From: Hyphomicrobium sp.
GTDB taxonomy: Bacteria > Pseudomonadota > Alphaproteobacteria > Rhizobiales > Hyphomicrobiaceae
Length of the DNA stretch: 50,769 nt
NCBI GenBank assembly: GCA_002928395.1
Contig: PEQZ01000003.1
Location: 1 to 50,769 of the forward strand
Reading direction: 5' to 3'
Shown: positions 1 to 50,769 of the stretch, piece after piece
Layout of the letters: each line of letters opens with the position of its first letter
Position numbering within the stretch: the first letter of the stretch is position 1
Translations under genes and position numbers: made by a program
The notes under the pieces: generated by a model
Told to the model about the DNA's origin: nothing
The model's input: only the letters and a program-made list of their open reading frames with translations
Database searches by the model: none

Positions 1-5
1 GATCC

Positions 6-277
6 ATGGCACAAAAGAAAGCGGGCGGTTCGACCAGGAACGGTCGCGACAGCAACCCCAAGATGCTCGGCATCAAGCGCTACGGCGGCGAGCACGTCAT
101 TCCGGGCAACATCCTGTGCCGCAGCGTGGTACGCAGTGGCATCCGGGCACCGGCGTCGGCATGGGCGTGGACCACACCATCTTCTCGGTCGTCGAGGGCA
201 CTGTCGAGTACAAGACCAAGCGCAATGGCCGGGTACACATCTCGGTCAAGCCGATGAAGGTCGACGCTGCCGAATAG
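6..277 (+). pseudogene. rpmA: 50S ribosomal protein L27, frameshifted
   Basis: The N-terminus [18 protein letters not shown] is that of ribosomal protein L27, which sits near the peptidyl-transferase centre of the large subunit. The reading frame is correct up to about base 122 (ILCR), then is lost. A second frame continues perfectly from about base 124 with [17 protein letters not shown] and runs through [15 protein letters not shown] to a stop at 275-277. One missing base (a C in an expected CGC-CAG-CGT) explains it: the span is 272 bases, one short of 91 codons. L27 is normally about 85-90 residues, so the gene is otherwise full length. L27 is close to essential, so a sequencing or assembly error is more likely than true loss. 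The ribosome-binding site lies outside the window. Identity is certain from the motifs; whether the break is real is not. Confidence 0.9.
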
Positions 278-432
278 GCTCCGCCACCCGACCGTCACCA
301 ATACATCGCTTCGAGGGGGAGACATTCGTCTCCCTCTTTGCATTTGCGGGCCGGCGACCCATTTTGTCGGCAGAATGCCGGTTAGCAGAACCCAGATCAA
401 CCTTAGCCTGAACCCTCCGCCAGACGACTTCC

Positions 433-2009
<1,577 letters not shown>

Positions 2010-2152
2010 TGTGATGGTGAAATGGCCGCGTGCAGTCCTTGCGGCCAAGGTTCAGCGAACATTCATGCGGCGTCGAGTATAAGTTCCCGTGCTGGGAAGG
2101 ACCCTGCCTGGACTGCGTGGAAAACGGTACCGTCGAAACAGGGAGATTTCAG

Positions 2153-2368
2153 ATGCTCCGGCGTAATGTGATCGTTGCTGGCGTGACGCTGGGATTGGCG
2201 GCAGCCCTGCTGGGCGGCTACGCCCTGATCGTACACGAGGAAGCCTCGGCCAACCAGTGTGCTAGCGCCTGCTACGCTGCCCACAGCCAGTGCCGGGTCG
2301 CCAGCAAGGGTTCGCCGGCCTGCGACGGTCAACTGTCACGCTGCCTGTCGGGTTGCGGGCGCAAGTAA
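2153..2368 (+). CDS. small exported protein with six symmetric cysteines
   Basis: This 71-residue protein starts at ATG 2153 behind a purine-rich site (GGGAGA at 2141-2146). Residues 5-27 are hydrophobic and are followed by ASA at 31-33, a good signal peptidase I site, leaving a mature peptide of about 38 residues. That peptide has six cysteines at 36, 40, 47, 57, 64 and 68. The spacing is CX3C-X6-CX9C-X6-CX3C, a mirror-symmetric pattern that suggests a helical hairpin closed by three disulfides in the periplasm. I do not recognise a named family. It could be a metal- or redox-active peptide, but nothing here shows which. It converges with lutC, with 21 bp between them. Confidence 0.6.
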   Translation: MLRRNVIVAGVTLGLAAALLGGYALIVHEEASANQCASACYAAHSQCRVASKGSPACDGQLSRCLSGCGRK

Positions 2369-2389
2369 GCCGATCAGTCAATCGGTCGC

Positions 2390-3124
2390 TCAAGCCGCCG
2401 GGGGGCGGCTGTTCCGGACGATCACGACGGCGAGCCGCTGCGGTCCGTGGGCGCCAATCACGATCTTGCCGCCGATGTCGGCCGTGCGCGACGGGCCCGA
2501 GACCAGATTGAGGGTGCGCGGCATGAGGCCGTTGCCATAGAGCTTGCGCACCACCTGGAACGCATCTTCGTAGGGACCAACGATGTCATTGGCGGTAATG
2601 ACGACAATGTGGGTCGCCGGCATGAACGTGAGCGTGACCGGGTTATCGGGCCCCGAGGCCAAGAAGATCGTGCCAGTTTCGGCCGCGCCGGCAATGGCGC
2701 GCGACACTGAGACTTCGGTCTCGGGCCTCGCAGGCCCAGGGGTGACAACCAAGCCCGGCTCGACGCCCCAGGGCAGCGCCGCGAGCACCGGATCCTGACC
2801 CATTCCGAGTACGGACGGCAGGTTGGTTTGCCTAAGGTAAGTTGCGATCGCACCCGGCACGTCGGAGAAGTTGTTGGCCGGCAATACACTCGCGAATTGG
2901 CTGACGAGGGTCGAGGCAAAAAGTGCTTCAAGGTCGACCTTGGGTTTCAACACACGGGCCGGCGTAAGGTGCCGAGGTGGCGCTTCAATGCGCCGCTCGA
3001 CGATTGCCGACCGGGCACCACTCTGCCCTGGAGCCTCGAGTTCGATGCCGAGCGAGGCGCGGACCTTCGCCAGAATGGCCTCACGTGCGCCCTCGCGATC
3101 GGCCGGCTTTTCGATCACGCTCAT
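2390..3124 (-). CDS. lutC: lactate utilization protein C (LUD domain)
   Basis: LutC is the third part of the LutABC (LldEFG) complex, which oxidises L-lactate to pyruvate. This 244-residue product has the LUD-domain fold: the N-terminal helix REAILAKVRASLG, the core VEPGLVVTPGPARPETEVSV, then AETGTIFLASGP and the end PSRTADIGGKIVIGAHGP. The ATG at 3122-3124 overlaps the lutB stop at 3121-3123, the same ATGA coupling seen between lutA and lutB, so all three are one transcript. A long open frame reaches upstream to 3592, but that part only shadows lutB. The gene looks intact. Confidence 0.9.
   Translation of the reverse strand: MSVIEKPADREGAREAILAKVRASLGIELEAPGQSGARSAIVERRIEAPPRHLTPARVLKPKVDLEALFASTLVSQFASVLPANNFSDVPGAIATYLRQTNLPSVLGMGQDPVLAALPWGVEPGLVVTPGPARPETEVSVSRAIAGAAETGTIFLASGPDNPVTLTFMPATHIVVITANDIVGPYEDAFQVVRKLYGNGLMPRTLNLVSGPSRTADIGGKIVIGAHGPQRLAVVIVRNSRPPAA
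2393..2410. terminator. GC-rich hairpin between converging genes
   Basis: The arms AGCCGCC (2393-2399) and GGCGGCT (2404-2410) form a perfect 7-bp stem with a 4-base loop. It overlaps the last codons of lutC and lies 24 bp after the stop of the upstream plus-strand gene, where a two-way terminator would be expected. There is no clear T-run on either side, so intrinsic termination is uncertain. Confidence 0.3.
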
Positions 3125-4546
3125 CGCGGTACCCCGCGGCGGGTCTCGGCCCACAACTGCTGGAATGTGCGGCCCTGGGGGGCAGGGAAATCGCGGTCTC
3201 GTGTCCAGCCGCCGGCGAACGGCAGCCGCGAAAAACGGCCGGTGCCGCCGCCCAGCGCACCGAGAACAGCGGCGGCGAACCGCGAGCAAAAATGGTATAT
3301 GCGCGGGCGCTTGGCGAACCACGCCCAGGTCTTGAGGCCATAGCGATAGCGCGTGGGCGTAAGCCCCTGCTCGAATTCGGCCTCGCGCCAATGCCGCATC
3401 AGCTTCGGCAGCGGTATCTTCATCGGGCACACGGCTTCGCAGCGGCCGCAGAAGGTGGAGGCATTCGGCAGATGTCCGCCAGCCTTCACGCCGATCAGCG
3501 CTGGCGTCATGACCGCGCCGATGGGACCCGGATAGACCCATCCGTAGGCGTGGCCGCCAACCGCATTGTAGACTGGGCAATGGTTCATGCACGCGCCGCA
3601 GCGAATACAGCGCAGCACTTCGCGGAACTCGCTGCCGAGCAACTCGGCGCGACCGTTGTCGAGCAGAACGACGTGATAGGCATCGGGGCCATCAGGGTCC
3701 TCGGGGCGGCGCGGGCCGGTCGAAAACGTCGCGTAGGTGGTAAACTCCTGCCCGGTTGCCGAGCGGGCCAGAAGCCGGAGCACGGTGGTCACGTCTTCCA
3801 GCGTTGGTAGCACCTTGTCGATCGAGGCAAGCACGATATGGACGCGGGCAAGCGATTGAGTGAGGTCGCCATTACCCTCGTTGGTGACGATGATCGACGA
3901 GCCCGTCTCGGCGATCAGGAAATTCGCGCCCGTGATGCCGACGTCGGCTGAGATGAACTTCTCGCGCAGGACAGAACGGGCTTCGGCCACGAGTTGTGCC
4001 GGCTCCTCCAGGATCCGGCCCGCAGGCAGATGGGTGTGGAGCTTGCGGAAATCGTCCTCGACTGTTCTGCGTGAGGTGGATGGCGGGCGCGATGATATGG
4101 CTCGGGGTTTCGCGGCGGTTCTGGATGATGTACTCGCCGAGATCGGTCTCGACGACCTCAAAGCCCCTGGCCTCGAGGTCGGCGTTGAGCGCGATCTCCT
4201 CGGAAATCATCGACTTGCCCTTGGTGATGATGCGGGCGCCGGCATCGAGGCAGATGCGGGCGATGATTTCGCGCGCGTCTTGGCCGGTCTCCGCCCAATG
4301 CACGACGGCGCCGGCGGCCGTTGCGTTCCGCTCGTAGGTTTCGAGGTAGAGATCGAGGTACTCGAGCGCGTGATTGCGTACGTCCCGGCCAATATCGCGC
4401 AGTGCCTCGAACTCCGGCAGCCGCGCGCGGGCACTGGTACGCTGTGCGACGAGCCCCGTGGGAAGACCCGAGAGGGCACTTTGTAGTTGGGGATCGGACA
4501 ACGCGGCGCGTGCGTTGGCCTTGAAGGCTGGGGTTTCCGGGGTCAT
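3121..4546 (-). pseudogene. lutB: lactate utilization protein B (LUD and ferredoxin domains), frameshifted
   Basis: LutB carries a LUD domain and a two-cluster ferredoxin domain and moves electrons in lactate oxidation. The N-terminal part (from ATG 4546: PETPAFKANARAALSDPQ ... ETPSHIIAPAIHLT) is in one frame. The rest (TVEDDFRKLHTHLPAGRI onward, with CIRCGACMNHCP and CGRCEAVCPMKIP for two 4Fe-4S clusters) is in another. The switch falls at about 4062-4075. The total of 1426 bases is one more than a multiple of three, so one extra base or two missing bases explain it. About 474 residues would result, normal for LutB. No slippery heptamer is seen. Everything else, including stop and start overlaps with lutA and lutC, is intact, so a recent mutation or sequence error is likely. 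Confidence 0.88.
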
Positions 4547-5349
4547 GTGCTTCCCTCCCCCACGGCCTTATCCGCCCAGGCGATGGGCGGATCAGAAAGC
4601 TCGTCGGCCAGTACCTCTGCCACATGGCGGCAGCGGACCGGGCGGCCATCGCGGGCAAGCTTGCCGGCCATGTTCATCAGGCAGCCGAGGTCGCCGGCAA
4701 GCACCAGATCGGCGCCGGAGGCCGCGATGCCCGCGCACTTCTTGTCGACCATGGCGTTCGAGATGTCGGGATACTTGATCGCGAAAGTGCCGCCGAAGCC
4801 GCAACAGATCTCGGCCTCGGCCATCTCGGACAGCTCGACACCCGGCATCGAGGCGAGGAGGAGGCGCGGCTGGTTCTTGATGCCAAGTTCGCGCAAACCG
4901 GAGCAACTGTCGTGATAGGTGACGCGGCCGGCGAACCGGCTCCCGACCGAGGTCATGCCACGGACATCGACCAGGAACGAGATGAGTTCGTGGACTTTTG
5001 CGGCGAACGCGCGCGCTTCGCCTTCCAAAACCGCGTCACCTTTGAACAGCGCGGGATAGTGCGATTTCAGCATTCCGGCGCACGATCCGGACGGGGCGAC
5101 GACATAGTCGAAACCAGCGAAGGCGCGAATGGTCTGCAAAGCGATATCGCGGGCGGTAACCTGGTCGCCGGAATTGTAGGCGGGCTGGCCGCAGCAGGTC
5201 TGGCCGGTGGGCACGTCGACATCGCAACCGGACCGCTCGATGAGCGTCGCGGCGGCGAACCCGACTGATGGCCGGATCAAATCGACGAGGCAAGTAACAA
5301 ACAGCCCGACACGCGGGCGACCCGGACGGGCCGAAGGACCAGGAGGCAT
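4543..5349 (-). CDS. lutA: lactate utilization protein A (CCG-domain iron-sulfur protein)
   Basis: LutA is a cysteine-rich redox subunit of the lactate-oxidising LutABC complex, related to the last subunit of glycolate oxidase and to heterodisulfide reductase HdrB. The 268-residue product has the two CCG-type cysteine motifs: VTCLVDLIRP with GQTCCGQPAYNSG, and YHDSCSGLRELG with ICCGFGGTF. It is the first gene of lutABC; its TGA overlaps the lutB ATG (4543-4546). The start at 5349 gives MPPGPSARPGRPRVGLFVTC, with a few residues before the first motif as usual. The ribosome-binding site is weak. A palindrome at 5379-5402 lies just upstream. Confidence 0.9.
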   Translation of the reverse strand: MPPGPSARPGRPRVGLFVTCLVDLIRPSVGFAAATLIERSGCDVDVPTGQTCCGQPAYNSGDQVTARDIALQTIRAFAGFDYVVAPSGSCAGMLKSHYPALFKGDAVLEGEARAFAAKVHELISFLVDVRGMTSVGSRFAGRVTYHDSCSGLRELGIKNQPRLLLASMPGVELSEMAEAEICCGFGGTFAIKYPDISNAMVDKKCAGIAASGADLVLAGDLGCLMNMAGKLARDGRPVRCRHVAEVLADELSDPPIAWADKAVGEGST

Positions 5350-5378
5350 GGGATGACGCTACCAACCTTTGACGATAG

Positions 5379-5402
5379 CGGTCGAGCACTATCTCTCGAC
5401 CG
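5379..5402. promoter_or_regulatory. palindrome upstream of lutA, possible operator
   Basis: Two perfect 8-base arms, CGGTCGAG (5379-5386) and CTCGACCG (5395-5402), flank an 8-base centre, with the nearest arm 29 bp before the lutA start. The position suits an operator or a leader hairpin controlling the lut operon. The sequence does not match a regulator site I can name. Confidence 0.35.
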
Positions 5403-5548
5403 GATAACGTTCTCTGGTAGAAGCTCGGTACGCGGCGTGCAAGCGTTTCGCTCGGATTGCCGAATGGGGAGCGGGCCAACGCAGATCCGCGGACGTCGCA
5501 TTCGAGCGGTCTTCCGGCTGCACGATACTCCGTTCCAATACCCTGCCA

Positions 5549-6533
5549 TCAGCGGGCGGCGGCTGAGACACTTGCCTTGGCAGCTTTGGCGACCCTGGCG
5601 GGCGCAACAGAGACCGGCGACTTGCCTGCGTCGAGCTCTTTGTCCCAGTACGGTTCGTTGCCGTAGAGCTCGGCCAGATACTCGATCAGCGCGTTGACCT
5701 TGGCCGGCATGAACTCACGGCACGGGTAAACGGCATAGACCGCAACGTTCGACGAGCCCCGGTATTGCGGCAGGACGATCGTCAGATCGCCGTTCTTCAG
5801 TTCAGGACCGATGTCCCACGTCGACCGCAGCCCGATGCCAAGGCCGGCCAACATGGCGTCGCGGACGAATTCGGCGGAGTTGGACCGGATGTTGCCCTTG
5901 AGACGCAACTGCTTCTGGCCGTCTGCGCCTTCGAGTCGCCAGACGTCCTGGGCACCGGCCGAGAGGCAATTATGGTGATCGAGATCGGCGAGCGACTTGG
6001 GTGTGCCATAACGCTCGAGATAGGCCGGCGCCGCGCAGATGATCCGCTTGTCGGGCGCGAGTTTACGCGCGACGAGAGAGCTATCCTGCAACTCGCCGAT
6101 GCGGATGGCCACGTCGAAACCATCGCGGATGATGTCGACAAAATTGTCGGTGAGGTGGAAGTCGAGTTCGATCTCGGGGTAGCGGGCGAGGAACTCGGCG
6201 AGATAGGGCCCGATATGGAGCCGGCTGAACGACGTCGGCGCTGTGACCTTGAGCAGGCCGCGCGGCTTGGTGTTGCGGCGGCTGACGAAGTCTTCAGCCT
6301 CCTCGACCAGGCTCAGAATGTCGACCACGCGCTTGAAGTAGCCTTCACCCGTCTCTGTCAGCGTCAGCTGCCGGGTGGTGCGCTGAAACAACCGCGCGCC
6401 CAAGCGGTCCTCGAGCAAACTGACACGCTTGGATACCACGGCGGGTGACAATCCCATCTCACGGCCCGCAGCCGACATGTTGCCGGTGCGGGCAACGCGT
6501 GCAAAAATATCCAGATCACTGATTGCGGTCACG
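5549..6533 (-). CDS. LysR-family transcriptional regulator
   Basis: The product has the N-terminal winged helix of LysR regulators (DLDIFARVARTGNMSAAG then SPAVVSKRVSLLEDRLG and LFQRTTRQLTLTETG) and the substrate-binding domain (PRGLLKVTAPTSFSR, then FDVAIRIGEL). I place the start at GTG 6533, which has AGGGA about 7 bases upstream and puts the helix-turn-helix at the usual distance. A TTG at 6571 behind GGAG would add about 13 residues and is possible. The gene lies between lutABC and glcDEF and diverges from glcD, so it most likely controls glc, lut or both in response to a 2-hydroxyacid. That role is inferred from position. The C-terminal tail (VAPARVAKAAKASVSAAAR) is alanine- and lysine-rich. 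Confidence 0.85.
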
Positions 6534-6648
6534 TTGTTGTCCCTAGGTGTACTGCGTATGAAACTAGTCAAGGACCTTCTCCGTTCCGTTAATTATGCTC
6601 TCTGGTGTCGCAAGTGTGTCTCCGAACGCGCCGCAATGCACGACAGTT

Positions 6649-6660
6649 ATTCCTAGGAAT
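6649..6660. promoter_or_regulatory. 12-bp palindrome between the lysR gene and glcD
   Basis: ATTCCTAGGAAT is a perfect palindrome in the 290-bp gap between the divergent LysR gene and glcD. LysR proteins usually bind such gaps through short inverted repeats containing T-N11-A, so this is a reasonable operator candidate for autoregulation and glc control. It is short and could occur by chance. Confidence 0.3.
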
Positions 6661-6823
6661 TGAAGGCGCGTGAAAAATGCTGACCTGACCATCGCGAGTG
6701 AGCGTAGACTAGCCCAGAATGCTGAGACGTGAATACCCGGCTGGAGAACCAATCTGGCCGCCACGATCGTGCCGCTGATCCTGTTTTGGTGCCGCATGAC
6801 GCCGGCAACCGCGAGGAATGACA

Positions 6824-8287
6824 ATGTCGCTGATACGTATGCCAGAACCGGATCTTGGTGTGGTCGCCCGGCGCGACGTGATCGTCAAGGACCTCGAAAA
6901 ACTGCTCGGTTCGGGCGTTATCATCTCGGACGAGGACGGCCGCCGCGCCTACGAGACCGACGCGCTGACCGCCTACACGCGAATGCCGCTGGCGGTTGCG
7001 CTCCCCCGGTCGACGAGCGAGGTGGCGACAATCCTGAAATACTGCCGAGACAATAGCATCAAGGTGGTTGCCCGCGGTGCCGGTACGTCGCTCTGCGGCG
7101 GTGCGCTGCCGGCCGAGGACGCAATCGTCGTCTCAGTGTCCAAGATGAACCGCGTTCTTGAAGTCGACTACCCGAACCGTCTGGCGCGGGTGGAATCCGG
7201 GATCACCAATCTTGCGATCTCGGGAGCGGTTGCGAAAGAGGGATTTTTCTATGCCCCCGATCCTTCGAGCCAGCTCGCCTGCACACTGGCGGGCAATTTG
7301 GCTATGAACTCGGGCGGCGCCCACTGCCTCAAGTACGGTGTGACGACGAACAACGTGCTCGGACTAAAAATGGTGCTCATGACCGGGGAGATTGTCGAGG
7401 TCGGCGGCGGACATCTCGACAGCGAAGGCTTCGATCTGATGGCGCTGATCGTCGGCTCGGAAGGTCAGTTCGGCATCGTCACCGAAGCAACCGTCCGCAT
7501 TCTCCGCGCCGCGGAGGGCGCGCGACCGATGCTTCTCGGCTTCTCCTCGAGCGAGGCCGCGGGTCGTTGCGTTTCGGCAATCATCGGCTCCGGCATCATT
7601 CCAGTTGCCATCGAGTTCATGGACAAGCCCGCAATTCAGGTGTGCGAGAGCTTCGCAAAAGCCGGTTATCCGCTCGACGTGGAGGCGCTACTGATCGTCG
7701 AGGTGGAAGGTTCAGACACAGAAATCTCACGACTTCTGGGGCAAATCGCTGAAATCGCAGAACCTTTCAAGCCGCAGACGGTTGTCGTGAGCAGCGGGAC
7801 CGACCAGAGCGCCAAGATCTGGAAGGGCCGCAAGTCGGCATTCGGCGCGATCGGACGGATCTCGGACTACTATTGCATGGATGGAACCATTCCCCTCGGA
7901 CGGCTGCCGGAGGTGTTGTTGGCGATCTCGAGTATCTGCGCCTCGCGCGGTTTGCGAGTGGCCAATATCTTCCATGCGGGCGATGGCAACCTTCATCCCC
8001 TGATCCTCTACGATGCGAACGACCCCAAGCAGTCGGTCGCCGCCGAGCACGCGGGCAACGAAATCCTGAAGCTTTGCGTCGACGTGGGTGGCTGCCTGAC
8101 CGGCGAGCACGGCGTCGGCATCGAGAAGCGCGACCTGATGGGGTTGCAGTTTACGCCCACGGATCTGGCGCTTCAGATGCGGATAAAGTCGGTGTTCGAT
8201 CCCACGTGGCTGCTGAACCCGGCAAAGGTATTCCCGCTCGACGCACCGCGTCCGTCAGATGTACAGGCTGAGGCGGAGGCGGCATGA
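6824..8287 (+). CDS. glcD: glycolate oxidase FAD subunit GlcD
   Basis: GlcD is the FAD-binding catalytic subunit of glycolate oxidase, which turns glycolate into glyoxylate. The 487-residue product shows the FAD-binding type 4 domain (VARGAGTSLCGGALP near residues 85-100; PDPSSQLACTLAGNLAMNSG) and the C-terminal FAD-oxidase domain (NIFHAGDGNLHP; GGCLTGEHGVG). Two ATGs lie six bases apart; GAGGA leaves one base before the first (6818) and seven before the second (6824), so 6824 is used. The gene heads glcDEF. The related D-lactate dehydrogenases cannot be fully excluded, but the glcE and glcF neighbours favour glycolate. Confidence 0.92.
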   Translation: MSLIRMPEPDLGVVARRDVIVKDLEKLLGSGVIISDEDGRRAYETDALTAYTRMPLAVALPRSTSEVATILKYCRDNSIKVVARGAGTSLCGGALPAEDAIVVSVSKMNRVLEVDYPNRLARVESGITNLAISGAVAKEGFFYAPDPSSQLACTLAGNLAMNSGGAHCLKYGVTTNNVLGLKMVLMTGEIVEVGGGHLDSEGFDLMALIVGSEGQFGIVTEATVRILRAAEGARPMLLGFSSSEAAGRCVSAIIGSGIIPVAIEFMDKPAIQVCESFAKAGYPLDVEALLIVEVEGSDTEISRLLGQIAEIAEPFKPQTVVVSSGTDQSAKIWKGRKSAFGAIGRISDYYCMDGTIPLGRLPEVLLAISSICASRGLRVANIFHAGDGNLHPLILYDANDPKQSVAAEHAGNEILKLCVDVGGCLTGEHGVGIEKRDLMGLQFTPTDLALQMRIKSVFDPTWLLNPAKVFPLDAPRPSDVQAEAEAA

Positions 8288-8363
8288 ACGGCATCCTTTG
8301 AGGTTGCAGAGTATCCGCCACGGGAGCCGCCGGGCCAACTGAGTACCGGCCAAGGAGACGCGC

Positions 8364-9590
8364 TTGTATGAAACGTTGAAGCCTGCGACGGCCTGGGAGC
8401 TCGCCGGCATGATCGCGACCTGCCGCGAGCGGCGACTGCCGATAGACGTTTCCGGCGCCGGCTCGAAACGCGCCATCGGCCGACCGATGCAAACGGCGGT
8501 GACCGTGTCGACGCTGTCGATGCGCGGCATCCCGTTATATGAACCGTCCGAACTCGTGATGAGCGCACGCGCAGGCACTTCGCTCTCGCAGGTAGAAGCC
8601 GAGTTGGCCTCGCGCAATCAGATGCTTGCGTTCGAGCCGATCGACCTTGGTCCCGCCACCGGCGGCGCGGCCGGTCAGCAGACCATCGGCGGGGTGTTTG
8701 CGGCCAACCTTTCGGGTGCCCGCCGGATCGCGGCGGGAGCGGCCCGCGACCACCTGATCGGGATCAAAGGCGTCAACGGGAGGGCGGAAGAATTCAAGTC
8801 CGGTGGCCGCGTCGTCAAAAACGTCACTGGCTATGATGTCGCCCGTGGCTTGACGGGCAGCTGGGGCACGCTCGCCGTGTTGACGGAAGTGACGTTCAAG
8901 GTCTTGCCCTGGCCGGAGGATACGGCGACGATCGTCTTTCTCGGCCTCACCGACGAACTTGCGACCGAACTGATGCAGACCGCTGTCGGAACACCCTTTG
9001 AGGTGTCAGGCACCGTACATCTCTCGGCGGGATTGGCCGGGCGCCTCAGGCACGATGGACTGAAGTCGCTCGGAACCTCGCTGACCGCGCTCAGGATCGA
9101 AAACTTCACCCCTTCGGTGACATATCGCCGCGACAGCCTGCGCGAGCATCTCAAGGTGGCGGGTTTCGTCAAGGCGGTCGACCTCGATGCCCACGACAGC
9201 ATCGCGTTCTGGAATGAATTGCGGCAACTTTCCGTGCTGCCGCATGGCCAGAAACTGCTGTGGCGCATTTCGACCACGCCCGGGAAGGGTCCGCGCATCG
9301 TGGCTGCGGTGCGGCGGCACATGGAGGCGGAGGCGCTTTACGACTGGTCGGGCGGGCTGATATGGCTCGAGGTGCCGGCGACGGCGGATGCAGGCGCGGC
9401 CGATATCCGGCGGGCGGTGGCGACCCACGGCGGCCACGCGACGTTGATCCGCGCCGAAAGTGCGGTGCGCGCGGCGGTCGATGTGTTCCACCCTATGGCG
9501 CCGGCCGTGGAGCAGCTGTCGCGCCGGCTGAAGTCGGCGTTCGACCCCGACGGCATCCTGAACCCCGGCCGGATGTACACGCAGTTTTGA
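8364..9590 (+). CDS. glcE: glycolate oxidase FAD-binding subunit GlcE
   Basis: GlcE is the second, shorter flavin-fold subunit of glycolate oxidase. The product (408 residues) has the FAD-binding type 4 features: DVSGAGSKRAIGRP, TGGAAGQQTIGGVFAANLSG and VKNVTGYDVARG. The start is TTG at 8364: AAGGAG (8352-8357) stands six bases before it, and the only nearby ATG, at 8368, is out of frame. A 76-bp gap separates it from glcD, and 70 bp separate it from glcF. The end FDPDGILNPGRMY is the usual close of the family. Confidence 0.92.
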   Translation: MYETLKPATAWELAGMIATCRERRLPIDVSGAGSKRAIGRPMQTAVTVSTLSMRGIPLYEPSELVMSARAGTSLSQVEAELASRNQMLAFEPIDLGPATGGAAGQQTIGGVFAANLSGARRIAAGAARDHLIGIKGVNGRAEEFKSGGRVVKNVTGYDVARGLTGSWGTLAVLTEVTFKVLPWPEDTATIVFLGLTDELATELMQTAVGTPFEVSGTVHLSAGLAGRLRHDGLKSLGTSLTALRIENFTPSVTYRRDSLREHLKVAGFVKAVDLDAHDSIAFWNELRQLSVLPHGQKLLWRISTTPGKGPRIVAAVRRHMEAEALYDWSGGLIWLEVPATADAGAADIRRAVATHGGHATLIRAESAVRAAVDVFHPMAPAVEQLSRRLKSAFDPDGILNPGRMYTQF

Positions 9591-9660
9591 GCGAGCCTGC
9601 TTCGATTGAGTGACGCGCTATCGATACGGGCGCAACAAAGGGCCAGCGAAAAGGCACCCC

Positions 9661-11025
9661 ATGCAGACCAACTTCACCGCCGAGCAGCTCAAAGACCCGC
9701 GCATCAGCGAGGCCGACAAGATCCTGAGGCGGTGCGTCCATTGCGGGTTCTGCACGGCGACATGCTCGACCTATGTCATTCTCGGCGACGAGCGCGACAG
9801 TCCGCGCGGCCGCATCTATCTCATGAAGGATATGTTCGAAAAGGGTGCTGACGCGAGCCCAGAAGTCCAGCACCATGTCGACCGCTGCCTGTCGTGCTTG
9901 TCATGCATGACGACGTGTCCCGGCGGCGTCGACTACATGCACCTCGTTGACCTCGCCCGCGCGCACATCGAGGAGACCGGCACCCGGTCGTTCAAGGATC
10001 GCGCAATGCGGAAGCTGCTCGCGCTGACGGTTCCCTACCCCGATCGGTTCAAGCGGGCATTGAAACTGGCGCCACTCGGCCGGCCATTCCTGCCGTTGAT
10101 GCGGCGGTTCGGCTTGAAAGAGCTGGCGGCGATGATCGAATTGGCACCGCGGCAGTTGCCGCCGTCGGCGACCTATTCGGGGGCGGGCGCTGCGGCCACG
10201 CAATCGGAGCGCCGGGCGAGGGTCATCATGCTCGCAGGCTGTGCGCAGCAGGTGCTAAGGCCCGAGATCAACGACGCGACGATCAGGCTATTGGCGCGGC
10301 GCGGTGTCGATGTGGTGGTGTCGGCCGGCGCCGGTTGCTGCGGCGCCCTTCAGCACCACATGGGCAAGGAACAGGATGCTTTACGCTTCGTGAAGGCGAA
10401 CGTGGACGCTTGGACGAAAGAGATGGCCAAAGGCGCCGTCGACGCCATCGTCATCAACGCGTCGGGCTGCGGCACGACAGTCAAAGACTACGGTCACATG
10501 CTGAAAGACGATCCTGAGTATGCACAGCGAGCCGCAAAGATTTCAGGGCTCACGGTCGACGTCAGCGAATTCGCGACCAAGTATGATCTGGGCCCGCCCG
10601 TGCGCTGGTCGTCGCTTCGCATCGCTTACCATTCTGCGTGCTCTCTTCAACATGGGCAGCGCGTGACGGACGAGCCGAAGGCGCTGCTGAAGAGGGCCGG
10701 CTACACCGTGGTCGACATCGGTGAAGGGCACATTTGCTGCGGATCGGCGGGAACCTACAACATCCTTCAGCCGGACCTGGCGCGGGAGCTGCGCGACCGC
10801 AAGATCAGGAACATCCGAAATGCCAAGCCGGATGTCGTGGCGGCGGGCAACATAGGCTGCATCACGCAGCTGGCAGGCGGCATGGACATCCCGATCGCGC
10901 ACACTGTTGAATTGCTGGACTGGGCCTATGGTGGGCCAGTACCCCGCGGTCTCGAAAGCCTGGCGACGTTCGTCTCGGACGTGCCGAAGCCGAAAAGCGT
11001 TATGGAGGACTACATCCGGGCCTGA
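9661..11025 (+). CDS. glcF: glycolate oxidase iron-sulfur subunit GlcF
   Basis: GlcF passes electrons from the flavin subunits of glycolate oxidase to the respiratory chain. The 454-residue product has two 4Fe-4S motifs near the N-terminus, CVHCGFCTATCSTY (about residues 25-38) and CLSCLSCMTTCPGGVDY (about 78-94). Two CCG domains follow, seen as AGCAQQVLRPEIN with AGCCGALQHHMG, and HSACSLQHGQR with ICCGSAGTYN. The ATG at 9661 has AAGG about six bases upstream; an in-frame extension to 9610 lacks family support. It closes the glcDEF operon. Confidence 0.93.
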   Translation: MQTNFTAEQLKDPRISEADKILRRCVHCGFCTATCSTYVILGDERDSPRGRIYLMKDMFEKGADASPEVQHHVDRCLSCLSCMTTCPGGVDYMHLVDLARAHIEETGTRSFKDRAMRKLLALTVPYPDRFKRALKLAPLGRPFLPLMRRFGLKELAAMIELAPRQLPPSATYSGAGAAATQSERRARVIMLAGCAQQVLRPEINDATIRLLARRGVDVVVSAGAGCCGALQHHMGKEQDALRFVKANVDAWTKEMAKGAVDAIVINASGCGTTVKDYGHMLKDDPEYAQRAAKISGLTVDVSEFATKYDLGPPVRWSSLRIAYHSACSLQHGQRVTDEPKALLKRAGYTVVDIGEGHICCGSAGTYNILQPDLARELRDRKIRNIRNAKPDVVAAGNIGCITQLAGGMDIPIAHTVELLDWAYGGPVPRGLESLATFVSDVPKPKSVMEDYIRA

Positions 11026-11078
11026 ATTCGGGGCGGTCGGATCACCAAGCAGAACACGAGGACCCCATCCGAGACGCG

Positions 11079-11918
11079 ATGACCGATACCGCAGCCCCCT
11101 CTCCCGACTTCCGACACGAGATCGGTCCGTTCGACATCATTGGCGACGTCCACGGCTGCGCGGACGAACTGGTCGAGCTCCTTGCGAGGCTCGGGCACGG
11201 CGTCCGGTTCACGGGCGACGGCGCAAAGCGCCGGGTCAAGCTCGACGGCACCAGCAGCCGTAAAATCGTGTTCGTCGGCGATCTCGTGGATCGCGGGCCG
11301 AAAGCGCCGGATGCTCTCCGTATCGTTATGGCGCTGATCGCCGCAGGAAGGGCGATGGCCGTGCCGGGCAATCATGATGCAAAGTTTCGGCGTTGGCTCG
11401 ACGGGCGGCAGGTCAAAGTGAGCCACGGTCTCGAACGTACAGTGGAACAGTTGGGCCGCGAAGGCGCTGCGTTCCATGACGAGGTGAAAGTGTTTCTAGA
11501 TGGCCTGCCCTACCACCTGTGGCTCGACCGCGGGCGGCTGGTGGTGGCGCACGCAGGCATCAAGGAAGAGATGATCGGTCACGACAACGGAAAAGTGCGC
11601 AACTTCTGCCTTTACGGGGAAACCAGCGGCGGCGTTGATCCATTCGGATTGAGCGTGCGCTATCACTGGGCGGCGGAGTATCAAGGCGATGCACAAATCG
11701 TCTATGGCCACACGCCGGTCGCCGATGTGGAATGGGTCAACAACACCCTCTGTATCGATACGGGCTGCTGCTTCGGCGGGCGGCTGACGGCACTGCGCTG
11801 GCCGGAACGGACGCTGGTCTCGGTGCCGGCGCGCGAGACGTATGCCAAGGCGTTGCGACCTTTCGGTCATCCGCCGAACCGGCCGGCTGCGGGGTTGAAG
11901 ACGGATACGAGCGCTTGA
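11079..11918 (+). CDS. metallophosphoesterase, PrpE/Ser-Thr phosphatase type
   Basis: This 279-residue protein has all the metal-binding motifs of calcineurin-type phosphoesterases: GDVHGC (22-27), GDLVDRG (67-73), GNHD (97-100), then VVAHAGI and YGHTP. The order and spacing match the small bacterial Ser/Thr phosphatase group that includes PrpE-like diadenosine tetraphosphatases. The substrate cannot be told from sequence. It lies 53 bp after glcF on the same strand and may be read through from that operon. The C-terminal tail after VPARETYAKAL is short and unstructured. No strong ribosome-binding site is seen. Confidence 0.82.
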   Translation: MTDTAAPSPDFRHEIGPFDIIGDVHGCADELVELLARLGHGVRFTGDGAKRRVKLDGTSSRKIVFVGDLVDRGPKAPDALRIVMALIAAGRAMAVPGNHDAKFRRWLDGRQVKVSHGLERTVEQLGREGAAFHDEVKVFLDGLPYHLWLDRGRLVVAHAGIKEEMIGHDNGKVRNFCLYGETSGGVDPFGLSVRYHWAAEYQGDAQIVYGHTPVADVEWVNNTLCIDTGCCFGGRLTALRWPERTLVSVPARETYAKALRPFGHPPNRPAAGLKTDTSA

Positions 11919-11998
11919 CGGCGCTGTCATGGCGCGATGATCTCCCGATGGCAGGCTGAAAACCTCGGGGCAAGACTTCGACAACAGGGATCATCACG

Positions 11999-12328
11999 AT
12001 GCAACGCATGTACCTTTCCGTGTTTGCCCTCCTCCTACTCGGCGCGGCGCCGGTGGTGCTTATGGTCAGCGGATCGCAGGCCGTGTCGAAAGCGAGCTTC
12101 ACGCGCGAGGCCAACACCGATCGCTCCGGCAACGACATGAAGGTCGTGACATTGGCGGCGGATCAGGACGCGGCGGCGTGTGAAGCGCTCTGCGCGGCCA
12201 CCCAGGGGTGCGTCGCCTACACCTATGTCAAGCAAAGCAAAACCGTGCCGCAACCGGTTTGCCGCATCAAGGATGCCAAACCCTTCGGCCACCAGAGCAG
12301 CTGCTGCACGAGCGGCGCAGCGAAGTAG
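11999..12328 (+). CDS. small exported PAN/Apple-domain protein
   Basis: The product is 109 residues. Residues 5-28 form a hydrophobic signal or anchor (YLSVFALLLLGAAPVVLMVS). The rest fits a single PAN/Apple module: ACEALCAATQGCVAYTYVK, then PVCRIKD and a terminal SSCCTSG, with cysteines at 61, 65, 71, 88, 102 and 103. PAN modules fold around disulfides and usually bind proteins or sugars, so the protein probably acts in the periplasm or at the cell surface. Its partner is unknown. A second ATG at residue 4 is possible. It appears monocistronic. Confidence 0.7.
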   Translation: MQRMYLSVFALLLLGAAPVVLMVSGSQAVSKASFTREANTDRSGNDMKVVTLAADQDAAACEALCAATQGCVAYTYVKQSKTVPQPVCRIKDAKPFGHQSSCCTSGAAK

Positions 12329-12542
12329 TCGCGCGGTTTTCATCCAGTCTGCCGGCGTGCTACCCTCGGCCCTGTGGCATCGTCGATCTGAAAAGGCCGG
12401 CTAGGTCGATCCGTGCGCTCAGCCCTGCCGAACACGCCGTGGGCACGCGCGTGCCGCCCCTTCTTCAACGCAGACGCCGGTGGTAGCGTCGGCCCCGATT
12501 CCCGATGCGAGAACGCCAGTCAGCAAATTCGAGAGGGTGCCG

Positions 12543-14936
12543 ATGAGTGCACAACCGAGCCCACACACGAGCAAGATCAACTCCGCGATTGCCGCCGAAC
12601 TCGGCGTCGGCGTGGGCCAGGTCGCAGCCACCGTGGAGATGCTCGGCAAAGGCGCGACGGTGCCGTTCATCGCGCGCTACCGCAAGGAAAAGACCGGCGG
12701 GCTCGACGACACTCAGTTGCGGAAGCTTGAAGAGCGGCTCGGATACCTGACCGAACTCGAGGACCGGCGGACATCCGTGCTGAAGGCGATCGAGGAGCAG
12801 GGCAAGTTGACGCCGGAACTGGCCCGCGCAATCGCCGGCGCCGGCACCAAGGTCGACCTCGAGGATCTCTACGCACCCTACAAGATCAAGCGGCGGACCA
12901 AAGCGCAGATTGCGCGGGAAGCGGGCCTCGAACCGTTGACAGACGCGCTGCTGGCGAACCCGGCGCTGTCACCGGAGACGGAGGCCGCGAAGTTCCTCAG
13001 CGCCGAGAAGGGCGTGGTGGATACCAAGGCCGCGCTCGACGGCGCCCGCCACATCCTGATCGAGCGCGTCGGCGAGAGACCCGAGCTGGTCGGTGGCCTC
13101 AGAACATGGCTGTGGGGTGAGGGCGTGGTGCGCTCGAAGCTCGTCAAGAGCAAGGAAACCGAGGGCGCCAAGTTCTCCGATTATTTCGAATTCACCCAGC
13201 CCATCCGCGATCTGCCGTCGCATCGCGCCCTCGCCCTCCTGCGCGGCCGCAACGAGGGCATTCTGGAACTCGAACTGGACGTGGAGCGCGACGAGACCAA
13301 GGCGCATCCGGCGGACGGCAAGATCATGGTGGCGTTCGGCATCCGCGACCAGGGCCGGCCGGCGGACAAATGGCTCGCCGATACCGTGAAGCTCGCCTGG
13401 AAGGCCAAGCTGCACGTGTCGCTGAGCGTCGATCTGATGTCGCAACTCAAGGAAAAATCCGACGGCGAGGCCATTACCGTGTTCTCGCGCAATCTGAAGG
13501 ATCTGCTGCTGGCCGCCCCTGCTGGCCCGCGCGTGACGATGGGGCTCGACCCCGGCATTCGCACGGGTGTGAAGGTGGCGGTGGTGGACGCGACCGGCAA
13601 GGTTCTCGATACGGCCACCGTCTATCCGCACGAGCCGAAACGCGACTGGAACGGATCGCTGGCGGCGATCGCGGCTCTGGTGATGAAGCATCGCGTCGAT
13701 CTGGTCGCCATCGGCAACGGCACGGCAAGCAGGGAGACGGAAAAGCTTGTCGCAGACCTTATGAAGAAGCTGCCCGAGCTCAAACTGACCAAGGTCGTGG
13801 TCAGCGAGGCGGGTGCGTCGGTCTACTCGGCGTCGGAACTGGCGGCCAAGGAGTTCCCGGAGCTGGACGTTTCGCTCCGCGGCGCAGTCTCGATCGCACG
13901 GCGGTTGCAGGACCCGCTGGCCGAACTCGTCAAGATCGACCCCAAAGCGATCGGCGTCGGCCAATACCAGCACGACGTCGACCAGGGCGGACTGCAGCGC
14001 TCGCTCGACGCGGCCGTCGAGGACTGCGTGAACTCAGTCGGCGTGGACGTGAATACGGCGTCCGCGCCGCTGCTCGCGCGTGTGTCGGGCCTCAACCCGA
14101 CGCTGGCAACGAACATCGTCGCCTTCCGCAACGAGAACGGTGCGTTCAAGGCGCGGACAGCCTTGAAGAAGGTGCCGCGCCTGGGTCCGAAGGCGTTCGA
14201 GCAGGCAGCCGGATTCTTGCGCATCATGGGCGGCACCAATCCGCTCGACGCCTCGGCCGTGCACCCGGAAGCCTACACCGTGGTCGAGCGGATCTCGGAA
14301 AAGACGGGCAAGCCGTTGAAGGCCATCATCGGCGACCGCGCGTTCGTCAAGACGCTCAAGCCGGCCGAGTTCGCGGACGCCATCTTCGGCATTCCGACCG
14401 TCATCGACATCCTGGCCGAGCTCGACAAGCCGGGCCGCGACCCGCGCCCCGAGTTCAAGACGGCCACGTTCAAAGACGGCGTTGAGAAGATTTCTGACCT
14501 GCGTCCGGGCATGCAGCTCGAGGGCGTGGTGACCAACGTCACCAACTTCGGCGCGTTCGTGGATATCGGCGTGCACCAGGACGGGCTCGTGCATATTTCG
14601 GCGCTGTCGGACCGGTTCGTGAAGGACCCGCACGAGGTGGTGAAGGCCGGCGAAGTGGTGAAGGTGCGTGTGATAGAGGTCGACCCGGAGCGCAAACGGA
14701 TCGCGCTCTCGATGAAGTCGGGCTCGACAGGTGCCGGGGGAGCGGTGTCCGCACCCGGTGCATTCGCGCAGGACCGGCCGCGGCCATCGGCAGGCACCGG
14801 GGCCGGCTCAGGTTCTGGACCGGGCAAGAGCGGCGCGCACGTTGCGGCTTACCCCCAGCCGACGCCGAGGAAGTCAGAGCCGCCAGCCGAGAGCGCGCTG
14901 GCCGCCGCCTTGAAACGGGCGCAGGAGAAACGGTAA
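12543..14936 (+). CDS. tex: RNA-binding transcription accessory protein Tex
   Basis: Tex binds nucleic acids and affects transcription and RNA turnover. The 797-residue product has the full domain order: Tex N-terminal helices ([35 protein letters not shown]), a YqgF-like RNase H fold ([17 protein letters not shown], about 330-345), helix-hairpin-helix repeats ([15 protein letters not shown] to [15 protein letters not shown], about 500-560) and an S1 domain ([17 protein letters not shown] to RIALSM, about 658-726). The C-terminal tail is rich in G, S, P and A, probably disordered, and ends [13 protein letters not shown]. The ATG at 12543 has GAGAGGG just upstream; the open frame from 12480 is not needed. 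The gene looks intact and stands alone. Confidence 0.95.
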
Positions 14937-15172
14937 GGCGGCACATGCCACGAGGGCCCCATGTCCCCCGTCCCGCGACGGCACGAGCCCGGACAACCTG
15001 TCGCAAGGCGGAACGCATCAAATTGATACGATGTCGTGTGAGCTATGCTCCCGCGGCGCTTTGAATTGACCGCACCTGTTGGTCCGAGTAGTGCATCAAT
15101 CATGGCACTCCGCCCCGCTGGCTCGGTCGGCGTAGGGCCACACACCCGTTCAGCGTCCGAGGTGCAAGCGTC

Positions 15173-16120
15173 ATGTCCGATTTGTCACAACCGGTTTTCA
15201 CGAATTGGCTGCCTGAGCACACGCGCGACTGGGGGCAGGCACCGATCTCACTCGGCCACAGCCTGCACAAGCACACTCTGTTTTCGTTCGACGCGCTGGC
15301 CGACCTCATCGACAACTACCCGCGTGAACACTATGCGCTCGTGCACATGGGCGCTCAAGGCTCGGCGCGGCGGACATGGCGCGAGGGTGACATCGGCGGG
15401 CTCAAAGGCCGGCAGGTGATCGAGGCGATACGCAACGGGCGGATGTGGCTCAATCTCCGGAACATCGGCCGCGTCGACGGCCGCTATGCCGAGATGCTCG
15501 ACCAGATGTTCGACGAAATCCGCGACAACGTCGGCGGCTACGAGACCTACGGGCGGACGTCCGGCATCCTGATCTCGTCGCCGAACGCGCAGGTCTACTA
15601 TCACATGGACCTGCCGGGGCAGAGCCTCGCCCAGATCCACGGCAAGAAGCGCGTCTACGTCTACCCGAATACCGCGCCGTTCCTGACGCCCGAACAGCTC
15701 GAGAGCATCGCGCTGTACGAGGTCGAGGTCGATGTGCCCTACGAGCCCTGGTACGATCGTCATGCCACGGTGTTCGAGGTCGAAGGCGGCCAGATGCTGC
15801 ACTGGCCGCTGAACGCGCCGCACCGCGTCGAGAACCTCGATTGCCTGAACGTGTCGATGACCACCGAATACTGGACCGAAGACATCCGCCGCAACCAGAT
15901 GATCAACATAGCCAACGGCATACTGAGGCAGAAGGCTGGACTGGCACCCAAGAGCCGCGCGACATCCGGGCCGGGCTTCTGGGCCAAGGCGGCGTTGCAG
16001 GCCGGCGTTCGGCGCTCTGGACTCTTGAAGCAGATGCGCAAGGCCAAACGGCCGATCGAGTTCAAGCTCGATAGCGCGCGGCTCGGCGGCATCGTGGAGT
16101 TGCAGCAGGCCGCCGAGTAA
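15173..16120 (+). CDS. cupin-like/JmjC-fold oxygenase
   Basis: This 315-residue protein resembles bacterial JmjC-like cupins that use Fe(II) and 2-oxoglutarate. The iron triad is visible as H144-M-D146 (in YYHMDLPGQ) and H217 (in NAPHRVEN). HGKKRVYVYP could supply the lysine or tyrosine that holds 2-oxoglutarate. The ATG at 15173 has GAGGTG about eight bases upstream. The next gene, a CelD-type acetyltransferase, starts 19 bp later, so the two are probably one operon. The pairing suggests modification of a shared amino-acid-containing or cell-envelope product. The substrate is unknown and the oxygenase activity is inferred. Confidence 0.7.
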   Translation: MSDLSQPVFTNWLPEHTRDWGQAPISLGHSLHKHTLFSFDALADLIDNYPREHYALVHMGAQGSARRTWREGDIGGLKGRQVIEAIRNGRMWLNLRNIGRVDGRYAEMLDQMFDEIRDNVGGYETYGRTSGILISSPNAQVYYHMDLPGQSLAQIHGKKRVYVYPNTAPFLTPEQLESIALYEVEVDVPYEPWYDRHATVFEVEGGQMLHWPLNAPHRVENLDCLNVSMTTEYWTEDIRRNQMINIANGILRQKAGLAPKSRATSGPGFWAKAALQAGVRRSGLLKQMRKAKRPIEFKLDSARLGGIVELQQAAE

Positions 16121-16139
16121 CAGCGGGGTTCCTGACGCC

Positions 16140-17351
16140 ATGACAGCCTCCTGGCCCACGATCAAGACCGGCGCCACGACCAACCTGGACGCAAGTTCGG
16201 CGCTCGTTCCGGCTGACGTTGTCAGCAAATCCACGACGGGCGGAGCCTATCGCGTGACCCGGATCGATGGCACGCGCGAGGTGCGGGCGCGGATCGCTTT
16301 GGCGGCGAACGACTGCACCGCGACGGTGTTCCAGTCCGAGCCGTGGCTTGCCGCCATTGGGCGCGGGCTTGCGCGCGACGGGTGTGGCGAACTCGTGGCC
16401 CTGGACGTCGCGGACGCCTCCAACGGCGAGCGCGTTGCGCTGCTGCCACTCACCATTGCACGTGAGAGGCGGCGCACCGTCGCGCGCTTTGCCGACCTCG
16501 ACGTGTCGGACTATCGCGGGCCGCTGCTCGGTCCGGCCGCGCCTCAGGACATGGCCGGGGAACGTGCATTGTGGGCAGCGGTCAAGCGCGGCTTGCCGGG
16601 GGTCGATCTGATCCGCTTCGAGGCGATGCCGGCCGAGATCGGCGGGCGGCCGAACCCTTTGGCACGACGCCATGACGCAACGCCTGCCCGCCTCAAGGGG
16701 TTCAGTGTCAGAATCGAGACGACGGTCGAAGCCATGCTGCGGGACCGCGGCAAGAAGTACCGCAAGGAAGCCGAGCGCTGCTTCCGGCTGCTGGAGAAGG
16801 AAGGCGCGCCGAAGTTCCGCCGAGCGGAAACGCCCGACGAGATCAACCGCGCCTATGCCGTGCTCGAGGCCCAGCAGAGTGCGCGGCAGATGGCGATCGG
16901 ACACGCATACGTGCTGGATCAGCCGCAATACTATGAGTTCTACCGCGACCTCTTGATGACCGAGCGCGAGAGCGGGTTCGCGGCAATATTCACGCTCGAA
17001 GCGGGGCCCGAGGTCGTGGCCGCGCTGATGGGCGTGGTGCGCGGCGACACGTTCACGCTGTTGCGCATCTCGAATGGCGGCGAGAAGTGGCAGCATCTGT
17101 CGCCCGGCCGGTTGATCGTGATCGAGGCCATGCGCCACTTCGTCGAGCGCGGCATTCGCACCTTCGACATGGGTGCCGGCGACTATCCGTTCAAGCGCGG
17201 GTTCGGAGCGGTGGAGACAGAGCTTTTCGATTTGGTGGCGGCGTGCTCGCTGCGCGGATTGCCGACAATCGCAGTCGAGCGGTCGAAGACGTTCGTGCGC
17301 CAGAGGCCGGTGTTGATGGCGGCGATCGGGCGGCTGCGCGGGAAGGCGTAG
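16140..17351 (+). CDS. CelD/BcsL-family GNAT acetyltransferase
   Basis: The 403-residue product belongs to the double-GNAT, FemAB-like group often called the cellulose biosynthesis (CelD) family. An N-terminal half (TVFQSEPWLAAIGRGL, VALLPLTIARERRRTVARF) is followed by the GNAT core (KYRKEAERCFRLLEKEG, VVAALMGVVRGDTFTLLRIS) and the signature TFDMGAGDYPFKRGFGA near residues 340-356. Members attach acyl or aminoacyl groups to polysaccharides or small metabolites. No cellulose-synthesis gene is nearby; the only partner is the JmjC-like gene upstream. The ATG at 16140 has a GGGG stretch before it. Confidence 0.75.
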   Translation: MTASWPTIKTGATTNLDASSALVPADVVSKSTTGGAYRVTRIDGTREVRARIALAANDCTATVFQSEPWLAAIGRGLARDGCGELVALDVADASNGERVALLPLTIARERRRTVARFADLDVSDYRGPLLGPAAPQDMAGERALWAAVKRGLPGVDLIRFEAMPAEIGGRPNPLARRHDATPARLKGFSVRIETTVEAMLRDRGKKYRKEAERCFRLLEKEGAPKFRRAETPDEINRAYAVLEAQQSARQMAIGHAYVLDQPQYYEFYRDLLMTERESGFAAIFTLEAGPEVVAALMGVVRGDTFTLLRISNGGEKWQHLSPGRLIVIEAMRHFVERGIRTFDMGAGDYPFKRGFGAVETELFDLVAACSLRGLPTIAVERSKTFVRQRPVLMAAIGRLRGKA

Positions 17352-17390
17352 GTCCGGCGTGTGCGGCGCAAGGGACGCAGCCCCGCCGAA

Positions 17391-17482
17391 TGTCATCCTC
17401 GGGCTTGTCCCGAGGACCCATTCAGCCGCTGATGCCGGCATGCGTGGAGCGATGGATCCTAGGCAAAAGGCCTAGGATGACA
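17391..17482. repeat. dispersed palindromic repeat between genes
   Basis: The element opens with TGTCATCCTCGGGC and closes with GCCTAGGATGACA, forming an imperfect inverted repeat with internal GGGCTTGTCCCGAGGACC and ATGGATCCTAGGC. Elements of this look (GTCATCCTCGGGCTTG...CCCGAGGACCCAT) are common dispersed repeats in Hyphomicrobiales genomes. It sits in the 277-bp gap before hisS, about 146 bp from its start. I saw no second copy in the window. It may form a long hairpin in RNA. Confidence 0.65.
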
Positions 17483-17628
17483 CCGTAACCCAACCGCTGA
17501 GCCTCAAACAGTTGCGCGCAGGTTTGCGGCGGGGGCACGATCCGCTATAAGGCCCACCACAGCAGATTCCTGCCCCGCCGCCCGGCTACCGAGGCCACCC
17601 GCGGGGCCGCAAGGACCGTTCACACACG

Positions 17629-19248
17629 ATGGTAAAACAGAACAAGAACTCGGGTCCGGAAGCCCGGCTGCCCAAGGGCTTTCGCGACATCGAGGCCGAC
17701 GAGATCCGCGTTTCGCAGGCAATGCTCGCGACCATCCGCGAGGTGTATGAGCGCTATGGCTTCGAGCCTCTGGAAACGCCGGCGCTCGAGTACACGGATT
17801 GCCTGGGTAAGTTTCTGCCCGACCAGGATCGGCCGAACGCGGGCGTGTTCTCTTTCAGTGATGAAGACGATAGCGAGCGCGGCTTGCTGCGCGGAGCCAA
17901 CGACGAGCGCGGCTTGCTGCGCGGAGCCAACGACGAGCGCGGCTTGCCGCGCGGAGCCAACGACGAGCGCGGCTTGCTGCGCGGAGCCAACCAAACGTGG
18001 ATGAGCCTGCGCTACGACCTGACCGCGCCGCTCGCCCGCTATGTCGCCCAGAATTCCGCGACGCTGCCGAAGCCGTTCCGGCGGTACGCGGTTGGCTCGG
18101 TGTTCAGGAATGAGAAGCCGGGGCCGGGTCGGTTCCGCCAGTTCACGCAGTTCGACGCCGATACGGTCGGCACCGACAACGTCGCCGCCGACGCCGAGAT
18201 GTGCATGCTGGCGGCGGACACGCTGGAGGCGCTCGGCATCGCGCGCGGCGACTATGTGATCAAGGTCAACAGCCGCAAAGTGCTGGATGGTGTGCTCGAA
18301 CTCGCCGGCGTCGATCCCGTCGATCCGGCCCAGGCCGGCAAGCGGCTCACCGTGCTGCGGGCGATGGATAAGTTCGACAAATTCGGTGTCGAAGGCGTCG
18401 CGCTATTGCTCGGCAAGGGGCGCAAGGACGAGAGCGGCGATTTCACGCCGGGAGCGGGGCTGGAGCCAAAGGCGATCGAACTGGTCACATCGTTTCTCGC
18501 GGCGTCCGCGGGCGACCGCAGCGGGACCATAGCGCGGGTGACACCGATCCTCGATGGTAACGCGCGCGCCGTCGACGGCATGGCGGAACTGAGCCAACTC
18601 GATGCGCTGGTCCGTTCGGCGGGCTACGAAAGCCGGCAGATCACGTTCGACCCCTCGGTCGTGCGCGGCCTCGAATACTACACCGGCCCGGTGTTCGAGG
18701 CGGAATTGACGTTCCAGGTGAAGGACGACGACGGCAACCCGGTGCGCTTCGGCTCGGTCGGCGGCGGCGGGCGATACGACGATCTCGTTTCCCGTTTCAC
18801 GGGCGAAAAGGTGCCGGCGACCGGCTTCTCGATCGGCGTTTCGCGATTGCAGGCCGCGCTCACCGTGCTCGGCAAATCCAGTGCAAAAGCAACGCTCGGC
18901 CCGGTGGTCGTCCTCGTCATGGACAAGGCCGAAATCGGAGCCTACCAGCGGCTGACGCAGACGCTGCGCAACGCCGGTATCCGCGCGGAGATGTACCTCG
19001 GCACGTCGGGCATGAAGGCGCAGATGAAATACGCCGACAAGCGCAACAGCCCTTGCGTGGTGATCCAGGGCTCCGACGAACGCGCCAAGGGCGAGGTCAC
19101 GCTGAAAGACCTGATCGAAGGCGCGAAAGCCGCGTCCGCCATCAAGGACAACAAGGAATGGAAGGACGCGCGGCCGGCGCAGGTGGCCGTCAAGGAGGCC
19201 GATCTCGTGGCCGAAGTACGCGCGATCCTGGCCCGGCACGAAGGCTGA
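17629..19248 (+). CDS. hisS: histidyl-tRNA synthetase with a 40-residue repeat insert
   Basis: HisRS charges tRNA-His. The class II motifs are clear: [19 protein letters not shown] (motif 2 region), the histidine-binding [12 protein letters not shown] and GGGGRYDDL, and [10 protein letters not shown] (motif 3). The sequence matches the divergent alphaproteobacterial HisRS lineage, whose tRNA-His lacks the usual extra G-1. Between FSFSDEDDS and [13 protein letters not shown], where relatives have a short turn (DDDEQW), residues 83-122 are four copies of [10 protein letters not shown]. Without them the length is 499, normal for the family. The frame is open throughout and hisZ follows after 4 bp, so the gene is presumably active with the insert looping out of a beta-hairpin. 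Confidence 0.95.
17875..17994 (+). repeat. four tandem 30-bp repeats inside hisS
   Basis: Copies lie at 17875-17904, 17905-17934, 17935-17964 and 17965-17994. The unit begins GAGCGCGGCTTGCTGCGC. Copy 3 has one T-to-C change (Leu to Pro), and copy 4 differs only in its last codon (GAC to CAA). The unit length keeps the reading frame, and other frames through the block also stay open. Within each unit GGCT and AGCC can pair across ten bases. The near identity points to recent expansion by slippage or unequal exchange. Confidence 0.97.
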
Positions 19249-19252
19249 TCCC

Positions 19253-20431
19253 ATGGCTGCGGAGACGGCAAAGAAGTTCGAGGCGCTCGAACGGCAGGCA
19301 CAGACGCTGATGGGCGTGTTCGTCGCGGCCGGTCACGAGGCCGTGGCGCCGTCGATGATACAACCGGCGGACGTGTTTCTCGACGTCGTCGGCGAAACGC
19401 TGCGGGCACGCACTTACGTGTTCACCGACCATAACGGCGACGAGTTGTGCCTCAGGCCCGACCTGACGGTGCCGACCTGCCGGTTGCATCTCGAGCGCCA
19501 CCCCGAGGGCAATGTCGCAGCGAAATATTGCTACAACGGCCCCGCCTTCCGGTTCCAGCCGCAGGGTGCCGCGAGCACGCACCCGCGTGAATTCCGCCAG
19601 GCCGGGATCGAGGCGTTTGCGGCCGGCGACCGCGAGACCGCGGACGCTGAAACCGTCGCCACGATCATCAAGGCGATGAAAGCCGCGGGCCTCGGCGCGT
19701 TCAAACTCAGGATCGGCGATCTCGGATTGTTCAGCGCACTGTTGACGGCGAGCCAGATGCCGGAACGCTGGCGCACACTGCTCACGCACCAGTTCTGGCG
19801 GCCGGACGCCTTCCGGGCGGAATTGAAACGGCTGGTGTCGTCCCAGGCGGAGGCCTTGCAAGGGATTCCAGCCGAACTCGTGAGATCGCTCGACCCGGCC
19901 GAACCAGACGACGCCGAGAACACGGTCGGGCGCTATCTCGAACGGAGGGGTATCGAACTCGTCGGTGCGCGCTCGGTTTCGGAAATCACGGCAAGCCTGC
20001 TCGACATCGTGGCAGATGGCCGGGGGGTGCCCTTGCCTCGTCAGACCGCTGATGTGATCGAAACCTATCTCCAGGTGCGCGCGCCAGCGGATGCCGCCAC
20101 GGCGCGGATCGAGGATTTGTTGCGCGGCAAGGGTGTCGACATCACGCCCGCGCTCGACACGTTCGATCGCCGCCTCGCGCTATTGGCGGACGCCGGTGTC
20201 GATCTCGCTCATACAGAGTTCTCGGCAGAGTTCGGCCGCTCGCTCGAATACTACACGGGCTTCGTGTTCGAGATCGCCGTCCCTGGGCTCGGCCCCACGA
20301 GCCCGGTGGCCGGCGGCGGCCGCTATGACAGTTTGATGCACGCGGCCGGAGCACAAAAAGACGTGGCGGCCGTGGGCGCGGCGATACATACCGAACGGCT
20401 GCTGGCGGCCATCGAAGGAGCCAACCGATGA
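19253..20431 (+). CDS. hisZ: ATP phosphoribosyltransferase regulatory subunit HisZ
   Basis: HisZ is a HisRS paralogue without charging activity. It joins short HisG to make an active, histidine-regulated ATP phosphoribosyltransferase, the first step of histidine synthesis. The 392-residue product keeps the catalytic-core fold ([57 protein letters not shown]). It starts 4 bp after hisS, and its TGA overlaps the hisG ATG (20428-20431). The hisS-hisZ-hisG order is typical of Hyphomicrobiales and puts tRNA charging and histidine synthesis on one message. Confidence 0.93.
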
Positions 20432-21126
20432 ATGAGCGGCTGGTGCTTGCCGTGCCATCGAAAGGCCGGCTGATGGAACAGACATCCGAACTGCTGGCGG
20501 CAGCGGGGCTGCAACTGCGCAAGACCGGGCACGAGCGCGGCTACCGCGGCGAAATCGACGGCCTCGACGGGGTCGACGTGACGTTCATCTCGGCGTCGGA
20601 GATCGCAGCCCATCTCAAGACCGGCCGCGCTCACCTGGGCGTTACCGGGGAGGACCTGGTGCGCGAGCACATGGCGGACGCCGACGACCGCGTGACATTG
20701 GTCAAGAAGCTCGGCTTTGGACACGCCGATGTGGTGGTGGCAGTGCCACTGGGCTGGATCGACGTGCGCAACATGGCCGACCTCGACCGCATTGCACAGC
20801 CGTTTCGCCGCACGCACGGCCGCTGGTATCGTGTCGCCACCAAGTACCTCAATACGACGCGGCGTTTTTTTGCGGCGATGGGGGTGACCGACTACCGCCT
20901 CGTGGAGAGCCTCGGCGCAACCGAGGGCACGCCAGCAGCCGGCACCGCCGATCTGATCGTCGACATCACGTCCACGGGTGAGACGTTGCGCGCCAACGGC
21001 CTGAAGATTCTGGACGACGGCGTCATCCTGAAGTCGGAAGCCAATCTCGTTGTCTCGAACACAGCCGGCTGGACCCCATGCACGGAGCGGACGCGCGATG
21101 AGATCTTGGCCCGGCTCGGAGTTTGA
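20428..21126 (+). CDS. hisG: ATP phosphoribosyltransferase catalytic subunit HisG, short form
   Basis: HisG joins ATP and PRPP to start histidine synthesis. At 232 residues it is the short form, which lacks the C-terminal regulatory domain and needs HisZ. Visible features are [10 protein letters not shown] at the N-terminus, [10 protein letters not shown], and the PRPP-binding [18 protein letters not shown] near residues 172-190. The start overlaps the hisZ stop (ATGA), so synthesis of the two subunits is probably coupled. Confidence 0.95.
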
Positions 21127-21307
21127 AGGTGTTCCCGAGCGGCTGGCGGTGGCGTAGGCAGGAAGCAGGTTGGCTTCGATCTGCATCTCGTCGATCCGGT
21201 CGGCAGAACGTCGCCGATGGCGAGACCATGCCAACGAGCTTGTCACAGTCGCGGCCCGGCAACGGGCGGATGCGCGATAACAGTTTTCGGAATAGCGGCG
21301 AGGGCCC

Positions 21308-21769
21308 ATGCGGATTGTTCGTGAGATCGACATTGGGGCGCCGCACGCTCGCGTCTGGCAGCTGTTGAGCGACGACGCGAGTCGCAAGCTTTGGATGCCG
21401 GACCTGATCGCCACGACCTATCCGGCGGGACGTCCCACGGGCGATCCCACGGGCTCGACGTTCCGCGAAACGATGCGCGAGGGCGGCTCGATCCGCAGCT
21501 TCGCAGGCACCGTGACCGCCTTCGTCGAGGGTCGGATGATGGCTGTGCGGCTGCAGGATCACCAACTGAGAATGGAGATCGATTACCGGCTCAATCGAAA
21601 CGCAAACAGCACAGGGCTTCGTTACAGCGGCGAGTTCCAGCTTGTCGGCCTCATGGGCGGCATGATGATTGGCATGGCGCGACCGATGATCGAGGGCATG
21701 GTGTCCCGTCAGCTCGACAGCCTGAAGCGCGTGGCCGAGGCCAAGACCGACGCTCGAGGCGATGGCTGA
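21308..21769 (+). CDS. SRPBCC (START/Bet v1-like) family protein
   Basis: The 153-residue product has the layout of the SRPBCC superfamily: a first strand [20 protein letters not shown], the middle [21 protein letters not shown], and a C-terminal helix ([23 protein letters not shown]). These proteins form a deep pocket for hydrophobic ligands; some are cyclases, others carriers. The ligand cannot be told. The ATG at 21308 has AGGG close upstream. It lies between hisG and proB; the 181-bp gap before it holds no gene I can see. Confidence 0.72.
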
Positions 21770-21785
21770 TATGCTTATGCGTGGG

Positions 21786-21813
21786 TTGCCCATTGCGCAT
21801 CCAGTCTTAAACT
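21786..21813 (+). promoter_or_regulatory. possible sigma-70 promoter for proB
   Basis: TTGCCC (21786-21791) and TAAACT (21808-21813) are 16 bases apart and lie 48 bp before the chosen proB ATG. This would let proBA be read separately from the SRPBCC gene. Both hexamers are imperfect matches. Confidence 0.3.
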
Positions 21814-21860
21814 CTGCTAGGGTTTTGGCGCATCCTGCCATCCCGAGATCCCCGCGAACC

Positions 21861-23045
21861 ATGACAGCAACGCCGGACAAAAACCTTCAAGCCGCCGATA
21901 CCTCCGCAAACCCTGGAACCCGAGTACGGCCAGAATGGGCGCGCTCGAAGCGGATCGTGGTCAAGATCGGTTCGGCGCTGCTGGCTGACCGGACGACCGG
22001 GCAGTTGAAGACGGAATGGCTGTCGTCGTTGATGGACGACGTGTCGGCTCTGGCGCGCGCGGGCAAAGACGTCGTGCTGGTCTCGTCGGGTGCGATCGCG
22101 CTCGGGCGTCACAGGCTGGCGCTGCCCAAGGGACCGCTGCAGCTCGAGCAGTCTCAGGCGGCCGCAGCAGTTGGCCAGATCAGCTTGGCCCATGCCTATC
22201 AGGAACTTGCAAAGGCGCGCGGACTGATCGCAGCACAGATTTTGCTGACGCTCGGCGATACGGAGGAACGGCGGCGGTACCTCAACGCCAGGCATACGAT
22301 CGAGATGTTGCTGGCGTTGAAGGCCATTCCGGTCGTCAACGAGAATGACACGGTGGCCACGAGTGAGATCCGCTACGGCGACAACGACCGGTTGAGTGCA
22401 CGGGTCGCCAGCATGGTCTCGGCTGATACACTGGTGCTGCTATCGGACATCGACGGGCTCTATACGGCACCTCCGGCTTCGAACCTGGACGCGCGCCACA
22501 TTCCGCTCGTCACCGAAATCACGCCCGAGATCGAGGCGATGGCGGGCGACGCCGGGACGGAGCTTTCGAAAGGCGGCATGAAGACCAAGGTCGAGGCGGG
22601 CAAGATCGCGCTCGCCGCCGGCACCAACATGGTGATCACCACCGGCAAGGTGATGAACCCGCTCAGGGCCATTGCCGAAGGAGCGCCGGTCACGTGGTTT
22701 CTGGCAAAATCCGATCCCGTCACGGCCAAGAAGCGCTGGATCGCCGGACAGCTCGAGCCGGCGGGCCAGATCGTGATCGATGCGGGCGCGGAGAAGGCGC
22801 TGCTGTCGGGCAAAAGCCTGCTGCCGGCAGGCGTGGTTCGCATCGACGGCGACTTCGAACGGGGCGACGCCGTACTGATCCGCGGCAGCGATGGCCGGGA
22901 GCTGGGTCGCGGACTGATCGCCTATGGCCACGTGGACGCCCGCCTCATCATGGGCAAGCGCTCGGGCGCCATCGCTGCCATCCTCGGGCACGAGGGCCGC
23001 GACACGCTGATCCATCGCGACGACATGGCGCTGAACAGGAAGTGA
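21861..23045 (+). CDS. proB: glutamate 5-kinase
   Basis: ProB phosphorylates glutamate, the first step of proline synthesis. The 394-residue product has the amino-acid-kinase domain ([64 protein letters not shown]) and a C-terminal PUA domain ([20 protein letters not shown]). The ATG at 21861 gives a short leader before the first strand; an in-frame ATG at 21762 inside the upstream gene adds 33 residues unlike the family. proA follows 5 bp later. Confidence 0.93.
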
Positions 23046-23050
23046 CGACG

Positions 23051-24352
23051 ATGAGCAAGACCCAGACGGCCGCGAGCACGGCGCCGCATGACAGCGAGAC
23101 GGCAGCGGCGATGGTCGAGACGGGTCGCGCGGCACGCGCCGCCGGACGCGAGATGGCTTTGGCGTCGACCGAGCAGAAGAACCTCGCGCTGACCGCAGCG
23201 GCCAAGGCGCTGCGCACCAGCGTCGCTGATATCATCGCCGCGAACGCGCGCGACATCGCGACTGCGAAAAGCGCCGACCGGCCGGCTTCGTTCATCGACC
23301 GGCTGACGCTCGACACTTCACGCGTCGAAGCCATGGCCCAGGGGCTCGAGGAGATCGCCGCGCTGGCCGATCCGGTCGGCACGGTGTTCGCGGAATGGAC
23401 CCGGCCGAACGGGTTGAAGTTCGAGCGGGTGCGCGTGCCGCTCGGCGTCATCGGCATCATCTACGAGAGCCGGCCGAACGTGACGGCGGATGCGGGAGCG
23501 CTGTGCCTCAAGGCGGGCAACGCGGCGATCCTGCGCGGCGGCTCGGAGAGCCATCACTCGTCGACGGCGATCCACGCGGCGCTCGTCGCCGGATTGCGCA
23601 AAGCCGAATTGCCGGAGGCCGCGATCCAGCTCGTCGCCACCACCGATCGCGCGGCGGTCGGGCACATGCTCGCGGGGCTCGACGGCAACATCGACGTCAT
23701 CGTGCCGCGCGGCGGCAAGAGCCTCGTCGAGCGCGTGCAGAAGGACGCACGCGTGCCGGTGTTCGCGCACCTCGAAGGTATCTGCCACACCTACGTCGAT
23801 CGCGGCGCCGACATGGACATCGCCCTGCCCATCGTGCTCAACGCCAAATTGCGTCGCACCGGCGTGTGTGGTTCGACCGAATGCCTTCTGGTCGACAGGA
23901 ACGCGCACGAGGATTACCTGACGCCGTTGGTCAAGGCGTTGTTGGATGCGGGCTGCGAAGTGCGTGGCGACCCCGCGACGGTGACCTGCGATCCGCGCGT
24001 CAAGTCCGCAACGCCCGCGGACTACGGGCACGAATTCCTCGACAGTATCATCGCGGTGAAGACGGTGGACGGCGTCGACGAGGCGATCGAGCACATCGCG
24101 CGATATGGCTCGCAGCACACTGACGCCATCATCACCGAATGCGGCGGTACGGCCGAGCGCTTCCTGAAGCGCGTCGACAGCGCCATCGTGCTGCTGAATG
24201 CATCGACGCAATTCGCCGACGGCGGCGAGTTCGGCTTCGGCGCCGAGATCGGCATCGCGACCGGCAGGATGCACGCACGCGGACCGGTCGGCGTCGAGCA
24301 ATTGACGAGCTTCAAGTACGTCGTGCGCGGCACAGGCCAGACCCGACCCTGA
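23051..24352 (+). CDS. proA: glutamate-5-semialdehyde dehydrogenase
   Basis: ProA reduces glutamyl-5-phosphate to the semialdehyde in proline synthesis. The 433-residue product has the family signatures [31 protein letters not shown] and the catalytic cysteine C273 in [11 protein letters not shown], with [20 protein letters not shown] near the end. The ATG at 23051 has AGGAAG about eight bases upstream and is five bases after the proB stop, so the genes are co-transcribed. An open frame from 22694 only shadows proB. Confidence 0.95.
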
Positions 24353-24374
24353 GTTGACGATCATCGGTGCTGAA

Positions 24375-25004
24375 TTACCGTGTCATTGCCACGCCCAGCC
24401 CTTCGACCTCGACGCGCAGATTGCGATAGAGCACGGGTCCGCGCCATCCGGCCGGTGACGATTGGCAACGGGCTTGGATGGAGCCGTGGCTGATGGCAGG
24501 CGCGGCCTGCTCCAGGCTGTCGAGCGCGCGGGCCGACACGACGTGGAACACCCAATGGCCTGTTTCCGTGGGGTTGATCATGCCCTTTTCCCCCAGCAGG
24601 AGAAGTCCTAAGACGTAGATCTCGGCAGGCCTGCTCCAGCTGCGGGCCAATTGCCGCGAGGATGCGTCATAGGCGAGTGTGGGTGCAATCGGATAGACGA
24701 CCGCCGCACGACGCTCGGGCGGCCAACCAGCATAGGCAGCCGCCGTCTCGATCTTGATCTTCAGACCGCTCTTGGTCACGAGGTCGAAACCTGCACCTGG
24801 CCCGCCGTTTGCGAGCGCTCCCAGGTTACGGCTGATAAGAAACTCAGCCAGCGCGCTGCGGGCGGCATTGCTGGTCAAATCGGTGATGCCCCACTCCCAG
24901 AAATTGAGGAGCGTCAGCGGAAAACTCTCCCATTGGTCGCGGAAATTTTCCCAACCTGAGCGATTGCGGACTTGCAGTTGGTCGCGGCCTGCCTTCCATA
25001 TCAT
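24375..25004 (-). CDS. PD-(D/E)XK nuclease-fold protein with altered active site
   Basis: The 209-residue product resembles a family of uncharacterised nuclease-fold proteins with the plan: helix NxxRxxLAEF, then a strand DLVTxxGxKIEVKSxAYxxxW, then YVxxLL and WxFxVL. Here these read NAARSALAEFLISRNLG, FDLVTKSGLKIKIETAAAY (D74, K84, E86), EIYVLGLLLLG and HWVFHVVSARALD. The usual catalytic E-x-K at 84-86 appears as K-x-E, so cleavage activity is doubtful. The family match is from memory, not a search. The start ATG has AGAGGGG eight bases upstream. It converges with proA and diverges from nadD, splitting an otherwise conserved proA-nadD pair. Confidence 0.6.
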   Translation of the reverse strand: MIWKAGRDQLQVRNRSGWENFRDQWESFPLTLLNFWEWGITDLTSNAARSALAEFLISRNLGALANGGPGAGFDLVTKSGLKIKIETAAAYAGWPPERRAAVVYPIAPTLAYDASSRQLARSWSRPAEIYVLGLLLLGEKGMINPTETGHWVFHVVSARALDSLEQAAPAISHGSIQARCQSSPAGWRGPVLYRNLRVEVEGLGVAMTR

Positions 25005-25076
25005 GGTCGTCGCCCCTCTGATCCCAAGAGATCGAACGAATCACACCCGCAGTCTAGACGAGCCAAGCCCCGCCAT

Positions 25077-25757
25077 ATGCTCAAATCCAAACGGCGTCAG
25101 TTCGGCTCGATCCGGGTCAAAGCCCCGATGGCATATCCAGGCGAGACGATCGGCGTGATGGGCGGCACTTTCAATCCACCGCACGACGGTCACGTCACGG
25201 TGAGCAGAACGGCCATGCGTCGGCTTGGCCTCGACCGGCTGTGGTGGGTGGTGACGCCGGGAAATCCGCTGAAGTCCAACGACGGATTGCCCGACATCGA
25301 GTCCCGGATGGCGGCCTGCCGCCGGCTCATCCGCGATCCGAAGGTGGTGATCACGGCATTCGAAGCGCAACTCGGCACGCCTTATACAGCCGCCACGCTG
25401 GAGTTTCTGAAGCTGCGATACCCGGCGGTGCGGTTTGTGTGGGTGATGGGTGCCGACAATCTTGCAGGCTTTCACCGCTGGCAACGCTGGTGGGACATCG
25501 CCAAGATGATGCCGATGGCTGTGGTCGATCGACCGGGCTGGCGCTGGCGGGCCCAGACCTCGCCGACGGCCCGACGTTTTCGCTCCCTTCAGGCGCCCGA
25601 ATCGCGCGCCAAAACCTTGGCCTTTCGCGGAGGCCGGGGTTGGACCTTGCTCACAACACGGCTCTCGCCGCTGTCCTCGACAGAATTGCGACGGGGTACC
25701 GCGACCGCACCGACCCCGGGCAACTCTTGTAATTCGTTATTAAAAACATATAGTTAA
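25077..25757 (+). CDS. nadD: nicotinate-nucleotide adenylyltransferase
   Basis: NadD adenylates nicotinate mononucleotide in NAD synthesis. The nucleotidyltransferase signature GVMGGTFNPPHDGHVTVS (with HDGH) lies near the N-terminus, followed by LWWVVTPGNPLK, FVWVMGADNLAGFHRWQRW and SPLSSTELRRG near the C-terminus. I start at ATG 25077 (226 residues); ATG 25128 is also in frame and possible. The frame open from 24972 overlaps the divergent neighbour and is not needed. The last ten codons (to SLLKTYS) are unusually AT-rich and overlap a likely promoter for rsfS. Confidence 0.9.
   Translation: MLKSKRRQFGSIRVKAPMAYPGETIGVMGGTFNPPHDGHVTVSRTAMRRLGLDRLWWVVTPGNPLKSNDGLPDIESRMAACRRLIRDPKVVITAFEAQLGTPYTAATLEFLKLRYPAVRFVWVMGADNLAGFHRWQRWWDIAKMMPMAVVDRPGWRWRAQTSPTARRFRSLQAPESRAKTLAFRGGRGWTLLTTRLSPLSSTELRRGTATAPTPGNSCNSLLKTYS
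25727..25754 (+). promoter_or_regulatory. possible sigma-70 promoter for rsfS
   Basis: TTGTAA (25727-25732) and TATAGT (25749-25754) are 16 bases apart in the most AT-rich stretch of this region, overlapping the end of nadD. rsfS begins about 190 bp downstream, leaving a long leader in which I see no clear structure. Confidence 0.4.
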
Positions 25758-25947
25758 TATGTGCGCCCGATCCGCACTGACAGCTGTCCGATCGAAAATC
25801 CGTTGCCCGTACCCCTCCCGAGAGACTATTCTCCTATCGTGGCAGTAATTGTCACAAAAGGCTCAGTGGAATCTCGGTAGTGTTTGAGAGTGTCCGCGTG
25901 CGCGACAGCCCCTGTGGGTTTGATGACGAAAGGACGACCACAACACG

Positions 25948-26355
25948 ATGCGAACCTCGACTGAGGGTGCCAAAGCTGGCACCCCTCCGCGCGAGCTTTT
26001 GTCGGATGCGACAAAGCCCGCAAAGCAACTCGAAGAGATCTTGCACTGGCTCGACGAAGCCAAGGCTGAGAAGATCGTCAGTATCGATCTCGAGGGTAAG
26101 TCGTCACTCGGCGATTACATGGTGATCGCCACCGGCCGATCGGACCGCCACGTTGGCGCCATTGCCGAACAATTGCACCAGAAGCTCAAGGACGGAGGGT
26201 CCGGACGTGTGCGCGTCGAAGGACTGAAGACCTGCGACTGGGTCCTGATCGACACAGGCGACATCATTGTTCACTTGTTCCGCCCCGAAGTCCGCGAGTT
26301 CTACAACCTCGAGAAGTTGTGGCTCGCTGACCGTCCGGGCGACACCTCGCACTGA
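25948..26355 (+). CDS. rsfS: ribosomal silencing factor RsfS
   Basis: RsfS binds ribosomal protein L14 and blocks joining of the ribosomal subunits when nutrients are scarce. The 135-residue product has the family core: LDEAKAEKIVSIDLEGKSSL, GDYMVIATGRSDRHVGAIA, EGLKTCDWVLIDTGDIIVHL and FRPEVREFYNLEKLW. The ATG at 25948 has AAGGA about a dozen bases upstream. The N-terminal 25 residues are a variable extension. rlmH follows 94 bp later, as in most relatives. Confidence 0.93.
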   Translation: MRTSTEGAKAGTPPRELLSDATKPAKQLEEILHWLDEAKAEKIVSIDLEGKSSLGDYMVIATGRSDRHVGAIAEQLHQKLKDGGSGRVRVEGLKTCDWVLIDTGDIIVHLFRPEVREFYNLEKLWLADRPGDTSH

Positions 26356-26449
26356 TCGGTTCGACAAGCTGACTTTGGTCTGAGCTTGGCGTGTCGCAGC
26401 CAAGTGCCGAAATGGGGCTCCGGCGCAATGCCGCCGGAACGTTGGATCT

Positions 26450-26929
26450 GTGCGCATCTGCATTGCTGCCGTCGGCAAGTTAAAGGATCTCGAGCGCGAC
26501 TTCGTCGACCGCTACGTCAAGCGTTTCGACGCGGCAGGTCGGTCGCTGTCGCTTGGTCCCTTGCGCATCGTGGAACTGGGCGAGAGCCGTGCCCAGACGG
26601 CTGTGGAACGCAAGAACGACGAGAGCCTGCGTTTGCTCAGGACCGTTGAGGGTTGTGAGTTCAGTATCGCGCTCGACGAGGGTGGACACACCATGACCAG
26701 CGCTGCGTTCGCGGAACTCTTGGCCAAGAAGCGGGATCAAGGCATGGCCCACATCGGGTTCCTCATCGGCGGACCAGATGGCCACGGCCAGCCTGTCCGG
26801 GAATCCGCTCGTGCAATGCAATCTTTGAGCGCGATGACGATGCCGCACGGACTGGCTCGGATCATGCTGGTCGAGCAACTCTACCGCGCTGCGACAATCT
26901 TGGCGGGCCATCCCTATCACCGGGCGTGA
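26450..26929 (+). CDS. rlmH: 23S rRNA pseudouridine-1915 N3-methyltransferase
   Basis: RlmH is a SPOUT methyltransferase that modifies pseudouridine 1915 in helix 69 of 23S rRNA. The 159-residue product begins at a GTG (MRICIAAVGKLKDLERDF) and shows FLIGGPDGHG, the SAM-binding knot loop, and the closing RIMLVEQLYRAATILAGHPY. No ATG is available in frame near this point, so GTG 26450 is the start. Its ribosome-binding site is weak. It closes the proBA-nadD-rsfS-rlmH cluster and converges with the next gene. Confidence 0.93.
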   Translation: MRICIAAVGKLKDLERDFVDRYVKRFDAAGRSLSLGPLRIVELGESRAQTAVERKNDESLRLLRTVEGCEFSIALDEGGHTMTSAAFAELLAKKRDQGMAHIGFLIGGPDGHGQPVRESARAMQSLSAMTMPHGLARIMLVEQLYRAATILAGHPYHRA

Positions 26930-26947
26930 TCGCAGGGTTTCGGGTGC

Positions 26948-26967
26948 CTAGACCGTATACGGTCTAG
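26948..26967. terminator. perfect 20-bp palindrome between converging genes
   Basis: Two 10-base arms, CTAGACCGTA and TACGGTCTAG, meet with no spacer at 26957/26958. The element sits between the end of rlmH (26929) and the stop codon of the minus-strand gene, which lies inside it. It could act as a two-way terminator or cruciform, though no T-run follows on either strand. A protein-binding site is equally possible. Confidence 0.45.
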
Positions 26968-27923
26968 CGAGCGAGCCCCACGCGCACCCCGAGGCCGCCA
27001 ACCAACTGATGACTGGCGAGCTGCGTGTCGGCGTAACCGCCCGTCGGAGCGCCGCCAGCCAGCCAGCGCTGGATTTGCGCCCACACGTCGAGGGGCAACC
27101 ACGTGCCGTCCCGTCCGGTCAGCGGCGCGGAATAGCTCGCAAAAGTAAACTTGTACTCGACAAAACACGAGACCCGCGGCAAGCGGAACTCGATACCGAC
27201 GAGCCCTTGCAGCGACGGCCCCGTGAACTGGTATTCGTACGTGCGCTTTGGATCGTTCTTGTGAAGATGGATTTCGGTGTGCGGCAGCGAGACGCCGGCG
27301 CCCAGCCCGACGTAGGGCGACACGCGCGGCGCGAAACTACTGCTGAGCCGCATGAGGCCCGTGGCCATCAGCATATTGTGCCCGTGCGAGAATTCGAGCT
27401 TCTGGAACAAGTCCGAGATGCGGGCCTTCTCAGGTACCGGCTGGCCGTCGAGCGTGCCCTTGATCCGTACTTCCTGTGCCATTCTGGAAATAGCCTTCGA
27501 GTGCGTGAAATCGACCATGCCGCCGAACTGGCCGCCCTCGCTCCAGCGCGCCACGCGCACCCCGTAGTAGACGGGATGCTTGAACGGCTGGCCTTCCCAT
27601 TCGACCTTTTCGACGGTGAAGTCGCGAACCGCGCCACGACCGATGCGCTTGAAATGTACATCGCTATCGTAGGTATAGGGCGTTCCACCATAGGCCGCGA
27701 TGAGCACCTCTGGGGCGGGCGCATCCTCGGCTGCATGTGAGGAATGCGTCGCGTGAGCGCGCGCGGCATGGTCTGCGTCATCGAGCCGGCGAGATTCCAG
27801 CAGGCCGGCCACCGTCCAGCCGAAGAGCAGCGCGATCGCGGCAAGGCTCGTGGCCTGTTCGATGGTGCGGGCGTGCCCCCTTTCCGAGCTCCTCCACGAG
27901 CCGGACCACGAGAGTGCTGTCAT
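26964..27923 (-). CDS. outer-membrane beta-barrel protein, LpxQ-like (possible lipid A oxidase)
   Basis: The 319-residue product has an N-terminal hydrophobic segment (SLAAIALLFGWTVAGLL) and then alternating strands: LIAAYGGTPYTYDSDVHFKR, FKHPVYYGVRVARW, GGMVDFTHSK, FSHGHNMLMATGLMRL, YVGLGAGVSLPHTEIH, YEYQFTGPSLQGLVGIEFRL and CFVEYKFTFASY. This order matches, from memory, rhizobial proteins annotated as lipid A oxidase (LpxQ), an outer-membrane enzyme that oxidises the proximal glucosamine of lipid A. No catalytic residue can be named, so the activity is a guess. ATG 27923 has GGGGGA upstream and is preferred to GTG 27941. Confidence 0.55.
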   Translation of the reverse strand: MTALSWSGSWRSSERGHARTIEQATSLAAIALLFGWTVAGLLESRRLDDADHAARAHATHSSHAAEDAPAPEVLIAAYGGTPYTYDSDVHFKRIGRGAVRDFTVEKVEWEGQPFKHPVYYGVRVARWSEGGQFGGMVDFTHSKAISRMAQEVRIKGTLDGQPVPEKARISDLFQKLEFSHGHNMLMATGLMRLSSSFAPRVSPYVGLGAGVSLPHTEIHLHKNDPKRTYEYQFTGPSLQGLVGIEFRLPRVSCFVEYKFTFASYSAPLTGRDGTWLPLDVWAQIQRWLAGGAPTGGYADTQLASHQLVGGLGVRVGLAR

Positions 27924-28063
27924 GACCAGTATTCCCCCCACCGGACCCAGCCGGCCAATGCCGTGAAAATACTCGTGTTCCGGTTCCGAGATCTGCCTTC
28001 AGGCGCAGCGCCGTTCGGAGCCAATGCCTGAACCATGAGGAGCACGAGCAAGGTTATGATTCG

Positions 28064-28138
28064 AGTGTCGCTTTTTCATCTGACGTTTGGTTTTTGGACC
28101 AGCCGCGAGCGAGGACCAAATGTCAGATGCGCGACACT
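28064..28138. repeat. 75-bp imperfect inverted repeat
   Basis: The left arm 28064-28091 (AGTGTCGC, then CATCTGAC, then TTTGGT) matches the reverse complement of the right arm 28115-28138 except for a T-run of five in the left arm and single differences. The ends AGTGTCGC and GCGACACT are exact. It lies in the 290-bp gap between the end of the depolymerase gene and the start of the LpxQ-like gene. It could be a large terminator hairpin or a MITE-like element. I see no flanking target duplication and no second copy. Confidence 0.7.
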
Positions 28139-28213
28139 AGGCCGTGACGGTCGCGGGCCGAAACCCCTCCCGTGGTCGCACCCGTGCTGATCGCGATCAG
28201 GCGAATGGTGCTG

Positions 28214-29320
28214 CTACGAAGAAGCGCGTGGAGCACCCAGCCGCTTCAACATTCGATAAACCGTCTCGATTTGCGGGGCTTCGCGAGTCAGGTAGGCGCG
28301 ACCGGTATATCCCCACCAGTCCCAGCAACCTTGCGGGTTCATGGCGGCTGTTGCGGTCTGGGGGAACAATACGACCAAGCTGTTGGTATCCGCCCAGCGG
28401 GCAAAGCCGGTTTCTTCGACGAAGGCATCGCCCACCGCGGCGCGATTTTGAGCGCAACCGTGAAAAGCAATATGCACGCGGCAACCGCCCCTGGCGCACA
28501 TCTCAGGCACGTATACGACACCGTAGTCGCTGAGCCCATGGTCGGAGTTGAAACCCTGGGTGAACGGGCGCTGATCAAAGGCCAGAAAGCTGCCGCCGAT
28601 GGCCGTCGAGCGCGGCTTCAGCGGACCATAGATGTGGGCGAGCAATGCACCGGCTTGATCGTAGTCGCAATCAACCACGTAGGGCTTTCCGGACTTGTCG
28701 CAGGCCCCGCCACGATCCTCGGTTACGAACGCGTGCCCGGCGGATTTGTCGGTGACATGGGCGAGGTTTGCCTCGGGTAGGCCGAGTTCCTTGTAGAATT
28801 CAAAAGCCGCCGTGACGATCGGCGGAACGACCGTACGGTCTTCTTTGCCTGCAAACAGGTACACGCGGTCCCGCCGGAGGTGCTCGACGCCGTCGATCTT
28901 GCCCCGCTCGGCAAGCCGGTGGACGCGCTCGGCGAGCAACCGCGGATTGGGGACGCCCCACAACTGCAGCGCGTTCAGCATACAGCCATTGATCGCCTTC
29001 GATATGTTCAGGAAGGTGGAGCCTGGCCCTGGCATCACGTCCGCGAACAGGCTCTCGGCGCATCCGTAAGGTCCGCCCGCGATGATCGCCGCACCGACCA
29101 CAAGCTCGGAGTGCGCGATCTGGAACTGCCCGGCCATATAGGCGCCAGACGAAATACCCGATGTCGACGTTTGTCGGATATCAGCGCCAAGGGCAGGCAA
29201 TACATCGGCCCGCTCGGTCTTGCAGCCTGCGGCAAGCACCAAGCACGCGAGCGCGGCGACGGCCACATTGAATTTCCCGCGCAAATGCCCGTTGCGCCGG
29301 GAAGCGAGTTGCATGACCAT
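28214..29320 (-). CDS. polyhydroxyalkanoate depolymerase-like lipoprotein (type 2 catalytic domain)
   Basis: The 368-residue product has a lipoprotein signal ending LVLAAGC (Cys33), so it is probably anchored in the outer membrane or periplasm. The mature part opens with the lipase box GISSG (55-59, Ser57) in SGISSGAYMAGQFQIAHS. It ends with an oxyanion-type HIAFHGCAQNRAAVG and NPQGCWDWWGYTG. The order, lipase box before the oxyanion site, is that of short-chain PHA depolymerases with the type 2 catalytic domain. These cut poly(3-hydroxybutyrate) or related esters outside the cytoplasm. No separate substrate-binding domain is present, so another ester is possible. It lies 101 bp after pbpC on the same strand. 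Confidence 0.78.
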   Translation of the reverse strand: MVMQLASRRNGHLRGKFNVAVAALACLVLAAGCKTERADVLPALGADIRQTSTSGISSGAYMAGQFQIAHSELVVGAAIIAGGPYGCAESLFADVMPGPGSTFLNISKAINGCMLNALQLWGVPNPRLLAERVHRLAERGKIDGVEHLRRDRVYLFAGKEDRTVVPPIVTAAFEFYKELGLPEANLAHVTDKSAGHAFVTEDRGGACDKSGKPYVVDCDYDQAGALLAHIYGPLKPRSTAIGGSFLAFDQRPFTQGFNSDHGLSDYGVVYVPEMCARGGCRVHIAFHGCAQNRAAVGDAFVEETGFARWADTNSLVVLFPQTATAAMNPQGCWDWWGYTGRAYLTREAPQIETVYRMLKRLGAPRASS

Positions 29321-29421
29321 TCAGCGCATCCGCTCTTGAACCGTGACCGGGCAAACCTAGACCTTGCGCGCCGTCTCCGCCACCCTCGTGTAGCCACACC
29401 GCTTCGTCTGTCGAGCCTGCG

Positions 29422-31557
29422 TCATTTGAGCCTTACCGTGACCCTGTCGGCACGCCCTTCGGCATCGATTACCGACAGCTTGATAAAACCCCGGCTCGAC
29501 GGCTGCCACGACACATCGCGGCGGCCCGGTTCCGAGGGAATGGGAGCACCATCGATCAGCCAGGTTAGCGGCAGAGCGCCGCCTTCGGCCTTGAGTTGGA
29601 TCGGATCCAGGTCTTCGACGGCCAAATCGATTTCGATTTCGGACCGGTCCGGAGGGAACGCGATCAGCACGGGCGGTGCGCGGAAGGGCCCGGCCGCCGC
29701 ATCGTCGCCCGGTTCGCGGAAACGTCTCAGCGATATGGGCAGACTGGCGCCATGCGCAATCGTCACGCCGCTGGGTGGCGACGGCAGGCTCACGCGCTTC
29801 GGGCCGAGACGCTGGAACGCATCGAAAAGAATTGGTGCGGCAGCGGTGCGGCCCATCATACCCGGCGTGGACGTTCCGTCCGGACGGCCAACCCAGACCA
29901 CGATGGTGTGGCGACCGTCGTAACCCGCGGCCCAAGCGTCACGGTAGCCGTAAGACGTGCCGGTCTTGTAGGCTATGCGGCCTCCCACGGCTGCCGGCGG
30001 AGGCGGTGCGTCCTTCAGAATGTCCGAGACGTACCAGGCGGCAACCGGATCGAGCAGGGATTTCAGCCGCGGCATGGCGCTGGTCTGGCTCGACCCCGCA
30101 AGCGGCGGCTTCGGTTCTTGCCGCCAGAAGAGCGGCAGCAACGTTCCGCCGCGCGCGAGGCTCGCGTACATGCTGGCGACATCCTCGAGCCGAAAGCCGA
30201 TGCCGCCCAGCGCCACGGCCAGTGTCGGCTCGGAACCTTGGGGCAGTTGTGGGGAGAAGCCCGCCCGCTGGAAACGGCCGACCAGGCGTTGCGGCCCGAT
30301 CGCCTCGAGCATCTTGACTGCCGGGATGTTGAGCGAGTTGGCAAGTGCCGATCGCACGGTGACGGTGCCGCGGAATTCCTCGTCGAAGTTTTTCGGCGCA
30401 TAAGTGCCAAATCGCGCCGGCCGATCCTCGATCAAAGTTTCGGGGTGGGCCACGCCATACTCGAAGCCGATGCCGTAGATGATGGGCTTCAAGGTCGAAC
30501 CCGGCGAGCGAACCGCTTGCACCATATCGATGGCGCCGAGGCGCGCGTCATCGAGGTAGCCAGCGGAACCAACGTAGGCGAGTACCTCGCCCGTGGTGTG
30601 GTCCACTGCAAGGATTGCTGCCGAGAGCTTCTGGCCGAGGGCAGCTACGTGTGTCTCAGACAGCGTTTCGAGGCTTTTTTGCAGTTCGCGTGAAATGGTG
30701 AGCCGATGGACGACGGTGGTGCTTTGACGACGGACCTCGGCTTCGGCAAGGTGCGGCGCATGCTTCGGGAACTCGCGGCGAACAGCGGAGACGATTTCGG
30801 ATTTGGCGCGAGTTGCTTCGGCCGCAGTGATGACACGCGCCTTCACCGCGACATCGAGCACGCGGTCGCGCGCGCGGGTCGCAGCCACGGTGCTGCGATC
30901 GGGCCGGCGCGCTTCGGGCGACTGCGGCAGCGCGACGAGAAGGGCTGCTTCGCCGACCGACAGCCTTTTGGGTTCCTTGCCGAAGTAAGCCAGCGAAGCC
31001 GCCCGCACGCCCTCGATGTTGCCGCCAAAGGGTGCAAGACGCAGGTAGAGCCGGAGTATCATCTCCTTTGAAAGTTGTTGCTCGATCTGCCAAGCGCGCA
31101 CCATCTGCCGGAGCTTGCCGAGACCTGAACGATCATGACGGCCTTCGATGAGGCGCGCTGTCTGCATGGTCAACGTGGACGCGCCCGAGACGAGACGGCG
31201 ATGCGTGATCGCTTGCGTCACGGCGCGCGCCACGCCGACCGGATCGACGCCGCCATGATGATGAAAGCGCCGGTCCTCGAACGCGAACAGCATTTTCAGG
31301 TAGCGCGCATCGACCTCGGAGGCTTCGACGGGCAGCCGCCATTTGCCGTCGCGTGTGGTGAACGCGCGCAGGAGGTGGCCGTCGCGGTCGAGCACGGTGG
31401 GAGACAGTGGTGCTGCGGCCTCGATTGGTGGTGGCCCGAGATGCGCCATGACCAACCGGATCGCTCCATAGCCGAGCGCCGTTGTCATCACGGCGGCGGC
31501 GAGGGTGAACCCCGCTGCGCGCCGCCAGGTCTTGGCAATCGTGCAATCACGAAGCAT
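29422..31557 (-). CDS. pbpC: penicillin-binding protein 1C
   Basis: PBP1C polymerises glycan strands and carries a transpeptidase-like domain. The 711-residue product has one N-terminal membrane helix (about 12-36), the GT51 domain (FAFEDRRFHHHGGVDP with catalytic E94, SGASTLTMQTARLI), and the transpeptidase motifs SPGSTLKP (S354, K357), SNSLN and KTGTS (K531). A C-terminal BiPBP domain (about 610-711) ends the protein. The start has AGGA upstream and is 5 bp after the alpha-2-macroglobulin stop, the usual operon for this pair. It probably repairs the wall where the macroglobulin senses attack; that link is a hypothesis in the field. Confidence 0.93.
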   Translation of the reverse strand: MLRDCTIAKTWRRAAGFTLAAAVMTTALGYGAIRLVMAHLGPPPIEAAAPLSPTVLDRDGHLLRAFTTRDGKWRLPVEASEVDARYLKMLFAFEDRRFHHHGGVDPVGVARAVTQAITHRRLVSGASTLTMQTARLIEGRHDRSGLGKLRQMVRAWQIEQQLSKEMILRLYLRLAPFGGNIEGVRAASLAYFGKEPKRLSVGEAALLVALPQSPEARRPDRSTVAATRARDRVLDVAVKARVITAAEATRAKSEIVSAVRREFPKHAPHLAEAEVRRQSTTVVHRLTISRELQKSLETLSETHVAALGQKLSAAILAVDHTTGEVLAYVGSAGYLDDARLGAIDMVQAVRSPGSTLKPIIYGIGFEYGVAHPETLIEDRPARFGTYAPKNFDEEFRGTVTVRSALANSLNIPAVKMLEAIGPQRLVGRFQRAGFSPQLPQGSEPTLAVALGGIGFRLEDVASMYASLARGGTLLPLFWRQEPKPPLAGSSQTSAMPRLKSLLDPVAAWYVSDILKDAPPPPAAVGGRIAYKTGTSYGYRDAWAAGYDGRHTIVVWVGRPDGTSTPGMMGRTAAAPILFDAFQRLGPKRVSLPSPPSGVTIAHGASLPISLRRFREPGDDAAAGPFRAPPVLIAFPPDRSEIEIDLAVEDLDPIQLKAEGGALPLTWLIDGAPIPSEPGRRDVSWQPSSRGFIKLSVIDAEGRADRVTVRLK

Positions 31558-31562
31558 CGGTC

Positions 31563-34500
31563 CTATTCCTTGACCAGGAGCCGACCGCTGGCGGTTCGGG
31601 CATGGCGCTCGGGGCGGTACATGTCCTCGATGGTCGCGGCGGGATGGACGAACGATCCAGGCGTCACCGCGCGTACGATGTAGGCGACGCTGGCCGAACC
31701 GACCGGGCCCTTCGGCTTGTCGGCTGCGGCGGCTTCGGTCGCGCCATCGCCACCTTCGCTATCGCCCTCCCCGCCTTCGATCGTCGCCGCTCCCTGACCA
31801 ACTCCAGGGCCGAAAAAGTTGAACGCGGCGACGAACCGGTCGTCCCGGAACTCGGTATGCTCGGGCTTCAGCGACGCCTTGAGCCAATCGAGACTCTTGA
31901 TGTCGCCGCCCTCGACCAGCCGCGGGTTCTCGATCTCGAGGCCCGCGGGCAGGCGATCGACGAGCAGCAGCCGGCCGCCCGTTTCCTTGGCCTCGATCTT
32001 GAGCACCATGACCAGACGGTCGTTCTGCTTCATCTCCGACGTGCCGCCCGCGAGGCTCTTCAAGTCGATCTTCTTGCCGTCGAGCGTGTACGCCGAACGC
32101 TCAATCTTGAACCCCTTGGACACCGCCGGCTCCGGCGTAAGAGAAGCGCCGATTACGGTGACTACGGCATCCACCGCTGCATCACCCTCATTGGAAACCG
32201 TGAGCCCGGACTTCAAGTCTGCGCCCGTAACGTTGCGCATCACCGTTCCGCTTACCGATGCGCCATTGAGCGAAAGGCGCGTGTCCTTGGCCTGATCGCC
32301 CAGCGCCTTGGCGGCAAGCAGCATCCAGGCCTGCTCCTGCGTCGACGTGTGGACGCGGGACTGGTAGGCCTTGGCCACCACCGATGCGAGCCGGGGGGCT
32401 TCGGCCCTCGCGATACCAGTCTCTGCGGCAAGCGTGACGAGTGCGGCGCCGTCACGGAGTCCCGAGCCGTAATCGGCGCGCGACGAGCCGTCGTTGGCTG
32501 TGTCGTCCAGGTGCTTCAAGGCCGCATTGAACACCTTTTCCGCCCGGTCCTTGTCGCCGGCCAGCGAGAGTGCCGCGCCGAGCTGCGCCTTCGAGAGAGC
32601 CGTAGAGAACCGATCGAGGCGCGTGTCGGCGTAGTAGCGGAGCTCGCCCATGGGTGCGCGACCATTGCGGGCCAGCACGTAGAGCGCGTAGGCACGGGCC
32701 TCACCGCCCTTTTCGAAGTCCTGTGCGTAGCTCAAGAAGTTGTGCAGGCGGTCAAGTGCCTGGCCGAACTGCTTCTGCGGCAACTGATAGCCGGTCTCAC
32801 TCGCGCGGGTCAGGAAGTCGGTGACATAGCTCGTCAGCCACATGTCGGCGTTGGATGGGCCCCAAATGCCGAACGCGCCCGAAGCATCCTGCATCTCGAA
32901 GATGCGATCGATGGCTCCTTGTACACGCGAGCGGATCTCCTTGTCGGCCACGAGACCAATCTGAGCCGCCACTGCGTTCGAATAGAGTAACGGCAGCGCG
33001 CGCGACACGGTCTGTTCTGCACACCCGTAGGGATAACGGTCGAGTGCGGTCAACAGCCCTGGAACGTCGAGTGCTGCCGACGGTCCGACACTGAGGCTGA
33101 TGCGTGTACGACCCGGGATCATGTCGGCGAGGAGATCGGGCGACAGCGTGATGCGGCCGCCCTTTTCCTTCAGCGACGAAACGGTCGTGCGCTTGATGTC
33201 GCCTGACGGCGGCAGCACTTCGAATTTGAGCTGACGTTTGACGTCGATGCCATCGGGGCCGGTGACGCGCACGGCATAGACGAGCCTGCCGACGTCCCGC
33301 GGCTTGATCTGGACGCGCTCGGACTTGCGCTGCTCGACCTTGAGCTCGAGTTTCAGATCAGCGACTTTCGTTTTCGAGACTTCACCCTCCTCGACGGCGA
33401 TCGCATAGTCAGCGGCCGGTCCCTCGACGTTGTGCACCGAGAGGTCGAGCCGGGCCTCGTCGCCGAGCGTGAGGAAGCGCGGGCCGGAGACGGTCAACGC
33501 AACCGCATCGCGGACGATCACATCCTTGACCACATGCCCCGATTTGGTCGCGCTCCACGCCACGGCCATCACGCGGACCTGACCGTTGAACTCCGGCAAA
33601 TCGAAGGTGACTTCGGCCTTGCCGTCGGGCCCAACCTTTACGATACCGGAGTAGTGGGAGACGATCTGCTCGACGGTCGGTGCACCTTCCAGTTTCAGAT
33701 CACCAGCCGAGCCGTCACCACCCGAGCGGAACCTTCCGCGCTCGGCGCGCATGCCATCGATCAGCCGGCCGTAGACGTCGCGCAGCTCGACCCCGAGCTT
33801 GCGCTGCGCGCCGAACCAGCGATCGGGCGCCGGGGCCTCGAAGCGTGTCAGATTGAGAATGCCAGCGTCTACCGCCGCAACCGTGACACGTGCCTCCTCG
33901 CCTGGAGCCAGCCCGCCGATCGAAAGTGGAATTTTGAGTGTCGAGCCGGATTTCAGCTTCTCCGGAGTTGCGACCGTGACCTTCAACTGCGACGCTTCCG
34001 GGTCGAGCGCCAGCCATGTCACACCGACGGCGCGGCTGGGCATCCGCTTTTGGGCTTCGTCCATCGGTCGATAGAGGAAGACGGTGGCGTAGGCGCCCGC
34101 GCCCCAGTCAGCCCCAACCGGTATGGCAACCTCGCCGCCGCCCTTTGGGAGGTCGACTTCGCGGCTCGACACGAGACCGCGGCCGAGAACCGAAACCAGC
34201 GCCTTGCCGCCGAGTTTGGAAGCTACGCGCAACTTGGCCGTCTCTCCCGATTTGTAGGCCGACTTGTCGAGGGACACGTCGAGTGCTTCCGGACTATCGG
34301 GGCTCCCGTCGCCTCCGTACCAGCCGACGTTGAAGACGACCGAGGTGATCGGCCCACCTGGCTCGGGCGAGGCCACCTCGAGCCGGTAGCGGCCCCAGCC
34401 GGCGCGCGTGTCGAGTTTGGCTGCGTTCGCGCTCTCGACATCGATCGAGCCGGAGGCCGACTTGCGCGTGACGGTCATGGGCTCGTAGGTCCAAGCGCCG

Positions 34501-36938
34501 TCGCGGCTATACCACTGCCAGCTGGTTTCTAGTCGCTTCAAAGACCATGCGAGTCCCTTGGCCGACGCACGCTTGCCGGTGCTATCCAGCATGACGATCT
34601 CGAAGCCCGCGGGTTCGTCCTCCGCCGCACCGTTCGCGCCGAACAGTGGCTTTACGCCGATGCGGGGCTGGCCGAGATCGACGGGCAGTGTGACCGTGCG
34701 CTCAATCGAACGACCACCAGGCTCGCGCAATTTCAGGATCACGTCAGCTTCCAGAGGTCGGGCCGTTCGCGTCAGCGGAGGCAGGGTGACACCGAGATCG
34801 GCCTTGCCGTCGATGCCGGTGAGGGGAAGTCCTTCAAGGGGCTTGCGCACAGGGGTCAGCTTTTCGTCGGCAAGGCCGAACCTGTAGCCGGGGAAGCCCG
34901 CGATATCCTTCGTGGACGGCTTCACGACGATATCGCCCTCCAGCGCGAGCCCAGCGGCGGGCGGGCCGTATAGATATCGTCCCGCCACCTTGACGATGAC
35001 ATTGTCCTCGGGCTTCAGCGCGGTGGCTCCCGGTGTCAACGTCATGTCGAGACGCTCGGGCACGAAGTCCTCGACCAGAAAGGCGATCGAAGCGATAGCC
35101 GGCTGCTTTGGATCGGCATGGAGCCGCGCGCGCCAAGTGCCCGTCATGGCGCCCGGGCCAATGTCGAGCGATGCCAAACGACCGCCAAGTCCCTGGTCGA
35201 GCAGCGTCAAACGCCTGTGCTCGGCGCCATCCGGACGTGAGACGATGAGGGTTACCGGAAGGCTCGCAGCCTTGCCGGCACGATCACGCACGATGCCGGT
35301 GATGTTGACTTCCTCGCCCGGCCGGTAGACGCCGCGCTCGGGATAGAGATAGGCGTCGAGCGCGCCCGGGCTTTCGCGGCCCTTGACGCCACGGTCGGAG
35401 AGGTCGAAGGCGGCGGCCGTGAGATCGAGGAATGCGTACTCGCCGGCTCCTTTTTCGGCCACAAGAATGGCAGGCTGCGCGCCACCCTCGCCGCGGACGA
35501 ACCCGCCGTCGAAGCGGACATGGCCGAGCGCGTCGCTCTTGGCCGTGGCAAGCACCTCGTTGTTCTTGGCGACGAGGCGGACAGCCGCATCCGAGACCGG
35601 CTTGGCGTCCGCCAGGGAGCGAACGAAGGCATGCACGCTGTCCTCACCAGTGAATGCGGTCAGGCCGAGGTCGGAGACGATGAACCACTGCGTCGCGAGG
35701 TTCTCGTTGTTGCCGCCGTCGCGCTTCACGCCCTCCATGGCCTGTGCCGTGATGAGGTAGGCGCCGGGCTTCATGTCCGGCACCGCGTCGCCGATGGGAA
35801 GCGCGGTGGTCAACTCCTCGTTGGTCTTCGAGGCCACGTCCATCGTGCCCTGGTAGACCCGCTGACCGGTCCTGTCGCGGATTGCCTCGATGTCGTAGCT
35901 CGAGAGTTGGCGCGCAAGGTCGCCCGACTGGATCACGCTGCCGAGGTTGCGGTCACCGACGCGGTAGATCTCGACCGACACGCTCTTGGTGTTGACCGTC
36001 GTCACAGGGATGCCCTGTTGGCCGCGCGTCGGCAGCACATAGGCGCGGCCAGTGAAGCGGGCCAACGGCTTGCGGTCAGGGATGTAGGCCGCGATCTCGG
36101 CGGGCTTCTCGATCACCTCACCCGCCTCGGACGGCAGGCCGGCCTTGAGCTTGACCTCGTAGCGTTGGCCGTGGGTCAGCCCTTCGAGGCAGATCTGGCG
36201 GTCCTCGACCACGATCGCCTGCGGGTCCTTGCCGTCGAGCGCGACGAACTTGGCGACCTCGGAACCGTCGCCGGCAATCCGCTCGGAGAACTGCAGGCAA
36301 AGACGCGGCGAGCCGAGTTCGGCCTCGGTCTTGTAGTCGGTCATACGGAAGCCGTGCTCGGCCCGGAGTTTGTCGAACCGTTCGCGCGCGTCCGTGCTGT
36401 CGGCAAGTGCCAAGCTGACCCGAAGCGCGTCGATGGCCGGCCGCCAGTAGGAACGGCGCTGGAGAGCTTCGCCGAGAACGGACAGGGCGCGGGCCTTGGC
36501 CTCAATGTCGGATGCGCGTTCGTAGGCCCGCCAGGCGGCAGCAGATGCATTGAGCGGCAGGTCGTAGCGCTCGGCCGATTTGTTGGGGTCGGGTGCAACA
36601 GCAAGCAGCGCGCGGGCGAGCCCGAGCCAGTTCTGGCTGCTCTTGTCGTCCGAGCCAACCGCCTCGGCAAACAAGCGCGAGGCTGCCCGCGGATCGGCGG
36701 GGAGGATCTTTTCAGCCGCTGCACGCAACTCGACGGGCTTCGCTTTGCCAGCCTTCCAATTGGATTTGAGATAGGCCTCGTAGCGTTCGGCGTCTTTAGC
36801 GACGCCTTGGTGGGCAAAAGCACGCACCTGCTGGCTGGCGGTAGGGGTGCCCGGCGCGGACTGCTGGGCGGATGCGCTGGAAAACGCGGCCAAACTATTG
36901 GCCAAGCTGATAAGAATGAGTGACGTGGCGAAGCGCAT
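31563..36938 (-). CDS. bacterial alpha-2-macroglobulin (YfhM-like)
   Basis: This 1791-residue protein belongs to the bacterial alpha-2-macroglobulins, which trap foreign proteases in the periplasm through a reactive thioester. The signal peptide ends at ASA (residue 24). The N-terminal macroglobulin domains follow (YLYPERGVYRPGEEVNITGI near the MG core), then the bait region and thioester domain. The thioester CAEQ is at 1306-1309 in RYPYGCAEQTVSRALPLLYS. E. coli YfhM is a lipoprotein with CLEQ; here there is no lipobox cysteine and alanine replaces leucine. The tail has an acidic glycine-rich stretch. GAGGG stands seven bases before the ATG. pbpC follows in the same operon. Confidence 0.93.
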   Translation of the reverse strand: MRFATSLILISLANSLAAFSSASAQQSAPGTPTASQQVRAFAHQGVAKDAERYEAYLKSNWKAGKAKPVELRAAAEKILPADPRAASRLFAEAVGSDDKSSQNWLGLARALLAVAPDPNKSAERYDLPLNASAAAWRAYERASDIEAKARALSVLGEALQRRSYWRPAIDALRVSLALADSTDARERFDKLRAEHGFRMTDYKTEAELGSPRLCLQFSERIAGDGSEVAKFVALDGKDPQAIVVEDRQICLEGLTHGQRYEVKLKAGLPSEAGEVIEKPAEIAAYIPDRKPLARFTGRAYVLPTRGQQGIPVTTVNTKSVSVEIYRVGDRNLGSVIQSGDLARQLSSYDIEAIRDRTGQRVYQGTMDVASKTNEELTTALPIGDAVPDMKPGAYLITAQAMEGVKRDGGNNENLATQWFIVSDLGLTAFTGEDSVHAFVRSLADAKPVSDAAVRLVAKNNEVLATAKSDALGHVRFDGGFVRGEGGAQPAILVAEKGAGEYAFLDLTAAAFDLSDRGVKGRESPGALDAYLYPERGVYRPGEEVNITGIVRDRAGKAASLPVTLIVSRPDGAEHRRLTLLDQGLGGRLASLDIGPGAMTGTWRARLHADPKQPAIASIAFLVEDFVPERLDMTLTPGATALKPEDNVIVKVAGRYLYGPPAAGLALEGDIVVKPSTKDIAGFPGYRFGLADEKLTPVRKPLEGLPLTGIDGKADLGVTLPPLTRTARPLEADVILKLREPGGRSIERTVTLPVDLGQPRIGVKPLFGANGAAEDEPAGFEIVMLDSTGKRASAKGLAWSLKRLETSWQWYSRDGAWTYEPMTVTRKSASGSIDVESANAAKLDTRAGWGRYRLEVASPEPGGPITSVVFNVGWYGGDGSPDSPEALDVSLDKSAYKSGETAKLRVASKLGGKALVSVLGRGLVSSREVDLPKGGGEVAIPVGADWGAGAYATVFLYRPMDEAQKRMPSRAVGVTWLALDPEASQLKVTVATPEKLKSGSTLKIPLSIGGLAPGEEARVTVAAVDAGILNLTRFEAPAPDRWFGAQRKLGVELRDVYGRLIDGMRAERGRFRSGGDGSAGDLKLEGAPTVEQIVSHYSGIVKVGPDGKAEVTFDLPEFNGQVRVMAVAWSATKSGHVVKDVIVRDAVALTVSGPRFLTLGDEARLDLSVHNVEGPAADYAIAVEEGEVSKTKVADLKLELKVEQRKSERVQIKPRDVGRLVYAVRVTGPDGIDVKRQLKFEVLPPSGDIKRTTVSSLKEKGGRITLSPDLLADMIPGRTRISLSVGPSAALDVPGLLTALDRYPYGCAEQTVSRALPLLYSNAVAAQIGLVADKEIRSRVQGAIDRIFEMQDASGAFGIWGPSNADMWLTSYVTDFLTRASETGYQLPQKQFGQALDRLHNFLSYAQDFEKGGEARAYALYVLARNGRAPMGELRYYADTRLDRFSTALSKAQLGAALSLAGDKDRAEKVFNAALKHLDDTANDGSSRADYGSGLRDGAALVTLAAETGIARAEAPRLASVVAKAYQSRVHTSTQEQAWMLLAAKALGDQAKDTRLSLNGASVSGTVMRNVTGADLKSGLTVSNEGDAAVDAVVTVIGASLTPEPAVSKGFKIERSAYTLDGKKIDLKSLAGGTSEMKQNDRLVMVLKIEAKETGGRLLLVDRLPAGLEIENPRLVEGGDIKSLDWLKASLKPEHTEFRDDRFVAAFNFFGPGVGQGAATIEGGEGDSEGGDGATEAAAADKPKGPVGSASVAYIVRAVTPGSFVHPAATIEDMYRPERHARTASGRLLVKE

Positions 36939-37242
36939 GAATCAACCCTCGCTGGAGGGCTCGCGACGGAGCCCCGAACCTGACCGAAACTAGCTGGCTG
37001 CCCAAACTTGGGACGCGCCACTATGGATCGGCGCGGCCAACATGTGGAAGACCAGCAGGAGGGATTGTCGGAAGCGAGGCGATAGGGGAGGTGTTATCCG
37101 GAAATCCCGGCAAATGCGCCCCGATATCGCCCTGATCGGGCGGCGCCTGCCAGTTCTGCGATCACACTGGAGCCACACAAACACCAGCGGGGGCGGTAGT
37201 TGCCCACCTCCCCGCTCGCACAATAATCAGGAAGCCCAGGCG
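36939..37242. other. intergenic region upstream of the macroglobulin gene
   Basis: These 304 bases carry the macroglobulin ribosome-binding site and presumably its promoter, as well as the region just after the next gene on the same strand. I see no convincing small gene, RNA gene or strong hairpin. Open frames here overlap neighbours and lack start signals. Confidence 0.6.
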
Positions 37243-37851
37243 CTACTGCCGCGTAAGTGCGGAGGGGCCGTTGGTGTGGTCCGACGGGTTTTCGGCGTGC
37301 GCCGCAGCAACAGCCGATGCCGCAGCTGTATCGGTGGTAACACGCGCGGCTATCTCGCCCAACGGCTTGGCGGCGTTCCATAAGCGCCAGAACGACTTCC
37401 TCGCGTTATCGGCAGTCACCGGGCAGGCGTCGGCATAGCTTTCGAACGCATCGCGCTTTGAAGGGTCGCGCCGCATGCAGTCGCCGATCCAAGAGGTGGC
37501 CGGCCCCAGCAGCAACTGCTCATGGGCATCGCGGAACCGGACATCGGCGAGGCAGCGGATCGTCCACGCAGGTGCCAAACTCGCTACCGGTGCCGCACCA
37601 GCCTCAGCGTCGGGCGTCAGGATGGCGAACACGGTCACGCCGCAAGCCTCGATCTCGGCGGCGAGTGACTTCACGGCCTTGACCAGCGGGCTATCGACGG
37701 AACGGGCGACGAGCAGCATCGCGTTGGTGGCAACCGTTCCCTGCCCAGGCACGGAACACGCGGCCAAGTGCGCGGATACGAATGCCTGGAGCTTGGCCTC
37801 CTTCTCCTCTTTTCTCACCACGACGGCGTTCACAGGAGATTTCGGGCTCAT
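37243..37851 (-). CDS. conserved-looking protein of unknown function
   Basis: I do not recognise this 202-residue protein. It has no signal peptide or membrane helix. The first half looks like an alpha/beta fold (ATNAMLLVARSV, AAEIEACGVTVFAILTP). The second half has a distinctive stretch, RFRDAHEQLLLG then SWIGDCMRRDPSKRDAFES and SFWRLWNAAKPLGE, and an alanine-rich, probably disordered end. ATG 37851 is chosen because GAGAGGG stands nine bases before it; GTG 37872 would place that site inside the gene. It follows the 920-residue membrane-protein gene on the same strand after 159 bp and may be read with it. Confidence 0.6.
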   Translation of the reverse strand: MSPKSPVNAVVVRKEEKEAKLQAFVSAHLAACSVPGQGTVATNAMLLVARSVDSPLVKAVKSLAAEIEACGVTVFAILTPDAEAGAAPVASLAPAWTIRCLADVRFRDAHEQLLLGPATSWIGDCMRRDPSKRDAFESYADACPVTADNARKSFWRLWNAAKPLGEIAARVTTDTAAASAVAAAHAENPSDHTNGPSALTRQ

Positions 37852-38010
37852 GCTTCGGGTCCCTCTCGGCACGGTCCAGGGCGGGCGCTCCTGGAATGAA
37901 CCGTGCTCTCGTTCTTGGCATTCACTATGGCGTCAATTGCGTTAAGCAAGCGTTGCGCTTCGCCTCATTTTGACAGGCGCGGGCAACGTCATTGGTCGGC
38001 CGCCTCGAGC

Positions 38011-40773
38011 CTATTCGGCAGCCCCTGGCGCAAAGCGGCGCAAGGTCTTGATCTCGTCGGCGCTCACGTCCTCGAAATGTTGTGTTTGGGCGGCAACTGA
38101 CGACTGTCGCTCTTCGCTGCCGAAGGCCAACGAGGCCTCTGGTGAAAACACTTTTTGCGGGTCGAAAGCGTCAACGAACGAAGCTTCCAACTCTGTCGGA
38201 ACGGCTCGGGTTGCAGGTGACGAACCTATGGACCTATGACCAAATCCGGCGCCTAGCAACGATGCCGGCAGGTTCGCAGCAGTCGCCGGGATAGAAATGG
38301 TCTCGCTGCGCGAGAGGATATAGTGCGTGTCGCCGTTGGACCGCGCGGGCACGATGTGGGCGGCAGACGACAGGCTAACCAGGTCGGCTCGGCTCGCGCC
38401 GGGCTCGATCGAACCCTGCTGTCGAACTGCGATGTTGGGCAGGGCGGTGACGTTTGCTGGAAGCGACACGGGCTCGGCGACGGCGGGCGTGACCGAGTGC
38501 ACGACCGGTGACTGGTCGGCAAGCGCGGCCTTGGCGTTCGCCAGGGATCGCATGGATGGCGGAACTTGCCCGCGATCAGAGGTGTCACGTGTGTAGGAGG
38601 CGGGCGAAAACTCTGGCCGGGGCGCGGGAGGCATGGTGGATGCGGTGTTAGAAAATGGCGCGTATGGCCCCCACTTTGCCGCCGCGGCTGCTTCGTCCAC
38701 GCCTGGAGCCTGTGCGACATGGGCTGGGTTCCGGTGCTTTGGCATCGTGTCGGCCGGAGTTGGTCGCTGATAGCCAGCCGGCTGACTTGCAAAGTTCTCG
38801 GATCGCTGCCCTGGCCGGTCGGCGGCGTAGTTCGATGTCTGGTTCATAGCCGGGGCATATCCCGCATGCATCGTCACGACGTCCGGCATCAAGGGTGGGC
38901 GCACGTCGACTGCCGGCGAACGCGATGCGGGACTGCCGAACGTGCGGGCCAGTTCATCCTCGACGCGACGATGGCGCTTCTCGGCCTCGACGCGGCGGGC
39001 AGCACCCATCACCGCCCCAAGAATGAGTTCAGACCAGGCACCATCCTTGAAGCGATACACGCGGAACGCCTCGCAGCCGGCAAACTTGCTGCCCTGCCGC
39101 CACAGCTTCTTCTGGATTGCCTTGGTCGACAGCAGGGGCGTGTAGACGCGGCTGAAAATCTTCTCCGTTTCGAAGCTCGCGAACAGATTGACGAGCAGAT
39201 GCGCCTCCTGTTGCAACTCCTCGACTTGGGCGGTGCCGATGCCGTTGCTGCTGTGGGTTTTTTTAAACCGGTAGGGCGCATCGAGCGGAACAGCGACGTA
39301 GTAGGCGCCGTTGAAGTCGAACACGACGTGGCGGAAGATCTCGAAGTTCTGGCGGATGGCCGGGTCGCGATGAATGTCGTTGAACCGCGACAGGATCTGG
39401 ATGACCGGCCCCTTCTCAGCTTCGCGCATCTTGGTGACGAGTGAGCCCAACCGGTTGGCCGGCCGCCCCATGGACACGAGCAGCAAGCAAAAATCCACGA
39501 AGGCAGCAATTGCCAACGGGATATAGTCTCGCTTCGACAGGCCGGCCGCTTCCGACAGGACGGTGCGGTTGGCGTGTGCCGGTGCCTCGACCGATTGCAC
39601 GGCCTTTTTCTGCAGGTCGCGCAACTCATCGGCCGACGGCGGCAACTTGAAGGATAACGCTCCATAGAATGTGGCCGTGAGACGCCGGAACGCCTCGATG
39701 GTCGCTTCGGAACCTTCGACGGCGGCGATTTTCGGTTTTTCGAGGTCGGGAAGCTGGTCGATGGCGCGGACGACACCGCGCAGCGCGGTCTGTAGTTGCG
39801 GATCGGGGCAGGCGTACGTGCCACCCTTGCTATCGGCAAACGTGGTCTTCTCCGCGCGCTCTGCCAAATCCGTGCGGATCTGGCGCAACTGCGGATCGGT
39901 GCGGAACGCATTGAAACCGGTAACGGTGAGATCGAGCTTACGGCCCAGCGCCTTCATGAACTCGTTACGGGTGCCGGACCTGGCATCGATCAGGGACGCA
40001 TCGTTGGCCGAGATCTTGATCAGATCGGCGTCAAGTGCGCCAAGCTCGGTTTTGACTTGGCCGGCGCGGCCCTTGACGAACTCCGACGCGAACGAGAAGC
40101 GGGCCGCGTCGTCCTCCCTCAACTTGCGGCGCGGCCCGTCGCCAGGCTTGGAATTCGGGCAGGACGTGCCCTTTGCACGCTCCACGTCGGACTGCGTCGT
40201 CGAAATCTGGGTCAGTTGGACGAGCGTGGTCGACAACTGGTCAAGGCGCGTGGACGCAGCGTGGAGCGAGGATTGGACCTGGGTCACCGCACTCTCGGCG
40301 GAACGCGAGGATTCGGACCGGCTCTCGAGTACCTTCCAGTAGAAGCCGAACCCGAAACCGATCGAGATCAGCGTGAGAAACACGTAGCCGACCGCGTAGA
40401 AGACTTTGGTAATGAGTGGATTTGGCGCAAACAGCTGATCGAGCAGCCAGACCACCATCACCATCAGCATGGCAACCGAGAACGCGATGATGACCTTGTG
40501 CACGACCGGCAGGTCGCCCATGTTGGCTTCGATCAGCTCCAGCATACCGACATAGGTTGCGACCCACGACAACACGCCAAGGCCGACGACGAGGGCGAGC
40601 TTCTTCCAGTCGCGGGGCGCGACATCAGCCTCGGACCACGCCGGCCCGAACGCGGCGGCGGCGGCGGTGAGTTCGCTGCGCGCGGTGCGCATGGCCAGGG
40701 TGCTGTCTTCGCCCATCTGGCCGAGGCCAGCGTCGCCGAAGCCCGTCTTGTCCGCATTCCTTCGAAACGCCAT
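38011..40773 (-). CDS. large four-helix membrane protein of unknown function
   Basis: The 920-residue product has three N-terminal membrane helices (about 58-80, 92-113 and 122-146). A region of about 265 residues follows, probably periplasmic and partly coiled coil (SSLHAASTRLDQLSTTLVQL). A fourth helix lies at about 415-436 (YIPLAIAAFVDFCLLLVSM). The cytoplasmic part has a compact domain (RQNFEIFRHVVFDFNGAYYVAV to AWSELILGAVMGAA, about 470-610) and then about 300 low-complexity residues rich in P, A, S and T, likely disordered. I know no named family with this layout. It could be a scaffold or sensor. The gene lies 254 bp after the PBP-like gene on the same strand, in a region otherwise full of wall genes. 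Confidence 0.72.
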   Translation of the reverse strand: MAFRRNADKTGFGDAGLGQMGEDSTLAMRTARSELTAAAAAFGPAWSEADVAPRDWKKLALVVGLGVLSWVATYVGMLELIEANMGDLPVVHKVIIAFSVAMLMVMVVWLLDQLFAPNPLITKVFYAVGYVFLTLISIGFGFGFYWKVLESRSESSRSAESAVTQVQSSLHAASTRLDQLSTTLVQLTQISTTQSDVERAKGTSCPNSKPGDGPRRKLREDDAARFSFASEFVKGRAGQVKTELGALDADLIKISANDASLIDARSGTRNEFMKALGRKLDLTVTGFNAFRTDPQLRQIRTDLAERAEKTTFADSKGGTYACPDPQLQTALRGVVRAIDQLPDLEKPKIAAVEGSEATIEAFRRLTATFYGALSFKLPPSADELRDLQKKAVQSVEAPAHANRTVLSEAAGLSKRDYIPLAIAAFVDFCLLLVSMGRPANRLGSLVTKMREAEKGPVIQILSRFNDIHRDPAIRQNFEIFRHVVFDFNGAYYVAVPLDAPYRFKKTHSSNGIGTAQVEELQQEAHLLVNLFASFETEKIFSRVYTPLLSTKAIQKKLWRQGSKFAGCEAFRVYRFKDGAWSELILGAVMGAARRVEAEKRHRRVEDELARTFGSPASRSPAVDVRPPLMPDVVTMHAGYAPAMNQTSNYAADRPGQRSENFASQPAGYQRPTPADTMPKHRNPAHVAQAPGVDEAAAAAKWGPYAPFSNTASTMPPAPRPEFSPASYTRDTSDRGQVPPSMRSLANAKAALADQSPVVHSVTPAVAEPVSLPANVTALPNIAVRQQGSIEPGASRADLVSLSSAAHIVPARSNGDTHYILSRSETISIPATAANLPASLLGAGFGHRSIGSSPATRAVPTELEASFVDAFDPQKVFSPEASLAFGSEERQSSVAAQTQHFEDVSADEIKTLRRFAPGAAE

Positions 40774-41027
40774 GGCCGACTTCCAACCTCACTCGGGTAC
40801 GCCACCAGTTGATCCGGGCGGGATCTTGCCGTTCGACCGGCCCGCCATTCGGGTGTCCGATCCCCAGTCCCTGGTCGCGATACGCTATTGCCTCGGTCAT
40901 CGGCGCGCGTTGGCGTCAAATGTCCAGCATGGACGGTTAGAGGGAATTCTTGTCGCCACTGGGTTCCCGCTTAGGCCGAACCGTGGCGGTACACAGCCGC
41001 AAAGGCGGCAACGAACCAAGGCGGCCT

Positions 41028-43535
41028 TCAGTTGGCGTCGAAGATCTGCTGCCGGTCGGCCGGCGTCAGGCCGGAACCTTTACGGGCAGCGAGCGCGGGC
41101 AGATCGTCGCGTTGGGCGACAGGCACGGGCGCGGCGGGCTTTGGCGGCAGCAGCTGGGGCCGCGGGTTCGACATGGCGTGCGTCGCGAGATCCGTGAGCA
41201 ACACATCCAATAGCGGCGCCGCTGCCTGGGCCGCATGGACGGACCGAGCCCACGGCGCTCGTGGAGTGCCCGTGCCGACGAGCACCACGTAGGAATAGGC
41301 CGCGCCGTTCTGGAATTGCAGACCGCCGGTGATCAGGGTGTCGACGGTGGCGTTGGGATCGAGCGTCACCTGTGTTCCGGTCTTGGCAAAATGGAGCCGG
41401 AGGTCTGGTCGGCGTGCTGCGCACCACGCACTGACGCTCTTGAGTGTGCCGTGGGATGTGCCGTTCGACGTGTAGCACAGAGGGGCTTCCAGCATCGCTT
41501 TCAGGAAATTGTGGGCGCCGCGGCGGATGAGTGTATTCGGTACGATCTCGCTGCCCGCCGGACCGATCGCAGAAACCGCCGTCTGGCGGTTCGTGTAGTC
41601 GTAGGCTTTGATCAGCGATGGCGGCTTCACGGGCTGCCCGCCTTTGCCGATCAGCGCACCGAGCAAAACGCTTGCCATCTGGTGCACGCGGCGAGGGCTA
41701 CCGCTGATCTGGCCGAGCACGGCGGCGGTCGACGGCGGCGTTCCCTCGCCCGCAGCACCAGACGGGGGCATGACGAAGCCGAAGCCATTGATGAGTTTGG
41801 CCATCTGGTCCTGACCGGCGAGGGCCGCGCGATTGAGGAGTGGCCCGTTGAGCGAGCACGCGAAGGCGACGATCGCCTTCCTGCCGTGCCGCTCGGTGCC
41901 ATTGCGATCGCAGGTTTCGAGGCCTCGGGCGGGTGCTTCCGTGTCGAGATAGAGCGAGCCGGCGCTGTCTTTGCCCTCGTTGCCGATGGCGATGGCTGCC
42001 AGGATCTTTCCTGTCGAAGCGATCATGCGGGATTCGCGGCCGGCCTCGTAGGTGCCGGTCAACGCACTGCGGGCAAACGGCGATCCAAAGTAGGAGGCAT
42101 TATCGCCGGCCTCGAAGTAGCGGACGATCTCGCCCTTCTCTGTGGCGGCGACCACGATCACGTCCGGGCTTCTCACATCGCCTTTGACTTTGGCCGGATC
42201 GAGGACGAAGCCAGGATTGAGCTTGGGCGCGATCGACAAATCGATTTTCTTGAGCTCTCCGCGAATTCGCTCGGCAAACGCAAGGTTCTCCACAACGTCG
42301 AATGTCGCGGTGACGCCGCGCACATGGTCGCGCCAGCCGAAGCCGTAAACCTGCTTCATTTCTTCGCGCAATCCGAACCGCGCCGACGGCATCAGGGCGT
42401 TGGCGCGTGTGATCGGATTGGCCTGGGCGCGCTTGGCCATGTCGGGCGCGTGCCGCTCCAACGCTTCCTGCAACTTGGGTTTGACCTTTGGATCGGGCGG
42501 ACCGCCGGCCAAGTTTACCAACTCGAACACGATCTTCTTCTGCTCGGCCTCGTCGGTGATCAGTTTTTCGGCGCAAGTGCGCGCGCGGACCTCGGTGATG
42601 TAGCGCCAACGGTCGAGCCGCACTTCGTTGAGTTTCTCGCTGCCCTCTAGGAGGATGATCGGTTTGTTGACAGCGGAGGCGAGCACGTATTGCTCGGCGA
42701 TCGAGAGGTCCTTGGCCTCTTTGCCGAACACGATGCGGGACGTCACTTCGACCCCGTGCAGCGGCTGGCCGCCCGTGCGTTGCGCCAGCCAGATATGGTT
42801 GGCCGCCCACTGCTTCAGTCGCGTGTCGTCGCCGCCCCGGGTCAATTCCTGGTAAATCACCGGGGCTAGCCACCATTCCCCGATCTTGCGCCGGAGCTTG
42901 GTCAATCCACCTTCGCTGGATGACGGCGGGGTCTTGTAGATCACGCGCGCGAACTGCATCGGCAGCGTCGAGCCACCGACACCGAGGCTCAGCCGCTTCA
43001 GCGCGATCGACCTCTTGACGGTCGTGTAGGGGATCTTGAGTACGCCGAGTAAATCGATGCCGTAGGGATTGAGCGGGCCACCAAGGTAGCGATCCTCGTG
43101 ATAGACGAGGCAGTTCCAGTAGTGCGGCGGCGTTTCGCGCACCGGGATCGACTTGTGGTCGGGGTTGGCCGTGTAGTCGCCGACCTCGATGGCCGCGTCG
43201 GTGTAGTTGACGTCGCGGCGGCTGTCCAAGCGTGGATCGAAAGTACCGACGAAGTTGCCCTTGGAGTCGTAGATCGCTGTTGCAAGCCAGCGCTCAGCGT
43301 CGTAGCGGAGCTTGTCCGACAGGTAGGCTTGGCCGGTAATGCCGCGAAGTGGCGCCAGAATGTAGACGAGAACGACCGCGAAGGCCAAATATCCCAGCGT
43401 GCCGAGCGCGATGTAACGGACGAATCCGAGGCGCGGGTTGAACGCCACCCACTCGACCAAGAACCTCGATGCCAGCAGCGGCACGGAGATCAAGATCTCG
43501 GCGGCGCGCGTCAGAATACGAAGCAGCAACGTCAT
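41028..43535 (-). CDS. divergent class A penicillin-binding-like protein
   Basis: The product (835 residues from ATG 43535) has an N-terminal membrane region, a GT51-like domain and a transpeptidase-like domain. In the GT51 part the usual EDxxFxxHxGxD reads EDRYLGGPLNPYGID (E147), with three extra residues, and GGSTxTQQ reads GGSTLPMQ. The transpeptidase motifs are ASTGK (S507, K510), SLN (S561-N563) and KTGT (K718), all present. It is unlike pbpC in this window and probably a separate, less-studied class. It may synthesise or trim peptidoglycan at a special site. The open frame reaches 43655, but ATG 43535 just before the first helix fits best; no good ribosome-binding site is seen. Confidence 0.8.
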   Translation of the reverse strand: MTLLLRILTRAAEILISVPLLASRFLVEWVAFNPRLGFVRYIALGTLGYLAFAVVLVYILAPLRGITGQAYLSDKLRYDAERWLATAIYDSKGNFVGTFDPRLDSRRDVNYTDAAIEVGDYTANPDHKSIPVRETPPHYWNCLVYHEDRYLGGPLNPYGIDLLGVLKIPYTTVKRSIALKRLSLGVGGSTLPMQFARVIYKTPPSSSEGGLTKLRRKIGEWWLAPVIYQELTRGGDDTRLKQWAANHIWLAQRTGGQPLHGVEVTSRIVFGKEAKDLSIAEQYVLASAVNKPIILLEGSEKLNEVRLDRWRYITEVRARTCAEKLITDEAEQKKIVFELVNLAGGPPDPKVKPKLQEALERHAPDMAKRAQANPITRANALMPSARFGLREEMKQVYGFGWRDHVRGVTATFDVVENLAFAERIRGELKKIDLSIAPKLNPGFVLDPAKVKGDVRSPDVIVVAATEKGEIVRYFEAGDNASYFGSPFARSALTGTYEAGRESRMIASTGKILAAIAIGNEGKDSAGSLYLDTEAPARGLETCDRNGTERHGRKAIVAFACSLNGPLLNRAALAGQDQMAKLINGFGFVMPPSGAAGEGTPPSTAAVLGQISGSPRRVHQMASVLLGALIGKGGQPVKPPSLIKAYDYTNRQTAVSAIGPAGSEIVPNTLIRRGAHNFLKAMLEAPLCYTSNGTSHGTLKSVSAWCAARRPDLRLHFAKTGTQVTLDPNATVDTLITGGLQFQNGAAYSYVVLVGTGTPRAPWARSVHAAQAAAPLLDVLLTDLATHAMSNPRPQLLPPKPAAPVPVAQRDDLPALAARKGSGLTPADRQQIFDAN

Positions 43536-43741
43536 CGTGTACGCCGAACCGGTTTCATGGCTTAGCCTTGCCGGGCAGAGGCCCAATTCCGACTGGTAGG
43601 CCGCCAATGTGGCGCGCACGGGTCCTTGGTTTGACCGCGCCGTGACTGATTTCAAGGCGCTTGGCCGGAAATGTTCGCTCCCGCGGGCATCCCTGGCCGA
43701 TAGGATCGCGTACCAATAAGTGTCCCGCCTCGGAGAACAAC

Positions 43742-44536
43742 ATGGCTCGGTACTGCGGCCTCACAGGTTTGGCTCTCGCTGCGATTTGGCTGTTGGCCGG
43801 CCCGTCCGTCGCAACCGATATTTCCGCACGAGATGTTGCGGAGGCACTATTCAAGTCTGCCAAGGGTTCGCCCGTTGATCTCAGCGGCCGGTCGCTGGCC
43901 GGACTGGATCTCGCGGGGCTCGATTTCAAGGGCGCGCGGCTCGCAGGGGCCGATCTGTTCGGCGCGGATCTCACCCACACGAAGCTCGACGGGGCCAACC
44001 TCGAGGGTGCAACGCTCGATCGGGCGACCGTCAGCTACACCGATTTTACGGGCGCCCGCATGAAGGGTGCGGTGCTGCGATCGCTGACGGTGTTTTCTGA
44101 CCTGGAGCCGAACCCGGCGCAAGCACCTCGCTTCACGGGTGCCGATCTCACCGGGGCCGAAATCATCGCCCGGCTGGACGGCGCGGACTTCCGGGGGGCG
44201 AACCTCACGGACGCGCGCATCAAGCCCCAGTTGCCGTCGTGGGGCGCATTTACTCCTCGCGCCGTGTTGGTCAGCGCAGACTTCTCGTCGGCCAACCTCA
44301 CCCGGCTCGAGGTGCGCAAAGCGGTCTTGCGGTTCGCCCGTTTCGTCGATGCCGTCGTCCGTGCCGCCGACTTTCGCGACTGTGACCTGACGGGCGCAGA
44401 CTTCAGCGGCGCCGATCTCTCGGGTGCGAACTTCACTGGCGCCAACGTCGACGGCACGATTTTCAAGGGCGCCAGAGGCCTGGATACCGCCAGTGGACTG
44501 CCCGACACAGTGAACACGGATCGCATGATCCGCTGA
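43742..44536 (+). CDS. exported pentapeptide-repeat protein
   Basis: After a signal peptide (residues 1-25, ending GPSVAT) the 264-residue protein consists of pentapeptide repeats of the A(D/N)LxX type, for example LAGADLFGADLTHTKLDGANLEGATL and ADFSGADLSGANFTGANVDG, which fold as a right-handed square beta-helix. A non-repeat stretch (FSDLEPNPAQAPR and KPQLPSWGAFTPR) interrupts the coil twice. The ATG at 43742 has GGAG six bases upstream. Export suggests a periplasmic role, unlike the cytoplasmic Qnr or MfpA proteins that protect gyrase. It diverges from the PBP-like gene, 206 bp away. Confidence 0.85.
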   Translation: MARYCGLTGLALAAIWLLAGPSVATDISARDVAEALFKSAKGSPVDLSGRSLAGLDLAGLDFKGARLAGADLFGADLTHTKLDGANLEGATLDRATVSYTDFTGARMKGAVLRSLTVFSDLEPNPAQAPRFTGADLTGAEIIARLDGADFRGANLTDARIKPQLPSWGAFTPRAVLVSADFSSANLTRLEVRKAVLRFARFVDAVVRAADFRDCDLTGADFSGADLSGANFTGANVDGTIFKGARGLDTASGLPDTVNTDRMIR

Positions 44537-44571
44537 CCCTGAACCTGGCGACCCGTCATCAGTCCACGACC

Positions 44572-45885
44572 CTACCGGGCGAGAATTCCGAACTCCGAGA
44601 ACGGGATCAGCGCAACCGGATCGCCGCGGTGCACGTCTGCCGTGTCCTCGGGGATGTCTATCAAGCCATCCGCCGCGCGGAGACTGGAAATCAAACCAGA
44701 GCCGTCACGCTTGAACTTATGCGCTGTCATGCGCCCATCGGGGCCGGTTTCGATCATGCCCCGCCAGAACTCGCGGCGCCCGGGCTTGCGGCCCTTGAAG
44801 TCGAAGGCGGCCGGCAGGATGAAACGGCGCGGCTCCGACCAGGGCGCACCAGCCAGCCGCCGCAACAAGGGAAACACGTACATGAGGAAGCAGACAAAAA
44901 CGGCCACGGGATTGCCGGGCAGCCCGATGATCACGGTCTCACGGGCCCCCTGGCCGATCTGGCCGAACATCATCGGCCGGCCGGGCTTGATCGCGAGTTG
45001 CCAGAGATGGCGGCGACCGAGTGCTTCTAGCGCGGCCCCCATGTGGTCCTCCGCACCCTTACTGGCGCCACCCGTTGTGAGAATGACATCGAAGGCGCGA
45101 GCGGCATCGGCCAGGCGCGCCTCGACCTCGGGGCGGGAGTCTGGCCAAACGCCGAGGTCGACGACATCCGCTCCGGCCAGGGCGACGAGCGCGGTCAACA
45201 TTGGCACGTTGGCGTCGTAGACGTCGCCGAGTGCGAGCGGCCGGCTCCCGGCACGGACGACCTCGTCACCTGACGACACAATCGCCACGCGGAGCCGCTC
45301 GAAGACCTGCACTTCGGCGAAGCCGACCGAGGCCAGGGCGGCGAGGTCCTGCGGCCTCAACACGGCTCCTTCCGGTAAAAGCATTGTGCCCTGCGCGACG
45401 TCCTCGCCGGCCAAGCGGACATTAGCACCCTTTCGCAGGCCGACCGGAATGATCACCTCAGCTGGCTCGACCGATACTGAGCTGCCTTCGGGTTGAACCA
45501 CATCCTCTTGCATCACGGCAGTGTCGAGGCCAACGGGCATAACGGCACCGGTGAAGATCCGCACGGCACTGCCCGGGATCAACGCGCCTCGGAAGGGATG
45601 CCCCGCCGCTGCCCGACCAGCGACGGGCAAAGCGCGGCCAGGGTTCGCTACATAGTCCGCATGCGAGATCGCATAACCATCGACGGCTGAATTGGTATGC
45701 GCCGGCACCGGATGCTGGGCGATCACGGGAACCGCAAGGATGCGGCCACAAACAGCGGCCAAAGGCACGGTCTCGACGGCAGCCATCGGCGCAACGCGGC
45801 TCGCGAGTATGGCAAGCGCTTCGTCGTGCTTTAGCCGCGGCCGATCGGATACAAAGCAGTCATTTTGGAGTTTAGGTCGGCTCAT
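44572..45885 (-). CDS. moeA: molybdopterin molybdenumtransferase MoeA
   Basis: MoeA inserts molybdenum into molybdopterin. The 437-residue product has AHTNSAVDGYAI near the N-terminus, FTGAVMPVGLDTAVMQEDV, VAIVSSGDEVV, ILTTGGASKGAEDHM and IGLPGNPVAVFV, then the C-terminal domain. ATG 45885 gives a usual leader; the frame open to 45987 adds residues unlike the family. No other molybdenum-cofactor gene is in the window. It converges with the pentapeptide gene. Confidence 0.93.
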   Translation of the reverse strand: MSRPKLQNDCFVSDRPRLKHDEALAILASRVAPMAAVETVPLAAVCGRILAVPVIAQHPVPAHTNSAVDGYAISHADYVANPGRALPVAGRAAAGHPFRGALIPGSAVRIFTGAVMPVGLDTAVMQEDVVQPEGSSVSVEPAEVIIPVGLRKGANVRLAGEDVAQGTMLLPEGAVLRPQDLAALASVGFAEVQVFERLRVAIVSSGDEVVRAGSRPLALGDVYDANVPMLTALVALAGADVVDLGVWPDSRPEVEARLADAARAFDVILTTGGASKGAEDHMGAALEALGRRHLWQLAIKPGRPMMFGQIGQGARETVIIGLPGNPVAVFVCFLMYVFPLLRRLAGAPWSEPRRFILPAAFDFKGRKPGRREFWRGMIETGPDGRMTAHKFKRDGSGLISSLRAADGLIDIPEDTADVHRGDPVALIPFSEFGILAR

Positions 45886-46341
45886 ATAGGGTTGGGCTCC
45901 GGCGGCTTCCTGAATCCGCGAGCGAAGAAGGGGAACTCGCGTTCGAAAGCCCCGCCGGAGGGGAGCATACGGCCAGCCTTTCGGCAACCCTTCGAACTAG
46001 GTTGAAGGTCCAACGCCGATTCTGCCGTGGTCGAGAAACGACCTTCGCCACCCTCGAACACCCTCTGATCGGTGGCAATGTGCGGGTCGAGGCGGAGTGG
46101 AAACGTGCCCCATCCACGGAACACCGAGGATTGGGGCGACATTGGCCGGTCAGGACGATTGGTCAAGAGCGATCGAATTCGAGGCGCCCACCAGAACGCC
46201 CCTCCCACGCGACTAGTCGTCGATTTTTGCCGCTGGCTCTGCTCCCATTGTGATGTGAAACGTCCACACCGGGCGCATATCGAGCAGACGATCTCGCCGA
46301 ATGACCTAGAGTCAGATAACGGGCATAAACAATGCTGTCCG

Positions 46342-46434
46342 TCACAATGAATTCAAGATCACGAACACTCCGACTCCGATGGCAGGCCCAGCCATCGTAG
46401 CCAACAAGAGCATAACGAACGATTTCGCAACCAT
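46342..46434 (-). CDS. possible 30-residue membrane peptide
   Basis: From ATG 46434 a short frame encodes a peptide beginning MVAKSFVMLLLATMAG, continuing PAIGVGVFVIL and ending NSL. Nearly the whole length is hydrophobic and long enough for one membrane helix, with lysine at position 4 as an inside-positive signal. A GGGG stretch about eight bases upstream could serve as a ribosome-binding site. It is too short for ordinary gene finders. Small single-helix proteins often assist respiratory or transport complexes, but nothing here shows a partner. The frame could also be chance. Confidence 0.35.
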   Translation of the reverse strand: MVAKSFVMLLLATMAGPAIGVGVFVILNSL

Positions 46435-46623
46435 GATACAACCCCGCAACTACTCCACATGACACACTCGGCTCCGCTGGCTGTTGCCCTCTGCCAACCG
46501 AACCATCCGCAAGCGGCCGGATGCGCCCTACATCCTCCGACCACGCCGGACATTACTACACATTCCCCCTTGACACACGAGAGATTCACAAGATCGACAC
46601 AAAAAAGTCGCGCGTCGTCTGGC

Positions 46624-46632
46624 TGTGGATAA
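46624..46632 (-). promoter_or_regulatory. single perfect DnaA box
   Basis: TGTGGATAA is the complement of the consensus DnaA box TTATCCACA. It lies in the A+T-richer part of the gene-poor region. One box does not make an origin; it may be a DnaA titration or regulatory site, or chance. Confidence 0.3.
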
Positions 46633-46834
46633 CGAGTGTACAACGACTAACGCACTCGATTTTCTCAGCTTTCGATGTCACCGAAATTAAACAATAGAAT
46701 CAAGGCTAGTTCCCGTTTGGTGAAAGGCGACCGGTGTCGAGTGGTCGGGTCCGGCTTGTAGCGGCGACCCGCTGGACAACTCAAATTCGCAGACAACTGT
46801 CACCAATTTGCAACGTAACGACTGCTCGCCCTAC

Positions 46835-49800
46835 TCACTTGATGTCGAAAAGCCGGAGCTGGCGCTCATCCTGCCCTTTAGTCTCGTGTGCGAGCTGCTC
46901 GATGCGGTCGAACGGCACCTGTTCCGCGGATATCAGCGACCGATGCGCCTTCATCGATCGCACGAGCCCTTCCTGAACGAGATGGAACTCGCCAACGGTC
47001 TGTCCCGGCAGCACGGTAGCCGGATCCAGTCCGCTCTCCGACTGGAAGGCGGCTTTGAGCTTCCTGAGGGCCGTATCCTCGCGCACGCGACCGATGAACC
47101 AGCTCGTGATCTGATCTCGGCTCTTATAGTCGAGGTCACCCGGCGACTGGGTCGCCAGCATGATGCCAAGCCCGGCAGATCGCGCCCGCTTCAAAAGGCT
47201 CTGCAGCGGCTCGGCGGTCGCGGGCTTTGCGTTGGCCGGAATATAGAGATCGGCCTCGTCGAACATGACAACGGCCTGCAAATCGTCGTTCGGATTTCGC
47301 TGGCAGAACCGCAATGTCTCCGAAAGGAACTGGGAGACCCAGAACAAGATGTTCTCGTTGTCGCCGAGGAAGCCCGTGTAGATGATCGACAGTCGCGTTC
47401 GGCCCTCGCGCGCGAATGGCCCGAGGCCCAACAGCGAATCCATTCTCAGGCTCTCGCCACCGCCGTCGAACAGTACCGAGTTGCGATGGCGGAGGCTGTC
47501 GAGCTGGGCCACGAGATCGCGGCGGAGCCGGCCTGACGGGTCCATGCGCTGCGTCAGATCGGCAAGTTCCGGATCATCGTCCTCTAGCAGGTGAATGAGA
47601 TCGCCGAGCATCACCTCGCGGCTGTGGCGCGCGCCGAGAATCCGCAACGCGACCGACAGCGTGCCGGACTGCTTCTGGTGGGTCGCCGAGTTTTTCAGAT
47701 GCAACATATCGCCGAGCGCCGCGGCCGACAGGTTGGCAAGCAACTGCTGCTCGTGCTCGGGCAGCTCGTTGATGCCGTTCGGCAACAGCGTAATCGAGAT
47801 CGGCCGTCCCGACGAACGGCCGGGCGTGTAAACTGCAACATCGATGGCATCCGCGAGCTTCTCGCGCTCGCCGCGACGTTCGCTGAACTCCTCGTCATTG
47901 GCCCGCCAGACGTCTGGGTTGGCGTAACTGCAGAGGTCGCCCTTGCGGTCAATGAGCACGGCCGGAATGCCGCGCAACAGCAGCTGCTCGATGATCGAAA
48001 GCGCAAGGGTCGTCTTGCCGGAGCCCGAGCCGCCAAGCACCGCCGAATGCCGCTTCATAACGCTCATGTTCAGCGACACGGGCTTGGAGCGGCCACCGGT
48101 TTCTCGGCCCGCGATGATGCTCGACCCGTTGCCGCCGTTCTCGTCGAGGATCACCGACAGCGGCAAGTCGTCGTCGTTGGCAGGCACCGTCCCGTGTTCC
48201 GCGCCGGAGCCTTGGCCGCCAACCTCTTGACCCTCTGAAACATCACTTGCTGGCAGCACGGAAGGCGGAGCCATACTGACCAGGGGGGCTGGCTGCTCGA
48301 GAGCCCGCGCACTGTTGATGACAGTCACTGTACCAGACTTGCCGTCTTGAGCAGTAGGGACCCCGCGCGGCACCTGCCGGCCGAGGAGGTCGAGCCGCAG
48401 CAGCTGGATGATGGCGATCAACCCAGACAGTTGCTTCGACTGCTCGAACCAGGGCTTGAAGCCGGGATCGTGGCGGTGATGCGCGTGGAACTCGCGCACC
48501 GTCATCATCTTTTCCCACTCGGGGATCGGCACCAGGATCTGCCGGCCACCACCATCGCGGAACTTGCGGAAGGACTGAGCGGTCTGGTTCTTCTTGTTCG
48601 GCGGGAAGTCCGAGGCGCGCAGCATGACGCAGGTCTTGCCGGCCATCTGGGTCAGCACCTTGTCGAGCTGGCGCTTCAAGCCGCCGCCCTGCGTTGGCCG
48701 ATTGCAGAGAAACACACGCGTCTCGGAAGCCAGACCTGACTTCTGGCGCACGGTGAGATCGAAGGCCGGCAGGTCGTCACCGAGTTCCAGGCGATCCACC
48801 TTGACGTCGATCACGCCCGCCCACTCGTCGCGGGCGAGCGGAAGCGCCGCGGTCAAGACCCCCATCAGCTCGACGTCGTCGGACGGAATCTCGGCCTCGG
48901 ACGCGCTGGCGAACCGATCCCACATATCGCGGAAGTCGATTGCCATGGGCGACCGGGACGGCTGCGCGTCGGTCGCAGGACCGAAGCCAAGTGCTGCTGC
49001 GAGTTGAGAGATGAACCCTGAACCGGTATCCTGCGGCTCTGGTACCGACGGCTCTTCGGTCTTGGAGCGAAGACGCGATTGCGCATGTTCGAGCAGGCGC
49101 CGCGTCGACAACCCGCCGAACTCCTCGAAGAATTCAGGACCGAAGAAGGCAGCCGGGTCGGGGAAGCTCAATCCGCCAGCATGTGCCTCGGCCTCATGCT
49201 CGAGCCGCTTGGCGATGATGAGGCGTGCCTCCTCCGGCGTACGGCTTTCGAGCAGCGCGACGGGGCCCGACTTCTCGATGCGGTCGACGTACGACTGGGC
49301 GAGGACACCCCGGACTTGACCGTAGAAGTCCTCGAGGCAAGAGACGATGACGATGGCATTGTTCAAACGATTGACGATCTGGATCAGATCGCGAACGGCC
49401 TTCTGGAAACGTTCCTCGGCGTTGTCGAAAAAGCGCAGATCCTCGACCTGATCGATGACGAATACGAGTGCAGCGCGATCAACCGTCCACATGAGTTTGC
49501 CGAGTGAGGTAATGATCTCGAAGGCCCTGTCCTCGCCCGTGTTCGGATCGAGGGCGGCAACGGCTTCGGCTGCCAGCATTGTCAGCTGCCGCCCATGCAG
49601 ATACTGGCGCACACGCTGATCGATGCGCGGATCGCGGCGCTGGTAGTAGAGCAGCGCGCGTACAATGTTGATGTCGAGCTCTTCGCCCGCGAACTTCGGC
49701 GCCGCAACGATCTCGTCGGCGATCCGGAGCACCAGACGCGCGAGCTGAGATGCGTCCAGCGGCGCCTCGCGCAATGCTTCGAGATCGTTGGCCGAAACCA

Positions 49801-50350
49801 CCTCTGAATCCTCGACCATGAGGTTCGTCAGCCGGTTGATCGCACTCTCCCCCTCGCGATCAGGATCGTAGGATTTCTCGAGACTGTGGACCAAGCGGCG
49901 GAGGTAGTAGTCGGCGTAGTTGGCGATGTCGGGCGTCATCTGGGCGTATCCGAAGTACGCCGTCCCTTCGCGGTGCGCGGTTGTGCGCAATGCGCGGATC
50001 AAGTGCGTCTTGCCCGCACCCGACTGGCCATGGAACAACAGAATACGGGCCGGCGTCACAGCCCCCCTGCCAGCCGTGACGGCCTCCAGAAGATCTGCAA
50101 ACTTTCGGCGCGCCTTCTGGTGGACCGCAGAAACGTCGACCGGGTCAGCCCGCCAGATATCGTCCTCCCAGGTGATGGAGTGCTCGAAGGCCTGCGCCAA
50201 ATCGTTGGGGGCGATTGACGCGCCCTCGGACCGGTCCGGCTTTCTGGCTTCCTGCTGCTTCAAAGGTCGATCTCCGACACGTAATGCCTGCGAGCTGCGG
50301 CTGCGACGAACGGTGGCATTCGCGCGGCTCTGACGGGCCGCAGCCTCCAT
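46835..50350 (-). CDS. dual ATPase: AAA/STAND-like module fused to HerA/FtsK-like translocase
   Basis: The 1171-residue protein has two ATP-binding modules. The first (about 90-450) has Walker A GQSGAGKT (108-115) in ARILLFHGQSGAGKTHLIRA and Walker B VFVIDQVEDL (D300). A middle region (about 480-690) has RVFLCNRP and PIPEWEKMMTVREFHAHHRH and matches nothing I know. A low-complexity linker follows. The C-terminal module has Walker A GGSGSGKT (773-780), VLIDRKGDLCSY, Walker B VVMFDEADLYIP (D1031-E1032) and the sensor-like IMLATQSPGDLDYKSRDQI, all typical of HerA/VirB4/FtsK-type DNA pumps. It probably moves or loads on DNA, with the first module as a switch. It follows a winged-helix-like gene by 6 bp. 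The ribosome-binding site at ATG 50350 is weak. Confidence 0.85.
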   Translation of the reverse strand: MEAAARQSRANATVRRSRSSQALRVGDRPLKQQEARKPDRSEGASIAPNDLAQAFEHSITWEDDIWRADPVDVSAVHQKARRKFADLLEAVTAGRGAVTPARILLFHGQSGAGKTHLIRALRTTAHREGTAYFGYAQMTPDIANYADYYLRRLVHSLEKSYDPDREGESAINRLTNLMVEDSEVVSANDLEALREAPLDASQLARLVLRIADEIVAAPKFAGEELDINIVRALLYYQRRDPRIDQRVRQYLHGRQLTMLAAEAVAALDPNTGEDRAFEIITSLGKLMWTVDRAALVFVIDQVEDLRFFDNAEERFQKAVRDLIQIVNRLNNAIVIVSCLEDFYGQVRGVLAQSYVDRIEKSGPVALLESRTPEEARLIIAKRLEHEAEAHAGGLSFPDPAAFFGPEFFEEFGGLSTRRLLEHAQSRLRSKTEEPSVPEPQDTGSGFISQLAAALGFGPATDAQPSRSPMAIDFRDMWDRFASASEAEIPSDDVELMGVLTAALPLARDEWAGVIDVKVDRLELGDDLPAFDLTVRQKSGLASETRVFLCNRPTQGGGLKRQLDKVLTQMAGKTCVMLRASDFPPNKKNQTAQSFRKFRDGGGRQILVPIPEWEKMMTVREFHAHHRHDPGFKPWFEQSKQLSGLIAIIQLLRLDLLGRQVPRGVPTAQDGKSGTVTVINSARALEQPAPLVSMAPPSVLPASDVSEGQEVGGQGSGAEHGTVPANDDDLPLSVILDENGGNGSSIIAGRETGGRSKPVSLNMSVMKRHSAVLGGSGSGKTTLALSIIEQLLLRGIPAVLIDRKGDLCSYANPDVWRANDEEFSERRGEREKLADAIDVAVYTPGRSSGRPISITLLPNGINELPEHEQQLLANLSAAALGDMLHLKNSATHQKQSGTLSVALRILGARHSREVMLGDLIHLLEDDDPELADLTQRMDPSGRLRRDLVAQLDSLRHRNSVLFDGGGESLRMDSLLGLGPFAREGRTRLSIIYTGFLGDNENILFWVSQFLSETLRFCQRNPNDDLQAVVMFDEADLYIPANAKPATAEPLQSLLKRARSAGLGIMLATQSPGDLDYKSRDQITSWFIGRVREDTALRKLKAAFQSESGLDPATVLPGQTVGEFHLVQEGLVRSMKAHRSLISAEQVPFDRIEQLAHETKGQDERQLRLFDIK

Positions 50351-50356
50351 ACGCGG

Positions 50357-50769
50357 CTAATCTTCGACGCGAACGTAATGCCAAACCGTATTTTTGTAGG
50401 CGATTGCGGAGGCGTCGATCTCGGTGACCGATTTTCTGTCTTTGAGATCGGCGTTGGCGAGCACGACGTGACCGGAGCGATGGGCCTCGACGAGCATGCA
50501 CTTGAACTCGATTTCGGACAGACGCCACTCGGGCCATGACGACCGAATCGCATGCCATACCCGAGAGATAAACGCCTTGCGGTTACCTGGCCAGCCCTCG
50601 GCGACCGCTGCAGCAGTCGACTTCACTTCGCGCGCAAAATCCGCAATCCCAGGCCGATCGGAAGGAACCGCCTCGATGGCTGTGGGTCCGGTATCGTTTG
50701 CCGCCGGACGCGCACCAGCAGCATCAGACTGCGGCGGACGGACAGCCGGCACACGCAACGGGCGTGGCG
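50357..50769 (-). CDS. winged-helix-like protein, cut by the window end
   Basis: Only the C-terminal 137 or so residues are present; the frame is open to the window edge and the nominal TTG at 50758 is not a convincing start. The visible part has a proline- and alanine-rich linker and then a compact domain FISRVWHAIRSSWPEWRLSE, EFKCMLVEAHRSGHVVLANA, DLKDRKS and AYKNTVWHYVRVED. The helix-helix-helix-strand-strand pattern suggests a winged helix, perhaps DNA-binding. Its TAG is 6 bp before the dual-ATPase ATG, so the two are one operon. The family and the rest of the operon are beyond what I can see. Confidence 0.6.
   Translation of the reverse strand, partial: PRPLRVPAVRPPQSDAAGARPAANDTGPTAIEAVPSDRPGIADFAREVKSTAAAVAEGWPGNRKAFISRVWHAIRSSWPEWRLSEIEFKCMLVEAHRSGHVVLANADLKDRKSVTEIDASAIAYKNTVWHYVRVED

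Follow-up and report, generated by a model that had tools for sequence, protein, structure and literature searches.

How did four nearly identical in-frame units come to stand inside hisS, the gene of an essential enzyme? Either a stretch of the gene was duplicated on the spot, or a sequence able to enter genes has settled there. The array lies in a 50,769-nucleotide stretch of contig PEQZ01000003.1 from a Hyphomicrobium sp. (the window), whose genome, a 2.32 Mb assembly that is 76% complete, is called G000 in this comparison.

A Four-Unit Array within hisS

Four in-frame 30-bp units were located at positions 17875-17994 of the window, adding about 40 residues to the histidyl-tRNA synthetase (HisRS). 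TRF reports the array at 17874-17991 with a period of 30, 3.9 copies, 97% matches, 0 indels and a score of 229, by far the highest of the window (the remaining five rows score 45-55). The whole array falls within the ORF at 17629-19248, in agreement with the four in-frame 30-bp repeats described in an earlier note on this DNA. The features are the following, all on the forward strand:

17629..19248, +, hisS, histidyl-tRNA synthetase, 539 aa, insert-bearing (Pfam tRNA-synt_His 3.8e-38, HGTP_anticodon 1.8e-9)
17872..17904, +, first unit including the 5' AGC codon, 33 bp
17875..17904, +, unit 1
17905..17934, +, unit 2, same sequence as unit 1
17935..17964, +, unit 3, single base change (CCG), perfect palindrome GCGCGGCTTGCCGCGC
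17965..17994, +, unit 4, ERGLLRGAN + Q, two bases differ, final codon CAA for GAC
20428..21126, +, hisG, without insert in G000 (Pfam HisG 9.5e-39)

The array begins GAC GAT AGC and continues with GAG CGC ... AAC units linked by GAC. It is placed just before the conserved SLRYDLTAP stretch of HisRS, probably at a turn between two strands, judging from the alignment and from the known structure of HisRS. A structure prediction from a three-row alignment had a mean pLDDT of 35, and the viral contigs searched for further HisRS rows gave no relative. Rfam gave 0 matches up to E 1 across 17300-18200. When the 30-mer was searched with up to 3 mismatches in the 2.32 Mb of G000, all 4 occurrences were in the hisS array, and the reversed control gave 0.

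The gene 3' of hisS also matches Pfam tRNA-synt_His and is followed by hisG; we take it to be HisZ-like from its position. Between the upstream gene and hisS, at 17393-17482, is a REP-like palindrome pair, TCATCCTCGGGCTTGTCCCGAGGA ... TCCTAGGCAAAAGGCCTAGGATGA, presumably of a type common in this order.

The block had also been described as open in other reading frames, and all 6 of its 6 frames are indeed open. The same is true of 596 of the 1466 (41%) in-frame 30-mers taken from hisS, hisZ, hisG and the preceding gene and repeated four times. Six-frame openness was rejected on this count as the mark of a special element.

The Same Codon of hisS in Related Genomes

A HisRS search of 103 family genomes gave a match in 94, and the insert site was assessed in 56 of these, 30 by direct reading and 26 from tblastn pieces. 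The latter were taken from among the matches listed, and two pieces (query to 81; query from 121-124) abutting within 3 bases were scored as no comparable insert. Three of the 56 genomes carry the insert: G000 with four units, G001 with one and G017 with three. The other 53 are without it, so the 40 residues are not an unrepeated stretch common to all relatives, and the 27 directly read genes among them have short turns only at this place, for example DEDEQW. The number of units, for which variation between strains had been suggested, thus differs between species in this comparison, which covers one genome per species.

The closest relative among the compared genomes is G001 (Hyphomicrobium sp. 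isolate FW.3.32, PERT01000038.1; 98% complete), with a HisRS 94% identical to that of the window. It carries a single unit at the same codon, as expected if the expansion in G000 is recent. Between the two genes dN/dS is 0.09 and dS 0.39; hisS is under purifying selection. G001 has only one HisRS, plus the HisZ-like match, and contains no second copy of the unit within 2 mismatches. G017 (Alphaproteobacteria bacterium isolate THP_Bin_1, JAGVSR010000037.1) belongs to another genus, and three 33-bp units are found in its hisS at the codon used in G000 and G001, encoding the peptide DSERGLPSGANASERGLPSGADASERGLPSGAS. The hisS of G003, a genus-mate of G000, has no unit and reads DEDETW at the site. 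Both named records with the hisS insert (G001 and G017) are metagenome assemblies, and in G001 a longer array could have collapsed into the single unit.

At the nucleotide level, G001 reads GAT GAC AGC GAG CGC GGC TTG CCG CGC GGA GCC AAC CAA, and G017 reads GAT GAC followed by three repeats of AGC GAG CGA GGC YTG CCG AGC GGA GCC RRC, with GCA after the first two. The AGC codon stands before each unit of the G017 hisS array and is absent before units 2-4 of G000. The left edge of the insert, 14 bases (GATGACAGCGAGCG), is identical in G001 and G017, and the first 27 bases of unit 3 of G000 are those of the sole G001 unit. A 24-base pattern with two N, spanning both versions, had exact matches only in the contig records of G001 and G017, in a scan that may not have covered the window's own genome. 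One occurrence in G014 at 2 mismatches was judged to be chance, as it is a single copy and the control matched too.

Copies at Other Loci

The core of the unit is GCGAGGCTTGCCGAGCGGAGC, and the G000 and G001 versions differ from that of G017 and G003 at 2 bases. In G017 the core was found without mismatch in hisS and with one mismatch in hisG. The HisG of this genome starts MSTQSLPSGANSSERGSPSGANSSERGSPSGAN ahead of the conserved stretch, that is, with three units, the first of them degenerate, right after the start codon. The array sits immediately after the ATGA overlap of the HisZ-like gene and hisG. No such N-terminal stretch is present in the hisG of G000, G001 or G003.

Outside recognisable genes, G003 carries the core five times, at two places and with spacings of 34 and 35 bp, and two of these copies share 21/21 bases with a G017 hisS unit:

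G003:C11, between a 444-aa ORF (no Pfam match) and gatC, array of three units
G003:C8 (L046 1497-1590), upstream of a class-V aminotransferase gene, array of two clear units and a degenerate third

The aligned ATG of gatC is preceded by a gap of 223 bases in the array-bearing G003 and of 76 bases in G001, which has no array there. Upstream of the aminotransferase gene, no array was found in G000, G001 or G002, the DNA being alignable only near the gene. An ORF on the opposite strand over the aminotransferase-side array has no Pfam match. This array adjoins TTGACG...TATAGC, which looks promoter-like by eye and is common to G002. The gatC-side array ends in a hairpin-like inverted repeat, GCCCAAGG...CCTTGGGC (L052 1594-1614).

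The unit therefore recurs at other loci, genes free of it exist, and one, three or four copies occupy a given codon. Support for an element of the kind suggested comes from the presence of the sequence elsewhere, in the hisG of G017 and in the two arrays of G003 outside recognisable genes. The period is 30 or 33 in coding arrays and 34-35 outside genes. The left edge is marked by ATGA in hisS of G001 and G017, and likewise in hisG of G017; we treat it as no more than a lead, because it is missing at the arrays of G003.

With up to 1 mismatch, the 21-base core was found in G003 alone among 397 genomes of the order, a sample to which G017 does not belong. With up to 2 mismatches, 30 of the 397 genomes matched, 27 of them outside the genus; the reversed control matched in 28, so that chance matches equal the control at this level, and the units of G000 and G001 also lie 2 mismatches away from this core. 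At 3 mismatches genuine copies can no longer be told from the control in any of the five genomes. Among 102 family genomes, a 20-base core matched in 30 with up to 2 mismatches and in four with up to 1: G003 (5), G017 (5), G042 (1) and G102 (1), the single matches of the last two having no tandem neighbour. Copies of the unit are few overall: 4 of 102 family genomes have between 1 and about 6 each.

A 116-base array of G003 used as query against the 102 family genomes found both G017 arrays (E 1.4e-16 and 7e-4) and missed the G000 and G001 units. Their kinship with the units of G017 and G003 is suggested by the codon and the peptide that they have in common and by the 24-base pattern. The same query gave seven weak further genomes (9 in total), of which six were judged to be chance and one was a REP-like palindrome in G042. 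This palindrome, GTCATCCCGGGC...ACCCGGGATCC at G042:C13:1222096-1222115, has a version of the 20-base core, GCGAGGCTCGCCGAGCGAAG, in its loop. Such a loop is a possible origin of the unit, from a single case.

At the level of the class, 385 genomes were searched with a 33-residue peptide, and 13 of them gave matches at E <= 0.1, at 16 places. Two of these are the window's array, and 11 of the other 14 were read and judged to be chance (L120, L123 and L126 being the unread ones). The exact core pattern had 0 matches in viral contigs, and viral carriage was rejected. Plasmids gave 3 weak matches, the best at E 0.03, and these lie in genes with other functions. The element was not found described in the literature when the unit was searched as text or among the matches listed on hisS repeats, Hyphomicrobium palindromes and small dispersed repeats.

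Palindrome and Folding

Among the versions seen, the core is a perfect palindrome only in unit 3 of G000 and in the unit of G001. Folding z-scores of six stretches were -1.21, -0.91, -1.60, -2.42, -0.62 and +0.07. The lone lower value, -2.42, is that of the G017 hisG array, for which 2 of 200 shuffles were as good. A hairpin as a conserved feature was rejected, folding being unremarkable across the six stretches.

One Entry into hisS or Two

HisRS trees were built from 26 of the 30 read genes, L029, L031, L039 and L041 having been dropped by a motif filter; L024, which was kept, has its start cut off by a contig end. With the insert removed, G003 groups with G000 and G001 (97/93). G017 is placed elsewhere, weakly (83/81), beside g15 genomes, five of which are in the tree, none with the insert. 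Since the insert-bearing lineages stand apart, the insert either entered one codon twice or was lost several times. A single clade of G000, G001 and G017 was rejected for the whole HisRS (p-AU 0.0036) and after exclusion of the middle part, where G003 diverges (p-AU 0.005); it was not rejected on the 167 N-terminal columns alone (p-AU 0.18). By the identities of HisZ, HisG, the aminotransferase and GatC, G003 is nearer to G000 and G001 than G017 is. Whole-HisRS identities of G003 and G017 are level (75% and 76%), because the middle part of G003 is divergent. Indeed, the middle of G003 HisRS (L014) is 50% identical to that of G000, against 85-86% for the N and C parts, and the G000-G017 middle is 73% identical. 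This suggests that the middle of G003 HisRS is a replaced or fast-changing domain.

The balance leans slightly towards two entries at one codon over one old entry with several losses. That the insert entered once, in the ancestor of both genera, and was lost elsewhere is itself a version of the dispersed-element reading and compatible with it; we consider it a serious possibility, somewhat short of an even chance. The same codon, frame and orientation, the shared 14-base left edge and the result on the N-terminal part are as a single entry would leave them, but the two rejections of the single clade count against it. It would moreover require clean losses in G003 and further lineages, and slippage cannot remove the final unit of an array. 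The insert could instead have passed between the hisS genes of the two lineages by homologous recombination over a short tract, given the identical site and left edge, and given that codons 10-30 after the site agree at 54/60 bases between G001 and G017 and at 49/60 between G001 and G003. However, in most comparisons the other flanks of G001 and G000 resemble those of G003 as much or more, the insert is not surrounded by any long tract in which G001 and G017 are especially alike, and the unit sequences differ between the lineages, which makes such a transfer unlikely.

The four-copy state is probably younger than the split of G000 and G001, since its units differ at 1-2 bases while dS between the two hisS genes is 0.39. 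The 33-bp form appears to be the original one, from which the 30-bp form of G000 would have lost one AGC codon.

Origin and Growth of the Array

We think it probable that the units belong to a small, dispersed, low-copy tandem element of Hyphomicrobium-type bacteria, which inserts in frame into genes and grows in place. A unit of about 33 bp (AGC GAG CGM GGC TTG CCG MGC GGA GCC AAC plus one codon) would have entered hisS in frame. Arrays of this kind ordinarily grow by slippage or unequal exchange, and in the G000 lineage growth to four units may have come about through replication slippage or unequal recombination among neighbours, one AGC codon being lost on the way (33 to 30 bp). In its spread to other loci, another copy would serve as partner for recombination or template switching. 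Selection would merely filter, leaving in-frame arrays at tolerant places; it probably acts in this way, given periods of 30 and 33 in genes and of 34-35 outside them. The insert most likely brings no benefit to HisRS and is neutral. No end structure, enzyme or clear target duplication was seen at the copies, and their small number counts against a mobile element. We regard as less likely than not the stronger proposal of a mobile 33-bp minisatellite that went twice into the same hisS codon, in separate lineages, and once into the start of hisG, and that is tolerated because its ERGLPxGAN peptide is harmless there; it would be a tandem counterpart, in free-living bacteria, of the elements found inside rickettsial genes.

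A purely local minisatellite, in which a HisRS loop was duplicated by slippage and any likeness elsewhere is chance or composition, would account for an array that is the sole copy within 3 mismatches in the 76%-complete G000, and for the lack of a second copy within 2 mismatches in G001. The failure of the G003 array query to find the G000 and G001 units slightly raised this reading and slightly lowered that of a dispersed element. Yet the hisS of G017 and two places in G003 have the core free of mismatches, the hisG of G017 has it with one mismatch, and the unit sits at the same hisS codon in both genera while insert-free genes show short turns. The dispersed copies largely contradict a local origin, unless they are contamination, and we hold it to be quite improbable. 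Less probable still is that the repeated ERGLxxGAN peptide is useful to HisRS and was selected. Frame and peptide are retained in three genomes, with a similar peptide in the HisG of G017, but 53 of 56 family genomes do without the insert, the copy number is 1, 3 or 4, and a near-identical sequence lies outside genes in G003. Finally, draft contigs and a short tandem repeat invite the suspicion of an assembly artefact. We give this almost no credence, as the units bear distinguishing bases and G017, assembled separately and from another genus, carries three units of its own at this codon.

Rickettsia is the best-known source of repeats that sit inside genes in this manner. The dispersed element favoured here is a low-copy, clade-restricted case, housed in an essential enzyme and seen in empty, one-, three- and four-copy states, so that the order of entry and growth could be worked out and tested. 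Should the double entry at one codon be true, the question becomes how so short a sequence finds its target.

Comparison with Known Repeat Systems

Ordinary VNTRs are taken as local. The element resembles them in tandem units whose length is divisible by 3 and in a copy number that varies between related genomes (4, 1 and 3 at one hisS codon), as in minisatellites; it differs in that the unit recurs at other loci. Like REP sequences it is small and dispersed, and the G042 REP-like palindrome carries the 20-base core in its loop. REPs are extragenic palindromes, whereas the units here are also found inside genes, are in direct tandem and lack a conserved palindrome, the window's array lying within hisS and folding unremarkably.

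Rickettsia palindromic elements (RPEs) are in-frame repeats in unrelated housekeeping genes that also occur outside genes and at the same place across orthologues of different species, hot spots being one of two explanations for RPE-4/6/7 (PMC3767692, PMC10969869). They are about 100-150 bp long, palindromic and numerous, with 44 gene insertions in R. conorii (PMC10969869). The element shares the in-frame insertion (hisS of G000, G001 and G017; hisG of G017) and the same place in orthologues, with possible hot spots. It differs in its short unit of 30-35 bp, well below the RPE length, in the lack of a stable hairpin or a consistent palindrome, in its tandem units and in a copy number of 1 to about 6 in each genome (G000 being 76% complete) instead of many. 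The likeness to RPEs drawn in the earlier note is thus fair in the sense that the element may work like one; the palindromic character and the argument from open frames found no support.

MIRUs are tandem, with variable copy number and longer units. They are reported to be dispersed short repeats, apparently mobile, that insert at start codons with a -4 nt spacing and carry their own small ORF (PMC12548453). The start-codon position with the -4 nt overlap fits the G017 hisG array; the hisS arrays and both G003 arrays do not fit. The unit here extends HisG and HisRS in frame, whereas a MIRU brings its own ORF. By analogy, the element would work like RPEs and MIRUs while failing defining features of RPEs. 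Compared with MIRU by description only, it would be a further variant among in-gene repeat elements, standing beside RPE and MIRU as a member of neither.
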